57,053 nt of DNA from Candidatus Nitrosocaldus tengchongensis (lineage in GTDB: Archaea; Thermoproteota; Nitrososphaeria; Nitrososphaerales; Nitrosocaldaceae). The position numbers and the translations under genes were made by a program. The notes beneath the pieces are model-generated. The model ran no database searches. It worked only from the letters and a program-made list of their open reading frames with translations, and was not told the DNA's origin. The stretch spans positions 1 to 57,053 of the forward strand of contig JACAFJ010000003.1 in assembly GCA_013538675.1 (NCBI GenBank), read 5' to 3'. The number at the start of each line of letters is the position of its first letter. Position 1 is the stretch's first letter. Below, in pieces: positions 1-57,053 of the stretch.

Positions 1-1
1 G

Positions 2-2029
2 CTTGCAAATGAGAGCAGCCCTTACCTACTCCAGCATGCTGATAACCCCGTTGATTGGTATCCATGGTGTGAAGAGGCATTAAAGAGGGCTAAAGAGGAG
101 GATAAGCCCATATTCCTAAGCATAGGGTATAGTGCATGCCATTGGTGCCATGTGATGGAGCATGAGTGCTTCGAGGATGAAGAGATAGCAAGGATAATGA
201 ATGAGCACTACATAAACATAAAGGTTGACAGGGAGGAGAGGCCAGATATAGATGATGTATATCAAAGGGTATGCCAACTTGTAACTGGTACAGGAGGATG
301 GCCCCTTAGCGTGTTCCTAACACCAGATCTCAAGCCATTCTACGTTGGCACATACTTCCCAAAGGAGGATCGTTATGGGCTCCCAGGGTTCCCAAGGCTG
401 CTCAAGTACCTTGCTGAACTCTACAGGAGTGATAGGGCTAAGATAAACAGGCAGGTTGAGATGATAATGAATGGTCTAAGCATGCTTGAGTTTAAACCAA
501 AAGCAGTAGAGGGTATGGATCTAACCCTGCTTGATGAGGCTGCTCTACACCTACTGGATGATGCTGATATGGTCAATGGTGGCTTTGGTAGTGCGCCAAA
601 GTTCCCAAACACAATGAACCTAATGTTCCTCCTTAGATACTACAGGATGAAGGGTATAAGCAGGTTCCTCAACTTTGTGCTATTCACACTCAACAAGATG
701 GCAGATGGGGGTATACATGACCATATAGGGGGAGGGTTCCATAGGTATGCTGTAGATGCTAGATGGATGGTTCCTCACTTTGAGAAGATGCTTTACGACA
801 ATGCCTTGCTAGCAGTACTGTATGCTGAGGCTTATCAGATAAGCAGGGATGATAGATACTTGGAGGTTATGAAGGGCATACTGGATTACATGCTTAGAGA
901 GATGCTCAGCAGTAAGAATGGATTCTGCTCATCGCAGGATGCAGACTCTGAGAGTGAGGAAGGCAAGTACTACACATGGAGCATGGATGAGGTTAGAAGG
1001 TTGATAGGCGATGGTGAGCATACTGAGATCTTCTGTGCATACTATGGGATGAGTGAGCAGGGTAACTTTGAGGGCAAAAACATCCTTCATGTAAACATGG
1101 ACATCGATGCCCTAGCATCAAGATTTGGCAAGGACAGAGATGAGTTGAGTGCTATAATAGAGAGGTGTAAAATGCTTCTATTCAATGCTAGAGCATCGAG
1201 GGTAAAGCCAGCAAGGGATGATAAGATCATACTTGCATGGAACGCACTTGCTATCTCTGCAATGGTTAAGGGATACAAGGTATCTGGTGATGATAGGTAC
1301 CTTGATGCTGCCATGAAGGCAGTAAAGATGATAGAGGCTAATATGGCTAAAGGCTCTAGACTTAAGAGGATATACAAGGATGGTGTAGCAAAGATAGATG
1401 CTTACCTTGATGATTACTCATCATACATAAATGCACTCCTAGACCTCTTTGAAGTAGACTCAAGGAGCATATACCTAGAGAGGGCAATAGCATATACAGA
1501 GCATATGCTTCAGCACTTCTGGGATTCTAGCAATGATCTCTACTACACATCCGATGAGCATGAGCAGTTGATAGTAAGGGGCAAGAATCCTTATGATCTT
1601 TCAACACCATCAGGCAACTCGATGGCTGCTCTAGCACTCATCAGACTCTACCATTACACCCATAAGGAGGAGTACGTCTCAAAGGCAGAGAGTATACTTA
1701 AAGCATACGCACTCCATGCAGCAGAGAACCCATTCACATATGGAAATATGCTCAACGTACTCTACCTTTACCTTAAGAAACCAATAGAGGTTACTGTGAT
1801 AGATGCTAGTAGGGATGGAAGAGAGTTATGGAAGGAGTTCATGCCAGAGTGTATAGTAGTTACCATCAGCAAGGATGATCTTGATAGGCTTGAGAGCATA
1901 CCATTCTTCTCTGGCAAAGTATCGATAGAGGGCAAGGGTTTGACAGCATACGTATGCAAGGAGTTCAGATGCTCCCTACCATTGCATAGCGTTGAGGAGG
2001 TGAGGCGACATATTCTGGAGGAGACATAG
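2..2029 (+). CDS. DUF255 / YyaL-type thioredoxin-fold protein, 5' partial
   Basis: The gene enters from the left edge in frame and lacks its first few codons. The N-terminal part is a thioredoxin-like domain with the family hallmark CHWC (about residue 46 of the visible protein) followed by HVMEHE. The rest is an alpha/alpha-toroid domain like those of N-acyl-glucosamine epimerases and glycosidases, with conserved stretches such as [30 protein letters not shown] and TPSGNSMA. The layout is that of the widespread YyaL/SPATA20 family (usually about 650-690 residues), so little is missing. The biochemical role of the family is not established; a redox function is inferred from the CxxC fold only. 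An ATG at 152 is internal to the conserved domain and is not the true start. Confidence 0.9.
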
Positions 2030-2201
2030 ATGCGAGCAGTGTGGCAAGGCATTTACGAAGGTAGAGGAGCTCATGCAACATGTACAGGTTGTGCATAACA
2101 GCAATACACCATACTGGTGCGTTGAGTGCAACCTAGGCTTCAGCGATGGGAACGAGTTGAGGGAGCATGCAAAGAGATACCATACATACAGGAGGAAGTG
2201 A
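2004..2201 (+). CDS. Small two-finger C2H2 zinc-finger ORF with no recognisable start codon
   Basis: This frame encodes two consecutive classical C2H2 fingers. Each has C-x2-C, about 12 residues, then two His, and the second ends EHAKRYH just before a short basic tail. The open frame begins after a TGA at 2001-2003 and overlaps the end of the DUF255 gene by 26 bp. It contains no ATG, GTG or TTG before the first finger. The nearest ATG (2030) lies in another frame, and the first in-frame ATG (2074) would remove the first Cys pair. A GGAGG sits at 2017-2021. The protein may use a rare start codon, be expressed by frameshifting, or carry a base error. Small proteins of this type are usually taken as nucleic-acid or protein binders; no specific role can be assigned. 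Confidence 0.5.
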
Positions 2202-2215
2202 GATGTAGATGATCA

Positions 2216-3139
2216 TCACTTATTGTTAATACCATCCATCTCAACATACGTTAGCCACTTGCTGAACCTCTCATCCCTGCCTCTAACAACATCCTCGTAT
2301 ATGCCCTTAAGCCTCTTCGTAACAACCCCTACATTACCATCCCCAACCTTCCTGTTATCTATCATGACTATAGGCTTTATCCCTGCTGCTGTGCCAGTTA
2401 GAAATGCCTCATCTGCAAGGTAAAGTTCATCCCTGCTTATGCTCCTAACCTCATAGATCATACCCTCATACCTTGCTATCTGGAGCACTGTATCCCTTGT
2501 TATCCCTGCTAGTGCACCATCTGTAGTTGGAGGTGTAGAGAGCACACCATCTCTGACTATGAATACATTCTCTGCACTTGCCTCAGCAACCATACCATTT
2601 ATGTTAAGCATTATAGCCTCATCAAATCCATTCTTGAGTGCCTCTATCCTTGCTAGAGCAGAGTTTGCATAGTTTGCTGTTGCCTTTGCACCAACTGGCA
2701 TGGTTCTAGCATCTATCCTCCTCCATGAAGAGACCATACACCTTATCCCTTGCTCACTACTCAAGTACTCATCCCACTGCCATACTGCTATAGCAACATC
2801 AACCTTGTTTGGTAATGGATTGACTCCCATCTTGCCGTATGAGTAGTATGCTATTGGCCTTATGTAGCAACTCCTCAACCCATTTGCCTTTACAGTCTCT
2901 ATAACTGCATCAATCATCTCATCAAAACCATACCTTAAATCCATGAGGTATATCTTTGCGCTAGAGAAGAACCTCTTTATATGATCATTCAACCTGAATA
3001 TGAATGCACCATTGCTAGTGCCAGAGTCATAGCATCTTATACCTTCAAATATACCAGTTGCATAATGCAAGGCATGTGTTAGAAGATGTATCTTAGCATC
3101 ATCAGCATCAACAAGCCTACCATTCATCCATATCTTCAT
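2216..3139 (-). CDS. ilvE: Branched-chain amino acid aminotransferase
   Basis: A PLP-dependent fold-type IV aminotransferase that would interconvert Val, Leu and Ile with their 2-oxo acids. The N-terminus (MKIWMNGRLV, then HALHYATGIFEGIRCY) is typical of IlvE. The Schiff-base lysine lies in GAKATANYANS, and the phosphate-binding region in EASAENVF and TDGALAGITRD. Length of about 307 residues matches the family. I chose the ATG at 3139 because it gives the standard N-terminus; a GTG five codons upstream (3154) is an alternative. It lies 46 bp downstream of aspartate kinase on the same strand, so the two may be co-transcribed as an amino-acid biosynthesis pair. Confidence 0.93.
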   Translation of the reverse strand: MKIWMNGRLVDADDAKIHLLTHALHYATGIFEGIRCYDSGTSNGAFIFRLNDHIKRFFSSAKIYLMDLRYGFDEMIDAVIETVKANGLRSCYIRPIAYYSYGKMGVNPLPNKVDVAIAVWQWDEYLSSEQGIRCMVSSWRRIDARTMPVGAKATANYANSALARIEALKNGFDEAIMLNINGMVAEASAENVFIVRDGVLSTPPTTDGALAGITRDTVLQIARYEGMIYEVRSISRDELYLADEAFLTGTAAGIKPIVMIDNRKVGDGNVGVVTKRLKGIYEDVVRGRDERFSKWLTYVEMDGINNK

Positions 3140-3185
3140 TCCCTTATCTAGCACAACTATGCTATCATGCTAGATAAAATAAACT

Positions 3186-4616
3186 TTAGTCTGTAGCAAC
3201 TGTAGAGTACATAGCCCTTTTTGCATGTATTGCCCTTACAGCATCATCAACATTGCTGCCAGAGTCCTCAACCACTATGACTATCCTCGATGTCTCCTCT
3301 TGCGCATCCATGTTTAGTATGTTTATCCCATGCTCTCCTACAGTACTGCTAGCCATTGCAGCAACATTTGGAACCCTCCACATCTCATCCCCTATCAAGG
3401 TTATTACACCTCTACCATAGACTATCGATGCGTTGCTATCATATGCCCTTATATGCCTCTCATACCGCTTCGCAAACTCTGCATCTAGGAAGAGTAGCCT
3501 AGCATACTCTTCATGGTCCTTCACATATGGGCTCAACTGCACAAACTCATTATACCTTCTATCCTTGAGTAGGTGCACCTTGAGATGCCATGCCATATCG
3601 CTCTGCATCCTGAGCATACAGCACCTCTTCCTCCCTGTAACTATCTTTATTGGGTTACCTTCATTGCTCTCTGGATGCCTTACTATCCTTGTGTAATCCT
3701 CTGGCTTATTCATGTTGGTAACCCTTATCTCCACATCTATACCAGCATCCTCTATATCCTTGATCGCTATAGGGTCAAGTATCTTCATGCCGAACATGCC
3801 AGCAAGTTCAGCTTCGTTGTATGATAGTATTGGTACATGCTCCAATCCATCCTTAACAACCTTGGGATCAGCACTAAGCACTGAACTATCCTTCTCAAAG
3901 CTTAAGGTTATGGGATAGACATCATGCAGCAGTATTGCAAGATCTGCTGCTGTCCTGTCAGATCCTCCTCGCTCATATGTAGTCTCTAACCCATCCATGG
4001 TCTTGCCTATGAATCCTCCTATGCATACAACATCATACTCCTTGAGCATATCCTTCAGAGCATTGCTACTACTCCTACTTGCATCTAACAGGAAGTTTGC
4101 TGCCTCAAAGTTATCATCTGTAATTATAGGCCAATCAGCGAACTCTATGTTGCATGCTTTAAGCCCTGAACTCTTCATGATATGGTGCATTGCATCTGCC
4201 ATAACAAGTTCCCCGCTATATGCTAATGCTCTAGCCCTTGTCACATCAACGAACCTTCTGTACTCTGCTGCCTGCTTCAATGCTATTATAACATGCTTAT
4301 AAAACCTATCTAGCATCTGGAGGAACTCTAGCCTGTTCTGCTCATCCATATACTTGCCTGCTATATGCTCATACACACTCCTGAACACATCTATATCAAC
4401 TGGCTCTGATGAGGCGTAACTCCTGCCTATCTCTATTGCAATATCTGTGAGTGATCTTGCCTTGCCATTGTATGCTGTGAACGGGGCAGAGAATACTGCA
4501 ACTACCTTGTCATGCTCAGCAAGCATCCCCTTAATCCTCTTCAGTACAAGTGGTACATTGCCTCCATCTATGCCTAGTGTGTTGCCTCCAAACTTGGCTA
4601 TCGCTAATTTAGTCAT
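3186..4616 (-). CDS. lysC: Aspartate kinase
   Basis: Phosphorylates aspartate, the first step towards Thr, Met and possibly Lys. The N-terminus has the KFGG nucleotide-binding motif. The amino-acid kinase core continues through SGELVMADAM, GGFIGKT and YERGGSDRTAADLA, and the C-terminal part (about residue 390 onward) carries ACT-like regulatory sequence (AAMASSTVGEHGINILNMDAQ). Length of 476 residues is normal for an archaeal monofunctional enzyme. Homoserine dehydrogenase is encoded separately at 17.2 kb. An AT-rich TATA-like element about 28 bp upstream suggests a leaderless transcript. Feedback control through the ACT region is family knowledge, not shown here. Confidence 0.93.
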   Translation of the reverse strand: MTKLAIAKFGGNTLGIDGGNVPLVLKRIKGMLAEHDKVVAVFSAPFTAYNGKARSLTDIAIEIGRSYASSEPVDIDVFRSVYEHIAGKYMDEQNRLEFLQMLDRFYKHVIIALKQAAEYRRFVDVTRARALAYSGELVMADAMHHIMKSSGLKACNIEFADWPIITDDNFEAANFLLDASRSSSNALKDMLKEYDVVCIGGFIGKTMDGLETTYERGGSDRTAADLAILLHDVYPITLSFEKDSSVLSADPKVVKDGLEHVPILSYNEAELAGMFGMKILDPIAIKDIEDAGIDVEIRVTNMNKPEDYTRIVRHPESNEGNPIKIVTGRKRCCMLRMQSDMAWHLKVHLLKDRRYNEFVQLSPYVKDHEEYARLLFLDAEFAKRYERHIRAYDSNASIVYGRGVITLIGDEMWRVPNVAAMASSTVGEHGINILNMDAQEETSRIVIVVEDSGSNVDDAVRAIHAKRAMYSTVATD

Positions 4617-4688
4617 AGGCTAGGTAAGATGAGCCATCTAATAAAATTATAACTCCGCATCTAATCGGTAATATATACCCTAGATTGG

Positions 4689-4696
4689 TTTATAAG
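4689..4696 (+). promoter_or_regulatory. TATA box of the PIN-ATPase gene
   Basis: TTTATAAG is centred about 28 bp before the ATG at 4721, the spacing expected for an archaeal leaderless transcript. Confidence 0.5.
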
Positions 4697-4720
4697 CAGT
4701 ATACAGGTTAAGGCATCTGT

Positions 4721-6538
4721 ATGGATGATAATAATAATAAGTTGGTGCTAGATACCAGTATAATAATAGATGGAAAGGTAAGCAGGATGCTTGAGGATGG
4801 CGGGTTGAGTGTTTACGAGCTTATAATACCAATCGCTGTGCTGGATGAGCTACAAGCTCAGGCATCTCTAAGCAGAGAACAAGGGTTCATAGGCTTGAAT
4901 GAGGTTAAGAGGATAAGGGAGCTATGCTCAAGCAAGGGAATAATGTTAAGGTTTGAGGGTGATAGGCCAAGCATGGATGATATCAAGTTGGCTAGGCATG
5001 GGAGGATAGATGCGCTGATAAAGGATGTTGCAAAGAAGGAAGGAGCGATACTTGTAACTGCAGATTATGTTCAAGCACTGGTAGCAGAGGCTGAAGGCAT
5101 CAAGGTGAGGTATATACGCAAGGATGTAAAGAGAGACCTCTCATTCGAGAGGTACATAGATGAGCAGACTATGAGCCTGCATATGATGGAGGATGTGAGC
5201 ATATTTGCAAAGAAGGGTAAGCCTGGCACATTTGAGTTGGTTAAGGTTAGAGAGGATCCATGTACGCATGCAGAGTTGATGAACATGATAAGGGAGATAT
5301 CAGATGCAGCAAGGTTAACCCCTGGAGCAAATGAGATAAGCATGAATGGTGCAACTGTAATCCAGTTGGGGAACTACAGGATAGCCATAACTAGACCACC
5401 ATTCTCAGATAAACTTGAGATAACTATAGTTAGGCCAACTGTAAGGCTAACGCTGGATGATTACAGGGTATCGAAGAGGCTGATGGAGAGGCTCAAGAGC
5501 AAGGCTGAAGGCATACTGATAGCAGGACCCCCAGGCTCTGGTAAGAGCACATTAGCAAGTAGCCTAGCAGAGTTCTACATGCAACAAGGCAAGATAGTGA
5601 AGACCTTCGAGTCCCCACGGGATCTGCAGGTTAGCGATGCAGTAACACAGTATGCGCCGTTGGAGGGGAGCTTCAAGAAGGCTGCAGAGATACTCTTGCT
5701 TGTAAGACCAGACTACACCATATTCGATGAGGTTAGGAAGAGCGAGGACTTTGAGGTCTTTGCAGATATGCGCCTTGCAGGGGTAGGGATGGTTGGTGTT
5801 GTACATGCGTCAAGTCCATTGGATGCCATACAGAGGTTCATAGGCAGGGTTGAGTTGGGCATGATACCCCATATACTTGACACAATAATATTCGTTAATG
5901 CTGGAGCGATAGTTAAGGTGTATGAGTTGAACCTAACTGTTAGGGTACCAACAGGCATGGTTGAGCAGGATCTAGCAAGGCCAGTTATAGAGGTTAGGGA
6001 CTTTGAGACTGGTAGGTTAGAGTATGAGATATACACATTTGGTGAGGAGAATGTCATAGTGCCAGTAAATGCAGAGAGCAGTGATGATGGCATAAAGAGG
6101 CTTGCTGAAGAGAGGATACTTGAGGTTGTAAGGAGATTCGATAAGGGCGCTGAGGTGAAGATCACTGGTAGTAATAGTGCGCTTGTTAGGGTAGATCGTT
6201 CAGCAATACCACTGTTAATAGGCAAGAGTGGCTCTACAGTAAAGGAGCTTGAGAGGATTCTTGGCATAAGCATAGATGTTGAGCCAAGGATGAGGTCCAT
6301 GGGAGAGAGTGTAAAGTTTGATATAAGCGAACAGGGTAATTCATTCTACATAACGTTTGAGGATGGAGTTGCAAATAAGAGTGTGGATGTATATGTTGAT
6401 GATCAATACCTATTCTCTGCAATGGTTGGAAAAAAGTCTAGGATAAAGGTATCTAAGAACTCTGATATGGGTAAGAGGCTGCTACAAGCACTTCTTACCA
6501 ATAGTAAGATAAGCGTGTTGGTAGCACAGAAGAGGTAA
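4721..6538 (+). CDS. PIN domain - secretion-type ATPase - KH domain protein (PINA-like)
   Basis: Three domains are visible. Residues 7-130 form a PIN nuclease-like domain with acidic residues at D11, E43, D97 and D115. The central region is a PilT/VirB11-type P-loop ATPase with Walker A GPPGSGKST at 269-277 and a Walker B-like stretch YTIFDEV. Around residues 485-540 is a KH domain with the GKSG loop. This architecture matches the conserved archaeal ATPase family that includes Sulfolobus PINA, reported to act on Holliday junctions with Hjc. A role in DNA recombination or repair is therefore inferred from the family. It is monocistronic by position, with a TATA box at leaderless spacing. Confidence 0.88.
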   Translation: MDDNNNKLVLDTSIIIDGKVSRMLEDGGLSVYELIIPIAVLDELQAQASLSREQGFIGLNEVKRIRELCSSKGIMLRFEGDRPSMDDIKLARHGRIDALIKDVAKKEGAILVTADYVQALVAEAEGIKVRYIRKDVKRDLSFERYIDEQTMSLHMMEDVSIFAKKGKPGTFELVKVREDPCTHAELMNMIREISDAARLTPGANEISMNGATVIQLGNYRIAITRPPFSDKLEITIVRPTVRLTLDDYRVSKRLMERLKSKAEGILIAGPPGSGKSTLASSLAEFYMQQGKIVKTFESPRDLQVSDAVTQYAPLEGSFKKAAEILLLVRPDYTIFDEVRKSEDFEVFADMRLAGVGMVGVVHASSPLDAIQRFIGRVELGMIPHILDTIIFVNAGAIVKVYELNLTVRVPTGMVEQDLARPVIEVRDFETGRLEYEIYTFGEENVIVPVNAESSDDGIKRLAEERILEVVRRFDKGAEVKITGSNSALVRVDRSAIPLLIGKSGSTVKELERILGISIDVEPRMRSMGESVKFDISEQGNSFYITFEDGVANKSVDVYVDDQYLFSAMVGKKSRIKVSKNSDMGKRLLQALLTNSKISVLVAQKR

Positions 6539-6616
6539 GCGTGTAAGTTAGGTTAAGGAGAAAGAGCAGAAAAGGGGAGGAGGAAGGAGAGGAGTATAGG
6601 AGGAGGAAGAGATAAC

Positions 6617-6624
6617 ATTATATC
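6617..6624 (+). promoter_or_regulatory. TATA box of the nicotinamidase gene
   Basis: ATTATATC is centred about 27 bp before the ATG at 6647, consistent with leaderless transcription. Confidence 0.45.
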
Positions 6625-6646
6625 AGATGACATCATAACTATCTGT

Positions 6647-7231
6647 ATGAGTGAGATGCTTAGTGATGGTTCAGCACTTATAATAGTTGATATGCAGAAT
6701 GACTTCATGCCAGGAGGCTCTCTACCAGTACCAGATGCAGATAAGATCATACCTGTAATAAACAAGTATATAGAGATATTCACTACCAAAGGACTACCAA
6801 TATTTGCAAGTAGGGACTGGCATCCTCCAAACCACATATCGTTCAAGCAAAGGGGAGGGATATGGCCTGTGCACTGTGTTAGAGACACATTAGGTGCAAA
6901 GTTCCATCCAGATCTTAAACTTCCTAGAAGTGCTATGGTGATATCGAAGGCAACTGATCCAAACAGGGAAGCATACTCAGCGTTCGATAGAACTGAACTT
7001 GCTGATAGGTTGAGGGAGAAGAATATCAAGAGGGTGTTTATAGCAGGGGTTGCAACAGACTATTGTGTAAAGAATACAGCGCTGGATGCACTTGATCATG
7101 GGTTTGAAGTTATCCTACTTGAGGATGCTACAAAAGGGCTGGCAAACGGTGCACCTGCTATAGAGGAGATGAAGGCAAAGGGAGTTAAGATCATCAGGTT
7201 AGAGCAGCTCATAGCAGTGAAGAACAGATGA
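6647..7231 (+). CDS. pncA: Nicotinamidase / pyrazinamidase (isochorismatase superfamily)
   Basis: Hydrolyses nicotinamide to nicotinate and ammonia in NAD salvage. All family signatures are visible: the catalytic Asp in IVDMQNDFMPGG near residue 16, a metal-binding region in SRDWHPPNHISF, WPVHCV, the catalytic Lys in VISKATDP, and the nucleophilic Cys in AGVATDYCVKNTA with its cis-peptide neighbourhood. Length of 194 residues is typical. The ATG at 6647 fits the upstream TATA box. Confidence 0.93.
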   Translation: MSEMLSDGSALIIVDMQNDFMPGGSLPVPDADKIIPVINKYIEIFTTKGLPIFASRDWHPPNHISFKQRGGIWPVHCVRDTLGAKFHPDLKLPRSAMVISKATDPNREAYSAFDRTELADRLREKNIKRVFIAGVATDYCVKNTALDALDHGFEVILLEDATKGLANGAPAIEEMKAKGVKIIRLEQLIAVKNR

Positions 7232-7296
7232 GAGTATACATGCACTTAGCGGATCTCAACCTCTTATTTAGGCTATTGTAAATAATGGATGATATG

Positions 7297-7767
7297 TTAT
7301 AGAGCGCTTATCTTCCTCAGTATACTCTCATCGCTCTTTATTATCTGTATGAGTTGCTCTAACCTCCTTAACGACCTGTTATCGAAGTAATGCTCTATAC
7401 CCTCAGTTATCCTATGTGCATCCTCCTCCTCTATGCCTAGCAGTAGAAGGAACTCTGTAAGTATGCTATGCCTCTCCCTTATCATCTTGGCAATCTCTAG
7501 CCCTTTATCCTTCATCCTTATCCCTCTATACTTCTCATACTCTATATAGCCTGATTCATGCAGTCTTTGCACCATCTTTGTAACGCTAGCAGAACTCACG
7601 TTGAGATAGTTGGATATATCGCTCATGCTTACATAACCTTTATGCTCTATAAGTTCGTATATAACCTCCAAGTAATCCTCCATCCTCTGGGTCCTGCCCC
7701 TTCTGCCTCTAGCCTGCTTGCTCTGTGCAGCCTTTATTGACTCAAGTCTATCCCTAGCCTTCCCCAA
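7297..7767 (-). CDS. DtxR/MntR-family metal-dependent regulator
   Basis: The N-terminal winged helix (RMEDYLEVIYELIEHKGYV, then SDISNYLNVSSASVTKMVQRL) and the dimerisation helices with metal-ligand candidates (RHSILTEFLLLLG, EGIEHYFD) are characteristic of the DtxR/MntR family of Fe- or Mn-responsive repressors. The C-terminal SH3-like domain is absent, so it resembles the short MntR/IdeR form. The start is TTG (7767); the basic N-terminal extension RGRRGRTQR precedes the conserved fold. It is divergent from the rhodanese gene across only 43 bp, so it may control its neighbour or itself, but no operator palindrome was recognised. Metal specificity cannot be read from sequence. Confidence 0.85.
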   Translation of the reverse strand: MGKARDRLESIKAAQSKQARGRRGRTQRMEDYLEVIYELIEHKGYVSMSDISNYLNVSSASVTKMVQRLHESGYIEYEKYRGIRMKDKGLEIAKMIRERHSILTEFLLLLGIEEEDAHRITEGIEHYFDNRSLRRLEQLIQIIKSDESILRKISAL

Positions 7768-7810
7768 TGCTATAATCTGCTAAACCTACTTATATACACT
7801 TTATGCATGT

Positions 7811-8647
7811 ATGCTTATGCTCATAACAGTTGACGACTTGAAGCAGATGCTAGATGCAGATGCTCAGGATCTACTCATAGTTGATGCTAGATCATGGCAT
7901 GAGTACTGCTCTGGGCATATACCTAGAGCAGTTAACATGGACCTCTTTGCATTCCACTGGACAGATACAACTGATGAGGGTATAGAGAGGTTCAACTCAA
8001 GCCTGAATATGCTGCTCAGGAGTGTTGGTATAACCTATGATAAGCATGTAATATTCTACGATGATATAACTGGAACTCTAGCTGCTAGAGGCTTATGGCT
8101 CATGCATTACATATCCCATGAGCATGCAATAGTCCTTGATGGTGGATTTAGGATGTGGAGGAGGAGAGGTTATCCAGTTGAGAAGGAGCCTACAAGACCA
8201 AGCCCTGTTAAAGAAGATTATGCATACAGGTTCGATAATGATGTGCTTGCAACATACAGATACATACTAGAGAGGATGAATAGCCACAATGTTAGGATAG
8301 TTGATGCAAGGAGCAGGGAAGAATATAATGGCATGTATGTTAGAGCATCTAGGGGAGGGCATATACCAAATGCAGTGAACATAAACTGGGAGGCTAACGT
8401 GATGCATAATGGTATAATGAAGCCTGTTGAGATGCTAAGGGAGGTATACTCTTCTATTCTGCAAAGCAATGATGAAGAGAAGGGGAAAGATGATGATATA
8501 GAGATAATCTGCTACTGCCAGGGAGGTTACAGGGCAGCCCATGCATACCTAGCATTAAAACTATTGGGCATAAAGAGGGTTAGGGTATACCTTGGCTCAT
8601 GGTATGAGTGGGGGAATAGGGATGAACTCCCAGTCGAGTTATCCTGA
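7811..8647 (+). CDS. Two-domain rhodanese (thiosulfate/3-mercaptopyruvate sulfurtransferase)
   Basis: Two tandem rhodanese domains are seen: an inactive N-terminal one (LIVDARSWHEYCSGHIPRA) and a catalytic C-terminal one (IVDARSREEYNG, GHIPNAVNINW) with the loop CYCQGGYRA that supplies the persulfide-forming Cys. Length of 278 residues is standard. The loop CQGGYRA resembles thiosulfate-type rhodaneses more than the CGSGVTA of mercaptopyruvate enzymes. The start could be the ATG at 7811 or two codons later. Role: sulfane sulfur transfer, cyanide detoxification or sulfur supply; the physiological substrate is unknown. Confidence 0.88.
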   Translation: MLMLITVDDLKQMLDADAQDLLIVDARSWHEYCSGHIPRAVNMDLFAFHWTDTTDEGIERFNSSLNMLLRSVGITYDKHVIFYDDITGTLAARGLWLMHYISHEHAIVLDGGFRMWRRRGYPVEKEPTRPSPVKEDYAYRFDNDVLATYRYILERMNSHNVRIVDARSREEYNGMYVRASRGGHIPNAVNINWEANVMHNGIMKPVEMLREVYSSILQSNDEEKGKDDDIEIICYCQGGYRAAHAYLALKLLGIKRVRVYLGSWYEWGNRDELPVELS

Positions 8648-8659
8648 TCCTCCTCCTTA

Positions 8660-9283
8660 TTATGCAACTATGTTGAATGGCCTTATGCCCCTTGAGTTCA
8701 TGAACCCCCTTATATCCTCTATTATGGAGGATAATGGGATGATAGATCTCTGAGGATCTGCATACTCATCCATCATATAGATCCTTGTATTACTCACCCT
8801 GCTAGCATCAGCATCACCAACGATAATAGTCCATACATTAACCCTTGGATTCAGTGCATAAACCCTTCTCAGTCTTTGATTAAGTGCATACATCTCATCA
8901 CCTCTAGCAATGAGTATGATTAGTGTATTATCTGGATTAGATCTCAATGCTCTCATAGATGGTATCACTAGATCAAGCATCAGATCATCATCTAGTTGGA
9001 TCTTCCTCTCACTCTGTATCATGCACTCAGTAAGCAGGTAATGCATGAGTGCTGTTACTAGCCTAAGGAGGATAGCATCTTTATCCTTATCCCCATCCTT
9101 GATGCTGAGTTCTTTCATGCATGAGTGCATTACTGTTGATATTACACTCCTACTATCCCTTGCAAGACCCCTCCTCAGCTCATTCCTCCCAAGCCTCTCT
9201 ATAACTGAGTAGAGTAGTGCCTTTGCATCAACACCATCAGTGCCTGAACTATTAGCCATCATCACCATATGCTCAATAACCAT
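8660..9283 (-). CDS. Unrecognised 207-residue protein
   Basis: I do not recognise this protein. It is soluble-looking, with no signal peptide or transmembrane segment. The first half is helical and charged (ERLGRNELRRGLARDSR, MKELSIKDGDKDKDA). The second half alternates strands and helices (TLIILIARGDEMYAL, VNVWTIIVGDADASRV) in a way that recalls a Rossmann-like or vWA-like fold, but no diagnostic metal-binding motif is present. It converges on the rhodanese gene and lies 21 bp downstream of the DUF192 gene on the same strand. It is probably a real gene because the frame is open throughout with normal codon use. Confidence 0.6.
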   Translation of the reverse strand: MVIEHMVMMANSSGTDGVDAKALLYSVIERLGRNELRRGLARDSRSVISTVMHSCMKELSIKDGDKDKDAILLRLVTALMHYLLTECMIQSERKIQLDDDLMLDLVIPSMRALRSNPDNTLIILIARGDEMYALNQRLRRVYALNPRVNVWTIIVGDADASRVSNTRIYMMDEYADPQRSIIPLSSIIEDIRGFMNSRGIRPFNIVA

Positions 9284-9304
9284 CCATATATTAAATTGAT
9301 TCTA

Positions 9305-9829
9305 CTAATCCAGTATTCTCATGCTTGAGCCTATGCCTATGTCATGCTCTCTCACAAATCCAGAGTTAACCTCAAGTACGTATCTTGCTCTAACATCTGG
9401 ATAGTATGTGCATTGCCTTATATCCTCCTCACTATTGCCCTTGCATGGCTCTGCATCCTCAACTATGTACACCACCCTTCCAGATGAGTCTATCCAGAGT
9501 ATGTCTATGTTGAACCGCATATTCATCATCCAGAATGAGTACCTACCCTCTGTGGGGAATATGAATAGCATACCTTTACTATCATCAAGCCCATCTCTAT
9601 GCATAAGCCCCAATGCTCTCTTCTCATCAGTATCTGCAACCTCAACCTCCAGCATTATGCCATCTATAGTTATCCTCTTAACCTCATATTCAGGAGGTAT
9701 ATCAGTAGCTATATCATGGTTCTCATACATCCTGCCCCCTATACCTGTAGTCATGGATAGTAGGAGCGCTGTTATCCCATATGCCACTGCTCCCAAGCCT
9801 ACTGCTATCAATACATGCTTTAACTGCAA
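9305..9829 (-). CDS. DUF192 family protein, membrane-anchored
   Basis: An N-terminal hydrophobic helix (about residues 5-28) is followed by an extracellular-type DUF192 domain with its hallmarks LGLMHRD, GMLFIFP, YSFWMMNM, IDILWID and VLEVNSGFV. The start appears to be TTG at 9829. Family function is unknown; members are small beta-rich proteins, often exported. It is divergent from the ThyX-like gene with only 38 bp between starts. Confidence 0.85.
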   Translation of the reverse strand: MQLKHVLIAVGLGAVAYGITALLLSMTTGIGGRMYENHDIATDIPPEYEVKRITIDGIMLEVEVADTDEKRALGLMHRDGLDDSKGMLFIFPTEGRYSFWMMNMRFNIDILWIDSSGRVVYIVEDAEPCKGNSEEDIRQCTYYPDVRARYVLEVNSGFVREHDIGIGSSMRILD

Positions 9830-9867
9830 TCTAAAGGCTAATACATGCTCGCTTATATAATACTATC

Positions 9868-11520
9868 ATGAGCATAAGCATGGATGAGTTCACTGAGCAT
9901 GAGAAGGAACTACTCAAGCAGCACTTCTCCAACCCAGATAAGCCTGTATTCGTGGTAACAACACCAAGGCAGGTTGATAGAGGAGCGCTGATGTCAAGGT
10001 ACAGTAGATCCAGCAAGAGTATGAGGAGGGTCTTCCTTGATGAGTTCCTCAACAACCCTAGCAGGGGAGAGGAGTTCTACGAGCGTGTGCTTGTTGAGTA
10101 TGGTGATGATAGCGTTGCTGAGCTTGGACTTGTACAGGTTGGTATAGAAGGCATATCGCAGATAGCAATACAGAGCATAGAGGATAGGAGGATAGGCTTA
10201 TCATACCTAGAGAAGTCAACAAGGTATGTTAGGTTTGATCAGAAGGGCATGGATGGGATGTATGCATACTATAGAGGCGAGGATGTGATGGGCTTAAGGC
10301 ATTATGATTCCTACATGGAGGCATGCGAACTAGCATTCAACACGTACAGCAAGAGCATAGAGCCAATGATCAAGTACCTCAAGGAGGTTGAGCCTATACA
10401 CTCAATGCGCTTTCTAGACAGCAGTATGGGTGTGGAGGTAGCATTCAACGAACTTAGGAGTAGTGATGATGTAAAGAGGGCAGAGAAGGCGTACGAGACA
10501 AGTATAAGAGCAAAGGCATTGGATATACTCAGAGCGCTACTCCCGGCATCAACCCTAACCAATGTTGGTATAGCAGGTAATGCAAGAGCATTTGAGCACT
10601 TGCTTAACATACTACTTGCATCAAGGCTCAAGGAGGAGCAGAGTATAGCAACGATGCTGTACGATGAGTTAAGAGAGTACATAGGGCCATTCATAAAGAG
10701 GGTTGGATCAAAGCATGGAGAGTCGTTCAGAGAGTATCTGAACTCAACTAGGGATGGTATTGCAAGAGTTACAGAGAAGTATCTGGAGAAGAGTGATAAT
10801 GGTAGCAGGAGGAATGCTTATTCCTACGATGATGAAGTTACGCTTGTAGATTATGAGGATAACGATGCTGCAGAGGTTAAGGTTGTTGCATCCATCCTCT
10901 ACGAGCATACAGGTGTGTCATACACCAACCTGCTTGAACTTGCAACTAGGATGAGGAGGGAGGAGAGGATCTCGATAATAGATGAGTATGTTAGGCATAG
11001 AGCAAATAGAAGGCATAGACCATTAAGAGCATTTGAGATCCCGTATTATACATTTGATCTATGCACTAACTTTGGTATATTCAGGGATCTGCATAGGCAT
11101 AGGATACTAACGATGCAGAGGCAGATGCTTACAGTCAAGCATGGTTACTACAAGCCAATGGAGGTTATAGATGCTGGGCTTGAGAAGGAGTTCGATGAAT
11201 GTATGTATAAGAGTAAGGAGGTTTATGAACTAATAGCATACAAGGAGTGCAAACCATTGGAGGCACAGTACGTTGTTAACCTAGCATATAGATACAGATA
11301 CCTCATCAAGATGAACCTTAGGGAAGCTTATCACATGGTAGAGTTGAGGACATCCCCACAAGGGCATCCAGCCTATAGAAGGCTTGCACAGGAGATGTAT
11401 AGAGCAATAGCAAGAGTACATCCAAACCTAGCAAAGGGCATGGTATTCGCAGATATGAGGGATTATTCATCACGTATAGATGCTGAAAAGAGAAAGTTAC
11501 TGAAACTAAAGGATAAATAG
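9868..11520 (+). CDS. Tandem-domain ThyX-like protein (FAD-dependent thymidylate synthase superfamily)
   Basis: The protein contains two ThyX-like units. The first (about 1-260) has GLSYLEKSTRY in place of the ThyX signature RHRxxSxNExSxRY, and ends with ILRALLPASTLTNVGIAGNAR, which matches the ThyX C-terminal core. The second (about 300-550) has LHRHRILTMQRQML and a matching tail (AQYVVNLAYRYRYL, then HMVELRTSPQGHPAYRRLAQEM). Canonical ThyX is 220-250 residues with one domain per subunit, so this is a fused duplication. Both signatures are degenerate, so dTMP synthesis is uncertain. The ATG at 9868 is used; a second Met follows four codons later. Confidence 0.8.
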   Translation: MSISMDEFTEHEKELLKQHFSNPDKPVFVVTTPRQVDRGALMSRYSRSSKSMRRVFLDEFLNNPSRGEEFYERVLVEYGDDSVAELGLVQVGIEGISQIAIQSIEDRRIGLSYLEKSTRYVRFDQKGMDGMYAYYRGEDVMGLRHYDSYMEACELAFNTYSKSIEPMIKYLKEVEPIHSMRFLDSSMGVEVAFNELRSSDDVKRAEKAYETSIRAKALDILRALLPASTLTNVGIAGNARAFEHLLNILLASRLKEEQSIATMLYDELREYIGPFIKRVGSKHGESFREYLNSTRDGIARVTEKYLEKSDNGSRRNAYSYDDEVTLVDYEDNDAAEVKVVASILYEHTGVSYTNLLELATRMRREERISIIDEYVRHRANRRHRPLRAFEIPYYTFDLCTNFGIFRDLHRHRILTMQRQMLTVKHGYYKPMEVIDAGLEKEFDECMYKSKEVYELIAYKECKPLEAQYVVNLAYRYRYLIKMNLREAYHMVELRTSPQGHPAYRRLAQEMYRAIARVHPNLAKGMVFADMRDYSSRIDAEKRKLLKLKDK

Positions 11521-11544
11521 GTAAGTATGAGCAATGTGTGATAT

Positions 11545-11811
11545 ATGAAGTGCCCAATATGTGGTGTGGAGCTACATATTGCTGAGAGGCATGGTATAGA
11601 GATCGATTACTACCCAAAGTGTAGAGGCATATGGCTCGATAGAGGTGAGTTAGATAAGATAATCGAGAGGGCAGAGTCAGATAGATATGGTGATAAGCGG
11701 TATAGATATGATGATGACGATGATAAGGATGAGTACAAGGATAGGGATGGAGATGATTATTATCATTACAGGAAGAAGAGATCATTCTGGGGAGAGATAT
11801 TCGACTTCTGA
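11545..11811 (+). CDS. zf-TFIIB domain small protein
   Basis: An 88-residue protein starting MKCPICGVEL, with a second ligand pair in YYPKCRGIWLDRGELDKI. C-x2-C plus Y-P-x-C-x-G-x-W-L-D-x-G-E-L is the zf-TFIIB (DUF3109-like) signature found in many small bacterial and archaeal proteins. The C-terminal half is highly charged (DDDDDKDEY-like) and ends aromatic. Function is unknown; zinc binding is inferred from the motif. It lies 24 bp after the ThyX-like gene. Confidence 0.8.
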   Translation: MKCPICGVELHIAERHGIEIDYYPKCRGIWLDRGELDKIIERAESDRYGDKRYRYDDDDDKDEYKDRDGDDYYHYRKKRSFWGEIFDF

Positions 11812-11870
11812 CTAACTGACTGCATGTATGTAAAAGCATCATCAGTTCATTACATTTAATCATTCATTAA

Positions 11871-12905
11871 TCAGGAGAACCACTGCTCAAGACTGCTACT
11901 CCTCATCCTTATAGTCTCCTTCAACCTCTTTATTGCATTGCTTACCCTATCTCTAGAAAAGTTATGCTCATCGCATAGAAACCTAATCAAGCCTTGCTCA
12001 TCAACAGCCTTGAACTCAATCCTTACATCTGAGCCTACAACCTCTGGCCTGAGGAATACCTCCCTTATTGCATTGTAATCTATCCTCTTCAACTCATCTC
12101 TTAGCCCTTCAACATCTATATCCTCAAGCCTACCATGCTTCTTTATCAACTGCAATGCCTTCTTTGCACCTATGCCCTTGAATCCATCTGGGTTGAAGTC
12201 AGTGCCTATTAGTATTGCAACATCAACAAGTGCCTCCCTGCTTATACCCAACTCTCTTAGCAGTTCATCAAGCTCTATAATCTCTGGGTTAACATCGATG
12301 TACACATTCTTGTTTGGTAGCTTCCTACTCCCACTTATGGTGAGGTTCCTTATCAATCTCCTTGCTCCAAATAACAGTGAATCGTAATCCTGGCTTGCAG
12401 TTGCATATGCCGATCCTATGGTGGTTAGGTGTGCTGCTGTAGCCTCGCCTTCAGATGGTGCCTCTACATACGGTATACCCATGAGTGCAAGTAGCGACTT
12501 TGCATCACTAACCATGTAATCCTTTAGCATCGATGTTGCTTGAGCATACTTCTTTGCATCCTCCAACCTACCTTCTTGAAGTGCCTCTTCATACTTTGCA
12601 AGTGCCTCCTCCTTGCTCCTCCTCCTACTCTCAAGTTCAGCATGCTTTAGTGCTGGAGGCTTACCATCAAAGACGTATACAGGCTTTATCCCAGCAGCGA
12701 GAAGGTTAATATTTCTGTAGAAGAGCCCGCTCAGATGGCTTGTAACCCTGCCATGTGCATCCATCAGTGGCTCACCTGTGTAACCTCTAATCGTTGCTAG
12801 GAACTGGTATAATGCATTGTAAGCATCTACTGCAATAACCTTCCCTGCTAAACTCTCAAGCCTTATCTCCTTAGCCTTGATCAATGGCTTCAGATCAGTG
12901 CCCAT
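11871..12905 (-). CDS. fen: Flap endonuclease 1
   Basis: A structure-specific nuclease that removes 5' flaps in Okazaki-fragment maturation and repair. The N-nuclease block (VIAVDAYNALYQFLATIRG, VYVFDGKPP) and the internal block (APSEGEATAAHL, SQDYDSLLFGA, VAILIGTDFNPDG, GIGAKKALQLIKKHG) carry the conserved acidic two-metal residues and the helix-hairpin-helix. The protein ends SSSLEQWFS, a PCNA-interacting (PIP) box. Length of 344 residues is typical for archaea. Confidence 0.96.
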   Translation of the reverse strand: MGTDLKPLIKAKEIRLESLAGKVIAVDAYNALYQFLATIRGYTGEPLMDAHGRVTSHLSGLFYRNINLLAAGIKPVYVFDGKPPALKHAELESRRRSKEEALAKYEEALQEGRLEDAKKYAQATSMLKDYMVSDAKSLLALMGIPYVEAPSEGEATAAHLTTIGSAYATASQDYDSLLFGARRLIRNLTISGSRKLPNKNVYIDVNPEIIELDELLRELGISREALVDVAILIGTDFNPDGFKGIGAKKALQLIKKHGRLEDIDVEGLRDELKRIDYNAIREVFLRPEVVGSDVRIEFKAVDEQGLIRFLCDEHNFSRDRVSNAIKRLKETIRMRSSSLEQWFS

Positions 12906-12947
12906 ACATGATTAAGATAATTAATAGGATTTACGTATTTTGGTTGA

Positions 12948-13961
12948 TTGACGCATTCAGCATCATACAAGGCTAGAGAGCATAGACTGATTCTAGCACT
13001 TGCATTGGCACTGTCTATAGGTGTATTAGAGGTTGTTGGAGGTATAGTAAGCAATAGCCTAGCACTGATCAGTGACTCAATACATGTATTCATGGATGCT
13101 GTAGCAATAACAGTAGCAATAGTAGCAGTAAGGCTTGCCATGAGACCTCATACACCAACTCTAACATATGGCTACCATAGGGTAGAGGTCCTTGCAGCTT
13201 TCATAAATACTGCACTTGTAGTAGCGTTATCAATAATACTGCTGTATGAAGCATATATACGATTTCTAGAGCCTAGGGTTATAGAGTGGGATTACATGCT
13301 TGTAATAGCATTTGTAGGACTTGCTGTAAACCTCATAATGCTTAGGATATTCCATCATAGGTATGAGGGGTTGAATAAGGAGGAGAAGCAAGAGAGATAT
13401 GGTGTAGATGAGGAGGAGCATGGAATACTGCTGATCAAGAGCGTAAGGTTGCATATAGTAAGCGATATACTAGGCTCTCTAGCAGTTATCTCTGCAGGTG
13501 TTGTGCTAGCATTAACATCACTAAGCGTAGTAGATATTATAGCAAGTGTGATCATAGTTGGGCTCATACTCAAGGTAGCAGTGCAGATGTGCAAGAGGTG
13601 TATAATCATACTGCTTGAAGGTACCCCTGAAGGTATGGATGTTGTTACCATCATGGATGAGATCAAGTCTATAAATGGTGTGGTTGATATACATGATGTG
13701 CATGTATGGAGTATAACACCGTCCATGCCTTCAATGAGTGCACATGTTACCATTAGGAAGGATGTCAATGCAAAGGATGTGATGATGAAGATAAATGCTA
13801 TACTCTCAAGGTATGGCATAAGACATACTACTATACAGATAGAAGAGGAGGAGCTGATAAGACCTGATAGGCTAGGATTAGGATCTGGATTAGGATCAGA
13901 GCATGTGCCGGGGTCGGATAGTCAGGTAGTCCGCCAGCCTCGAGATCTGGATGATGGATAG
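12948..13961 (+). CDS. Cation diffusion facilitator transporter (CDF)
   Basis: Exports divalent metal (Zn, Co, Fe or Mn) across the membrane in exchange for protons. Six membrane helices are predicted. TM2 carries SDSIHVFMDA and TM5 carries HIVSDILGSLAV; the H-x3-D and H-x3-D pairs match the ZnT/CzcD-type Zn site. The cytoplasmic C-terminal ferredoxin-like domain contains VDIHDVHVWSI. The start is TTG at 12948. The last 18 codons overlap the tRNA-Ser gene on the same strand, and the Gly-Leu-Gly-Ser tail looks degenerate. A second CDF lies at 37.5-38.4 kb. Confidence 0.9.
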   Translation: MTHSASYKAREHRLILALALALSIGVLEVVGGIVSNSLALISDSIHVFMDAVAITVAIVAVRLAMRPHTPTLTYGYHRVEVLAAFINTALVVALSIILLYEAYIRFLEPRVIEWDYMLVIAFVGLAVNLIMLRIFHHRYEGLNKEEKQERYGVDEEEHGILLIKSVRLHIVSDILGSLAVISAGVVLALTSLSVVDIIASVIIVGLILKVAVQMCKRCIIILLEGTPEGMDVVTIMDEIKSINGVVDIHDVHVWSITPSMPSMSAHVTIRKDVNAKDVMMKINAILSRYGIRHTTIQIEEEELIRPDRLGLGSGLGSEHVPGSDSQVVRQPRDLDDG

Positions 13962-14062
13962 TTAGTTAGGGCTTACTGATGATGAATCAACCAATATAAG
14001 CTTCAGGATAGAGAGCTGGTGCCAGCAATGGCTCGTGGGTTCAAATCCCACCCCCGGCGCCA
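13907..14062 (+). tRNA. tRNA-Ser(CGA) with an intron of about 69 nt
   Basis: Acceptor GCCGGGG (13907-13913) pairs with CCCCGGC (14052-14058), followed by discriminator G and an encoded CCA (14060-14062). The D-arm is GGA/TCC. The anticodon stem is CCAGC (13934-13938) with GCTGG (14015-14019), the loop reads CTCGAGA with anticodon CGA at 13941-13943, and an intron lies at the canonical site after position 37 (about 13945-14013). The long variable arm has a GCC/GGC stem, as expected for class II tRNA-Ser. The T-arm is GTGGG-TTCAAAT-CCCAC. The exact splice sites are ambiguous by a few bases because GAGA occurs at both ends. Confidence 0.88.
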
Positions 14063-14091
14063 TCATCCTAGTGCTAGTGTTAGTAGAAGTG

Positions 14092-14099
14092 TATTAATA
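14092..14099 (+). promoter_or_regulatory. TATA box of the small acidic-tail protein gene
   Basis: TATTAATA is centred 26-27 bp before the ATG at 14122, which supports this short frame as a real leaderless gene. Confidence 0.45.
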
Positions 14100-14121
14100 C
14101 CACATCCAAGTAGTACTCTGC

Positions 14122-14280
14122 ATGCATATAGAGATAGAGTTCATAGCAAAGGGCAGTGACAAGGCTGAGATACTAGGCAAGATAGCACAACTTGCAAGGA
14201 CAGCAAATGAGTTAGGGTTGAGCATAAAAGAGATAGAGTTTGAAGAGGAAGAGAAGGAGGAAGAAGAGGAATCAGATTAA
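14122..14280 (+). CDS. 52-residue protein with acidic C-terminal tail, unknown
   Basis: A short frame of 52 codons starting MHIEIEFIAKG and continuing through a helical stretch (KAEILGKIAQLARTANELG) to a tail of almost only Glu. A TATA box at leaderless spacing and normal codon choice support expression. The strand-helix-strand pattern suggests a small folded unit rather than a random frame. I recognise no family. It lies between tRNA-Ser and the SDR gene. Confidence 0.55.
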   Translation: MHIEIEFIAKGSDKAEILGKIAQLARTANELGLSIKEIEFEEEEKEEEEESD

Positions 14281-14381
14281 TTAATGTTAGCAGATGGAAG
14301 GGAGATAGATAGAAGACAGTTTTATTGACCCAACATTTATTAATGAATCTCTTTGCAAAAAGGAAGAGTAGAGTAGGTTAG

Positions 14382-16193
14382 ATGGATATGAGGTTTGATG
14401 GCAAGGTTGTACTTGTTACTGGTAGTGGGACTGGAATAGGGCAGGCAATAGCAAAGAAGTTTGCAGAAGAGGGTGCTAATGTAATAATAATGGGTAGGAG
14501 GAGGGAGCCTCTAGAGGCAACTGCTAGGGAGTTGGAGGCTATAATGAAGAGCAGGAACAGCAGTGGCAAGGTTAGGATGTTCCCTGGTGTTGATGTTAGC
14601 AGTGTACAAGAGGTTATAGATATGTTCAATGCAATAGGCAAGGAGTTCAATGGTATAGATATCCTTGTTAACAACGCTGGTGTCTCTGGTCCTGTAAAGA
14701 TTCTAGCATCACAACCATTCAAGGAGTTCAGGGAGTGTGTAAGCATCCATCTTACTGGAACATTCTGGATGAGCATAAATACTCTAAAGTATATGAACGA
14801 TGATGGTAGAGTAATAACCATAGCAACGTACTTCACAGAGGAGAGGGCATACGAGCAGAGACCTTACAGGTTCAGGACCCCATACACTAGCGCTCAAGGT
14901 GCAAAGAATAGGATATCTGAAGCACTTGCATGGGAGCTTGCAGAGAAGGGTAAGAGGGTATACTTCATAGTAAGCAACCCTGGTCCAGTGCACTCAGACA
15001 GGATATACAAGACTGTTTATCCAAAGGCTGCTGCAGAGTTCATAAGGATAGGTGGCTTCCCAGGATTAAGTGCAGTTGATGTTGAGAGAATAGCTAATAG
15101 TGTTCTTCCATATGTAGGGGAGGATGATGAGATGCTGGATAAGGCTATAAACGAATTGGCTACTAGAATAGCAGAGGAACGTAGTAGTAGTGGTAGTAGT
15201 GAAGGTAGCAAACAGACTAGTGATGCTTCAAGCATAGCATCTTCAATAAGATCCTGCCTAGATAAGATAAGGGAGGTTGCAGAGAAGATCCAGAACAACA
15301 CGAAGAACATGATAGTGGATGGGAACTTCCTTACACAAGAGGAGACTGCAGAGATAGTGCTCAACCTGGCAGATGTAGAAGTTAGCAGGCTTGTAAATGG
15401 TAGGATAATGCCATCCGATAGGGTATTCTACCCAGTAAAACCATTGATTGCTACATACCAACATAATAATACTACTACTGATGGTAATGGTCTTATTGAT
15501 GGAAAGAGAGTGCTACTCTCAGTTGCGAGTGGTGATGATGTTACATTAAGGAGAGTTAAACATCTGATATCAAGACTCTCTAAAGCAAATGCTGTATGCA
15601 CAGTGCTTACGGAGCATGATGGTATACAGTTGGAAGGTGTTGATACTCAGATACTGAATAGCATGATGGATGAGGATGAGGTTAGAAGTGCTATAAGGAG
15701 CATAAAGCCTGACATGACTATACACTTCACTGGCATCTACGATTACACTAGAGATATAACATCGCTCTCAAGGGATGAATGGGATACACTCGTTGATAGG
15801 TTCATAAACATACCAGCGCTGATCAGCAAGGAGACCCTCAATGCAATAGTTCAAGATGGAGATAAGGAACCAAGTAGGTTCAAAGGCAGTAATGGTACGA
15901 TAATAATAGTTGGTCCAGATGCACCATCTGGCAAGAGGGTATCAAACCTTATCAGGGCTAGAGCAGAGGTATTCAGGGGTGCACTGAGACCATTTGCTGT
16001 AACTGCAACACAAGAACTGAGCGAGGTTCTGAACTCTAACATGCGTATATATCTTGTACTCCCTGGAAGCATAGATGGTAAGGAGCCAGATGATGAGAGG
16101 CTTTCTGATACATGCCTATACCTTGCATCAGGTAAAGCAGTCAATAGGGTTGAGGTCATATACTATCCAGATGAGGTTAGGGATAGGTTATAA
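14382..16193 (+). CDS. Two-domain SDR protein resembling one half of bifunctional malonyl-CoA reductase
   Basis: Residues 1-250 form an SDR domain: nucleotide motif TGSGTGIG (about 13-20), PGVDVSS, NNAGVSG, then PYTSAQGAKNR and NPGPVHSDRI. A helical region with a Ser-rich insert follows (about 268-290), then a second, degenerate Rossmann domain from about residue 370. This SDR plus degenerate-SDR plan, with ATYF, GPVHSDR and the C-terminal VGPDAPSG region, recalls each half of the Chloroflexus-type malonyl-CoA reductase. The usual catalytic YxxxK reads YTSAQ here (Lys to Gln), so ordinary SDR chemistry may be altered. Function in the 3-hydroxypropionate/4-hydroxybutyrate cycle is inference only. 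It could instead be an unrelated SDR reductase. Confidence 0.7.
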   Translation: MDMRFDGKVVLVTGSGTGIGQAIAKKFAEEGANVIIMGRRREPLEATARELEAIMKSRNSSGKVRMFPGVDVSSVQEVIDMFNAIGKEFNGIDILVNNAGVSGPVKILASQPFKEFRECVSIHLTGTFWMSINTLKYMNDDGRVITIATYFTEERAYEQRPYRFRTPYTSAQGAKNRISEALAWELAEKGKRVYFIVSNPGPVHSDRIYKTVYPKAAAEFIRIGGFPGLSAVDVERIANSVLPYVGEDDEMLDKAINELATRIAEERSSSGSSEGSKQTSDASSIASSIRSCLDKIREVAEKIQNNTKNMIVDGNFLTQEETAEIVLNLADVEVSRLVNGRIMPSDRVFYPVKPLIATYQHNNTTTDGNGLIDGKRVLLSVASGDDVTLRRVKHLISRLSKANAVCTVLTEHDGIQLEGVDTQILNSMMDEDEVRSAIRSIKPDMTIHFTGIYDYTRDITSLSRDEWDTLVDRFINIPALISKETLNAIVQDGDKEPSRFKGSNGTIIIVGPDAPSGKRVSNLIRARAEVFRGALRPFAVTATQELSEVLNSNMRIYLVLPGSIDGKEPDDERLSDTCLYLASGKAVNRVEVIYYPDEVRDRL

Positions 16194-16226
16194 CTGAGTA
16201 ATAATACGAGTAATAACTCTCTCATT

Positions 16227-17120
16227 TTATGGTGTTATCGTATCATAGATCAGCCTTGCTGCTACTCCCATGAGTGCTATTGCAACTAATCTCCTCAGAA
16301 GTATATCCCTTACCCTGCCTAGGAGCCTAGAGCCTATCTGTGCCCCCATGAACGTCCCACCAACGAGCATAACTGCCAAAGAATACTCTGGATGCCCTAG
16401 CATGACATGTGCAGCAACCCCTGATATAGAGGATAGCAGTATGATGAGGTGCACTGTAGGTACTGTAACATGCATATCCATCCTAAGTACCATGAGCATC
16501 ATTGGTACAAGTATGGCTCCACCACCAACCCCAAAGAGACTTGCTATGAAGCCAGAGAGGAAGCTTACAGCATACGATACCTGCCTTGGATAGTGCTTCT
16601 CCTTCACATGGTAGTATGGGTTTATGAGCATCTGTACTGCTACCCCTGCAAGTAATAATGCAAAGTATAGTTTGAATGATGAGAGATCTAGCAGGGATGA
16701 TGAGTATGCCCCAAACACTGCTCCAGGTAATGCAAATATGGCAAGCTTCAGTGCAGTAGTATAGTCTATTCTACCAGCTCTACCTTTATCTCTTCTGTCT
16801 CTATAACTACTACTTTTGTTATCATCACCAACACTGCTCTCATCTCCTTTACTACTACTGCTATTGCTACTACTCCTATTCTTACCCTTACTACCATCCT
16901 TCTGCATAGCGTATGATATGGTTGATGATGCTGATGTCGAGATCACCGTGAACATGCTTGTACCAGCGATCCTGCTAGGCTCTATACCCATGAATGCAAG
17001 TACTGGTACTACGATGAAACCACCTCCTAACCCAAGCAGGGAGCCAAGTATGCCTGCTGATACACTTACAATAGCAACTACCACTGCACTTATAACATCC
17101 ATATCATACCATTCAGCCAA
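16227..17120 (-). CDS. TauE/SafE family membrane permease
   Basis: An integral membrane protein with about eight helices and the two family repeats, each with a Gly-rich start: GILGSLLGLGGGFIVVPVL and GFIASLFGVGGGAILVPMM. The family exports sulfite, organosulfonates or related anions; the substrate here is unknown. A hydrophilic loop of roughly 40 residues, rich in Ser, Asp and Lys (about 75-118), separates the halves and is encoded by trinucleotide-rich DNA. Confidence 0.88.
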   Translation of the reverse strand: MAEWYDMDVISAVVVAIVSVSAGILGSLLGLGGGFIVVPVLAFMGIEPSRIAGTSMFTVISTSASSTISYAMQKDGSKGKNRSSSNSSSSKGDESSVGDDNKSSSYRDRRDKGRAGRIDYTTALKLAIFALPGAVFGAYSSSLLDLSSFKLYFALLLAGVAVQMLINPYYHVKEKHYPRQVSYAVSFLSGFIASLFGVGGGAILVPMMLMVLRMDMHVTVPTVHLIILLSSISGVAAHVMLGHPEYSLAVMLVGGTFMGAQIGSRLLGRVRDILLRRLVAIALMGVAARLIYDTITP

Positions 17121-17198
17121 CGGGGTAGCATATGCAGCATAATATATAAAGAAAGGGGATTTTATAAGGAAGAGGAAGAAAAAGAAGGTTGGGTTGAG

Positions 17199-18329
17199 TT
17201 GAGGATCATCCTAGTAGGCTTTGGAGTTGTAGGACAGAACCTAGTGAAGTTACTACTATCAAGGACTGATGATATATATGCAAGGTACGGAATGAAACCT
17301 AGGATAGTTGCTACGCTGGATAGTAAGGGAGCAGTTGTATGCCCATCTGGCCTAAACCTTCAGAGACTTCTTGAGGTTAAGCGTGTGTATGGTACTGTAG
17401 CGGCTTATGATGACAGGTATGAAGTTGGGGAACAAGAGAAGCAGTATATGGATAGCACAAGTCTGGAGGTTAGTAGTAGTGATGATGATGATTATAATAA
17501 TAATAATAATAATAATAGAGTTGAGGAGATAGTAAGGAGTGTAGACGCTGAAGTACTTGTAGAGGCTACACCAACAAATCTTAAAGATGGCGAACCAGGG
17601 CTCAGCAATATAATCACTGCTATAAAGCATGGTAAGAACATAATTACAGTTAACAAAGGTCCTTTAGCGCTTGCCATGCCTTCACTACTTGAACTTGCAG
17701 AGTACAATGGAGTCATACTTAGGTTCAGTGGTACAGTTGGAGGGGGTACACCTATCCTGGAGTTTGCAAAACACTGCCTGAAAGGCGATAGAATACTCTC
17801 ATTCAAGGGAATACTCAACGGCACAACAAACTACATACTGAGCATGATGGAGGAGGAAGGATTTACCTTTGATGAAGCATTGAATGATGCTAGAGGTAAG
17901 GGTTATGCAGAAGCAGACCCAAGCCTTGATATAGATGGGCTAGATGCTGCTGCAAAGTTGGTTATAATGGCAAACTGGATAATGGATCTGAAGATAACCA
18001 TGAGGGATGTTAGGTTCAAGGGCATAAGGGATGTAAGCTTGAACGATATACTTGAAGCTAAGAAACATGGCAAAGTAATAAAGCTGATAGCATCATGTGA
18101 TGAGAGCAGGAGGTTATCCGTTGAACCCATGCTTATAGATAAAGGTGAGCCTTTATGCGTTAATGGTACTCTTAACGCTGTTACATTCAAGTCAGAGCAC
18201 TCTGGTGAACTTACCGTTATAGGTAAGGGTGCTGGAGGGATGGAGACTGCAAGTGCAATACTACGAGATCTTATAGAGGTTAGGGAGACTATGAGTATTG
18301 GTATGGGTGTAGGGTTGGGTAGGAGTTGA
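17199..18329 (+). CDS. hom: Homoserine dehydrogenase
   Basis: Reduces aspartate semialdehyde to homoserine on the route to Thr and Met. It has an N-terminal Rossmann motif (GFGVVGQNL), the NKGPLAL block, and the catalytic block GTVGGGTPILEFAK followed by GILNGTTNYILS and GYAEADPSLDIDG. There is no C-terminal ACT domain, as in other short archaeal enzymes. The start is TTG at 17199. An insertion of poly-Asp and seven Asn (about residues 92-106) is encoded by an AAT trinucleotide tract. The stop overlaps the start of the PUA-protein gene by 4 bp. Confidence 0.93.
   Translation: MRIILVGFGVVGQNLVKLLLSRTDDIYARYGMKPRIVATLDSKGAVVCPSGLNLQRLLEVKRVYGTVAAYDDRYEVGEQEKQYMDSTSLEVSSSDDDDYNNNNNNNRVEEIVRSVDAEVLVEATPTNLKDGEPGLSNIITAIKHGKNIITVNKGPLALAMPSLLELAEYNGVILRFSGTVGGGTPILEFAKHCLKGDRILSFKGILNGTTNYILSMMEEEGFTFDEALNDARGKGYAEADPSLDIDGLDAAAKLVIMANWIMDLKITMRDVRFKGIRDVSLNDILEAKKHGKVIKLIASCDESRRLSVEPMLIDKGEPLCVNGTLNAVTFKSEHSGELTVIGKGAGGMETASAILRDLIEVRETMSIGMGVGLGRS
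17493..17517 (+). repeat. AAT trinucleotide tract inside hom
   Basis: About eight TAA/AAT units, preceded by GAT units, encode Asp and Asn runs. This is a microsatellite-like tract in a coding sequence and a candidate site for length variation. Confidence 0.85.
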
Positions 18330-18826
18330 GGGAGTACCATCTATCCAAGAGCGATATAGATGCTGTTATGCAGAGGATAAAGGATAGATGGCCAAAGCAT
18401 ATAAGCATGGGTATGAAGAGGCCTAAAACATTAAGGATAATAGAGATGGATGATGGCAGTATAGATGATAACTCCATACTGGTTGGTGATGATATAATAC
18501 TTGTTGTTAAAGATGGTATAATACTACCGTTCCTGAGCATGCAGTTACTTGGCTCTCTACCAAGTGTTAAAGTGGATATGGGTGCAGTTAAGCATGTATG
18601 CAATGGTGCCAGTGTTATGCGTCCTGGGATAGTAAGCATGGATGAGTTTGAGAAGGATAGCATAGTTGCTGTTAAGGATGAGAGGTATGGCAAGTGTATA
18701 GCAGTTGGTATAGCATCTGTTAGTAGTGATGATGCAAGGTCTATGAGCAAGGGTGTTATTATAGATAACAAACACTACATAGGCGATAGGTTCTGGAATG
18801 AGTGCAAAAGGAGGGGTATGCTTTAA
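18326..18826 (+). CDS. PUA-domain RNA-binding protein
   Basis: A 166-residue protein. The N-terminal part (LSKSDIDAVMQRIKDRWPK) resembles the pre-PUA region of archaeal Tma20/MCT-1-like proteins. The C-terminal part (about 85-160) is a PUA domain with VDMGAVKHVCNGASVMRPGIV and the characteristic Gly-rich strand pairs. Such proteins bind tRNA or rRNA and the related eukaryotic factors act in translation; the exact target is unknown. The start is TTG overlapping the hom stop codon, so translation is probably coupled. The pairing with hom is positional only. Confidence 0.82.
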   Translation: MREYHLSKSDIDAVMQRIKDRWPKHISMGMKRPKTLRIIEMDDGSIDDNSILVGDDIILVVKDGIILPFLSMQLLGSLPSVKVDMGAVKHVCNGASVMRPGIVSMDEFEKDSIVAVKDERYGKCIAVGIASVSSDDARSMSKGVIIDNKHYIGDRFWNECKRRGML

Positions 18827-18973
18827 TATAAATAAGTATCTGCCATTCTACTCCATCGCTCTTAGAATCCATTGGTTGATTTATGCTTATTATGCTGTTA
18901 CCAATACTATCATCCTTCCATTCTTGTTTTATGCTTTATGTATTATGCTTATAGCCACTTTGCTTAGCTTAAC

Positions 18974-19585
18974 TTAACTCAACCGTAGAGACTCTTCCTT
19001 ACAACCATTCCTGGTTATTATCAGCATATCAACACCATCGCCACTTGCAGCATCTCTTGCTACTGCCGATCTTATTGCTCTGATGGCAAGGTCTCTAGCC
19101 TCCTGCTCACTCATCTCTGGTCTGTAAGAGGCCTCTATTACGCCTATTGCCATCTCAGCCCCAGTGCCTACTGCTGCATAATCATCTGGGAGTATTGAGC
19201 CAAGTGGATCTAGTGTGTATATAGATGGCTTATCGGTATAAACATCTATGCCTCCAATTATTATCTGTGTTAGCAATGGGAAGTATCTCCTCTCGAAGAG
19301 GAGTACTGAGACCAACTTGCCTATTGAGTTTGGAGGAACCTCTCTCCTTATCTCGAATGCCTTGAGCCTTGCTATTGACTCTACCTGCCTCATGAGTATC
19401 TGCATATCAGCTACCATACCAGCACATGCTGCGCCTACCCTCTCAGTTATCTTGAATACCTTCTTGCCAGATCTACTCACAACGTAGGTTCCAAATGATA
19501 CCCTCTTCTCAGCAGCAAGTACTACACCGTCAGCGAACGCTAGTCCTACAGCTGTTGCCCCTGGCATGAACTGCTCGAATGCCAT
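18974..19585 (-). CDS. psmB: Proteasome beta-type subunit, probably lacking the catalytic threonine
   Basis: A 20S proteasome beta fold is clear (GVVLAAEKRVSFGTYV, GKKVFKITERVGAACAGMVADMQ, AVGTGAEMAIGVIE, ARDAASGDGVDMLIIT). Active beta subunits mature before Thr1 in a G-T-T-x-V-G context; this protein reads PGATAVG, placing Ala10 where Thr1 belongs, and the Asp17-equivalent is Glu (AAEKR). It is therefore likely a structural or modulating beta subunit. The ATG at 19585 gives MAFEQF; a GTG four codons upstream is an alternative. It lies directly downstream of the NHL-repeat gene. Confidence 0.88.
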   Translation of the reverse strand: MAFEQFMPGATAVGLAFADGVVLAAEKRVSFGTYVVSRSGKKVFKITERVGAACAGMVADMQILMRQVESIARLKAFEIRREVPPNSIGKLVSVLLFERRYFPLLTQIIIGGIDVYTDKPSIYTLDPLGSILPDDYAAVGTGAEMAIGVIEASYRPEMSEQEARDLAIRAIRSAVARDAASGDGVDMLIITRNGCKEESLRLS

Positions 19586-19600
19586 ACCCTTATGCACAGG

Positions 19601-20959
19601 CTAGGTAAATTTAGTCTTTTCTACCCTTCTGTAAAATAGTGCAAGTACAATGGCTATAAGCCCTGCTAGTATAGGAGGAGCAAAAGGAAACTCTGGTATC
19701 ACTGTAACTGTAGCGTTAAGTCTCTCAATCTTACTACCATTGCTCAACTCAACCTCAACCCTCCACACCCCCTCTATGCTTGGTGCAAACTCATCCTCAA
19801 CAATACCATTGCTCAGATCCCTTGTAGTATCCCTTGCTATACTACCATCTGGTCCCATCCAGATGAACCTTGCGTTACCATCACTCATGTCAGAGTGTAC
19901 AATAGCCCTTATACTCTGCCCAACATCTATAATACCATCATCGTTACCATCCAAGAGTTGTAGTGATGCCGATGATCTGCCTTCATCCTTGCTAAGTTCA
20001 GTCTCTCTCATGATGATCTTGAATACTTGAACCCTATTGTTCCCAGTATCAACCACAGCAAGCATATCACCACGTGCAGCAACACCAGTTGGGAAGCTGA
20101 ACTCGCCATCATCTGAGCCTTCCTTGCCGAAGTTGAAGAGGAAGTTCCCATTGCTGTCGAATACCTGTATCCTGTTGTTGAATGTATCAGCAACTATTAT
20201 GTTACCAAACCCATCAACTGCAACCCCATTTGGAAACATGAACTCGCCATCATCTGAGCCTTCCTTGCCGAAGTTGAAGAGGAAGTTCCCATTGCTGTCG
20301 AATACCTGTATCCTGTTGTTCCATACATCTGCAACGATTATCCTATCCCTGCTGTCTACTGCAACACCAGTTGGGAAGCTGAACTCGCCATCGTTAGAAC
20401 CTTCCTTGCCGAAGTTGAAGAGGAAGTTCCCATTGCTGTCGAATACCTGTACTCTATGCACATATGTATCAACTACTATGATCCTATCCCTGCTGTCTAT
20501 TGCAACACTGATAGGGTATGTGAACTGCCCATCGTACGAACTTGCTTTGCCGAACTGTAACTTGTAGGTACCCTTGTTATCGAATACCTGGATCCTGTAG
20601 TTGTGCAGATCAGCAACCACTATATCCCCTTTGCTGTTAACTGCAACACCTGATGGATGTGTGAACCCTCCAGGATCATAACCTGGAATACCAAACTTGA
20701 AGAGGAATCTACCGTTGCTATCGAATACCTGTATCCTGTTGTTCAGGTTATCTGTAACTATTATCCTGCCATTACCATCTATAACAGCACCATATGGAGT
20801 GTTGAACATACCATCAGACTTGTTATAACCAGTTATGACCATCTGCAATTTGAGAATGTAGGATGATGATGGTGAAGAATAAGCATCAACTATTATTATT
20901 ATTGGTGATGCAAGCAGTAGCAGAGGTAGTAATAGTGATAATAACATACGTATATTCAT
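19601..20959 (-). CDS. Secreted NHL-repeat beta-propeller protein with PEFPF C-terminal anchor
   Basis: A signal peptide (MNIRMLLSLLLPLLLLASP) is followed by six or more NHL repeats of about 47 residues, each with GVAVDSRDRIIVAD, NNRIQVFDSNGNF and FGKEGSDDGEF-like segments, which would fold into a beta-propeller. A beta-sandwich region follows, and the C-terminus has PEFPFAPP before a transmembrane helix and a basic tail, a surface-anchor arrangement common in thaumarchaeal exported proteins. The ATG at 20959 was chosen because it yields a clean signal peptide and sits 26-27 bp from a TATA box. NHL proteins bind protein or glycan partners; the ligand is unknown. Confidence 0.85.
   Translation of the reverse strand: MNIRMLLSLLLPLLLLASPIIIIVDAYSSPSSSYILKLQMVITGYNKSDGMFNTPYGAVIDGNGRIIVTDNLNNRIQVFDSNGRFLFKFGIPGYDPGGFTHPSGVAVNSKGDIVVADLHNYRIQVFDNKGTYKLQFGKASSYDGQFTYPISVAIDSRDRIIVVDTYVHRVQVFDSNGNFLFNFGKEGSNDGEFSFPTGVAVDSRDRIIVADVWNNRIQVFDSNGNFLFNFGKEGSDDGEFMFPNGVAVDGFGNIIVADTFNNRIQVFDSNGNFLFNFGKEGSDDGEFSFPTGVAARGDMLAVVDTGNNRVQVFKIIMRETELSKDEGRSSASLQLLDGNDDGIIDVGQSIRAIVHSDMSDGNARFIWMGPDGSIARDTTRDLSNGIVEDEFAPSIEGVWRVEVELSNGSKIERLNATVTVIPEFPFAPPILAGLIAIVLALFYRRVEKTKFT
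20094..20461 (-). repeat. Three near-identical direct repeats, period 141 bp, in the NHL gene
   Basis: Equivalent positions fall at 20100, 20241 and 20382, exactly 141 bp (47 codons) apart. About 80 bp per unit is almost identical at DNA level. The identity implies recent duplication or gene conversion of propeller blades. Confidence 0.9.
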
Positions 20960-20981
20960 ACAGCAGAGTCTCATGGTAGAA

Positions 20982-20989
20982 TATTTAAA
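20982..20989 (-). promoter_or_regulatory. TATA box of the NHL-repeat gene
   Basis: TTTAAATA on the minus strand, centred 26-27 bp before the chosen ATG at 20959. Confidence 0.5.
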
Positions 20990-21045
20990 CATAATGCATC
21001 CAATACATAACAAAAAGAAATAAGGTTTACGTACTCTCTACCTCT

Positions 21046-23196
21046 TTACTGGAATCTACCCTTTGCAGGGTTCTCATCCAGCGTTGGGTACCAGTTTGCG
21101 TTTGGTATTGCTATTACACCCATTCCTCCCCATGAGTCACCTAGATCAACATCTCCAGCAACTGCTATCATTGGATCGTTCTTCTCTATTGCTTCTTCAA
21201 TCTTCTCAACATCTATAATTCTAAGCACTGGAGCAAACTTTGCTGTTACATATGCGTAGAGTCCTCCACCTTCCTTGTAGCCGTATGAGACGCCATGTGT
21301 GCCTGAGTATCCTGGTATTACTAATGCAACATCTGTCTTGCTTGGATCCTCATAATCCAACTTCACAACGGTTATTGCTGCCTTTGCATGGTTCTCATCA
21401 TCTATAACGAAGAGTCCTCCAGAGTTTGCACTTACAACATATCTACCATCTGGGGTTATTGGGCTCTGTATTGGTGTTCCATTCACCTTAAGAACCTTCA
21501 CCAATGTTGGGTTTGATGGACCTCCAACCTTCTCACCTATATCGAATATCAAGAGCCTTCCCTGTAGTAGCCTATCTTGCTCAAGCATAACGAATGCTGT
21601 TACCCAGTACCTATGCCCATTGATCTCTGGCCCAATGTATGATGCTATTGGTATACCTACACCCAACTTCTTTCCTGGGGCTGCTGGATCATCGAGTTGA
21701 GCAGGGCTTATTGGTCTGTGCATCTCCTTCCTCTGATCTAGAGAGAGTACTGCTATATGATTTGCCATGTGGTATGGTCCTGCTATCAATCCATCTGGAG
21801 TTAGCCAGAAGCCATGTGGACCAGCAAGAGGAACACTAGCCCTTATTGAGAATTCTGGCTTTATATCCTCTGCCTTAACATTTGGATCGAACATCTTGCT
21901 AGCATCGAATACCTGGAACTCAGATCCAGCATTTATACCAGTTACAACCCACTTGTTATCTGGAGTAACTGCTATGTGTGCTGGGTCCATGCCAGTTGTG
22001 ATGTAGTTCTTGAATATCTCATGCTTCTCAGCATCTATAACTGTTAGGTAGTTGTCATGCCAGTTTGTCTGCACAACAAACTTGCCATCTGCTGACTCCC
22101 AGAGGTTGTGTGGATTATTCAAGCCTTGGCCTATCTTTGCTATCCTCTGCCAAGTCTGTGCATCTATAACGTTTATGCTACCTGGCCATGGCTTTGCGAA
22201 CTTACCAAGCAGATTGCCTAGATACTTATCCTTCATGCTATCGAACTGTGCATCTACCCATACCTCTCCAACTCCTGGTGTTGTTGGTGGTGGTAGTATG
22301 CTAGCAGGCCTCTCCCATGGAGCTGGACCCCATATCCAGGATGCGAACTTCTGCGTTGTTATATCATTTGCTGGATCGTTATCCTGTGTTATCGCATTGT
22401 ATGGTACACCAACTGAGATGACACCAACCATGTATGGATGGATTGCACATACATACACGTATACACCAGCATCTGGCTTCCATACCTGTGATCTATCTCC
22501 AGGGTTGAGTATTGCTAGGGTCTTTGCTGTATACTCCTTATCCATGTTCAACTGTAGATCGGTTATCCTTGTAACTACAGTTATTGTATGCACTGATGCT
22601 GCCTCACTGGCATCCCATTGCACTGCTGTCCCAGGCTCTATCTGGAGTGCTGATGGTACAAACCATGGAACAAACTCACTAACTACTATTGTTCTAGGCA
22701 TCTCTACCTGAGGCTGAGGTAACTCTCCAGTTACTGCTCTAGCCTGATAGTAGACTGTTACTGTAGCATTAAATACTTCTCCATTTGTATTATGCAACTC
22801 TACCTGCAATGCATTATTAAATACCCATGTCCCACTCGTGCCAACTGATCTGTATATCTCAGCATCGAACTCTTTGCCAGCAAGCTCATTCTGCCCTGTA
22901 ACTGCTGTACCCGCTGCAAATGTATTCTTTGGATGAAGTATGACTATATCTACATCCTTATCAGCTGTGAAGGTTAACCTTCCAGAATACACAACATTAT
23001 CTTGCAACTGTAGTACCTTTACAGCTTGGTGAGCTTCATGACCAACAAGCCATGCATGAGGCTCTGATGTCAACTGCTTGGTCTCTATATAGCGCTTTAT
23101 CCTTGCAGCATCAACGTTCTGAAGGCTTATTGGTGCTATTAGGAAACCAAAGACTGCTATTGCTGCTACAATTGCGCCTAATACTGCCTTGTTCAT
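21046..23196 (-). CDS. Secreted cupredoxin - nitrous-oxide-reductase-like beta-propeller protein
   Basis: Residues 1-31 form a signal peptide. Residues 33-155 are a beta-rich domain. Residues 168-265 are a cupredoxin with type-1 copper ligands H204, C251, H254 and M257 (SVHT, then CAIHPYM). Residues 310-715 are a seven-bladed YVTN/N2OR-like propeller. The propeller carries many blade-face histidines (H364, H381, H408, H462, H477, H481, H529, H635) in motifs such as NNPHNLW, GPHGFW, PYHMANH and NGHRYW. Nitrous oxide reductase has the reverse domain order, a CuA motif with two Cys and a DxHHPH motif, none of which is kept. A copper redox role outside the membrane is inferred. Codon use and a strong TATA box suggest high expression. 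Confidence 0.8.
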   Translation of the reverse strand: MNKAVLGAIVAAIAVFGFLIAPISLQNVDAARIKRYIETKQLTSEPHAWLVGHEAHQAVKVLQLQDNVVYSGRLTFTADKDVDIVILHPKNTFAAGTAVTGQNELAGKEFDAEIYRSVGTSGTWVFNNALQVELHNTNGEVFNATVTVYYQARAVTGELPQPQVEMPRTIVVSEFVPWFVPSALQIEPGTAVQWDASEAASVHTITVVTRITDLQLNMDKEYTAKTLAILNPGDRSQVWKPDAGVYVYVCAIHPYMVGVISVGVPYNAITQDNDPANDITTQKFASWIWGPAPWERPASILPPPTTPGVGEVWVDAQFDSMKDKYLGNLLGKFAKPWPGSINVIDAQTWQRIAKIGQGLNNPHNLWESADGKFVVQTNWHDNYLTVIDAEKHEIFKNYITTGMDPAHIAVTPDNKWVVTGINAGSEFQVFDASKMFDPNVKAEDIKPEFSIRASVPLAGPHGFWLTPDGLIAGPYHMANHIAVLSLDQRKEMHRPISPAQLDDPAAPGKKLGVGIPIASYIGPEINGHRYWVTAFVMLEQDRLLQGRLLIFDIGEKVGGPSNPTLVKVLKVNGTPIQSPITPDGRYVVSANSGGLFVIDDENHAKAAITVVKLDYEDPSKTDVALVIPGYSGTHGVSYGYKEGGGLYAYVTAKFAPVLRIIDVEKIEEAIEKNDPMIAVAGDVDLGDSWGGMGVIAIPNANWYPTLDENPAKGRFQ

Positions 23197-23218
23197 CACA
23201 CAACTCTACACATAGAGA

Positions 23219-23226
23219 GTATATAA
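23219..23226 (-). promoter_or_regulatory. TATA box of the cupredoxin-propeller gene
   Basis: CTTATATA on the minus strand, centred 26-27 bp before the ATG at 23196. A second TTAAATAT-like element about 22 bp further upstream could be an alternative box. Confidence 0.5.
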
Positions 23227-23361
23227 GATTTTTGTACCACAATACTTAAATATCTCCATAAGAAAATGGACCTTATCCTATTTATGATCAAATATATGCT
23301 AAATAATAGGTTCAATTACCCCTATACGATTACTGTAACCTATATTATAGAATCATTGTGG

Positions 23362-24270
23362 CTATTGGGTTATTTTATCATACCTCTTCATAACATATGC
23401 TATCTCATCTATCATATCACTAGGCATTATATGCAGACCAAGCCTATTGTATGCATTTATGCCAGCAGAACCATTTATGTATGCAGCAGATGCAGCAGCA
23501 TGGAATGGCTCCATACCCTTGGCTAGTAAACCTGCCAAGAGCCCTGAGAGGATATCCCCTGTACCCCCTACAGTCATTGCACATATATGGGTTCTATTAA
23601 CAGCAGCCCTAGAACCATCGGAGATCACATCTACCCATCCCTTCAGTAGCACTGTTACGTTATACTTCTCTGCCTCCCTCCTGACGTTCATAACCCTTGT
23701 ATGCTCATCCACTCCAGCATCAGAACCGAAGAGCCTCTTGAACTCTCCTGCATGAGGTGTAACTATAACCCTTCTGCCATTCACTACTGGGAGTATATCA
23801 GGCAGTAGTGCACCTGCATCAAGCACTATACCACTATTGCTATTTGATTCTGTAAGGTACATTACAAGGTCCTTTAACGCATCTATCCTTGCTATACTTA
23901 AACCCATTCCTATAGCAGCGCTATCAACCCTCTTTGGTAGCATACCTTTGAGCCTGTTCACACTCCCCTTTGTTAGCCTAGCATCTGGGAGTGGTAGCAC
24001 GATTAGACTTGGATTATACGCCCTCAACGCTAAAGATATCCTCTCTGGCACAGCAACGTACACTAGATCTGCTCCACTCCTGTATGCTGCAAGTGCTGCT
24101 AGAAGTGGTGCACCATGGTATACCTTGCTTCCTCCAACTATGAGCACTACACCATTATCCCCCTTCTTTGACCTAGCAAGCCTAGGAGGTATCAATTGCT
24201 TCACATACAGCTCATCAACCTCTACAACATTATTAGCACTAACATTAGCCATGCATGACCTTCCTTCCAA
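23362..24270 (-). CDS. nnrD: ADP/ATP-dependent (S)-NAD(P)H-hydrate dehydratase
   Basis: Repairs hydrated NADH and NADPH. The ribokinase-like fold is shown by VVLIVGGSKVYHGAP, AAYRSGADLVYVAVPE, VIVTPHAGEFKRLFG and GGTGDILSGLLAGLLAKG. The last motif contains the catalytic Asp (GTGD), and the PHAGEF motif is diagnostic for this family. The N-terminal epimerase domain found in fused archaeal enzymes is absent. The start overlaps trmI by 26 bp, so the two are probably co-transcribed. Confidence 0.9.
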   Translation of the reverse strand: MEGRSCMANVSANNVVEVDELYVKQLIPPRLARSKKGDNGVVLIVGGSKVYHGAPLLAALAAYRSGADLVYVAVPERISLALRAYNPSLIVLPLPDARLTKGSVNRLKGMLPKRVDSAAIGMGLSIARIDALKDLVMYLTESNSNSGIVLDAGALLPDILPVVNGRRVIVTPHAGEFKRLFGSDAGVDEHTRVMNVRREAEKYNVTVLLKGWVDVISDGSRAAVNRTHICAMTVGGTGDILSGLLAGLLAKGMEPFHAAASAAYINGSAGINAYNRLGLHIMPSDMIDEIAYVMKRYDKITQ

Positions 24271-25018
24271 AGGCTAAATAAGTTGTATGCCCTACCATCC
24301 TGAATACAGGTCTAGTCATTCCTTCTCTAGCCTCTATATGCCTTATCATCAACTCTGTGAACTCAAGATCTACAAACCTACCCTTCATAGATGTTGATAA
24401 CCTCTCTAACTGGTTCATAGTTGGGCATATAGCACATAGTGGAGCACTACCCTTCATTGCATCATACACATTATCAAGGACCTTCCATGGGTCTCCAACA
24501 TCTATCACTGCAGCATCCATACTGCTAACCTCTAACTTCCCTATACTAGCATCTTTGTTGATTATAGTAACATAGGGCTCAAGCCCTAACCTGCTTAGAT
24601 TCCTCCTTGCTATGGGGATGAACTCATCCCTCATCTCATAAGAGTATACACGTCCTTCAGGCTTGACTATACCTGCTAGAAATGTTGTTAGTGCCCCACT
24701 CCCCATACCTACCTCTAGCACGTTCATGCCAGAGCATATGCCTAGCCTTGAGGCTATGTAGCCCATATCCTTTGGATACACGATCTGGGTCCTTCTCTCA
24801 CTCTTCATTACAACATCGTAGGTTAGAGGCTTTAGCAGATACACCCTCTTCCCTAAACTACTCTCTATGTATGAACCATACTCTTTGCCTATCGCCTCAT
24901 CCAGATCTATTATGCCTAGATGGGTATGCACTTTCTTACCCTTCTCTACCTTGATTAGCCATGACCTCTTTCCATGTAATAGCAATAGGTAGGTACCTTC
25001 ACTTATAGTATTATTCAT
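24245..25018 (-). CDS. trmI: tRNA (adenine-N1)-methyltransferase, TrmI family
   Basis: An SAM-dependent class I methyltransferase that would modify A57/A58 in the tRNA T-loop. The N-terminal beta domain includes HTHLGIIDLDEAIGKEYGS and RRTQIVYPKDMGYI, which are TrmI signatures. The SAM motif I is VLEVGMGSGALT, followed by YSYEMRDEF and VIDVGDPWK. Length of 257 residues is typical. It is the first gene of a two-gene unit with nnrD. Confidence 0.93.
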   Translation of the reverse strand: MNNTISEGTYLLLLHGKRSWLIKVEKGKKVHTHLGIIDLDEAIGKEYGSYIESSLGKRVYLLKPLTYDVVMKSERRTQIVYPKDMGYIASRLGICSGMNVLEVGMGSGALTTFLAGIVKPEGRVYSYEMRDEFIPIARRNLSRLGLEPYVTIINKDASIGKLEVSSMDAAVIDVGDPWKVLDNVYDAMKGSAPLCAICPTMNQLERLSTSMKGRFVDLEFTELMIRHIEAREGMTRPVFRMVGHTTYLAFGRKVMHG

Positions 25019-25158
25019 ATTTCTTACTAGAGAAAGGAAGAGCGTATTAAATATTTATTATTGGTTCGTCCTTGCCATGGAGAATGGGATGACTACTAAC
25101 TGAATAGAAGATGGTACTATGATCAGCATCAGTAGTAGTAGGTAGTATGGGAAATAAA

Positions 25159-25461
25159 TTATATCACATCATCGCCCTTTACCATCTTTGCAACCTTACC
25201 CTTCAACTTCACATCCAGCCTAAAGTCCTCTGGCGATAGAGAGTCTCTAGTACGCCTTCTTATCACTAGACCACACCTACCCTCGGCAAGCAACTTGCTC
25301 CTAACACAGCTTGCATATGCACATGATGGTCCTACACACTCTTGCTCTAGCCAGTCACACCATAGAATGTTGCCCTTGAACCTTAGTACGTTCTTACCGC
25401 ACTTGAACCATGTGCACTTTGGCCAACACATACCATCCTTATCTGGACCTTCAACCTTCAT
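25159..25461 (-). CDS. Cysteine-rich 100-residue protein, unknown
   Basis: Nine cysteines occur within about the first 65 residues, in CWPKCTWFKCGKN, LWCDWLEQECVGPSC and YASCVRSKL patterns. The remainder is basic and devoid of Cys. The spacing suggests two zinc sites or an iron-sulfur cluster, but no named family is recognised. There is no signal peptide or membrane segment, so it is probably cytoplasmic. It lies between trmI and argS on the same strand. Confidence 0.65.
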   Translation of the reverse strand: MKVEGPDKDGMCWPKCTWFKCGKNVLRFKGNILWCDWLEQECVGPSCAYASCVRSKLLAEGRCGLVIRRRTRDSLSPEDFRLDVKLKGKVAKMVKGDDVI

Positions 25462-25557
25462 GCCTCTACTCTATACTTATTACACTGTACTGATAAAAAT
25501 AATTTTCTTTTCCTCCGATAATATGGATGAAGTATGTATGGTACCATATATATACTG

Positions 25558-27507
25558 CTACATCCTCTCCAGTACATCTATGCCCAAGAGCGACATACAG
25601 TTGCTCATGGTAATTGTGAATGCCTTGACCAAGGATAACCTTGCCTTGACAAGGTTGGTATCCTGTTCATGGAGTACAGGAATCTTCTCATAGAACTCGT
25701 TGAATATCATTGCAAGAGAGTAACAGTACCTTGCTATAGTCTTGGGGCTGAGACTCTTTGCAGTATCCTCAACTATGAGATCGAACCTTGCTATAGCCTT
25801 GATCAATGCCATCTCCTCCCTGCATAACAGATGAGTAGATGAAGTATCTATATCCACTTCTCCTCCTACTACTACTGCTACTAAGCTTGAGGCCCTCTCA
25901 AGTATCCTTGATGCCCTAGCATAAGCATACTGTATGTACTGCCCACTCTCCCCTTGCAGGTTTAGAGCATCCTCAAGATCGAACGTTATTATCTTATCCA
26001 GATCCTGTTTGAGCATGCTATACCTCATCGCTGCTATTGCTATACTCTCAGCAGTTCTGTGTAGCCATTGCTCATCTGCCTCAGGGTTCCTTGCCTTAAC
26101 CTCCTCATACGCCTTGCTGTGAAGCCTATCAAGCATATCATCTGCATTTATGTATATGCCCTCTCTACCCTTCATGTGGGCAAACCTCCTATCCCCTATC
26201 TCTATGTTGAAGAGTCTTGCTGTACTGCTACTCAACGCTACTACCTCATATGCTAGATGCCTATACCTACCATTATCATTACTAAACATCGATAGTATCT
26301 TCATTATGATGTTCTGTAACCTGCTCTGCCTCACATCTATGACAGTTATAGCCATATCTGCACCGTTAACATGCAGAGAAGCACCACCATCATGGAGCGA
26401 TGTTGCCCATAACACAGTACCATCTGGTTGCTCAGCATACCTTACATACTTGAATGGATCCTCTAGAATTCCTAATTTCCACATAGCATATGGTATATCC
26501 TTTGCTATGTATGTTGCTGTACCATCACTCCTAACAAGTACCTTCTCCTCACCCTCTATACCCGCCTTTACTACAAGACATCCATGGTATTTGGAGGAGG
26601 GATCATCATCTACCCTCACTATATCACTTGCTTTCAGAAGACTCAACGCTCTATCCCATAACCTTGATGCTATTATCTGAGATTCAAAGTTCAAGCAATC
26701 GTATCTTGCATCGAGCCTCCAGCATGTCCTTAACTGCTCATTAAGGACTCTAGATGTGATATCTCTAGCAAACCTTGCTATATCTGAGTTGTAATCCTCC
26801 ATGGCCTTGAGCACTTCCCTCCTCCTCTCTAGCAGTGATGGATCATGCTCATACATCTCATTCACCTTAACATACACATCATCCCCACAGTAGTGATCGA
26901 ACTTCTTGCTACTCTCAATTGGAAAGTTTAGAAACCTGAACCCAACAACTATATCTGCAACCTGCAGGCCAGAGTCGTCTATGTAGTTGAGTACTATAAC
27001 GTTATGGTTTGTGAACCTCAAGAGCCTGTATATCGTATCCCCAAGCACTAGGTTGCGTACATGCCCTATATGCAGTGCCTTGTTAGGATTCACACTTGTA
27101 TGCTCTACCAACACCCTCCTCCCCTTACCAATATCTATTGAGCCATATGCCTTACCCTTGCTCTTAACCTCCTCAAGGGTTATCCTAGTAAGTTCATGCA
27201 TATCTAGTCTGAAGTTTATGTACCCTGCCCTGTGAGGTTCTATCTCCTTTATCATTCTGTACTTTGGCATTATATCCCTACATATGCTGCATACCTCCTC
27301 TGCTATCATACTTGGGCTCTTCCTTAGCACCTTGCTCAACTGGAATGCTAGATTGGAGTATAGATCGCCATACTGCTCCTCCTTGGGTTCTGCAACATCA
27401 TATGCTATATCCTTCAGACCATAATTATGGCTAATAGCCTCATCCAGTAGTGCTCTAGCCTCATCTATTGCCCTTCTAATGGTCATCCTTGATAACTCTC
27501 TTATCAC
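25558..27507 (-). CDS. argS: Arginyl-tRNA synthetase
   Basis: A class I synthetase charging tRNA-Arg. It has the N-terminal Add-1-type domain, the HIGH motif as NKALHIGHVRNLVLGD, the motif YIDDSGLQVADI, the KMSKS-equivalent region as FAHMKGREGIYI, and the C-terminal anticodon-binding helices (QYIQYAYARASRIL, NEFYEKIPVL). Length of 649 residues is in the archaeal range. The start could be GTG at 27507 or ATG at 27486. It follows the HAD phosphatase gene by 7 bp and is probably co-transcribed. Confidence 0.95.
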   Translation of the reverse strand: MIRELSRMTIRRAIDEARALLDEAISHNYGLKDIAYDVAEPKEEQYGDLYSNLAFQLSKVLRKSPSMIAEEVCSICRDIMPKYRMIKEIEPHRAGYINFRLDMHELTRITLEEVKSKGKAYGSIDIGKGRRVLVEHTSVNPNKALHIGHVRNLVLGDTIYRLLRFTNHNVIVLNYIDDSGLQVADIVVGFRFLNFPIESSKKFDHYCGDDVYVKVNEMYEHDPSLLERRREVLKAMEDYNSDIARFARDITSRVLNEQLRTCWRLDARYDCLNFESQIIASRLWDRALSLLKASDIVRVDDDPSSKYHGCLVVKAGIEGEEKVLVRSDGTATYIAKDIPYAMWKLGILEDPFKYVRYAEQPDGTVLWATSLHDGGASLHVNGADMAITVIDVRQSRLQNIIMKILSMFSNDNGRYRHLAYEVVALSSSTARLFNIEIGDRRFAHMKGREGIYINADDMLDRLHSKAYEEVKARNPEADEQWLHRTAESIAIAAMRYSMLKQDLDKIITFDLEDALNLQGESGQYIQYAYARASRILERASSLVAVVVGGEVDIDTSSTHLLCREEMALIKAIARFDLIVEDTAKSLSPKTIARYCYSLAMIFNEFYEKIPVLHEQDTNLVKARLSLVKAFTITMSNCMSLLGIDVLERM

Positions 27508-27514
27508 TTGCTAC

Positions 27515-28246
27515 TTATTTACTATTACCAATGTAATCATCATCATCGCTATCCATCCCATCTAACATGTTATCTATAAAATGCTGGAGTGCTTCAACCA
27601 GACCGTTGCCATCCCTGCCCTTCACACTTGTTTTAGCCATGCTCTTAACGTGATCATCTGCATTCCCTATGGCAATACTATACCCACATGACTGGAAGAG
27701 TGGTATATCAGTTGCACTATCCCCTATTGCAATGCATTGCTCAGGCTTAATCCCTAGGCTATCAAGCGCTACCTTGAGCCCTACAGCCTTGTTTATCCTC
27801 TCATGGTTTATGTGGTAAGCGTACATGCTATCTACTATGACAACTGGTAATCCTTCCCTTCTTATCATGCCCATAGCCTCATCTATACTGAATGTACGTT
27901 CAAGCACTACCTCTGTCATCCTTGGGAATACTGGTTTTAGTCTAACATCTGCTACTCTACTCTTCAACAGTTCGTATGCTCTCTCACTGTAACCTTTATC
28001 AGCCAGCAGTAGATGCTCAGTTGGTGATGTTGTTATAACACCACCATTCTCCCCTATCGCTACCCTTGTTGTACCAAGAAACATGGCCAATATGTAGGCC
28101 TCTATGGATGATCTTCCAGTTACAAAGAGCACTCTATAGCCTGAACGCTCCAATGCCCTAAGCAATGAGAGCGATTGTAAATGCACTTTGCTACCATTCT
28201 CTGTTAGCGTACCATCTATATCTATTGCAAATGCTCTAACCTCCAT
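27515..28246 (-). CDS. HAD-superfamily phosphatase, archaeal phosphoglycolate phosphatase / SPP-like
   Basis: A Cof-type HAD hydrolase with the nucleophile motif DIDGTLTENGSKV (D9, D11), motif II VTGRSS, a C2-type cap, the Lys motif NKAVGLKVAL and motif IV IAIGDSATDIPLF. Archaeal relatives include TA0175-type phosphoglycolate phosphatases and sucrose-phosphate-phosphatase-like enzymes. The substrate is not certain. A C-terminal Asp-rich tail is encoded near the stop. Confidence 0.85.
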   Translation of the reverse strand: MEVRAFAIDIDGTLTENGSKVHLQSLSLLRALERSGYRVLFVTGRSSIEAYILAMFLGTTRVAIGENGGVITTSPTEHLLLADKGYSERAYELLKSRVADVRLKPVFPRMTEVVLERTFSIDEAMGMIRREGLPVVIVDSMYAYHINHERINKAVGLKVALDSLGIKPEQCIAIGDSATDIPLFQSCGYSIAIGNADDHVKSMAKTSVKGRDGNGLVEALQHFIDNMLDGMDSDDDDYIGNSK

Positions 28247-28344
28247 CCCAACCTCTAACTCAAGATAAAGAATAAATAGTTATTCGGAGTACTGATTAAT
28301 TCACCAACCTACTACTCTACTATATCTACCTATCTACAACCATT

Positions 28345-28983
28345 CTATCTACTACTTTTATACTTGCTCAGTATCCTAACTACATCCTCATCAGATACTG
28401 GGCTAAAGTCATCGTAGAACTCCCCAACTGCACCAAAGTCTATAGGTAGCAGCAGTACTGCTATATTATCTACTTGAGCCCTCATAACCCCATACATATC
28501 CCTAGGCATCACTGGAACTGCAAGTGTTATTGATGCTGGTTTATGGTCTCTGCACCATGCTATGCTAACGAGTACAGTTGCACCAGTTGCTATACCATCA
28601 TCAACCAGCACTACATGCCTACCTTCAATGCTGTACTGAGTGCTACCCCTGTAGAGTATGAGCATCCTTGTACTCTCTCTCATCCTCTCCTCCTTCACAC
28701 TCTGTATATAGCCTTGCTCAATACTGAGCATCCTTGCTATATGCTCGTTTATGTAGCATTTGCCATCATGCATAACTGCCCCTAAAGCAAGTTCAGGATT
28801 GAATGGAGAGCCTATCTTCCTAGGCACTATAACATCCAGCCTGGCATCTATACACTCTGCTATCGCATCACCTACTATAACACCTCCTCTTGCTATTGCA
28901 AGTACGAGCGCATCCTTGCCCTTCAGATATGCCAGTTCACTGCATAGGAGTGATCCTGCATGTACTCTATCCTTGAACCTCAC
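28345..28983 (-). CDS. Phosphoribosyltransferase
   Basis: A type I PRTase fold with the PRPP-binding motif VVLVDDGIATGATV in the second half, and an N-terminal AIARGGVIVGDAIA and VPRKIGSPFNPELALGAV block. This arrangement is typical of the COG1926-like phosphoribosyltransferase family, whose substrate is generally unassigned. The start is GTG at 28983. It lies alone between the HAD and 3-hydroxyacyl-CoA dehydrogenase genes. Confidence 0.85.
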   Translation of the reverse strand: MRFKDRVHAGSLLCSELAYLKGKDALVLAIARGGVIVGDAIAECIDARLDVIVPRKIGSPFNPELALGAVMHDGKCYINEHIARMLSIEQGYIQSVKEERMRESTRMLILYRGSTQYSIEGRHVVLVDDGIATGATVLVSIAWCRDHKPASITLAVPVMPRDMYGVMRAQVDNIAVLLLPIDFGAVGEFYDDFSPVSDEDVVRILSKYKSSR

Positions 28984-29094
28984 AGTATAATTGCTATATA
29001 CATGATCAAATCCTTTTCTTTACCTACGATAAAATATACAAATAAAATGTGCTATTTTTTATGCATCAACTGTTATTAATTATGTTGCTAGTAC

Positions 29095-30243
29095 TTACTT
29101 TACAAGGCTTAACAGGAACCTATCTGGATCATAGAACTCATTCTTGCTGCTAGCCCTCAATGCTCTTAGTGTATCTACAAGCTTTGCATAACCTACACGC
29201 TCTGCTACCTTAAATATACCCTCTCTGATACCCATACCAAGCATAAGTGCTCTCTCAACATCATCCTTGCTTGCAACATCATTGCTTATGAGCCATGATG
29301 CGTTGTTTATCGCAACAGCAAGCAGCCTTATAGGATTGTAACGCTCAGCCTCCTGCATACTCAACTCTATCCTTGTGTATGAGCCCTGCTTGTACTCATA
29401 GAACCCCTTGCCAGACTTCTGCCCATAGTGCCCCTTGCTGTAAAGATCTTCTATTATTGGGCATGGGTTAACGACCCTCTTATCCCTAGCATACATCTCC
29501 TTCGTTGCTTTATGAACAACATCTATACCAGTGTAGTCAGCCAACTCGAATATGCCCATTGGGAATCCAAGTTTGAACTTGAATGCTGCATCTATCTCCC
29601 TCATTCCTGCCTTGCCATCCTGAAGATCCCATGCAGCCTCATGCACCAATGGGATGAATATCCTGTTCACTATGAACCCAGCAACATCCTTCCTGCAGAG
29701 TATGGGCTCCTTCTTTAGGCTTCTAACATAACCTATTGCTAGATCTACTGTGCTGCTTGATGTCTTTGCTCCTGGTATAACCTCAACCAGCTGCATCAAC
29801 TGGGGAGGGTTGAAGAAGTGTATCCCTACGAACTTATCCTCTCTCTTAGTTGCACTTGCCATCTCTGTTATGGGTAGAGTGCTTGTGTTTGATGCTAGCA
29901 CTGCATCTGCTGGAGCTATAGCATCTATCTTTGCGAATGTCTCCTTCTTGAGCCTCATATCCTCTGGTATAGCCTCTATGATGAGATCGCTCTGCCTTAC
30001 TGCTTCCTCTAGATCTACTGTTACACTTATCCTATCAAGGATGCTAGCCATCTCACTACTCGATATCCTACCCTTTTCAACAAGCTTGCTGAGGCTCCAC
30101 CTTATCCTCTCCATTGCTCTATCAAGGAACTGCTGATCCACATCACGCATGATCACCTTGTAGCCAGCCATCGCTGAGATCTGTGCTATACCATGGCCCA
30201 TTATCCCAGAGCCTAGAACCGTTACCCTCTCTATCCTAGCCAT
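29095..30243 (-). CDS. 3-hydroxyacyl-CoA (3-hydroxybutyryl-CoA) dehydrogenase
   Basis: NAD-dependent oxidation of 3-hydroxyacyl-CoA. The Rossmann motif is VLGSGIMGHGIAQ near residue 9, and the catalytic segments SNTSTLPI and GIHFFNPPQLMQLVEV hold the conserved Ser, His and Asn. Two C-terminal 3HCDH helical domains follow (AGFIVNRIFIPL, KFKLGFPMGIFELADYTG, and a second copy near residue 300-370). In autotrophic ammonia-oxidising archaea an enzyme of this kind oxidises 3-hydroxybutyryl-CoA in the 3HP/4HB cycle, so this is a likely carbon-fixation gene. There is no fused crotonase domain. Confidence 0.92.
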   Translation of the reverse strand: MARIERVTVLGSGIMGHGIAQISAMAGYKVIMRDVDQQFLDRAMERIRWSLSKLVEKGRISSSEMASILDRISVTVDLEEAVRQSDLIIEAIPEDMRLKKETFAKIDAIAPADAVLASNTSTLPITEMASATKREDKFVGIHFFNPPQLMQLVEVIPGAKTSSSTVDLAIGYVRSLKKEPILCRKDVAGFIVNRIFIPLVHEAAWDLQDGKAGMREIDAAFKFKLGFPMGIFELADYTGIDVVHKATKEMYARDKRVVNPCPIIEDLYSKGHYGQKSGKGFYEYKQGSYTRIELSMQEAERYNPIRLLAVAINNASWLISNDVASKDDVERALMLGMGIREGIFKVAERVGYAKLVDTLRALRASSKNEFYDPDRFLLSLVK

Positions 30244-30263
30244 GTATGAACTGGGATATGGTT

Positions 30264-30271
30264 TAATATAT
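30264..30271 (-). promoter_or_regulatory. TATA box of the 3-hydroxyacyl-CoA dehydrogenase gene
   Basis: An ATATATTA-type box on the minus strand about 25 bp before the ATG at 30243. Confidence 0.45.
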
Positions 30272-30287
30272 AATAATATGTAGGAGG

Positions 30288-31469
30288 TTATGCTATGCTC
30301 TTCCTTGCCTTCTCATCAACCTTGGCATCTATCTCTGCTATCAGTTCAAGTATCTCCCTCTTGTTTGCATTAAGATAGTTCTTTCCTTCATCCTTCAACC
30401 TCATATGGTAGAGCCTAAGATCCCTGTGCAGATCTGGCATATGCTCTATCAGTATTGAGCCGAAGAACCTTGGTTCAAGCAACTTGTTTATATGTTCTAT
30501 TGCAGCATCTAGATCAGCCTTCTCTACACTACCCCTCGTCCTATCTATATGCTCGCTCAACTCCTTGAAGATTCTAACCCTCTCCAGAGCCTCTCTGCTC
30601 CCACTTGGATTAGAGTGTGTTGATGCCGTTATCCCTCTCTCCATATCCTTCTCAAGACCCATCCTACTTGCAAGGTCTTGCGAGAGCTCGTACTGCTCTT
30701 CCTTACCCATGGTCAAGCCCAACTGTATACCTGTCTTCTTCACTATAAGCCCCTTAAGGATCAAGGAGTTCAATGCCTCTTCTATCTCCTGCCTATTCAT
30801 TCCTGTAATCCATATTATCTTACCAGCATTGCTATGCCCCATCCTTATAGCTTCTAGTACAACGACCTCTATTATCCTCTTGAAGACTATATCATGCTTT
30901 ATATTGTCAAGATCCCTATCCTTAACAGCCTTCTTTGCATATGAGATATCTATCTCTATTGCCCTCTTTAGAGCATCTATCGCCTCTTCAACCTTCCCTG
31001 CTAAAGAGAGGTAGCAGGCTTTGTTGTACCATGCCATCCCATCGTTTGGGTCTATATCTATAACCCTATTAACACACTCTATAGCCTTATCATAGTTCTT
31101 CATCCTGTAGAATGCTAGGGCTTTGAGGTTCCATGCCTCTGTATTGTTAGGCTCTATTGCTAGTGCTTTATCGTATGAGGTTATTGCTTGGGAGTAGTTG
31201 TTGAGGTGGAAGAAGCAGTAACCTCTCTTTATCCATGCATCTACGAAGTTTGGATCGAGCCTTAGAGCAAGGTCGAAGTACTGTATAGCCTCTTCAAGGT
31301 TCTCATCAGCCATCTTGTTCAAGCCCTTCTTGAAGAGATCCTGTATGGCAGAGTCTGAAGCCTCTCTCCTCTTTTTACCTCCATCATCATCATCACCACT
31401 ACCTTCTCTTGCCTTATCATGCCCTCTGGTAGCCTCCTTACTTGAAGGGCTCCAGAAGAATCTACCCAT
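30288..31469 (-). CDS. TPR-repeat protein with C-terminal helical domain
   Basis: A charged N-terminus precedes three to four TPR units (residues about 45-175) with the expected pattern, for example ALRLDPNFVDAWIKRGYCFFHLNNYSQAI-type repeats. The second half (about 190-390) is not TPR: it starts with a winged-helix-like stretch (GKIIWITGMNRQEIEEALNSLILKG) and ends in coiled-coil-prone helices. A protein-protein scaffold or a regulator is plausible. No enzyme motif is seen and there is no membrane segment. Confidence 0.8.
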   Translation of the reverse strand: MGRFFWSPSSKEATRGHDKAREGSGDDDDGGKKRREASDSAIQDLFKKGLNKMADENLEEAIQYFDLALRLDPNFVDAWIKRGYCFFHLNNYSQAITSYDKALAIEPNNTEAWNLKALAFYRMKNYDKAIECVNRVIDIDPNDGMAWYNKACYLSLAGKVEEAIDALKRAIEIDISYAKKAVKDRDLDNIKHDIVFKRIIEVVVLEAIRMGHSNAGKIIWITGMNRQEIEEALNSLILKGLIVKKTGIQLGLTMGKEEQYELSQDLASRMGLEKDMERGITASTHSNPSGSREALERVRIFKELSEHIDRTRGSVEKADLDAAIEHINKLLEPRFFGSILIEHMPDLHRDLRLYHMRLKDEGKNYLNANKREILELIAEIDAKVDEKARKSIA

Positions 31470-31610
31470 ACTCTATTTAATCGATTATAAACATAAATAG
31501 GTTTTGGTGCCTAGCATGCAAGGTATAGTGCTAGTATGCAAATAACAACTAAATGGTTTAATATAGTATATGAAGATGGTTAATAAGCAGGAAGTGAGGT
31601 TAATCGATGG

Positions 31611-31907
31611 ATGGATGGACTAGGAATGAAAGGTAAGGAGGATGAGAAGGAAGAGTATCCAGTAAAGAGTTACGAGGGGTTTGAACAGAAGGTTCTGGAT
31701 GGTCATACAATATACAAGAGCAGCAAGCGCTGGGTTGCACTGGTGGTTGTTGAGACCAGCAATGGAAGGGAGTTGAGGCTCTACTCATGGGAGATGAGGA
31801 AGGGTGAGTGGAAGGTTGCCCTTGCAAGCCAGAATGTTGGGTTCTGGGACTGGGATGCAATAACTGGGAAGGTGAAGGAGTTCAAGGAGAGGTATACGAT
31901 AAGGTAG
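31611..31907 (+). CDS. 98-residue protein, unknown
   Basis: A small soluble protein with a charged N-terminus followed by a compact beta-rich region (HTIYKSSKRWVALVVVET, RLYSWEMRKGEWKVALAS) rich in Trp. The ATG at 31611 is preceded by a GAGGT at 31596-31600. I recognise no family. Composition and strand bias look like a true gene. Confidence 0.6.
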   Translation: MDGLGMKGKEDEKEEYPVKSYEGFEQKVLDGHTIYKSSKRWVALVVVETSNGRELRLYSWEMRKGEWKVALASQNVGFWDWDAITGKVKEFKERYTIR

Positions 31908-32023
31908 AGAAGATGTAATAATAATGATGATGGTTATGGCGATGATATAATTAGTTAGTTCACACATCAATCATTAATTACTATTGCATCTAGCAGATAT
32001 GCAAGTATGTTGTAATGCTAACC

Positions 32024-32305
32024 TCATGTATCAAGTATAGCCCTCTTTATCTCCTCTGCTCTACCCCTTATTATGTAGTACATCTCCAGCAACTCCTCCT
32101 GGCTCATAGCCCTCTTATTCATGACTGTGAAGTAGTTGTAGAACCCTCCTATTATCTCCCCAACAGCTATGCCTAGTGCAAAATCAGTATCGTTACTTAT
32201 CAATGGTCTGAATGATCTTGCAACGTTAACAAAGTCTGCACTCTGCATTATGGTATCATCTATCAACTGCTCAAGCACATCCCTGAGTTGCTTATTCAAA
32301 CCCAT
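32024..32305 (-). CDS. 93-residue helical protein, unknown
   Basis: An all-helical small protein (LNKQLRDVLEQLIDDTIMQ, ALGIAVGEIIGGFYNYF, EELLEMYYIIRGRAEEI) without Cys, signal or clear membrane helix. No family is recognised. It is divergent from the pyrophosphatase gene across 81 bp. Confidence 0.6.
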   Translation of the reverse strand: MGLNKQLRDVLEQLIDDTIMQSADFVNVARSFRPLISNDTDFALGIAVGEIIGGFYNYFTVMNKRAMSQEELLEMYYIIRGRAEEIKRAILDT

Positions 32306-32356
32306 ACAGTAGTAACTTGCTCTAGAGATAAATAACCTTTTGATTTGATCAGGTAA

Positions 32357-32364
32357 TTATTTAT
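32357..32364 (+). promoter_or_regulatory. TATA box of the pyrophosphatase gene
   Basis: TTATTTAT is centred 26-27 bp before the ATG at 32387. Confidence 0.4.
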
Positions 32365-32386
32365 TCTGGTTAAGAGAGGCTAGAGT

Positions 32387-32926
32387 ATGCATCTATGGCA
32401 TGATATAGAGCCTGGGGAGAATATACCAGAGATAGTCAATGTTATAGTTGAGATACCCAAGGGCTCACAGAACAAGTATGAGTATGATAAGGATAAGAAC
32501 ATACTCAGACTTGATAGGGTGCTATTCTCCCCACTTCACTACCCTGGAGACTATGGGCTTATACCTAGAACACTTGCAGAGGATGGAGACCCTCTGGATG
32601 CTCTAGTGCTAGTAAGCAACCCAACCTATCCAGGAGTATTGATACAGGCAAGACCAATAGGGCTGTTAAGGATGGTTGACTCTGGCATGAAGGATGATAA
32701 GATCCTATGCGTAGCAAGGGATGATCCTAGGTATGCAGGGTATAGGGGCATGGCTGATATGGAGGAGCATGTATTGAAGGAGATAGCACACTTCTTCCAA
32801 GTCTACAAGCAACTCGAAGGCAAGGAGGTTGAGGTCATAGGCTGGAAGGATGCTGATGAGGCTAAGCAGGTAATCCTTAATTCTATAGATAGCTACAGCA
32901 AGAGGTTTACTGGGAAGGAGCGTTAA
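32387..32926 (+). CDS. ppa: Inorganic pyrophosphatase, family I
   Basis: Hydrolyses pyrophosphate to drive biosynthetic reactions. Signature segments are VVEIPKGSQNKYEYDKD-type substrate binding, LHYPGDYGLIPRTLAEDGDPLDALVL with the metal-binding acidic cluster, and the C-terminal HFFQVYKQLEGKEVEVIGW. Length of 179 residues matches the prokaryotic soluble hexameric enzyme. Confidence 0.96.
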   Translation: MHLWHDIEPGENIPEIVNVIVEIPKGSQNKYEYDKDKNILRLDRVLFSPLHYPGDYGLIPRTLAEDGDPLDALVLVSNPTYPGVLIQARPIGLLRMVDSGMKDDKILCVARDDPRYAGYRGMADMEEHVLKEIAHFFQVYKQLEGKEVEVIGWKDADEAKQVILNSIDSYSKRFTGKER

Positions 32927-32950
32927 GGTTAGATGCCATTATAATCAAAA

Positions 32951-32958
32951 AATTTAGA
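32951..32958 (+). promoter_or_regulatory. TATA-like box of the FilR1-type regulator gene
   Basis: AATTTAGA lies 28-29 bp before the ATG at 32983, within an A/T-rich stretch. Confidence 0.35.
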
Positions 32959-32982
32959 TTCAAGTACATATGATTTACCAAT

Positions 32983-33795
32983 ATGAGTAAAAGCATGATG
33001 GATGAGGCATCACCATACGATATATTCTGGGAACTTGCTGGGGAGTTGAGGAGGAGCATACTCTTCAAGTTGGGTGAGAAGAGCATGAAGCTCTCAACCC
33101 TTGCCAAGGAGTTGGATGCTACAGTGCAAGAAGTGCATAGAAATACAAACAGGTTAATAGATGCTGGGCTTGTGAGGAAGGATACTGATGGCATGCTCTC
33201 ACTAACAACCTATGGCAAGAGTGTGATAACACAGATACCATCATTCGAGTTCCTAGCAAAGAACAAGCACTACTTTGAGGAGCATACGTTTGGAGATCTG
33301 CCAATGAAGTTCATACAGCGTATTGGTGCACTTAACAACACAGAACTTGTCAATGGTGTAGTTGCAGTACTTGAGAGGTGGAAGATGATGTATGCTGATG
33401 CTCAGGAGTACATAATGGAGTTGATGGCTCAAGTACCTCTAGACCTTATAGAACCTCTAGTAGAGAGGGTCAAGCAAGGTATAAGGTTCTCATACATATT
33501 TGGCTACAACACCATAGTACCAAAAGGCAGGAGAGAGATTCTCAACAGACTAGGCTGGCAGGAGTACATAAGGAAGGGTATTGTTGAGAGGAGGATGTGC
33601 GATAGGGTTGAGGTGATGGTTATAGCAACTGATAGGCATGCTGCAGTACTCTTCCCTGATCAGCGTGGTAATACAGACCTAAACCATATGCTGTTTGGTA
33701 GCGATCCACTCTTCCGTGAGTGGTGCATAGACTTCTTCAGGTACAAGTGGTACTCATCTGGCTCATTCGATGAGAGCAAGTTGAGGGAGGTCTGA
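32983..33795 (+). CDS. Archaeal winged-helix regulator with FilR1-like C-terminal domain
   Basis: Residues 10-85 form an ArsR-like winged helix (ELAGELRRSILFKLGEKSM, STLAKELDATVQEVHRNTNRLIDAGLV). Residues 95-265 resemble the DUF1724/FilR1 sensor domain of archaeal regulators (VVAVLERWKMMYADAQEYI, DRVEVMVIATDRHAAVLFPDQRG, a closing DPLFREWCIDFFRYKW). The family includes methanogen filamentation regulator FilR1; a ligand is unknown. The gene follows ppa by 56 bp, with its own promoter-like element. Confidence 0.8.
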   Translation: MSKSMMDEASPYDIFWELAGELRRSILFKLGEKSMKLSTLAKELDATVQEVHRNTNRLIDAGLVRKDTDGMLSLTTYGKSVITQIPSFEFLAKNKHYFEEHTFGDLPMKFIQRIGALNNTELVNGVVAVLERWKMMYADAQEYIMELMAQVPLDLIEPLVERVKQGIRFSYIFGYNTIVPKGRREILNRLGWQEYIRKGIVERRMCDRVEVMVIATDRHAAVLFPDQRGNTDLNHMLFGSDPLFREWCIDFFRYKWYSSGSFDESKLREV

Positions 33796-33927
33796 TCTTT
33801 GTTTGGATGTAAAATTAATGAATAATAAGCTACTCTTTTGACTATTCTTACAAGAAAGAAAGTTCTATTATTTGGTGATGAATCATGTTTATATTCAAAT
33901 TATTGTAGTATAGTCTTGGTGATCCAG

Positions 33928-34047
33928 ATGATAGAGGTGTACGCAATAGTTGCATTCGTAGTAGGGATGTTCGGCACATATACAATACTTGATATAATGA
34001 ATAAGAGAAAGACTAAGACTAGCATAGCAATGGTAAGAAGCAAGTAA
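33928..34047 (+). CDS. Small single-helix membrane protein, unknown
   Basis: An ORF of 39 codons from ATG 33928 encoding one membrane helix (YAIVAFVVGMFGTYTILDI) and a short basic tail (NKRKTKTS). A TTTATATT box at 33888-33895 would place a transcription start near 33919, where an in-frame GTG could be a leaderless start adding three residues. Small tail-anchored proteins like this often belong to respiratory complexes, but nothing here proves it. Confidence 0.45.
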   Translation: MIEVYAIVAFVVGMFGTYTILDIMNKRKTKTSIAMVRSK

Positions 34048-34171
34048 CATGACTTACCTTATTGGAAGCCATTTATTTTATTAGCAACAAGTGCCTTATT
34101 CTATTTTTATTTGTTATTATTACTAAGTTATACTGCGGTTATCAGTAATAAATAATATAAATAATGAGATA

Positions 34172-34702
34172 TCAGTTCATGAGCCATACTATAGGGATAT
34201 CCTGATAATGTCCATCTGGAAGTATCCTCCTTATTGATATAGGTAGGGCTTTACTATTCAATTCATACTCTGCTATAGAGATGGGATCTACTGCATCCTC
34301 TGGTACCTGGATTAGTGGTGGTGCCCCTAGAGATAGTTGCAATGCCCTAGCACCAACTATCCTAGCCTTCTCAAACCTTGTTAGCCTAGCAGGACCTATC
34401 AGAACCCTTCTATCTTCAGATCTAACCTCTACAAGGTTTAGACTTATCTCATTACTGTTCTTCAATAACTGCTCCTGCTGCGCTTGTACTCGCTGATCTG
34501 CTTGAGTTCTCTCTACCTCAATAGCAGTAGTAAGTGTAGAACTACCTCCCGCTTGAACATCCTCCTTCTTCTTCTCTTCACTCTCTACATCAATGGTAAT
34601 CTTAACATCACTACTTGCCTTATCAGTATCAGCACCCTTCTCTTTCTCTTCCCTCTTGGATACCTTGCTCTTCTTGGACTTAGATTTACCCCCTTCTACC
34701 AA
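34172..34702 (-). CDS. rpoK: RNA polymerase subunit K (Rpb6) with long charged N-terminal extension
   Basis: The last 75 residues are the conserved RpoK/Rpb6/omega core (LTRFEKARIVGARALQLSLGAPPL, IAEYELNSKALPISIRRILPDG). The first 100 are a Lys/Glu/Ser-rich, Gln-rich extension not found in the 60-90-residue euryarchaeal form. The start is TTG at 34702. The subunit stabilises the polymerase clamp region. The extension may be disordered and might contact other factors; that is inference. Confidence 0.9.
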   Translation of the reverse strand: MVEGGKSKSKKSKVSKREEKEKGADTDKASSDVKITIDVESEEKKKEDVQAGGSSTLTTAIEVERTQADQRVQAQQEQLLKNSNEISLNLVEVRSEDRRVLIGPARLTRFEKARIVGARALQLSLGAPPLIQVPEDAVDPISIAEYELNSKALPISIRRILPDGHYQDIPIVWLMN

Positions 34703-34760
34703 ACAGATGCAGAATCCTTAACAATACAAATAAACGTTACTGCTGTGTGTGCTTGCTGTA

Positions 34761-35135
34761 ATGTCTGTGTCTAGGATAAGAGTTACACTTGAACTGAAGG
34801 GTAAAGGTAGATGCGAGTGCGAGTTTGCTAGGCATCTAGCCCCATTGACAGTAGGCTCCATAGTCAGATCATTGCCCATTGAAGGTAGGGCTCATAGGTA
34901 TGATGGACTCTTCATATACATGGAGACAGGGCTAGCAGTTGGTAGGGAGAAGCAGAGGGATGAGTTCAAGAGAGGAGATATCGGGTTCATGGTTGCAAAT
35001 GGTGCAGTATGCATATTCCTCAAGGACATCAAGGGTATGATGTTCAATCCTTTGGGAAGGGTTACAAGTAATATTGAAGTGCTTGATAGTGCTAGTGCAG
35101 GAGATGTACTCTTGCTTGCCTCTGCCTCTGCTTAG
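34761..35135 (+). CDS. Cyclophilin-like fold protein (DUF3830/TM1367-like)
   Basis: A 124-residue beta-barrel protein. SRIRVTLELKGKGRCECEF, LAPLTVGSIVRSLPIEGRAHRY, FIYMETGLAVGREKQRDEFKRGDIGFM and VCIFLKDIKGMMFNPLGRV match the COG2164 cyclophilin-like family. Prolyl isomerase activity is not established for this family. The ATG at 34761 was preferred to an upstream GTG (34749). It is divergent from rpoK across 58 bp. Confidence 0.8.
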   Translation: MSVSRIRVTLELKGKGRCECEFARHLAPLTVGSIVRSLPIEGRAHRYDGLFIYMETGLAVGREKQRDEFKRGDIGFMVANGAVCIFLKDIKGMMFNPLGRVTSNIEVLDSASAGDVLLLASASA

Positions 35136-35199
35136 CAATTGCTGGTTGGATGATTGCTACAGATACCAGCATATTCTTCATAATTGGAGTACCAATAAC

Positions 35200-35532
35200 C
35201 TATTTGGTAGTCTTACTCTCTACTAGTTGATAGACGTAATGCCCACTATATCCCCCAAACCTCCTGACCATGCCTTGAGTCTCGAGCCTCTTCAGCATGA
35301 GATTTGCAACTGATACTTTCACCCCTATACTCCTTGCTAGAGCATGAGCGGTTATAGCCTTCATGGAGGATAGAGTGTTGAGTAACTGCTTATCATCCAC
35401 CAGAACAGCACCCTTCTGCCTCTCCTCACCCTTCTCCTTCTTGCCCTTCTCCTTCCTTCCCTCCTGCTGCTCCTGCTCCTTCAGCTGCCTCTTAGCCTCT
35501 GCTCCTACTGACTTCTTTCCTGCCCCACCCAT
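35200..35532 (-). CDS. rps25e: 30S ribosomal protein S25e
   Basis: The C-terminal 75 residues form the S25e winged helix (AVLVDDKQLLNTLSSMKAITAHALARSIG, VANLMLKRLETQGMVRRFGGYSGHYVYQL). The N-terminal 40 residues are Lys/Glu/Gln-rich. S25e is found in Thaumarchaeota, Crenarchaeota and eukaryotes but not in most euryarchaea, which supports the taxonomic assignment. The ATG at 35532 gives MGGAGKKS. It is divergent from the DNA ligase gene across 55 bp. Confidence 0.92.
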   Translation of the reverse strand: MGGAGKKSVGAEAKRQLKEQEQQEGRKEKGKKEKGEERQKGAVLVDDKQLLNTLSSMKAITAHALARSIGVKVSVANLMLKRLETQGMVRRFGGYSGHYVYQLVESKTTK

Positions 35533-35587
35533 ACCAATGCTAAGGGATAGCAACTTATTAACCTATCATGCTATCTACTTGTATGGT

Positions 35588-37384
35588 ATGGACTACTCCA
35601 CAATAGTTGATGTGTTTGATGCAATGGAGGCTACAACCAAGAGGACTGAACTTACAGATCTGATAGTCAGGTTGCTCAAGAGCACTCCTAGAGAACTGAT
35701 AGATAAGGTTGTATACCTCATGCTTGGAAGGTTAAGACCAGAGTATGAGGGTATAGAACTTGGCATTGCAGATAAGATGGCTCTTAGAGCACTAGCGATA
35801 TCCTCTGGCCTTGATATGAAGAGGGTTGAAGAGTTGTATGTAAAGACAGGAGATATAGGGGATGCTGCTGAAGAGGCATTGAGCAGGAGGCTCCAATCAG
35901 TGCTCTTCAAGGATAAACTAACGGTAGAGAGGGTATACTCTACGCTAGAGAAGATTGCCATGCTCAAGGGCGAAGGCTCCCAAGATGCAAAGATAAGGTA
36001 CATCTGTAACTTGCTTAACGATGCTGAGCCTAGAGAAGGCAAGTACATACTCAAGATCATAACTAGCAGGTTAAGGCTTGGTGTAGCAGATTATACTATA
36101 CTGGATGCACTTGCATTGGCATTCACAGAGAGCAAGGAGAACAGAGAGATACTTGAGAGAGCCTACAACCTTACAAGTGATCTTGGGCTAGTTGCAAGAA
36201 CGATTGCATTGGATGGGCTTGATGCAGTAAAGGCTATTAGGATCGAACTATTCAGACCCATAAGACCCATGCTTGCTGAGAGGGTATCCAGTGCAGAAGA
36301 AGCACTAGAGAGGATGGGGGGTAGATGTGCTGCGGAGTACAAGTTGGATGGTGAGAGGCTACAGATACATAAGCATGGTAACAATGTTAAGATATTCTCA
36401 CGCAGGCTTGAAGATATAACAAGCCATTACCCTGATGCTATCAATGCTATAATAACGTGTATCAAGGTTGATGTAATAGTTGAAGGAGAAGCAGTTGCTA
36501 TAAACCAGGATACTCAGGAGTATCTACCATTCCAGGAGTTGATGCATAGGCGTAGGAAGTATGGGATAGAGGAGGCTATGAGAGAGTACCCTATAGCACT
36601 GCACCTCTTCGATACACTCTACATAAATGGTAATGAGTGTATAGATCTACCATATGTAGAGAGGAGGAGGATGCTCGAAGGGCTTGTTAAGAGTAGTAGC
36701 GATAGTATAGTAAGTGTAGTGCCTATGCTCATAGTAAGTGATGCTAAGAGCATGGAGGATTACATGTTCAAGGCTATAAATGAAGGATGCGAAGGGCTTA
36801 TGATCAAAGATCTTAAAAGCCCATATAGGGCTGGTGCAAGAGGATATGCATGGATCAAGTTGAAGAGAGAGTATAGAAGCGAGTTGGCAGATACCCTAGA
36901 CCTTGTCATAGTTGGTGCCTTCCATGGTAGAGGTAGAAGGGTTGGTAGATACGGTGCATTACTTCTAGCATCGTACAATAGGGAAGATGATACATTCTAC
37001 ACTGTATGCAAGGTTGGTACAGGGTTCACAGACGAGGAGCTGGAGAGGTTCTACAGCATGCTCAACCCATACATGATAAAGCATAGACATGCGAGGGTAA
37101 ACTCCAAACTTGATGCTGATGTATGGTTCGAGCCTAGGATAGTTATAGAGGTTATAGCATCAGAGATAACGCTAAGCCCATTGCATACCTGTGCTATGAA
37201 TGCTATAAGGGAGGGTAATGGTCTAGCGCTTAGGTTCCCAAAGTTCACTGGGAGGGTAAGGGATGATAAGAGCGCTGAGGATGCTACTAGCGTTGATGAG
37301 ATAATCTCTATGTATAGGAGGCAGTTGAAGGTTACAAGACAGGTTCAAGCTAGTACTGAAGAGGATGTAGGTAGTGTAGGGTAG
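35588..37384 (+). CDS. lig: ATP-dependent DNA ligase
   Basis: Seals nicks in replication and repair. The N-terminal DNA-binding domain (residues 1-230) precedes the adenylation domain with motif I EYKLDGER (Lys252), then FSRRLEDITSHYPD, VEGEAVA, HLFDTLY, EGLMIKD and WIKLKREY, and an OB-fold with FTGRVRDDKSAEDATS. Length is about 598 residues, as in other archaea. The open frame extends upstream to 35363, but the ATG at 35588 gives the standard N-terminus and does not run into S25e. Confidence 0.95.
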   Translation: MDYSTIVDVFDAMEATTKRTELTDLIVRLLKSTPRELIDKVVYLMLGRLRPEYEGIELGIADKMALRALAISSGLDMKRVEELYVKTGDIGDAAEEALSRRLQSVLFKDKLTVERVYSTLEKIAMLKGEGSQDAKIRYICNLLNDAEPREGKYILKIITSRLRLGVADYTILDALALAFTESKENREILERAYNLTSDLGLVARTIALDGLDAVKAIRIELFRPIRPMLAERVSSAEEALERMGGRCAAEYKLDGERLQIHKHGNNVKIFSRRLEDITSHYPDAINAIITCIKVDVIVEGEAVAINQDTQEYLPFQELMHRRRKYGIEEAMREYPIALHLFDTLYINGNECIDLPYVERRRMLEGLVKSSSDSIVSVVPMLIVSDAKSMEDYMFKAINEGCEGLMIKDLKSPYRAGARGYAWIKLKREYRSELADTLDLVIVGAFHGRGRRVGRYGALLLASYNREDDTFYTVCKVGTGFTDEELERFYSMLNPYMIKHRHARVNSKLDADVWFEPRIVIEVIASEITLSPLHTCAMNAIREGNGLALRFPKFTGRVRDDKSAEDATSVDEIISMYRRQLKVTRQVQASTEEDVGSVG

Positions 37385-37470
37385 GAGAGGTATTATGAAC
37401 CAAACTAGATGAATGCTGAGGCATTGAATGAACTTACTGTTATTATACTATTATTATATGATATGGATTG

Positions 37471-38418
37471 TTATAGCTGCTCCTCTATTATCACTGCCAA
37501 CCTCTGAATGTTTGGGAACCTCTTTCTTACGCTCTTCTTTATGCTACCAGCGAGCTTCTTGAACTCTGCTACAGTCATGCTCCCATCCAGAACCACGCTT
37601 ATGTCAGCATGCAGGAATGGACCTATTGGACGTAACGATATACTGCTTACCTTAACACCATGACTCTTCTCTATTAGAGCCTTAACCTGCTCAACCATCT
37701 GAGGATTCTGTATGACATCCAATAACACAAGGGATGAGTCCTTGAGTATGTAGTATGATATGGAGAAGATGAACGCTGCTATTATTATAGCTCCTAGTGG
37801 ATCTGCCTGAGGGAAGCCAAGGTACACTGCTACAAGTATGCTGAAGAATCCTATTACTGAGGCCATACTATCCTTTATGGCATTCCTTGCACCAGCCTTC
37901 AACGAGAGCAGATTGTACTTGCCTGCTATCCTATTCATCTGTATTGCCCTGTAGCCAGAGATACCAGCAGCAAGAGCAAGGGTTACCAATGCTATCTCTG
38001 GATGCACAATCTCTATAGGATCGATCAGTGCTTCTACAGCCCTAACTATTATCACTATACCCATACCAACCATGCCTATCGCAGCGACGAATGCAGCAAA
38101 ACTCTCTATCTTGTAGTAACCTAACCTGGGTTGAATTGTACCATTGCCTACGTTGCTATTGCTGTTATTACTACTACTATTACCATTATTATTATGCCTA
38201 GTAGCAAAGAATAGACCAAGTAGTACTATGAGTGTTATTGCAGAGTCACCAAACGAGTCTATACCATCTGCTATGAGCACTACGCTATTGCTGACTAACC
38301 CTATGACTACCTCAGCAATCCCAATAGCGAATAGTGTTATGAATGTTATCTTGGATACCCTCCTTCCAGCATCAAAGCCCAAAGTATGATCATCGCTACC
38401 ACTACTATCGCTATCCAT
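37471..38418 (-). CDS. Cation diffusion facilitator transporter, second copy
   Basis: Another six-helix CDF protein. TM2 carries ADGIDSFGDSA and TM5 NAIKDSMASVIGF; the DxxxD-type metal ligands are typical of the Fe/Mn/Zn branch rather than the H-x3-D Zn type seen at 12.9 kb, so the two copies may differ in metal preference. The C-terminal domain carries VKVSSISLRPIGPFLHADISV. A Ser/Asn-rich stretch (about residues 75-93) lies between TM2 and TM3. Confidence 0.9.
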   Translation of the reverse strand: MDSDSSGSDDHTLGFDAGRRVSKITFITLFAIGIAEVVIGLVSNSVVLIADGIDSFGDSAITLIVLLGLFFATRHNNNGNSSSNNSNSNVGNGTIQPRLGYYKIESFAAFVAAIGMVGMGIVIIVRAVEALIDPIEIVHPEIALVTLALAAGISGYRAIQMNRIAGKYNLLSLKAGARNAIKDSMASVIGFFSILVAVYLGFPQADPLGAIIIAAFIFSISYYILKDSSLVLLDVIQNPQMVEQVKALIEKSHGVKVSSISLRPIGPFLHADISVVLDGSMTVAEFKKLAGSIKKSVRKRFPNIQRLAVIIEEQL

Positions 38419-38544
38419 AACTTCTAGTGCAAGATTAGATTACCCAACATACTATATAAGATTTGTCCTGCTCTCACATTACCCTCTATAGCTGAATTAC
38501 ACATTGTACGTATGTATATATGCTGAGCAAGCAGCATACCAACC

Positions 38545-38552
38545 ATTAAATA
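38545..38552 (+). promoter_or_regulatory. TATA box of the thi4 gene
   Basis: ATTAAATA is centred 25-26 bp before the ATG at 38574, at leaderless spacing. Confidence 0.5.
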
Positions 38553-38573
38553 TCACTACTGGGGAGTAGGCAT

Positions 38574-39377
38574 ATGCCTATATTTGCAAAGGTTAGCGAG
38601 AAGGAGATAACAAGAGCCATAGCAGGGATGTTCCATGAGACATTCATGGAGTATGCTGATAGCGATGTCATCATAATAGGTGCTGGTCCTGCAGGCTTGA
38701 TGGCTGGAAGGGATCTTGCAAGGATGGGCTTCAAGACACTCATAGTTGAGCAGAACAACTACCTTGGAGGAGGGTTCTGGATCGGAGGCTTCATGATGAA
38801 TCCTATAACTGTTAGGACTCCAGCAAACAAGGTTCTCGATGAGTTGAATGTGAAGTATAAGCAGGTTAGTGATGGTCTATACGCTACCCCTGGTCCAAAC
38901 GCATGTTCCAAGTTGATAGCATCTGCATGTGATGCTGGGGTTAAGTTCCTGAACCTAACAAAGTTTGATGATCTAGTGCTTAGGAGGAACAGGGTTGCTG
39001 GCGTAGTAGTAAACTGGATGCCAGTATCTGCACTTCCAAGGAACATAACATGCGTTGATCCTGTTGCACTAGAGGCTAAGGTTGTTATAGATGCATCTGG
39101 CCATGATGCCGTAGCAGTAAAGAGGCTGATGGATAGAGGGCTTGTGAAGTTCTCAGGCATGAACCCAATGTGGGTTGAGCAGTCTGAGGATTTGGTGGTT
39201 GAGCATACGTCAGAGGTTTACCCAGGACTCATAGTTGCTGGGATGAGCGTTGCTGAGACGTTCGGGCTCCCAAGGATGGGGCCAACCTTTGGTGCCATGC
39301 TACTATCTGGAAGGAGGGCAGCAGAGATAGCAGCGATGAAGCTGAAGGAGGAGGTTGAGGTAAGAGTAGAGCCTTGA
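38574..39377 (+). CDS. thi4: Thiamine thiazole synthase, Thi4 family
   Basis: Makes the ADP-thiazole precursor of thiamine from NAD and glycine. The FAD/NAD motif [14 protein letters not shown] lies near residue 32; E59, GGGFWIGG and the closing GPTFGAML are family hallmarks. The sulfur-donor position reads ITCVDP with Cys160. Yeast and plant Thi4 use Cys here as a sacrificial donor, while methanogen enzymes have His and use free sulfide. The Cys suggests a suicide-type or Cys-dependent enzyme. Length of 267 residues is normal. Confidence 0.92.
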
Positions 39378-39444
39378 TCCTCCTCTTACTTACCTTGATC
39401 TCCTATAGGAACCGCCTCAAGGCCAATAGAATCAAACCCATCAA

Positions 39445-39912
39445 CTAATTTTTGTGCTCTTCTGTAGTTATGACTATCTTCTTGCCATTGGTTAGTAGGC
39501 TAGCGATCCTTGACAATAAACCACATCGCCTACCATCTGCTGATTCCATACATTGAGGTTCTTCATTGCTGCTACACCCCATGTAATACTTGGAGAGGGA
39601 AGCATCTACTCGACTATCTTCATCCATTGCGTATCTCTTACATACTATGCCCCTGATGAGTTCTATAGCAAGCTTGAGGAGTGCTCTTCTACCACCATAA
39701 GCCTTGATATGATCAGGGTTTATTTGTATAAGCCAGAACATACCGTCTGGGTTGCTTGAGCGCTCATATAGAAGAGATCTCTTTACATTGTAACCATCTG
39801 TTGTGTATAGTCCCACAAGTACAACCTTGTAGCCTAGATAAGCATAGAGCTTATGTACGAAGAGGGCAAACCTTGTACAGTAGTAACATTCATCATCGTA
39901 AAGCAGTAACAT
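39445..39912 (-). CDS. DCC-family (DUF393) thiol-disulfide oxidoreductase-like protein
   Basis: A thioredoxin-like protein starting with LLLYDDECYYCTRFALFVHKLYAY, where D-x-x-C-x-x-C is the DCC/DUF393 signature. GMFWLIQIN and GRRALLKLA complete the core. The ATG at 39912 places the motif at the N-terminus as in relatives; an ATG ten codons upstream is an alternative. The last third is variable with several Cys. A disulfide-exchange role is inferred. It is divergent from thioredoxin reductase across 80 bp. Confidence 0.75.
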   Translation of the reverse strand: MLLLYDDECYYCTRFALFVHKLYAYLGYKVVLVGLYTTDGYNVKRSLLYERSSNPDGMFWLIQINPDHIKAYGGRRALLKLAIELIRGIVCKRYAMDEDSRVDASLSKYYMGCSSNEEPQCMESADGRRCGLLSRIASLLTNGKKIVITTEEHKN

Positions 39913-39962
39913 TCTTCTCCTCCTTTCATCATAGCATTGCATATGGTACTATTGTATCATGA

Positions 39963-39970
39963 TTTAAATA
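39963..39970 (+). promoter_or_regulatory. TATA box of the thioredoxin reductase gene
   Basis: TTTAAATA is centred 26-27 bp before the ATG at 39993 and decides that start over an upstream TTG. Confidence 0.55.
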
Positions 39971-39992
39971 AGGTTTGCTTGGATGCTCTCCC

Positions 39993-40979
39993 ATGTCCAA
40001 CTCTATATACCTATCAACAGCATCCATGGAGGAGGGTGGAGAGCTCAAGGATAAGTACTCTGTTATAATCCTTGGCTCTGGCCCTGCAGGTTTGACTGCT
40101 GCAATATACACCGCTAGGGCAAAGTTAGATACGTTAGTGATAAGCGGGAATCTTCCAGGAGGGCAGTTGATGAATACAGGCACTGTAGAGAACTTCCCAG
40201 GCTTCCCTCATGGTATATTTGGACCAGAGTTGATGATGAATATGCGTGCTCAGGCAGAAAGGTTTGGAGCAACTATGCTGGATGATGTTGCTACAAGCGT
40301 TGATTTCATGCACAATCCATTCATAATAAATACTGTAGATAAGAGGTTTGAGGCAGATGCCGTTATAATTGCTACTGGAGCATCTCCAAGGAAGTTAGGA
40401 CTCAAGAGTGAAGAGAGGTTTGCAGGCAAAGGTGTATCGTACTGTGCAACATGCGATGGTCCATTCTTCAAGGGCGAGGATCTGGTTGTAGTAGGAGGAG
40501 GGGATAGTGCAGTTGAGGAGGCGCTCTTCCTAACAAAGTTTGCAAACAGGGTTCAGATAGTACATAGGAGGGATAGGTTAAGGGCAAGCAAGATACTGCA
40601 GGATAGGGCATTCACAAACCCAAAGATAAGCTTTGTGTGGAACTCTATCGTTGAGGATATACTTGGGGATAGGAAGGTTAACGCTGTACTCATAAGGGAT
40701 ATCAGAAATGATAAGCAATACGAATTGAAGTGCGGAGGAGTATTCGTTGCTATAGGGCATGAGCCTAACACGCAGATATTCAAGGGCCAGATAGATATGG
40801 ATGAGTATGGCTACATAAGGGTTAGGGATCATACAAAGAGCAATATAGAGGGTGTATTCGTTGCTGGGGATGTGCATGACCCAGTGTATAGGCAGGCTGT
40901 AACCGCTGCTGGGTTTGGATGCATGGCTGCACTAGATGTTGAGAGATACCTTGCTGAGAAGTATCACTATAACAAATAA
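39993..40979 (+). CDS. trxB: Thioredoxin reductase
   Basis: An FAD/NADPH flavoenzyme that reduces thioredoxin-like partners. It has the FAD motif VIILGSGPAGLTAA, GGQLMNTGTVENFPGF, the redox-active CATC in GVSYCATCDGPFF, the NADPH motif VVVGGGDSAVEEA, and the closing GVFVAGDVHDPVYRQAVTAAG. The C-terminal HxxxRxR-like NADPH 2'-phosphate contacts appear as IVHRRDRLRA. About 328 residues. Confidence 0.94.
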   Translation: MSNSIYLSTASMEEGGELKDKYSVIILGSGPAGLTAAIYTARAKLDTLVISGNLPGGQLMNTGTVENFPGFPHGIFGPELMMNMRAQAERFGATMLDDVATSVDFMHNPFIINTVDKRFEADAVIIATGASPRKLGLKSEERFAGKGVSYCATCDGPFFKGEDLVVVGGGDSAVEEALFLTKFANRVQIVHRRDRLRASKILQDRAFTNPKISFVWNSIVEDILGDRKVNAVLIRDIRNDKQYELKCGGVFVAIGHEPNTQIFKGQIDMDEYGYIRVRDHTKSNIEGVFVAGDVHDPVYRQAVTAAGFGCMAALDVERYLAEKYHYNK

Positions 40980-41072
40980 CTAACGACTTCTCATTATACT
41001 ATATTATTAATCAATGGTTATTCAATGTATCATTTTATTTATGTGTAATAATATATGTATGTAATAAATCAA

Positions 41073-42128
41073 TTAAAAGAACGATTCGCCAAGCATAACA
41101 GCATTCCTTAATGCATCATCAAACTCTTCATTGCTGAATACACCCTGCTGGGCATATAGGCTTCTGAACTTTCTACCATTATCTGCAAATATCACAACTA
41201 TTATCTTCTCTCTACCTTTACCATCACCATCCCCCTCTATTACTGGTGCAGACTCTATCATCTCCTTAACCTTACATGCTGCAGCCATTGCACAGCCAGA
41301 TGATGGTCCTACTAGAAGCCTCTCCCTCTCATACAATTCTCTAACCATCTTGAATGACTCCTCGTTAGTTATCGTATGCCACTCATCAACAACATTTGCT
41401 CTACGCTCGAAGAGTGTTGGTACATTAGACTCTTCAAAGTTCCTGAGCCCTTGGATTAGATGCTGCCTCTGGGGCTGAACTGCTATAACCTGTATGGCCT
41501 TGTTCCTCTCCTTCAAGTATAGCCCTACACCAGTTATAGTGCCTCCAGTACCAACCCCTGCTACAAAGTGCGTTACCATACCATTCGTCTGCATCCATAT
41601 CTCAGGACCAGTACCCTCATAGTGTGCAAGGAAGTTGGCATCGTTCTCATACTGGTTGGGCATGTAGTACTTGTCTGGCCTTGCCCTTGCTATAGCCTTT
41701 GCTAGAGAGATGCTCTGATCAGTACCAACACCAACCCTAGGGCAGAGATCATCTGATGTCTCGTAAAGGTTTGCTCCTAATGATCTAAGTATGCTCTTTG
41801 TCTCCTCACTAACCTTCTCAGGTATAACTATCTCAACCTCATAGCCTAAGAGCCTTGCTATCCCTGCAAGTGCTATGCCAGTGTTGCCAGATGTTGGCTC
41901 TATTATAACATGCCTTCCTCTTGCTATCAGGCCTTTGCCCTCTGCATCCTTGAACATCCAGTATGCTGCCCTATCCTTAACAGAGCCGAAGGGGTTGAAC
42001 CACTCCAACTTTGCAAGTATCCTTACCCTGTTACTTGAGAACGATCTCAACTCTATCAATGGTGTATTCCCTATCTTATTCAGGAGTTCTGGTGTTAATA
42101 CCCTCATATCATTCCTCCCCTCTCTCAT
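41073..42128 (-). CDS. PLP-dependent cysteine synthase family protein
   Basis: Beta-replacement enzyme making cysteine. The PLP lysine lies in NPFGSVKDRAAYWM, then PTSGNTGIALAG, the phosphate-binding GVGTGGTITG and the closing VGPSSGCAMAAA. The tripeptide PTSGNTG and the rest fit CysK/CysM. The sulfur acceptor substrate (O-acetylserine or O-phosphoserine) cannot be fixed from sequence, though O-phosphoserine use is common in archaea. A GGGAGG precedes an internal ATG at 42107, which may be the true start. It lies directly downstream of a TusA-like gene, 34 bp apart. Confidence 0.88.
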   Translation of the reverse strand: MREGRNDMRVLTPELLNKIGNTPLIELRSFSSNRVRILAKLEWFNPFGSVKDRAAYWMFKDAEGKGLIARGRHVIIEPTSGNTGIALAGIARLLGYEVEIVIPEKVSEETKSILRSLGANLYETSDDLCPRVGVGTDQSISLAKAIARARPDKYYMPNQYENDANFLAHYEGTGPEIWMQTNGMVTHFVAGVGTGGTITGVGLYLKERNKAIQVIAVQPQRQHLIQGLRNFEESNVPTLFERRANVVDEWHTITNEESFKMVRELYERERLLVGPSSGCAMAAACKVKEMIESAPVIEGDGDGKGREKIIVVIFADNGRKFRSLYAQQGVFSNEEFDDALRNAVMLGESFF

Positions 42129-42162
42129 TCATTAATTTATTCATTCTTTACTCCTGCTCTTA

Positions 42163-42405
42163 TCACTTCTTCCTTATAAGGAAGATCAGGTTACCTCCTT
42201 CCTTGCTTAGGCTTACAAGCTCATGACCAGTTCTTTGAACCCATCTCTTTATATCCTCTTCAGCATCAGGATCATCAGCAATAACCTTAAGCATGCTACC
42301 AACGGAGAGCCTCTCCATTGCAATCTTTGTTCTGAAGACTGGTTCTGGGCAGAATAAGCCTCTAACATCTATGGTCTTTACATCCTGGCTTACTTCACTA
42401 CTCAT
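42163..42405 (-). CDS. TusA-like sulfur carrier protein
   Basis: An 80-residue protein with the family motif VRGLFCPEPVFRTKIAM; the Cys of CPEP carries a persulfide. The rest has the expected two-layer fold (MLKVIADDPDAEEDIKRWVQRTGHEL). TusA-like proteins pass sulfur in thiolation or sulfur oxidation pathways. The adjacent downstream cysteine synthase suggests a sulfur-relay or cysteine link, by position only. A TTAAATAT box lies 27-28 bp upstream. Confidence 0.9.
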   Translation of the reverse strand: MSSEVSQDVKTIDVRGLFCPEPVFRTKIAMERLSVGSMLKVIADDPDAEEDIKRWVQRTGHELVSLSKEGGNLIFLIRKK

Positions 42406-42428
42406 ATGGCATGCACAAGCATTATATC

Positions 42429-42436
42429 ATATTTAA
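42429..42436 (-). promoter_or_regulatory. TATA box of the tusA-cysteine synthase unit
   Basis: TTAAATAT on the minus strand, centred 27-28 bp before the ATG at 42405. Confidence 0.5.
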
Positions 42437-42568
42437 CGTTTACCATATATACATTGCAGTAACCAGCATCAACCTCAGCATCAACATATAACCAATGTGC
42501 TAGTAACCTTTTCACCTCATTACACACATCATCCAATATCTATTAATTTATATTTAGGTCTCTAGAAG

Positions 42569-42804
42569 ATGAGTAGGAGGTGTAACGTACGAAAAGAAAT
42601 ACAGGCTTCGATATAAGACCTAAGCCAGTCGAGAAGGGACAAGAGTACACAGTAAGGATAGATGAGATGAGCAGGAAGGGAGATGGTGTTGCAAGGATCA
42701 AGGGGTTTGTGATATTTGTGCATGGCGCAGAGATAGGTAAGGAGTACAAGATAAGGATATCCAACGTTGCAAACAGGTTTGCAACCGCAGAGATTGTAGC
42801 TTAG
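42569..42804 (+). CDS. TRAM-domain protein with an apparent frameshift near the start
   Basis: The frame ending TAG at 42802-42804 encodes a complete TRAM domain (KPVEKGQEYTVRIDEMSRKGDG, GFVIFVHGAEIGKEYKI, ISNVANRFATAEIVA) typical of the small archaeal TRAM RNA chaperones. That frame has no start codon before the domain: a TAA at 42583-42585 closes it upstream. An ATG at 42569 begins MSRRCNVRK in the next frame, as expected for such proteins. Adding a single A in the A-run at 42592-42595 would join the two frames. It is therefore either a sequencing or assembly error, a true frameshift mutation, or programmed frameshifting. Confidence 0.7.
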
Positions 42805-42878
42805 GTTACAGCGTATGTGGATAGACTAATCATAACTCAACACAACAGACGCTAATACTTTTGAGCTTTAACAACTTT

Positions 42879-42886
42879 TTTAAATA
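42879..42886 (+). promoter_or_regulatory. TATA box at the head of the aromatic amino acid cluster
   Basis: TTTAAATA is centred 25-26 bp before the ATG at 42908, preceded by a T-rich stretch. It is the best promoter candidate for the first two genes of the aro cluster. Confidence 0.55.
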
Positions 42887-42907
42887 GGTTCATTTTCTTT
42901 CTTCCAT

Positions 42908-43693
42908 ATGGTTACTGGGAGAGAGGTTAGGCTAAGCAGGATACTCAGGGATGGGAAGATGCTCTGTATACCAATGGATCATGGCATCTCCTCTGGCCCA
43001 ATAGCAGGGATAGATGATATCCATAGAATGATATACATGTGTGAGGATTCTGGGCTTACAAGTGTGCTTGTCAACAAGGGCATACTTAGGAGCATGCCTA
43101 GGCCAAGTAGGGTTGGTGTAATAGTCCATCTCTCAGGTAGTACTAGCCTAGGCCCTGCACCAAACAGGAAGGTGCTGATGGGTAGAGTTGAGGATGCTGT
43201 TAGGCTTGGTGCAGATGGCGTATCTGTGCACATAAACATAGGCTCAAAGGAGGAGCCTGAGATGCTCATCAAACTAGGGCATGTAGCAAGTGAGTGCATA
43301 GAGTGGAATATGCCATTCGTAGCTATGATGTACCCTAGGGGCGAGAATATAAAGAACCCACATGATCCAGGGGTTGTTGCACATACAGCAAGGATTGGTG
43401 CAGAGGCTGGTGCAGATATAGTGAAGACTGTATACACTGGGGATCCTGACAGCTTCAAGATGGTAGTCAAGGGGTGCCCTGTACCCATAGTCATAGCAGG
43501 AGGACCAAAGGCAAGTAGTGATGAGGAAGTGTTAGAGATGACAAAAGGTGCTATGGAGGCTGGAGCAGCAGGTGTAACATTTGGAAGGAACATATTTCAG
43601 CATAGGAATCCTCCAGCCATGATAAGGGCTCTAGCAAGCATAATATTTGAGAATTCAAGTGTTAAGGATGCATTGAAGGAGATTGGTGAGTAA
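42908..43693 (+). CDS. aroA': 2-amino-3,7-dideoxy-D-threo-hept-6-ulosonate (ADTH) synthase
   Basis: A class I aldolase starting the archaeal alternative shikimate route from a 6-deoxy-5-ketofructose-type precursor and aspartate semialdehyde. Landmarks are MDHGISSGPIAGI, HLSGSTSLGP, GADGVSVHINIGS, AMMYPRGENI, the Schiff-base Lys in ADIVKTVYTGD and IAGGPKASSDEE. It belongs to the FbaB/DeoC-like family; some members are fructose-bisphosphate aldolases, but the adjacent DHQ synthase II gene makes ADTH synthase the best call. The next gene starts 2 bp after the stop. Confidence 0.9.
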   Translation: MVTGREVRLSRILRDGKMLCIPMDHGISSGPIAGIDDIHRMIYMCEDSGLTSVLVNKGILRSMPRPSRVGVIVHLSGSTSLGPAPNRKVLMGRVEDAVRLGADGVSVHINIGSKEEPEMLIKLGHVASECIEWNMPFVAMMYPRGENIKNPHDPGVVAHTARIGAEAGADIVKTVYTGDPDSFKMVVKGCPVPIVIAGGPKASSDEEVLEMTKGAMEAGAAGVTFGRNIFQHRNPPAMIRALASIIFENSSVKDALKEIGE

Positions 43694-43695
43694 GC

Positions 43696-44787
43696 ATGCA
43701 AGATAAACAGATTAGCAAAGGCAAGTATCTAATAGTTAAGCCTGTAAGCTCTAAGATAGAGCAATTCCTATCCCAACTTAGGGATGAGGGTATAAAATAC
43801 ATCTACATAGATCCATCCTCTTCCTCCTCCTTATCCCTTGATGGCTTCATAACAGTGTATGCTAGTAATGATGCTGGTATGCAGGTATGCTCAAGTATGG
43901 ATGATCTTATAAGGGCAAAGGGCAATGGCAAGAGTGCTGGACTGTTCATCAAGGTGAAGGGCAGGAGCGATGAGGATGCAATAGTTGCTGCTGCGATGCA
44001 TGGCGCTGATTTCGTGCTTGTTGATGCTGATGACTGGAAGATAATACCCCTAGAGAATATAATAGCAAAGTTACAAGGCATGAGCACTAAGATACTTGCA
44101 TATGCAAGGGATGCTGGTGAGGTTAGGACACTGCTTAACGTGCTCCAACTTGGGGTTGATGGTGTTGTACTAGAGGCTAGTGATATAGCAGTTGTTAAGC
44201 AAAGCCTTGTTTACATGCAGAGTAAGGAGTTCAGGCTAAGGTACGCAGTGGTTAGGGAGGTTAGGGACTCTGGTATTGGAGAGAGAGCATGCATAGATAC
44301 AGCATCCATGCTCAAGGTTGGAGAGGGTATGCTTATAGGCAGTAGGGCAAACTTCATGTTCCTCATGCACAATGAGGTTATAGGCTCTGAGTTCACATCC
44401 CCGAGACCGTTCAGGGTGAATGCTGGAGCAGTACACTGCTATACGCTGATGCCAGATGGAAGAACAAAGTACCTCTCAGAGATCGAGGCTGGGGATGAGG
44501 TGCTCATAGTTGATAAGGATGGGAAGGCTAGGAATGCAGTTGTAGGAAGGGTTAAGATAGAGACTAGGCCTATGAGGCTTGTTAAGGCTGAAGTTGATCT
44601 AGATGGCATTATGGAGGAGGGGAGCATAATAGTGCAGAATGCAGAGACCATAAGGTTCATAGGCAAGGATGCTAGGCTTATAGCAGTTACAGATCTCAAG
44701 GCTGGGGATGAGGTGCTTGTGTATGCGAGGGGTAGTAGGGGTAGGCACTTCGGCATAGAGGTTGATGAGTTCATCCTTGAGAAGTGA
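43696..44787 (+). CDS. aroB': 3-dehydroquinate synthase II
   Basis: Converts ADTH to 3-dehydroquinate by oxidative deamination and cyclisation; unrelated to the bacterial AroB. Family segments include GADFVLVDADDWKIIPLENIIA, GVDGVVLEASD, GEGMLIGSRANFMFLMHNE, GAVHCYTLMPDGRTKYLSEIEAGDEVL and the closing ARGSRGRHFGIEVDE. Length of 363 residues is typical. It is co-transcribed with the preceding gene (2 bp gap). Confidence 0.95.
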   Translation: MQDKQISKGKYLIVKPVSSKIEQFLSQLRDEGIKYIYIDPSSSSSLSLDGFITVYASNDAGMQVCSSMDDLIRAKGNGKSAGLFIKVKGRSDEDAIVAAAMHGADFVLVDADDWKIIPLENIIAKLQGMSTKILAYARDAGEVRTLLNVLQLGVDGVVLEASDIAVVKQSLVYMQSKEFRLRYAVVREVRDSGIGERACIDTASMLKVGEGMLIGSRANFMFLMHNEVIGSEFTSPRPFRVNAGAVHCYTLMPDGRTKYLSEIEAGDEVLIVDKDGKARNAVVGRVKIETRPMRLVKAEVDLDGIMEEGSIIVQNAETIRFIGKDARLIAVTDLKAGDEVLVYARGSRGRHFGIEVDEFILEK

Positions 44788-44899
44788 TCAGAATACAACA
44801 CTCCTGCATTTCCTTAATATATTGAACCACATATCTACCCTCTATATGATATGCTATATTTTATGAATTGTATGATGATGGTGGTGGTAGTGATAGTAT

Positions 44900-45685
44900 A
44901 TGATGAGCATGAACAGCAAGATATGTACAAGCATACCAGCAAGGGATAGCAGGAGCCTTGCACTAGATGTTGTAAGGGCGTTCGATGAAGGCTCTGACAT
45001 AGTAGAGGTTAGGTTCGATTACTCAAGCAAGGATGCTATAAGCGATCTGCTTGATGCTGTTATGAAGCATAGGGATAGGATGGTCTTCACTTGCAGGAGC
45101 AGGGATGAGGGTGGAGTCTTCAATGGAAGCGAGGTTGATAGGCTGATGGTACTGAAGAGGCTAGCATCGTTCAGACCGATGCTGCTGGATGTTGAGTACA
45201 AGACTATAGATAGGGATGAAGAACTGTATGATCATCTGAGGGCACTTAACTGTGATCTCCTCATATCATACCATGACTTTAAGCATACACCAAGCAGGGA
45301 TAGACTTGCTGGGATAATGGATGGGATGTTAAAGTATAGCAAGAGTGTGAAGATAGTAACAATGGCAGAGAGCATAGAGGATAATGAGAGCATACTCTCA
45401 CTCTACGATGTGGTCAAGGGCAATGGTGATATCAGGCTAGTAGCATTCTGCATGGGAGAGCATGGACTAGCATCAAGAGTGCTATGCACTATGCTGGGTG
45501 CACCATTCACATATGCTGCTCTAGACGAACCTCTAGCACCATCTCAACTCACACTAGATCAGATGAGAAAGGTCTATAGGATCATACATGAGAAGGGCTA
45601 TGCAGGGAACATAAGGAATGATAAAGGTACCATAAATATGGTAGCAGGGCTTATAGGCTCTGTATTACATGGCATGCATGTATAG
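44900..45685 (+). CDS. aroD: 3-dehydroquinate dehydratase, type I
   Basis: Dehydrates 3-dehydroquinate to 3-dehydroshikimate through a Schiff base. Catalytic residues are visible: E36 and R38 in VEVRFDY, H125 in SYHDF and K151 in SVKIVTMA. The C-terminal loop APSQLTLDQM is present. Three closely spaced ATGs (44900, 44903, 44909) make the exact start uncertain. The 112 bp before it contain AT-rich stretches that could hold an internal promoter. Confidence 0.94.
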   Translation: MMSMNSKICTSIPARDSRSLALDVVRAFDEGSDIVEVRFDYSSKDAISDLLDAVMKHRDRMVFTCRSRDEGGVFNGSEVDRLMVLKRLASFRPMLLDVEYKTIDRDEELYDHLRALNCDLLISYHDFKHTPSRDRLAGIMDGMLKYSKSVKIVTMAESIEDNESILSLYDVVKGNGDIRLVAFCMGEHGLASRVLCTMLGAPFTYAALDEPLAPSQLTLDQMRKVYRIIHEKGYAGNIRNDKGTINMVAGLIGSVLHGMHV

Positions 45686-45690
45686 ATGAG

Positions 45691-46662
45691 ATGAGAATGG
45701 TGAGTCGATCCCATCCAGCATGTTACATGAATGAGCATTACGATAAAGGTAGCAATGGTAGTAGTAGTAGTGCTGCTATGAACAGTAGCAGTAGCATCAG
45801 TAGCAACAATGATGGTAAGATCTTCTGTGTTATTGGGGACCCTATAGAACACTCTCTATCCCCAGCAATGCACAACGCTGTATTCTCTTCTCTAGGGCTT
45901 GGTTATAGATACATTGCTATTAAGGTTAAGGAGCATGAATTGAGCAGTACAGTTGAGATGCTCAGGAGCAAGGCATTAGGCTTCAATGTAACCATACCGC
46001 ACAAGATAAGGATAATGGATATGCTCGATCGCCTTGACCCTCTATGCAGGAGGGTTAATGCAGTTAACACTGTGAAGGTTGATGGTTCAATGCTGAAGGG
46101 TTACAATACAGATGTGTATGGCTTCATCCAGCCATTGAGGAGGAGGGGTGTAGAATTAAGTGGCAAGGGTGCTATGATCATAGGGGCTGGTGGCGCTGCT
46201 AGGGCAGTGTTGGTAGCGTTAATTGATGAGCATGTTGGTGAGGTAATAATTGCTAGCAGGAGGGTTGATGATGGGAAGGTAAGAGCCCTTTCTAGTATGG
46301 CAGTTAGTGCTGGAATAGAATGCAGGGTAGTGCAACTAGAGCATGCTAAGATGTACTCCAATCGATGCAATCTAATAGTCAATGCTACCCCTCTAGGCAT
46401 GCATGGCTACCATGGGTATGAGGATGTTAGCATACTTGATAGCAGTGATATAGATAGCAGGAGCATTGTATACGATCTTGTCTACAGGCCTATGGAGACT
46501 AGGTTGATAAGGAATGCAATCAAGGCCAATGCTATGGTGATCCATGGCTATGAGATGCTTGTAGAGCAAGGTGCAAAGGCACTTGATATATGGCTTGGTA
46601 TTGATGCACCTAGGGATGTTATGAGCAGTGCAGTGCTTAGCATGCTCAAGGTTGCTGGTTGA
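45691..46662 (+). CDS. aroE: Shikimate dehydrogenase
   Basis: NADPH-dependent reduction of 3-dehydroshikimate. The core begins at about residue 43 with VIGDPIEHSLSPAMHNAVF, then NVTIPHKIRIM (catalytic Lys), AVNTVKV, YNTDVYGF (catalytic Asp), the Rossmann GAGGAARAVLVAL and YEMLVEQGAKAL. An N-terminal extension of roughly 40 residues, rich in Ser, Asn and Gly, is encoded by AGT/AGC repeats; a Met within it could be a later start. The stop lies 1 bp before the shikimate kinase ATG. Confidence 0.94.
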   Translation: MRMVSRSHPACYMNEHYDKGSNGSSSSAAMNSSSSISSNNDGKIFCVIGDPIEHSLSPAMHNAVFSSLGLGYRYIAIKVKEHELSSTVEMLRSKALGFNVTIPHKIRIMDMLDRLDPLCRRVNAVNTVKVDGSMLKGYNTDVYGFIQPLRRRGVELSGKGAMIIGAGGAARAVLVALIDEHVGEVIIASRRVDDGKVRALSSMAVSAGIECRVVQLEHAKMYSNRCNLIVNATPLGMHGYHGYEDVSILDSSDIDSRSIVYDLVYRPMETRLIRNAIKANAMVIHGYEMLVEQGAKALDIWLGIDAPRDVMSSAVLSMLKVAG

Positions 46663-46663
46663 T

Positions 46664-47605
46664 ATGGATATGGGCATGGGCATAAGTATGGGTAATGGTA
46701 GGAAGGCCAGCATTGCAATGGTAAAGATGCATGGTGCATTATCCATAGTTAATGCTATACCAACTGGAAAGGGTTCAACCCTTGGTATAGGGTTAGGGGT
46801 TAATGTGACTGTAAGGATGGGGGAGGGAGATGGTAAAGTGATAGCAAATACAGGTGATGCAAACTTCATCCATAACATAATCAAGAGGATAATACCAGAT
46901 GATACGCTAAAGCGTAAGGATATTGCTATAGAGATAAGGTCAAGGATACCCATGGGTTATGGCCTCAAGAGTTCAAGTGCTGTATCCAATGCTATAGCAC
47001 TTGCCTGTTATAGACTAATCAATGCTGATGCGTATGATGATGCAGTTAACAATGATAATGGGATAACTGCTAGAGACATTCAGGTTATAGATGCTGCCGT
47101 CTCAGCATCTATAGAGAGCAAGGTTAGCATAACTGGAGCATTCGATGATGCATGCGCATGCTACTTTGGTGGCATATTCGTTACAGATAACCATGCTAGG
47201 AGGATACTCAAGCATGAGAAGGTTGATGAGAGGGTTAATGTTGTGATACTTCTACCTATGGGAGTGAGGAGGAGTGATCCTATGAGGCTCAGGCAGCCTC
47301 TACTTGCAGAGCACTTCAACCATGCTATTAGGCTAGCAGAGGATGGAAGGTACTGGGATGCTATGATACTTAATGGTCTGCTAGTCTCATCCCTACTATC
47401 TATCCCATACGATCTTGTCATGGATGCGCTTGAGCATGGTGCATTAGCAGCAGGGATCAGTGGTAATGGTCCTGCAGTTGCTGCAATAACTGATAGCGAG
47501 AGCAAGGCTAAAGATATAGCATCTGTGTGGCAGAACTACGGAGAGGTTATAAGGAGTAGGGCAAGTAATGAGAAGGCAAGAGTGAGCATGGTTGAGGATG
47601 GATAG
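46664..47605 (+). CDS. aroK: Shikimate kinase, archaeal GHMP type
   Basis: Phosphorylates shikimate. Unlike bacterial P-loop shikimate kinase, this is a GHMP-family enzyme with an N-terminal ALSIVNAIPTGKGSTLGIG, the ATP-binding loop IPMGYGLKSSSAVSNAIALAC, and the third motif AGISGNGPAVAAITD. The position inside the aro cluster confirms the substrate. The ATG at 46664 follows the aroE stop by 1 bp. Its 3' end overlaps the EPSP synthase start. Confidence 0.93.
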   Translation: MDMGMGISMGNGRKASIAMVKMHGALSIVNAIPTGKGSTLGIGLGVNVTVRMGEGDGKVIANTGDANFIHNIIKRIIPDDTLKRKDIAIEIRSRIPMGYGLKSSSAVSNAIALACYRLINADAYDDAVNNDNGITARDIQVIDAAVSASIESKVSITGAFDDACACYFGGIFVTDNHARRILKHEKVDERVNVVILLPMGVRRSDPMRLRQPLLAEHFNHAIRLAEDGRYWDAMILNGLLVSSLLSIPYDLVMDALEHGALAAGISGNGPAVAAITDSESKAKDIASVWQNYGEVIRSRASNEKARVSMVEDG

Positions 47606-48914
47606 TGTTGAGGTTAGGCATTCAAGGATAGATGGTAGCATTGTATGCCCTCCAAGCAAGAGCTATACGCATAGGGCAGTTGTGATCTCTTCCCTTGTAG
47701 ATGATGGCAGACCATCCATAGTTAGGAATGCACTCCTTGCTAGGGATACAAATGCTACAATACATGGATGCAGGGTACTTGGTTCGTACATAGAAGTTGG
47801 CAGTAGTGATGAAGGAAGCAGTAGGAAGGGCAGGATGCTCATAGTTCATGGCAGGAGGGAGTTCACACTTGGCTACAGGGAGATAGATGCAGAGAACTCT
47901 GGCACAACCATAAGGATGCTTGCAGCAGTATCAACACTGGTCAAGGAAGGAAGTACGATACTCTATGGTGACTCTAGCCTTAATAGGAGGCCTATGCAGC
48001 CTCTGCTTGATGCGTTAAGGCAATTAGGAGTACACTGCAGGTCGCTTGCAGATGGTACACCCCCTCTACTAGTAAATGGGAATGGTATTGAGGGAGGGCA
48101 TGCAAGGATAACTGGAGGCATATCCAGCCAGTTCATCTCTGCCCTGCTTATACCATCTGTATATGCAAGGCATGATGTTGAGTTGAGCATCAAAGGAGAG
48201 CAGGTATCAAAACCGTACATAGACTCAACCATAGCAGTGATGAGGAAGTTCTCAGTAGTTGTTGATAATGATGAGTATAAGCACTATAGCATAGCAAGGC
48301 AGGAGTACAAGCATGCTAACTTTACTGTGCCAGGGGACTTTTCTAGTGCTGCAATAATTCTTGCTGCTGGTGTCCTTGCTGGTGGAAGTGTGAGGGTTGA
48401 GGGTCTAGACTTTGCACTGCCACAGGGAGACTCTAAGATAATCGATATACTAAGGGATATGGGTGCAAGGATACATGTTGATACTGGAAGAGGCATGGCG
48501 CATGTTGAGGAGAGCATGCTTGATGGTGGAGTATTCAACCTTGCTGATACTCCAGACCTCTTGCCAGTCGTTGCTATACTAGCATTGAAGAGCAAGGGAA
48601 GAGTTGAGATAAGAGGGGTAGCACATGCAAGGTTCAAGGAGACTGATAGGATAGCGAACCTTGCTAGGGAGTTGAGCAAGTTTGGGGCTGTTGTAAAAGA
48701 GTTGGATGATGGGCTTATGATAACACCTCCAAAGACCCTCAGTAATGCTTTACTTGAATCATATGATGATCACAGACTGTTCATGGTACTCTGCATAGCA
48801 TCCATGCTCACTGAACGCTCAATAGTTAGAGGGCTAAGCAGCGTTGATGTATCCTACCCATCGTTCCTAGATGATCTTGCAAGGATAGGTGCTGATGTAA
48901 GGATTGTAGATTAA
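47598..48914 (+). CDS. aroA: 3-phosphoshikimate 1-carboxyvinyltransferase (EPSP synthase)
   Basis: Joins shikimate-3-phosphate with phosphoenolpyruvate. Landmarks are CPPSKSYTHRAVVIS, ENSGTTIRMLAA, LNRRPMQPLLDALR, SSQFISALLI, PGDFSSAAIILAAG, ARFKETDRIANLA and YDDHRLFM. Length of about 438 residues is normal. The ATG at 47598 overlaps shikimate kinase by 8 bp, implying translational coupling. Confidence 0.96.
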   Translation: MDSVEVRHSRIDGSIVCPPSKSYTHRAVVISSLVDDGRPSIVRNALLARDTNATIHGCRVLGSYIEVGSSDEGSSRKGRMLIVHGRREFTLGYREIDAENSGTTIRMLAAVSTLVKEGSTILYGDSSLNRRPMQPLLDALRQLGVHCRSLADGTPPLLVNGNGIEGGHARITGGISSQFISALLIPSVYARHDVELSIKGEQVSKPYIDSTIAVMRKFSVVVDNDEYKHYSIARQEYKHANFTVPGDFSSAAIILAAGVLAGGSVRVEGLDFALPQGDSKIIDILRDMGARIHVDTGRGMAHVEESMLDGGVFNLADTPDLLPVVAILALKSKGRVEIRGVAHARFKETDRIANLARELSKFGAVVKELDDGLMITPPKTLSNALLESYDDHRLFMVLCIASMLTERSIVRGLSSVDVSYPSFLDDLARIGADVRIVD

Positions 48915-48977
48915 CTGCTTGGTTAACTAACTGATTTACACCATGTAACCCCGTATTTTCATCATTTGCAGAGTTAG

Positions 48978-49703
48978 TTATGCAAGGCAAGTAAGTTTCC
49001 TCCTTATCCTTGCTTCTAGTGCAGAGTTGATCTCTATCCCTATACACCTTCTACCCATCTTCCTGCATGCCTTGATGGTTGTTCCAGAGCCAAGCACTGG
49101 ATCAACAACAAGTTCGCCCTTGTTAGATGATGTATATATGCATCTCTCAACCAGCTCATCTGGAAGTTCATTGCCAGCAGTAGCCTCACCATGATGGTAA
49201 GGCCTCTTTATGATCCATACATCCTCAGCGTAGTGCTCTGGCTTGTTGAATGTATATCTATCCTCATCCTTTACAAGTAACAGGAGATGGTAGTGAGAGG
49301 TTACAAACCTTCTCCTTGTGAATACACCAAACTGGTACTTCCATATAACATGGTTTAGTGTTATGAACCCTGCACCATTAACAGCATCAAGCACATACCT
49401 CAAGTTATTCCAGCCTGAGACTAGCCACATGCTACCATCATCCTTAAGATTCTTATAGCACCAATCCACAAGGCTCCTTATGAATGCTGGATACTCCTTG
49501 CTTGGAACCTCAACGTACGATAGTGCATCTGGGCTCCTGTTATATGTTGCCATGTTTGCCTTGAAGTCTATGCCAAATGGAGGATCGGCAAATATCATAT
49601 CTGCCTTCTCTGCAAGTTCAACATTATGAAAATCATCGAAGATTATGATGTAGCCATCATCATCTATCTTTACTATATTGTTTGATCTGCACCTAAATAG
49701 CAT
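48978..49703 (-). CDS. Solitary DNA N4/N6-type methyltransferase
   Basis: An SAM-dependent DNA methyltransferase with motif IV as DPPFGIDF (residues 40-43 DPPF) preceding motif I as VDPVLGSGTTIKACRKMGRRCIGIEIN near residues 200-225; this order is the beta class. Between them lies a target-recognition stretch (VFTRRRFVTSHYHLLLL). DPPF fits N4-cytosine or N6-adenine enzymes and does not decide the base. No restriction endonuclease is adjacent. It interrupts the aro cluster on the opposite strand. Confidence 0.88.
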   Translation of the reverse strand: MLFRCRSNNIVKIDDDGYIIIFDDFHNVELAEKADMIFADPPFGIDFKANMATYNRSPDALSYVEVPSKEYPAFIRSLVDWCYKNLKDDGSMWLVSGWNNLRYVLDAVNGAGFITLNHVIWKYQFGVFTRRRFVTSHYHLLLLVKDEDRYTFNKPEHYAEDVWIIKRPYHHGEATAGNELPDELVERCIYTSSNKGELVVDPVLGSGTTIKACRKMGRRCIGIEINSALEARIRRKLTCLA

Positions 49704-49725
49704 GCCCTTGCTTTATCCATACTAC

Positions 49726-49733
49726 TTTTAAAT
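49726..49733 (-). promoter_or_regulatory. TATA box of the DNA methyltransferase gene
   Basis: ATTTAAAA on the minus strand, centred 26-27 bp before the ATG at 49703. Confidence 0.45.
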
Positions 49734-49787
49734 GTACAGCAGGATGATTTTAAAAGATATATGTCTCTATATAGATAAGCCTTGCAT

Positions 49788-50897
49788 ATGCTTGGTAACA
49801 TGCTAGGGGAGCGTCTCACCATGCTCACATTTGGAGAGAGCCATGGTAGATGTGTAGGAGCCATAGTGGATGGCTGCCCTGTTGGCCTCCCTTTAAAGGA
49901 AGAGGATATACAGAGGAAGTTGGATCTTAGGAGGCCTGGGCAGTCCATAGTTACTACCCAGAGGAAGGAGGAGGATAGGGTTGAGATACTCTCTGGAGTG
50001 TTCAATGGCTACACCACTGGTGCGCCTATATGCATGATCATCTGGAATAAAGATCAGGACTCTAGAGCATATGAGCAGATCAGGTTAAAGCCTAGGCCAG
50101 GGCATGCAGATTACCCTGCGTATGTCAAGTATGCTGGGTACAACGATTACAGGGGGGGAGGAAGGTTCTCTGGAAGGTTGACTGCAGCATTGGTCATGGC
50201 AGGAGCGTTGGCTGAGAAGTTATTAGCCTATACACTTGGAATAGAGGTAATAGCATATACTCTAGAGATAGGGGGTATAAAGATGGACTCAAGCCTAGCC
50301 ATAGATGCAAAGAGGTTAAGATACAGCAACGATGTTAGATGTCCAGATCCAAACACTGCTGAACTTATGATGGAAGCGATAATCAAGGCTAGGCATGATG
50401 GTGACTCCCTTGGTGGAGTTGTAGAGTGTATTGCATTGAACATGCCCATAGGGTTAGGCGAACCGATATTTGGTGCATTAGAGTCTGATCTTAGCAGAGC
50501 GTTATTCTCCATACCAGCAGTGAAGGGCGTCGAGTTTGGATCTGGATTCAATGGCTCAAGGATGAGAGGCTCTGAGAATAACGACCCCTACACTATAAAG
50601 GATGGTAAGGTTGTTACTCTCAGCAATAATGCTGGTGGCATACTTGGAGGGTTAAGCAATGGTATGCCATTAATGCTAAGGGTTGCATTCAAGCCAGCAT
50701 CATCTATAGCAAAGACCCAAAGTACTGTAGATCTTGAGAGTATGCAGGGTACAGAGATAGTTGTTGCAGGAAGGCATGATCCATGCGTAGTACCTAGAGC
50801 AGTACCAGTTGTAGAAGCAATGGTTGCATTCATCCTTGCTGACCATGCTATAAGGGCTGGTATGATAAAGCCAGTATTGAGGGCTAGTAGTAGTTAG
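49788..50897 (+). CDS. aroC: Chorismate synthase
   Basis: Final common step: EPSP to chorismate, needing reduced FMN. Signature segments are TFGESHGRCVGAIVDGCPVGL, RRPGQSIVTTQRKEEDRVEILSG, TGAPICM, HADYPAYVKYAGYNDYRGGGRFSGR and the closing RHDPCVVPRAVPVVEAM. The ATG at 49788 is chosen; a TTG two codons upstream is less likely. It starts 85 bp from the divergent methyltransferase gene, so it probably has its own promoter. Confidence 0.96.
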   Translation: MLGNMLGERLTMLTFGESHGRCVGAIVDGCPVGLPLKEEDIQRKLDLRRPGQSIVTTQRKEEDRVEILSGVFNGYTTGAPICMIIWNKDQDSRAYEQIRLKPRPGHADYPAYVKYAGYNDYRGGGRFSGRLTAALVMAGALAEKLLAYTLGIEVIAYTLEIGGIKMDSSLAIDAKRLRYSNDVRCPDPNTAELMMEAIIKARHDGDSLGGVVECIALNMPIGLGEPIFGALESDLSRALFSIPAVKGVEFGSGFNGSRMRGSENNDPYTIKDGKVVTLSNNAGGILGGLSNGMPLMLRVAFKPASSIAKTQSTVDLESMQGTEIVVAGRHDPCVVPRAVPVVEAMVAFILADHAIRAGMIKPVLRASSS

Positions 50898-50905
50898 TGA
50901 TGTAA

Positions 50906-52393
50906 ATGAGCAATGAACTTGATGAGCTTAGGGCAGATATAAGGAGCCTAACAGAGGATCTGGTTAGGTTACTGAGCAGGAGGTTAGAAGTTGCAAGGAG
51001 GATAGGCATGGTGAAGAGGAGGCATGGTCTCAGCATAGTTGATGCAAAGGCAGAGGATGAGTTGAGGAGCCATATACTGGGTATGTGTGATACCCTATCC
51101 CTTGATAGGAGCTTCGTTAACAGGATACTCAACCTGTTATTTGCAGAGTCAACAAGGGTGCAGGAGGCTATGTATGAAGAGATGGGGAGAGGAGGGGAGG
51201 GAGGAGGAGTAGATGATGGAGTCACTACTGCTGCTAGCGATGATTCAGGTAGAAATGCATCAAGGATAAGGCCAGTGGATGTATTCTCTAAAGCAAGGAT
51301 GCTTGAGCGCACTGGAAGAGAGATCATACACATGGAGATAGGAGAACCAAGACTTAGTATCCCGTCCAGGGTTAGGCAGGCACTCATAGATGCATTGGAT
51401 AGAGGAAAGTACCATTACACTGAGAGCAAGGGTATAGAGGAGTTGAGGGCTGCAATAGCAGATATGCTCAATGCTAGATACAATGCATCGCTCAGCAAGG
51501 ATGAGGTAATAGTTACTCCTGGGGGGAGGTTTGCAGTATACCTTGCAATGCTTGCATCGCTAAGGCCAGGGGATGAGGTTGTGATTGTAGAGCCAGCATG
51601 GCCAGCATACATCGATATTGCTGAGTTCATAGGCGTAAAGGTAAGGAGGTTGAGTACTAGCCTTGATGATGGATGGGACATGGATGTTGGGATGTTGAAG
51701 AGTATAATAAATTCCAATGTAAGGATGATCATCATTAACTATCCCAACAACCCTACTGGGAAGATCATAGACAAGGATACTCTAGATGTAGTAGTTGATA
51801 TTGCAAGGAGCAAAGACATCATGATACTGAGCGATGAGGTATATGCTGATCTTGCATTTAAAGAGTTCAGAAGCATCCTATCATACAAGGATGATAGCAA
51901 CACTATAATGGTATCATCATTCTCAAAGGGTCCATCGATGACTGGCTTCAGGATAGGGTATACTGCTACTGCATCAAGACAGATTGTAGAGGGGATGAGT
52001 AGGTTGCAGAGCATGATGCTTACATGCGTTGCTGAGCCTATACAGTACTCAGCACTTGCTGCACTCTCCAGCATAGATGATGTTAAGAGTAATGCTATGA
52101 TAATAAAGTCAAGGCTTGATCTTATATGCAGAAGGCTCCTGGATATGCCAGTATCATTCTACAGGCCAGATGGAGCAATGTACGTCTTTGCAAGGATTGA
52201 TGTGGAGTGTAACATGAAGAGGTTAATAGATACACTACTTGAGAGCGGTGTTGCAGTTGCTCCAGGTAATGGGTTTGGCTCCTGCTATGATAGGTTCATA
52301 AGGATATCTACTGGAGTTGATGAGAGGCTTCTTAGCAAAGGGCTTGATACTATCAAGGATGTGCTTGAGAAGGTTAGCAGTAGGAAGGAGTGA
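50906..52393 (+). CDS. Chorismate mutase - aminotransferase fusion
   Basis: Residues 1-90 form an AroQ-type chorismate mutase (ELRADIRSLTEDLVRLLSRRLEVARRIGMVKRR, then KAEDELRSHI) with the expected Arg/Lys/Glu active-site residues. A Gly/Asp/Ser linker (about 91-120) leads into a class I aminotransferase (about 121-490) with NNPTGK, DEVYADL, the PLP Lys341 in SSFSKGPSMTGFRIGY and the closing Arg in FIRISTG. The pairing suggests direct supply of prephenate to transamination, that is, aromatic aminotransferase or prephenate aminotransferase activity. Which substrate is used is not decided by sequence. Confidence 0.9.
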   Translation: MSNELDELRADIRSLTEDLVRLLSRRLEVARRIGMVKRRHGLSIVDAKAEDELRSHILGMCDTLSLDRSFVNRILNLLFAESTRVQEAMYEEMGRGGEGGGVDDGVTTAASDDSGRNASRIRPVDVFSKARMLERTGREIIHMEIGEPRLSIPSRVRQALIDALDRGKYHYTESKGIEELRAAIADMLNARYNASLSKDEVIVTPGGRFAVYLAMLASLRPGDEVVIVEPAWPAYIDIAEFIGVKVRRLSTSLDDGWDMDVGMLKSIINSNVRMIIINYPNNPTGKIIDKDTLDVVVDIARSKDIMILSDEVYADLAFKEFRSILSYKDDSNTIMVSSFSKGPSMTGFRIGYTATASRQIVEGMSRLQSMMLTCVAEPIQYSALAALSSIDDVKSNAMIIKSRLDLICRRLLDMPVSFYRPDGAMYVFARIDVECNMKRLIDTLLESGVAVAPGNGFGSCYDRFIRISTGVDERLLSKGLDTIKDVLEKVSSRKE

Positions 52394-52439
52394 AGAGAGA
52401 AGAAGGCATGCAATCAGATAATCTGCTTTGGGGTAGTTC

Positions 52440-53390
52440 ATGATGCGTATAACTATAATAGGCGCAGCAGGTAGGATGGGCTCATGGTTCACTAGGTACT
52501 TCTACATGAAGGAGCATAGCATATACATCAACGATATAGATGCGGATGCTCTACAATCTTTACCATCAATGCTTGAGGGGAGAGGGGGAAGGATAACCAT
52601 AGTCAACTCATCGTTGCTTGATGTTAAGCATGGTAAGAGTAATAGTAGAGCATCACCATCATCATCACCCACTGTAATCCTCAGCAACTCAGACCTAGTC
52701 ATGCTCTCTCTCCCTATGGATATGATGCCAAAGGCTATATACAGAATAGCAAGGTACATGCACAGAGGCTCCATACTCGTTGAGATATCCTCGCTCAAGC
52801 ATGATGTGCATAGAGCATTGAAGGATGCTGCAGAGAGGTATGGAGTAAAACCACTCTCCTTGCATCCTCTCTTTGGTCCTGGTGCTGATATCAACGCATC
52901 CAACAGGTTCGTACTCATCCCTGTTATAGATGGAGGGGAGGAAGAGAGCATTGCAAGGAAGATACTCCCTAACGCTACACTTATCAGGGTTGATGATGCA
53001 GATGAGCATGATAGAGCAATGGCTCTAGTCCTAGGCATGGTATATGCAATGAACATAGCGTTTGCTGATCTACTTGAGTGCAAGGATATAGCATTGTGCA
53101 AGGAACTTGCAGGAAGCACATTCACACTGCAATCACTCATATTCGAAGGAATACTGAACGATGATCCAAGGCTATTCTCATCTCTACTCATGAACAGATC
53201 TGTTAAGTACTATCTCAAGATGTTCATAGCAGGTAATGAACATCTCCTTTCCTGTATAGATGCTAGGGATAGGAATGCCCTTGAGAGTATCTATAGCAAG
53301 GTAAAGCATAAGATAGCAGCATGCACAGATATAGAGGGTTCATACAGGCTCATGTACAGGGTGCTGAAGGAGATTAGCAGTAAAGATTAG
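52440..53390 (+). CDS. tyrA: Prephenate dehydrogenase family protein
   Basis: NAD(P)-dependent oxidative decarboxylation of prephenate or arogenate in Tyr synthesis. The Rossmann motif is IIGAAGRMGSWFTRYF, then LSLPMDMMPKAIYRI, VEISSLKHDVHRAL and LHPLFGPGADINASNRFVLIPV, which contain the expected His. Helical C-terminal dimerisation domain. A hydrophilic Ser/Asp-rich insert lies near residues 55-75. It ends the aro cluster, 46 bp after the mutase-aminotransferase gene. Confidence 0.9.
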   Translation: MMRITIIGAAGRMGSWFTRYFYMKEHSIYINDIDADALQSLPSMLEGRGGRITIVNSSLLDVKHGKSNSRASPSSSPTVILSNSDLVMLSLPMDMMPKAIYRIARYMHRGSILVEISSLKHDVHRALKDAAERYGVKPLSLHPLFGPGADINASNRFVLIPVIDGGEEESIARKILPNATLIRVDDADEHDRAMALVLGMVYAMNIAFADLLECKDIALCKELAGSTFTLQSLIFEGILNDDPRLFSSLLMNRSVKYYLKMFIAGNEHLLSCIDARDRNALESIYSKVKHKIAACTDIEGSYRLMYRVLKEISSKD

Positions 53391-53437
53391 CATGAGATAA
53401 AATGTATGAGGATGAGGATGAGGATGGATGATGTTGG

Positions 53438-53851
53438 ATGAGGAAGGTGCATGTTGTAACCTCCTTTGTAATGCATAAGGATAGGATACTCATCCTGAGG
53501 AGGAGTAGCAGGGTTAAGACCATGAAGCACAAGTGGGCTGGGATCTCAGGCTACATAGAGCATGGCGAGGATGCTCTAGAGAGGGCATACAGAGAGATAG
53601 AGGAGGAGACTGGTATCACTAGAGCAGATCTCAGGCTTGTAAGCACTGGAAGAGCAGTAGAGGTTGTGGATGAGAATAATGCTACCATATGGATTGTGCA
53701 CCCATACCTCTTCGAATCAAGTAGCGATGAGGTAAGGCTTGACTGGGAGCATGACTCATACCTCTGGATAAGGCCTGGAGAGATCTCATCATTGGATACA
53801 GTGCCTATGCTCAAGGAGGCTCTAGAGTCATGCCTCTACAAAGCATATTGA
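53438..53851 (+). CDS. Nudix hydrolase
   Basis: A 137-residue Nudix protein. The Nudix box is GYIEHGEDALERAYREIEEETGI, matching GX5EX7REUXEEXGU exactly. It starts MRKVHVVTSFVMHKDRILILRRSS. The substrate is unknown; small archaeal members often act on oxidised nucleotides, ADP-ribose or mRNA caps-like substrates. It may form a unit with the gene 86 bp downstream. Confidence 0.9.
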   Translation: MRKVHVVTSFVMHKDRILILRRSSRVKTMKHKWAGISGYIEHGEDALERAYREIEEETGITRADLRLVSTGRAVEVVDENNATIWIVHPYLFESSSDEVRLDWEHDSYLWIRPGEISSLDTVPMLKEALESCLYKAY

Positions 53852-53936
53852 TCATGGATGGAGGGTATATGCAAGATAATTATATGGCTAGACTTAACTG
53901 CACTTATATTATAGTACAAGGTATAAGATTTGGAGG

Positions 53937-55547
53937 ATGAAGTGGAGGCAACTACAGCATAATGGTGTAGCACTACCTCCCCCCTACGAGCCTAAAGGGC
54001 TTAGCATAAGGATAAGGGGTGAGATGATAAGGCTCACGTCTGAGCAGGAGGAGATGGCCTATGCATTTGCAAAGAAGAAGGATACCCAGTATGTTAAGGA
54101 TCCCGTATTCCTGCTCAACTTCTTAACGGACTTTCTCAGACTCTTCCCTGAGCAGTATAGAGATGCTAGAATGGAGGATATAGACTTCAGCGAGGTTTAT
54201 GCTTACGTGGATAGGGAGAAGGAGGTGAAGAGCCTTATGGATAAGGAGACAAAGAAGAAACTTGCTAATGAGAGGAAGAGGCTCAGGGAGCATCTGAAGT
54301 CCATATACGGCTATGCTATACTTGATGGCGAGAGGTATGAGGTAGCGAACTGGGTAGTAGAGCCTCCAGGTATATTCATGGGTAGAGGTGAGCATCCCCT
54401 TCGAGGCAGGTGGAAGCCAAGGGTTGAGGCTAGCGATGTGATCCTTAACCTGGGTGAGGATGCACCAGTACCTGAAGCAAACTGGAAGGCAATAGTGCAT
54501 GATCATGACTCAATATGGCTTGCAAAGTGGATAGACAAGTTGACAGGGAAGGAGAAGTATGTATGGCTAGCAGACTCTTCAAGGATAAGGCAGGAGAGGG
54601 ACAAGGCAAAGTACGATACCGCAATGAGGTTAGCGAAGCAGATAGGCAAGGTTATAGCAAGGGTAGAGAGGGAGATGAAGGCTAGGGATGAGAAGAGGAG
54701 GAAGGTAGCAACTGTATGCTACCTCATCTACAGGCTAGCGATGAGGGTTGGGGATGAAAAGGATGCCGATGAGGCAGATACCGTTGGTGCAAGTACTCTA
54801 AGGGTTGAGCATATCAGGTTCAATAGCAATGGCAATGGTAAGAGCATAGAGTTCGACTTCCTAGGCAAGGATTCAGTTAGATGGCAGAAGAGCATAACTG
54901 TAGAGAATGCAATGGATGAGGTAGCGTATAGCAACCTTGAGGAGTTCATAGCAGATAAGAAGGAAGGGGAGGAGATATTTGCTGGGATAACATCCAGGCA
55001 TGTGAACAAGTTCCTGAGTAGCATAATGGATGGGTTAACAGCAAAGGCATTCAGAACCTACCTTGCTACAGATGTTGTGAAGGATTACCTGCTGAGCGTT
55101 GATGGTAAGATAAATGGAGAGGAGGAGGGTGATTACATCAAGATATACCATGCGAAGATGGCCAACCTTCAAGCAGCGATAACATGCAATCACAAGAGAG
55201 CAGTGCCGAAGAACTTCGAGGAGTCGCTGAGGAAGAAGGAGGAGAGGATAAAGGAGTTGATGGGTAAGGAGGTGAAGACTAAGAAGCAGGAGGAGAGGCT
55301 GAAGGAGAGGATAGAGAAGTTGAGGCTCCAGATAGAACTTGCAAAGCAGTGCAGGGATTACAACCTAGCAACATCCCTAAGGAACTACATAGATCCTAGG
55401 CTCTTCTATGCATGGTGCAGATACGTTGGCATAGATTGGGCTAGCATATATACAGCATCGCTACAGAGGAAGTTCCAATGGGTGAAGCATAGCAATGCTA
55501 GATGGGATGCTATGCTAAAGGCGTATGGTAAGAATGATAAGAGCTAG
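53937..55547 (+). CDS. top1B: DNA topoisomerase IB
   Basis: Relaxes supercoils through a 3'-phosphotyrosyl bond. It is the eukaryotic-like type found in Thaumarchaeota and relatives. The N-terminal core has YEPKGLSIRIRGEM and WVVEPPGIFMGRGEHPLRGRWKPR; catalytic residues appear in RVGDEKDADEADTVGASTLRVEH, KAFRTYLAT and CNHKRAVP, and the nucleophile is about Tyr484 in LRNYIDPRLFYAWC. A coiled-coil linker (KKEERIKELMGKEVKTKKQ-type) lies before it. Length of 536 residues is typical. It is a strong taxonomic marker. Confidence 0.96.
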   Translation: MKWRQLQHNGVALPPPYEPKGLSIRIRGEMIRLTSEQEEMAYAFAKKKDTQYVKDPVFLLNFLTDFLRLFPEQYRDARMEDIDFSEVYAYVDREKEVKSLMDKETKKKLANERKRLREHLKSIYGYAILDGERYEVANWVVEPPGIFMGRGEHPLRGRWKPRVEASDVILNLGEDAPVPEANWKAIVHDHDSIWLAKWIDKLTGKEKYVWLADSSRIRQERDKAKYDTAMRLAKQIGKVIARVEREMKARDEKRRKVATVCYLIYRLAMRVGDEKDADEADTVGASTLRVEHIRFNSNGNGKSIEFDFLGKDSVRWQKSITVENAMDEVAYSNLEEFIADKKEGEEIFAGITSRHVNKFLSSIMDGLTAKAFRTYLATDVVKDYLLSVDGKINGEEEGDYIKIYHAKMANLQAAITCNHKRAVPKNFEESLRKKEERIKELMGKEVKTKKQEERLKERIEKLRLQIELAKQCRDYNLATSLRNYIDPRLFYAWCRYVGIDWASIYTASLQRKFQWVKHSNARWDAMLKAYGKNDKS

Positions 55548-55675
55548 TAGTTATTTAGATGTATGTATGTAAGGATGGATAAACCTTTGATTTAGGCATT
55601 TGGTTGGTGCATATTCAATAATAAAGTAAATTAAATGCTTTCTACAACCTCTACATGCCGGGAGAAGCCGGGGTA

Positions 55676-55712
55676 CTGAGCAGAGTAGATAGAAGAGCGA
55701 ATAGGCCTGAGA
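55676..55712 (+). other. Putative tRNA-Met intron 1 (acceptor/D-arm junction)
   Basis: About 37 nt separating position 9 from position 10. Introns at noncanonical sites, including this junction, are known in archaea; no other reading of these bases as tRNA is apparent. Confidence 0.6.
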
Positions 55713-55736
55713 GCTTAGCCTGGTTAGAGCGCCAGA

Positions 55737-55756
55737 CCTCCACAAGAGGGGCAAGA
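55737..55756 (+). other. Putative tRNA-Met intron 2 (anticodon stem/loop)
   Basis: About 20 nt between the 5' anticodon stem CCAGA and the loop CTCATAA. GAC occurs at both junctions, so the exact cut sites can slide by a few bases without altering the mature tRNA. Confidence 0.65.
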
Positions 55757-55813
55757 CTCATAATCTGGAGGTCGCGGGCTCGAATCCCGCCCCCGGCATA
55801 ATTATTAATTGGT

Positions 55814-57053
55814 ATGGGTGCGTACAATACTCACGCAGGAGAGAATTACAGGAAGGGTAGGGGAGATAATGTAAGATCTAGAAGGAATGATAATAGCAAT
55901 AGTGGTGGTAGTAGTATCAGTAGTATCGATAGTAACATAACAACAACAATAGCAAGAGCAACAAAAGGTACAGGAGAAGATATCCATGGTTACCATACCC
56001 GCTTCCTCTACCATATAAGGAGGATAGAGGAGGATAAGAGGATAGCAGATAGGGATAAGGAGGTAGTGAAGGGCTTTGTCAATGCTTTGCTTATATCTGG
56101 CATAAAGATAGGGAGGGTTATATCATACGTACAGTTCTCATACGAGATACTGAAGATAATGGCTGAACTTAACGTTAGGTTAGAAGATCTAACAAGCAGG
56201 GAGGATATAGATAGGATAGCAGGTGTTATAGTCAATGGTAAGGGTTGGGGTAATACTACAATAGCAATAGCATTACGAACATTGAAGAGGTTAGTCCATT
56301 ACGCTAAGCATAAAGAGATAGCAGAAGGAGAGGGTAACTACTGTAAGGAGGTTGCTCATATAAAGCCAGACCGCTACAACAGGAGAGCAATGAAGGAGGA
56401 TAAGGTAAGAGCAACTGATCTTCTTACAAGAGAGGAGTTCCTTAAAATGGTAGAGGCAGTACCTAAGGTAAGCAGATACCCAGCAAGGGATAGAGCATTA
56501 CTATACGTTATGTATGAGTTTGCTGCTAGACCTAGTGAGTTACTAAACATGAAGGTAGGCAATCTAAGGTTCTATGAGGGTTATGCAGAGATAACAACAG
56601 AAGGGAAGACTGGTGTTAAGACATTAACCCTTGTACTCTCTTACAATGCATTAAGGGAATGGTATGAGCAACACCCTCTAAAGGAAGATCCTAATGCGTA
56701 TTTATGGTATAGTAAGCAGAAGAATAAGAAGCAAGGTGAATATAGAGTATCATACGATAGGCTAAGAGCATTCCTGAAGAGATTAGCAGAAGTAGCAGGG
56801 ATAAGGAAGAGGGTATGGCTATATCTGATAAGGCATACAGCATTAACACATGTGGAGAAGGAGTATGGTTCTTCCATTACAGAAATGTATGGGAACTGGA
56901 GGAAGGGTTCTCCCATAAGGAATAGATACATACATTTAGCAAACTCAGATCAGAGGGAAATAGTACTGAAGAGGTATGGGTTGTTAAAGGAAGGTGATAA
57001 CAACAGCAACAGTAACAGTAACAGTAGTATCATTGAACCAAAGCGTTGCTATC
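55814..57053 (+). CDS. Tyrosine recombinase / integrase, 3' partial
   Basis: An open frame from ATG 55814 to the window edge (413 complete codons, no stop). It begins 15 bp after tRNA-Met. The first 55 residues are Ser/Asn/Gly-rich. Residues about 60-180 look like a SAM-like core-binding domain. The catalytic domain has Arg239 in AARPSELLNMKVGNL, Lys265 in TEGKTGVKT, LIRHTALTH with Arg340, and the probable nucleophile Tyr372 in RNRYIHLAN. The canonical His of HxxR is Tyr337 and the GH of the last box is GN, variations seen in archaeal integrases. Location next to a tRNA indicates an integrated mobile element extending to the right. Confidence 0.85.
   Translation, partial: MGAYNTHAGENYRKGRGDNVRSRRNDNSNSGGSSISSIDSNITTTIARATKGTGEDIHGYHTRFLYHIRRIEEDKRIADRDKEVVKGFVNALLISGIKIGRVISYVQFSYEILKIMAELNVRLEDLTSREDIDRIAGVIVNGKGWGNTTIAIALRTLKRLVHYAKHKEIAEGEGNYCKEVAHIKPDRYNRRAMKEDKVRATDLLTREEFLKMVEAVPKVSRYPARDRALLYVMYEFAARPSELLNMKVGNLRFYEGYAEITTEGKTGVKTLTLVLSYNALREWYEQHPLKEDPNAYLWYSKQKNKKQGEYRVSYDRLRAFLKRLAEVAGIRKRVWLYLIRHTALTHVEKEYGSSITEMYGNWRKGSPIRNRYIHLANSDQREIVLKRYGLLKEGDNNSNSNSNSSIIEPKRCY

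Follow-up and report, generated by a model that had tools for sequence, protein, structure and literature searches.

Nitrous oxide reductase (NosZ, clades I and II) joins a seven-bladed propeller to a cupredoxin fold. In the NosZ sequences that we compared, all of which are database records, the propeller comes first and a CuA domain with two cysteines comes last; the CuZ site has seven histidines, and in one of these sequences (L070) the CuZ ligands H337 (NNPHG), H392, H443 and H504 occupy a P-H or P-x-H register. A lactonase-type clade III form (L-NosZ, NF052460) is built on a lactonase/YncE-type propeller. Thiocyanate dehydrogenase is another copper propeller enzyme, and the residues of its tri-copper site include H135, H136, H206, H381, H437, H482 and H528 (PMC6504805). 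The beta subunit of hydrazine synthase, which belongs to a heme complex, has no cupredoxin, and neither do the YVTN S-layer and YncE propellers. We know of no cupredoxin domain in thiocyanate dehydrogenase. In propellers generally, the innermost strands all begin on the same face, in a circle around the entrance to the central channel. For ammonia-oxidizing archaea (AOA) we know of no established enzyme downstream of ammonia monooxygenase, although such enzymes are expected to be copper proteins. Nitrosopumilus maritimus SCM1 and N. piranensis D3C reduce N2O, although AOA have no known enzyme for this reaction (PMC11408285).

We analyzed a window of 57,053 nucleotides (the whole stretch of DNA under study) from Candidatus Nitrosocaldus tengchongensis, whose genome carries archaeal amoA; at the protein level it is 96% identical to Ca. 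N. schleperae. A gene at 21046..23196 on the minus strand, as are all of its features given below, encodes a protein of 716 amino acids plus stop (start codon ATG at 23196, last base of the stop codon at 21046). From its N-terminus this protein is composed of a signal peptide, a small beta domain, a type-1 cupredoxin and a seven-bladed YVTN/YncE-type propeller. Judging from sequence comparisons, we put at about one half the chance that it belongs to a family not yet described and works as an exported copper redox enzyme. The coding sequence is real, as internal stops are absent from all orthologues in six Nitrosocaldus genomes and two genomes of the sister family. A GTG one codon upstream of the ATG leads to a 717-residue numbering; residue numbers used here start at the ATG. 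The promoter block GGTACAAAAATCTTATATA (BRE and TATA) lies at 23220..23238, 23 bases before the ATG, which makes a leaderless mRNA probable. The TATA box itself (TTATATA, 23220-23226) falls within this 19-base block, which is identical in all six Nitrosocaldus sequences while its flanks vary, and this conservation supports the TATA box proposed earlier.

The signal peptide (about residues 1-30, 23107..23196) consists of MNK followed by a hydrophobic stretch, with a best 15-residue mean hydropathy of 2.8 and cleavage near VDA-A, and the protein is predicted, as before, to be exported. The N-terminal beta domain (residues 31-160, about 130 residues, 22717..23106) carries the pattern GHExHQ..LH..LH. 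No Pfam family matched it, and AlphaFold pLDDT is mostly 64-86 over residues 41-150. Its H53, H56, H88 and H135 are the same in every Nitrosocaldus and sister-family sequence (53-54% identity between the two groups), and the four histidines are mostly conserved across the AOA proteins that carry the domain; it may therefore bind metal. The GHExHQ domain is widespread in AOA, where it is found in 490-aa proteins with DUF7482 and also in proteins with cupredoxins (L018-L021, L031, L033). The type-1 copper domain (residues 168-266, 22399..22695) matched Pfam PF00127 (Copper-bind) over its cut-off at residues 180-263 (E 2e-4) and has a short, amicyanin-like CxxHxxM ligand loop. Its ligands H203, C250, H253 and M256 are the residues of the original prediction (there H204, C251, H254 and M257). 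All four are invariant among the Nitrosocaldus and sister-family orthologues; in a set of 40 homologues, some at 26-31% identity, C250, H253 and M256 never vary, and 38 retain H203, which is gapped in the other two and substituted in none. C250 is the sole cysteine of the whole protein.

The propeller (residues 308-716, 21049..22275) is recognized by the Pfam YNCE-like model (PF21783) at residues 342-427, with 29.6 bits against a gathering score of 27.1, and by profile matches to the solved YVTN propeller 1l0q (E 3e-26) and to hydrazine synthase beta (E 6e-16). Seven strand-A starts could be placed from the 1l0q profile alignment together with the blade that the N-terminal strand completes, in agreement with the seven blades predicted. 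The about eight propeller histidines noted earlier were borne out as well: 8 of the 11 do not change from Nitrosocaldus to the sister family at 53-54% identity (H363, H380, H407, H461, H476, H480, H528 and H634). Five positions are near-invariant in the 40 homologues, each at the start of the innermost strand of its blade: H363 (NNPHN, blade 1, 22108..22110, 40 homologues), H407 (DPAH, blade 2, 21976..21978, 40), H461 (AGPHG, blade 3, 21814..21816, 37), Q577 (PIQSP, blade 5, 21466..21468, 39) and H634 (GTHG, blade 6, 21295..21297, 39). In the 1l0q alignment each stands one or two residues past the residue, mostly a proline, that opens the innermost strand. The four histidines all fall within 14 strand-A-start positions of 416, for which random placement has a probability of about 8e-7 when the anchors of blades 6 and 7 are set by hand from the 1l0q alignment. 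H380, H476 and H480 lie at or beside strand B-C turns and are thus predicted to be on the same face of the propeller. As the near-invariant histidines stand at innermost-strand starts, in the register of CuZ ligands, they likely share one metal site. Two AlphaFold models (the window protein and four loci, 88-96% identical) have mean pLDDT values of 45 and 56, too weak for distances; they place H363 and H407 at the strand starts of blades 1 and 2 but fail in the last blades, so the clustering of the histidines is something that we infer. Histidines at several innermost-strand starts are also seen in plain YncE-like propellers (L037:10983-11960 and L038:4947-6161), and a His-lined propeller mouth may thus be a wider trait.

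A distant relation to NosZ is supported by hhalign (P 1.1e-5). Both proteins have a seven-bladed propeller joined to a cupredoxin fold and histidines at the same strand-A register, and the CuZ histidine of NNPHG is aligned with H461; the predicted likeness to nitrous oxide reductase thus holds, with the conserved propeller histidines in one register and on one face. The two differ in domain order, since the cupredoxin is N-terminal to the propeller here, in the HH of the DxHHxH motif, which is replaced by N360 and N361 (both points as originally predicted), and in having four conserved ring histidines instead of seven. The single cysteine excludes CuA, and NosL was found in none of 11 genomes searched. 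On these grounds we dropped an identity as NosZ. The partial HMM match to L-NosZ (1e-8) covers positions 155-234 of 480, about two blades, and scores 34 bits against a curated cut-off of 700. Profile matches to thiocyanate dehydrogenase, with E-values of 1e-5 to 4e-4, support a distant relation to this enzyme too, and the end point of one of them (391-478 against 438-528 of 5f75) sets H634 on copper-site His528, the one site residue that could be placed, from match end points. The hydrazine synthase beta subunit is the top fold match and the second profile match. The YVTN S-layer and YncE propellers resemble the protein in blade sequence and fold, but 1l0q has no conserved ring of histidines.

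Most relatives outside Nitrosocaldus and its sister family are frames of 839-1176 residues with a multicopper oxidase (MCO) at the N-terminus and the cupredoxin-propeller part at the C-terminus. Several shorter relatives (633-666 aa) are without the MCO part, and the 1.5 kb or so around them showed no MCO either. The MCO of Methylocystis rosea is a separate gene directly upstream of the cupredoxin-propeller gene, and it is 55% identical to the fused MCO part in the AOA genome G119. On the M. rosea plasmid (L037:13329-16176) this two-domain MCO adjoins a cupredoxin-propeller protein annotated as hypothetical, and NnrS is encoded about 4 kb away. The MCO associated with the family resembles copper-resistance oxidases. 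A close copy of the MCO-fusion oxidase is absent from the source genome, in which the best match is 33% identical. The MCO-linked proteins of AOA and Methylocystis share the cupredoxin, the propeller, H363, H407, H461, H634 and Q577 with the Nitrosocaldus form, to which they are about 30% identical; most add the MCO and H459/H463, whereas the Nitrosocaldus form has the GHExHQ domain and H380, H476, H480 and H528 instead. In a tree the two forms are deeply separate, with a long branch for Methylocystis whose position is uncertain. We found no description of a cupredoxin-propeller family in the literature outside subscription journals, and the two forms constitute an undescribed family, recognized here, which adds an MCO-linked group to the propellers whose histidines stand in the register of the NosZ ligands. 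In a genome taken as N. adriaticus (L115:7283-10221) stop codons interrupt the oxidase part of the fusion, which suggests a decaying copy.

Orthologues are present in all six Nitrosocaldus genomes examined (88-96% identity) and in both sister-family genomes (53-54%). Across the order, 42 of 400 genomes have strong matches to the protein family; all 42 belong to four amoA-bearing families, and 38 of them carry amoA. The original prediction made the protein a candidate for ammonia oxidation or NO chemistry and would have been refuted by homologues solely in non-copper, non-nitrogen organisms, which is not what we found. Strong homologues are limited to AOA families, apart from two Methylocystis plasmids, and none was found in a viral contig scan or in phages. 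A role in core ammonia oxidation was not supported: the family is present in just 38 of the 264 amoA-bearing genomes of the sample and absent from 226, and an amoA-bearing genome from another genus of the window's own family (G006, probably Nitrosothermus by its NirK) is without the protein. Because most AOA lack the family, it is not a core ammonia-oxidation enzyme, and we dropped this candidate role; the earlier reading as an exported type-1 copper protein with a histidine-bearing propeller is supported. The family had no match in the genomes that we take to be N. maritimus SCM1 and N. piranensis D3C and is therefore not their N2O reductase; an AOA-wide N2O reductase was likewise dropped on distribution. 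The AOA distribution thus corrects the idea of a core enzyme of either process.

In the mechanism that we propose, the propeller would bind a metal, most likely copper, where its central channel opens, in a site built on H363, H407, H461 and H634 with Q577, and in the Nitrosocaldus clade H380, H476 and H480 would add further histidines from the same face. The type-1 copper would connect this site with the pool of blue-copper proteins in the periplasm, relaying single electrons in one direction or the other. As an MCO is fused or adjacent in most relatives, the usual flow there is probably from a substrate to the propeller site, then to the type-1 copper and on to the O2-reducing MCO. Nitrosocaldus has no cognate oxidase, and its partners would be soluble plastocyanins. 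By analogy with NosZ, thiocyanate dehydrogenase and hydrazine synthase, the substrate could be a small nitrogen or sulfur species. Some observations count against an enzyme. The plain YncE-like propellers with same-register histidines, from Methylocystis and Manganitrophus, are of uncharacterized metal content; four histidines may bind one metal or none; and the nearest matches by fold and by profile, 1l0q and hydrazine synthase beta, are not known to bind copper in their propellers. The protein is a concrete target for purification: it is a conserved copper protein, exported and probably with a second metal site, and each of the Nitrosocaldus genomes examined encodes it.

Other explanations have to be weighed against a redox enzyme. 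The cupredoxin could act alone in electron transfer or at the cell surface, with the propeller as a scaffold for docking or for an S-layer and with its histidines in structural or hydrogen-bonding roles. We regard this as possible although unlikely: propellers are common scaffolds, the best profile match is an S-layer propeller, and propellers of the MADH/AADH type (2h3x) dock cupredoxins, but every subfamily retains the histidines despite the divergence of most other residues (about 29% identity), and the oxidase fusion points to a redox function. A role in copper or metal handling, in which MCO-linked forms would oxidize Cu(I) or another metal bound by the propeller and N-terminal domain and the Nitrosocaldus form would scavenge or buffer copper, appears more doubtful. 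It would fit the likeness of the MCO to copper-resistance oxidases, the many histidines on a single face, and the rise of N. viennensis MCOs under copper limitation (PMC7785015). The genome taken as N. viennensis (G082) has no match to the family, however, so the MCO4 proteins of this species are different ones, and in the lineages that we looked at no copper transporter adjoined the gene.

The remaining two alternatives concern nitrogen oxides. NirK is reported as absent from Nitrosocaldus and present in Nitrosothermus (PMC10811736, PMC7819960). In line with the absence originally stated, our archaeal NirK profile drew at most partial, MCO-like matches from the six Nitrosocaldus genomes and the two of the sister family; it found full-length NirK in G006 and G119 and a clear NirK in G056. 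Within the Nitrosocaldus family and its sister family the protein is thus present in all eight NirK-less genomes and absent from the sole NirK-bearing one, as if it made or removed NO in place of NirK, by nitrite reduction or by oxidation of NO or hydroxylamine. We consider such a substitution improbable, since eight genomes and one represent very few independent events, perhaps one to three, and the exclusivity is a correlation. The type-2 copper motif of NirK is absent, the Nitrosocaldus protein gave no hit at E = 1 or below with the two-domain NCBIfam NirK model (TIGR02376), G056 and G119 have NirK as well as the MCO-linked form, and NirK is reported in some Nitrosomirales (PMC10811736). 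An all-copper enzyme, with a low-nuclearity propeller site and a type-1 relay, performing NO or nitrite chemistry in NirK-less thermophilic AOA is to our minds no more probable. That the protein is a nitrous oxide reductase of reversed order, perhaps the one missing from AOA, seems very improbable indeed: the weak similarity to NosZ and L-NosZ and the N2O-reducing strains that lack a known enzyme (PMC11408285) are outweighed by the copper-site and domain differences given above, the L-NosZ score, the missing NosL and the absence of the family from the genomes taken as these strains.

The gene neighborhood is conserved within Nitrosocaldus, with genes for arginyl-tRNA synthetase, a tRNA methyltransferase, NAD(P)HX dehydratase, an NHL propeller and proteasome beta, and it differs in the sister family and in G056 (taken as N. 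gargensis). These neighbors are housekeeping genes and offer no functional clue. The NHL-repeat propeller (19601-21013), which has a signal peptide and a PEF-like C-terminal anchor, is encoded directly downstream in the compared Nitrosocaldus loci and evolves much faster, with 52-78% identity among them. Elsewhere in the window, a TauE-like transporter and homoserine dehydrogenase (16227-17120 and 17199-18329) contain low-complexity inserts with Ser/Lys and Asp/Asn runs.
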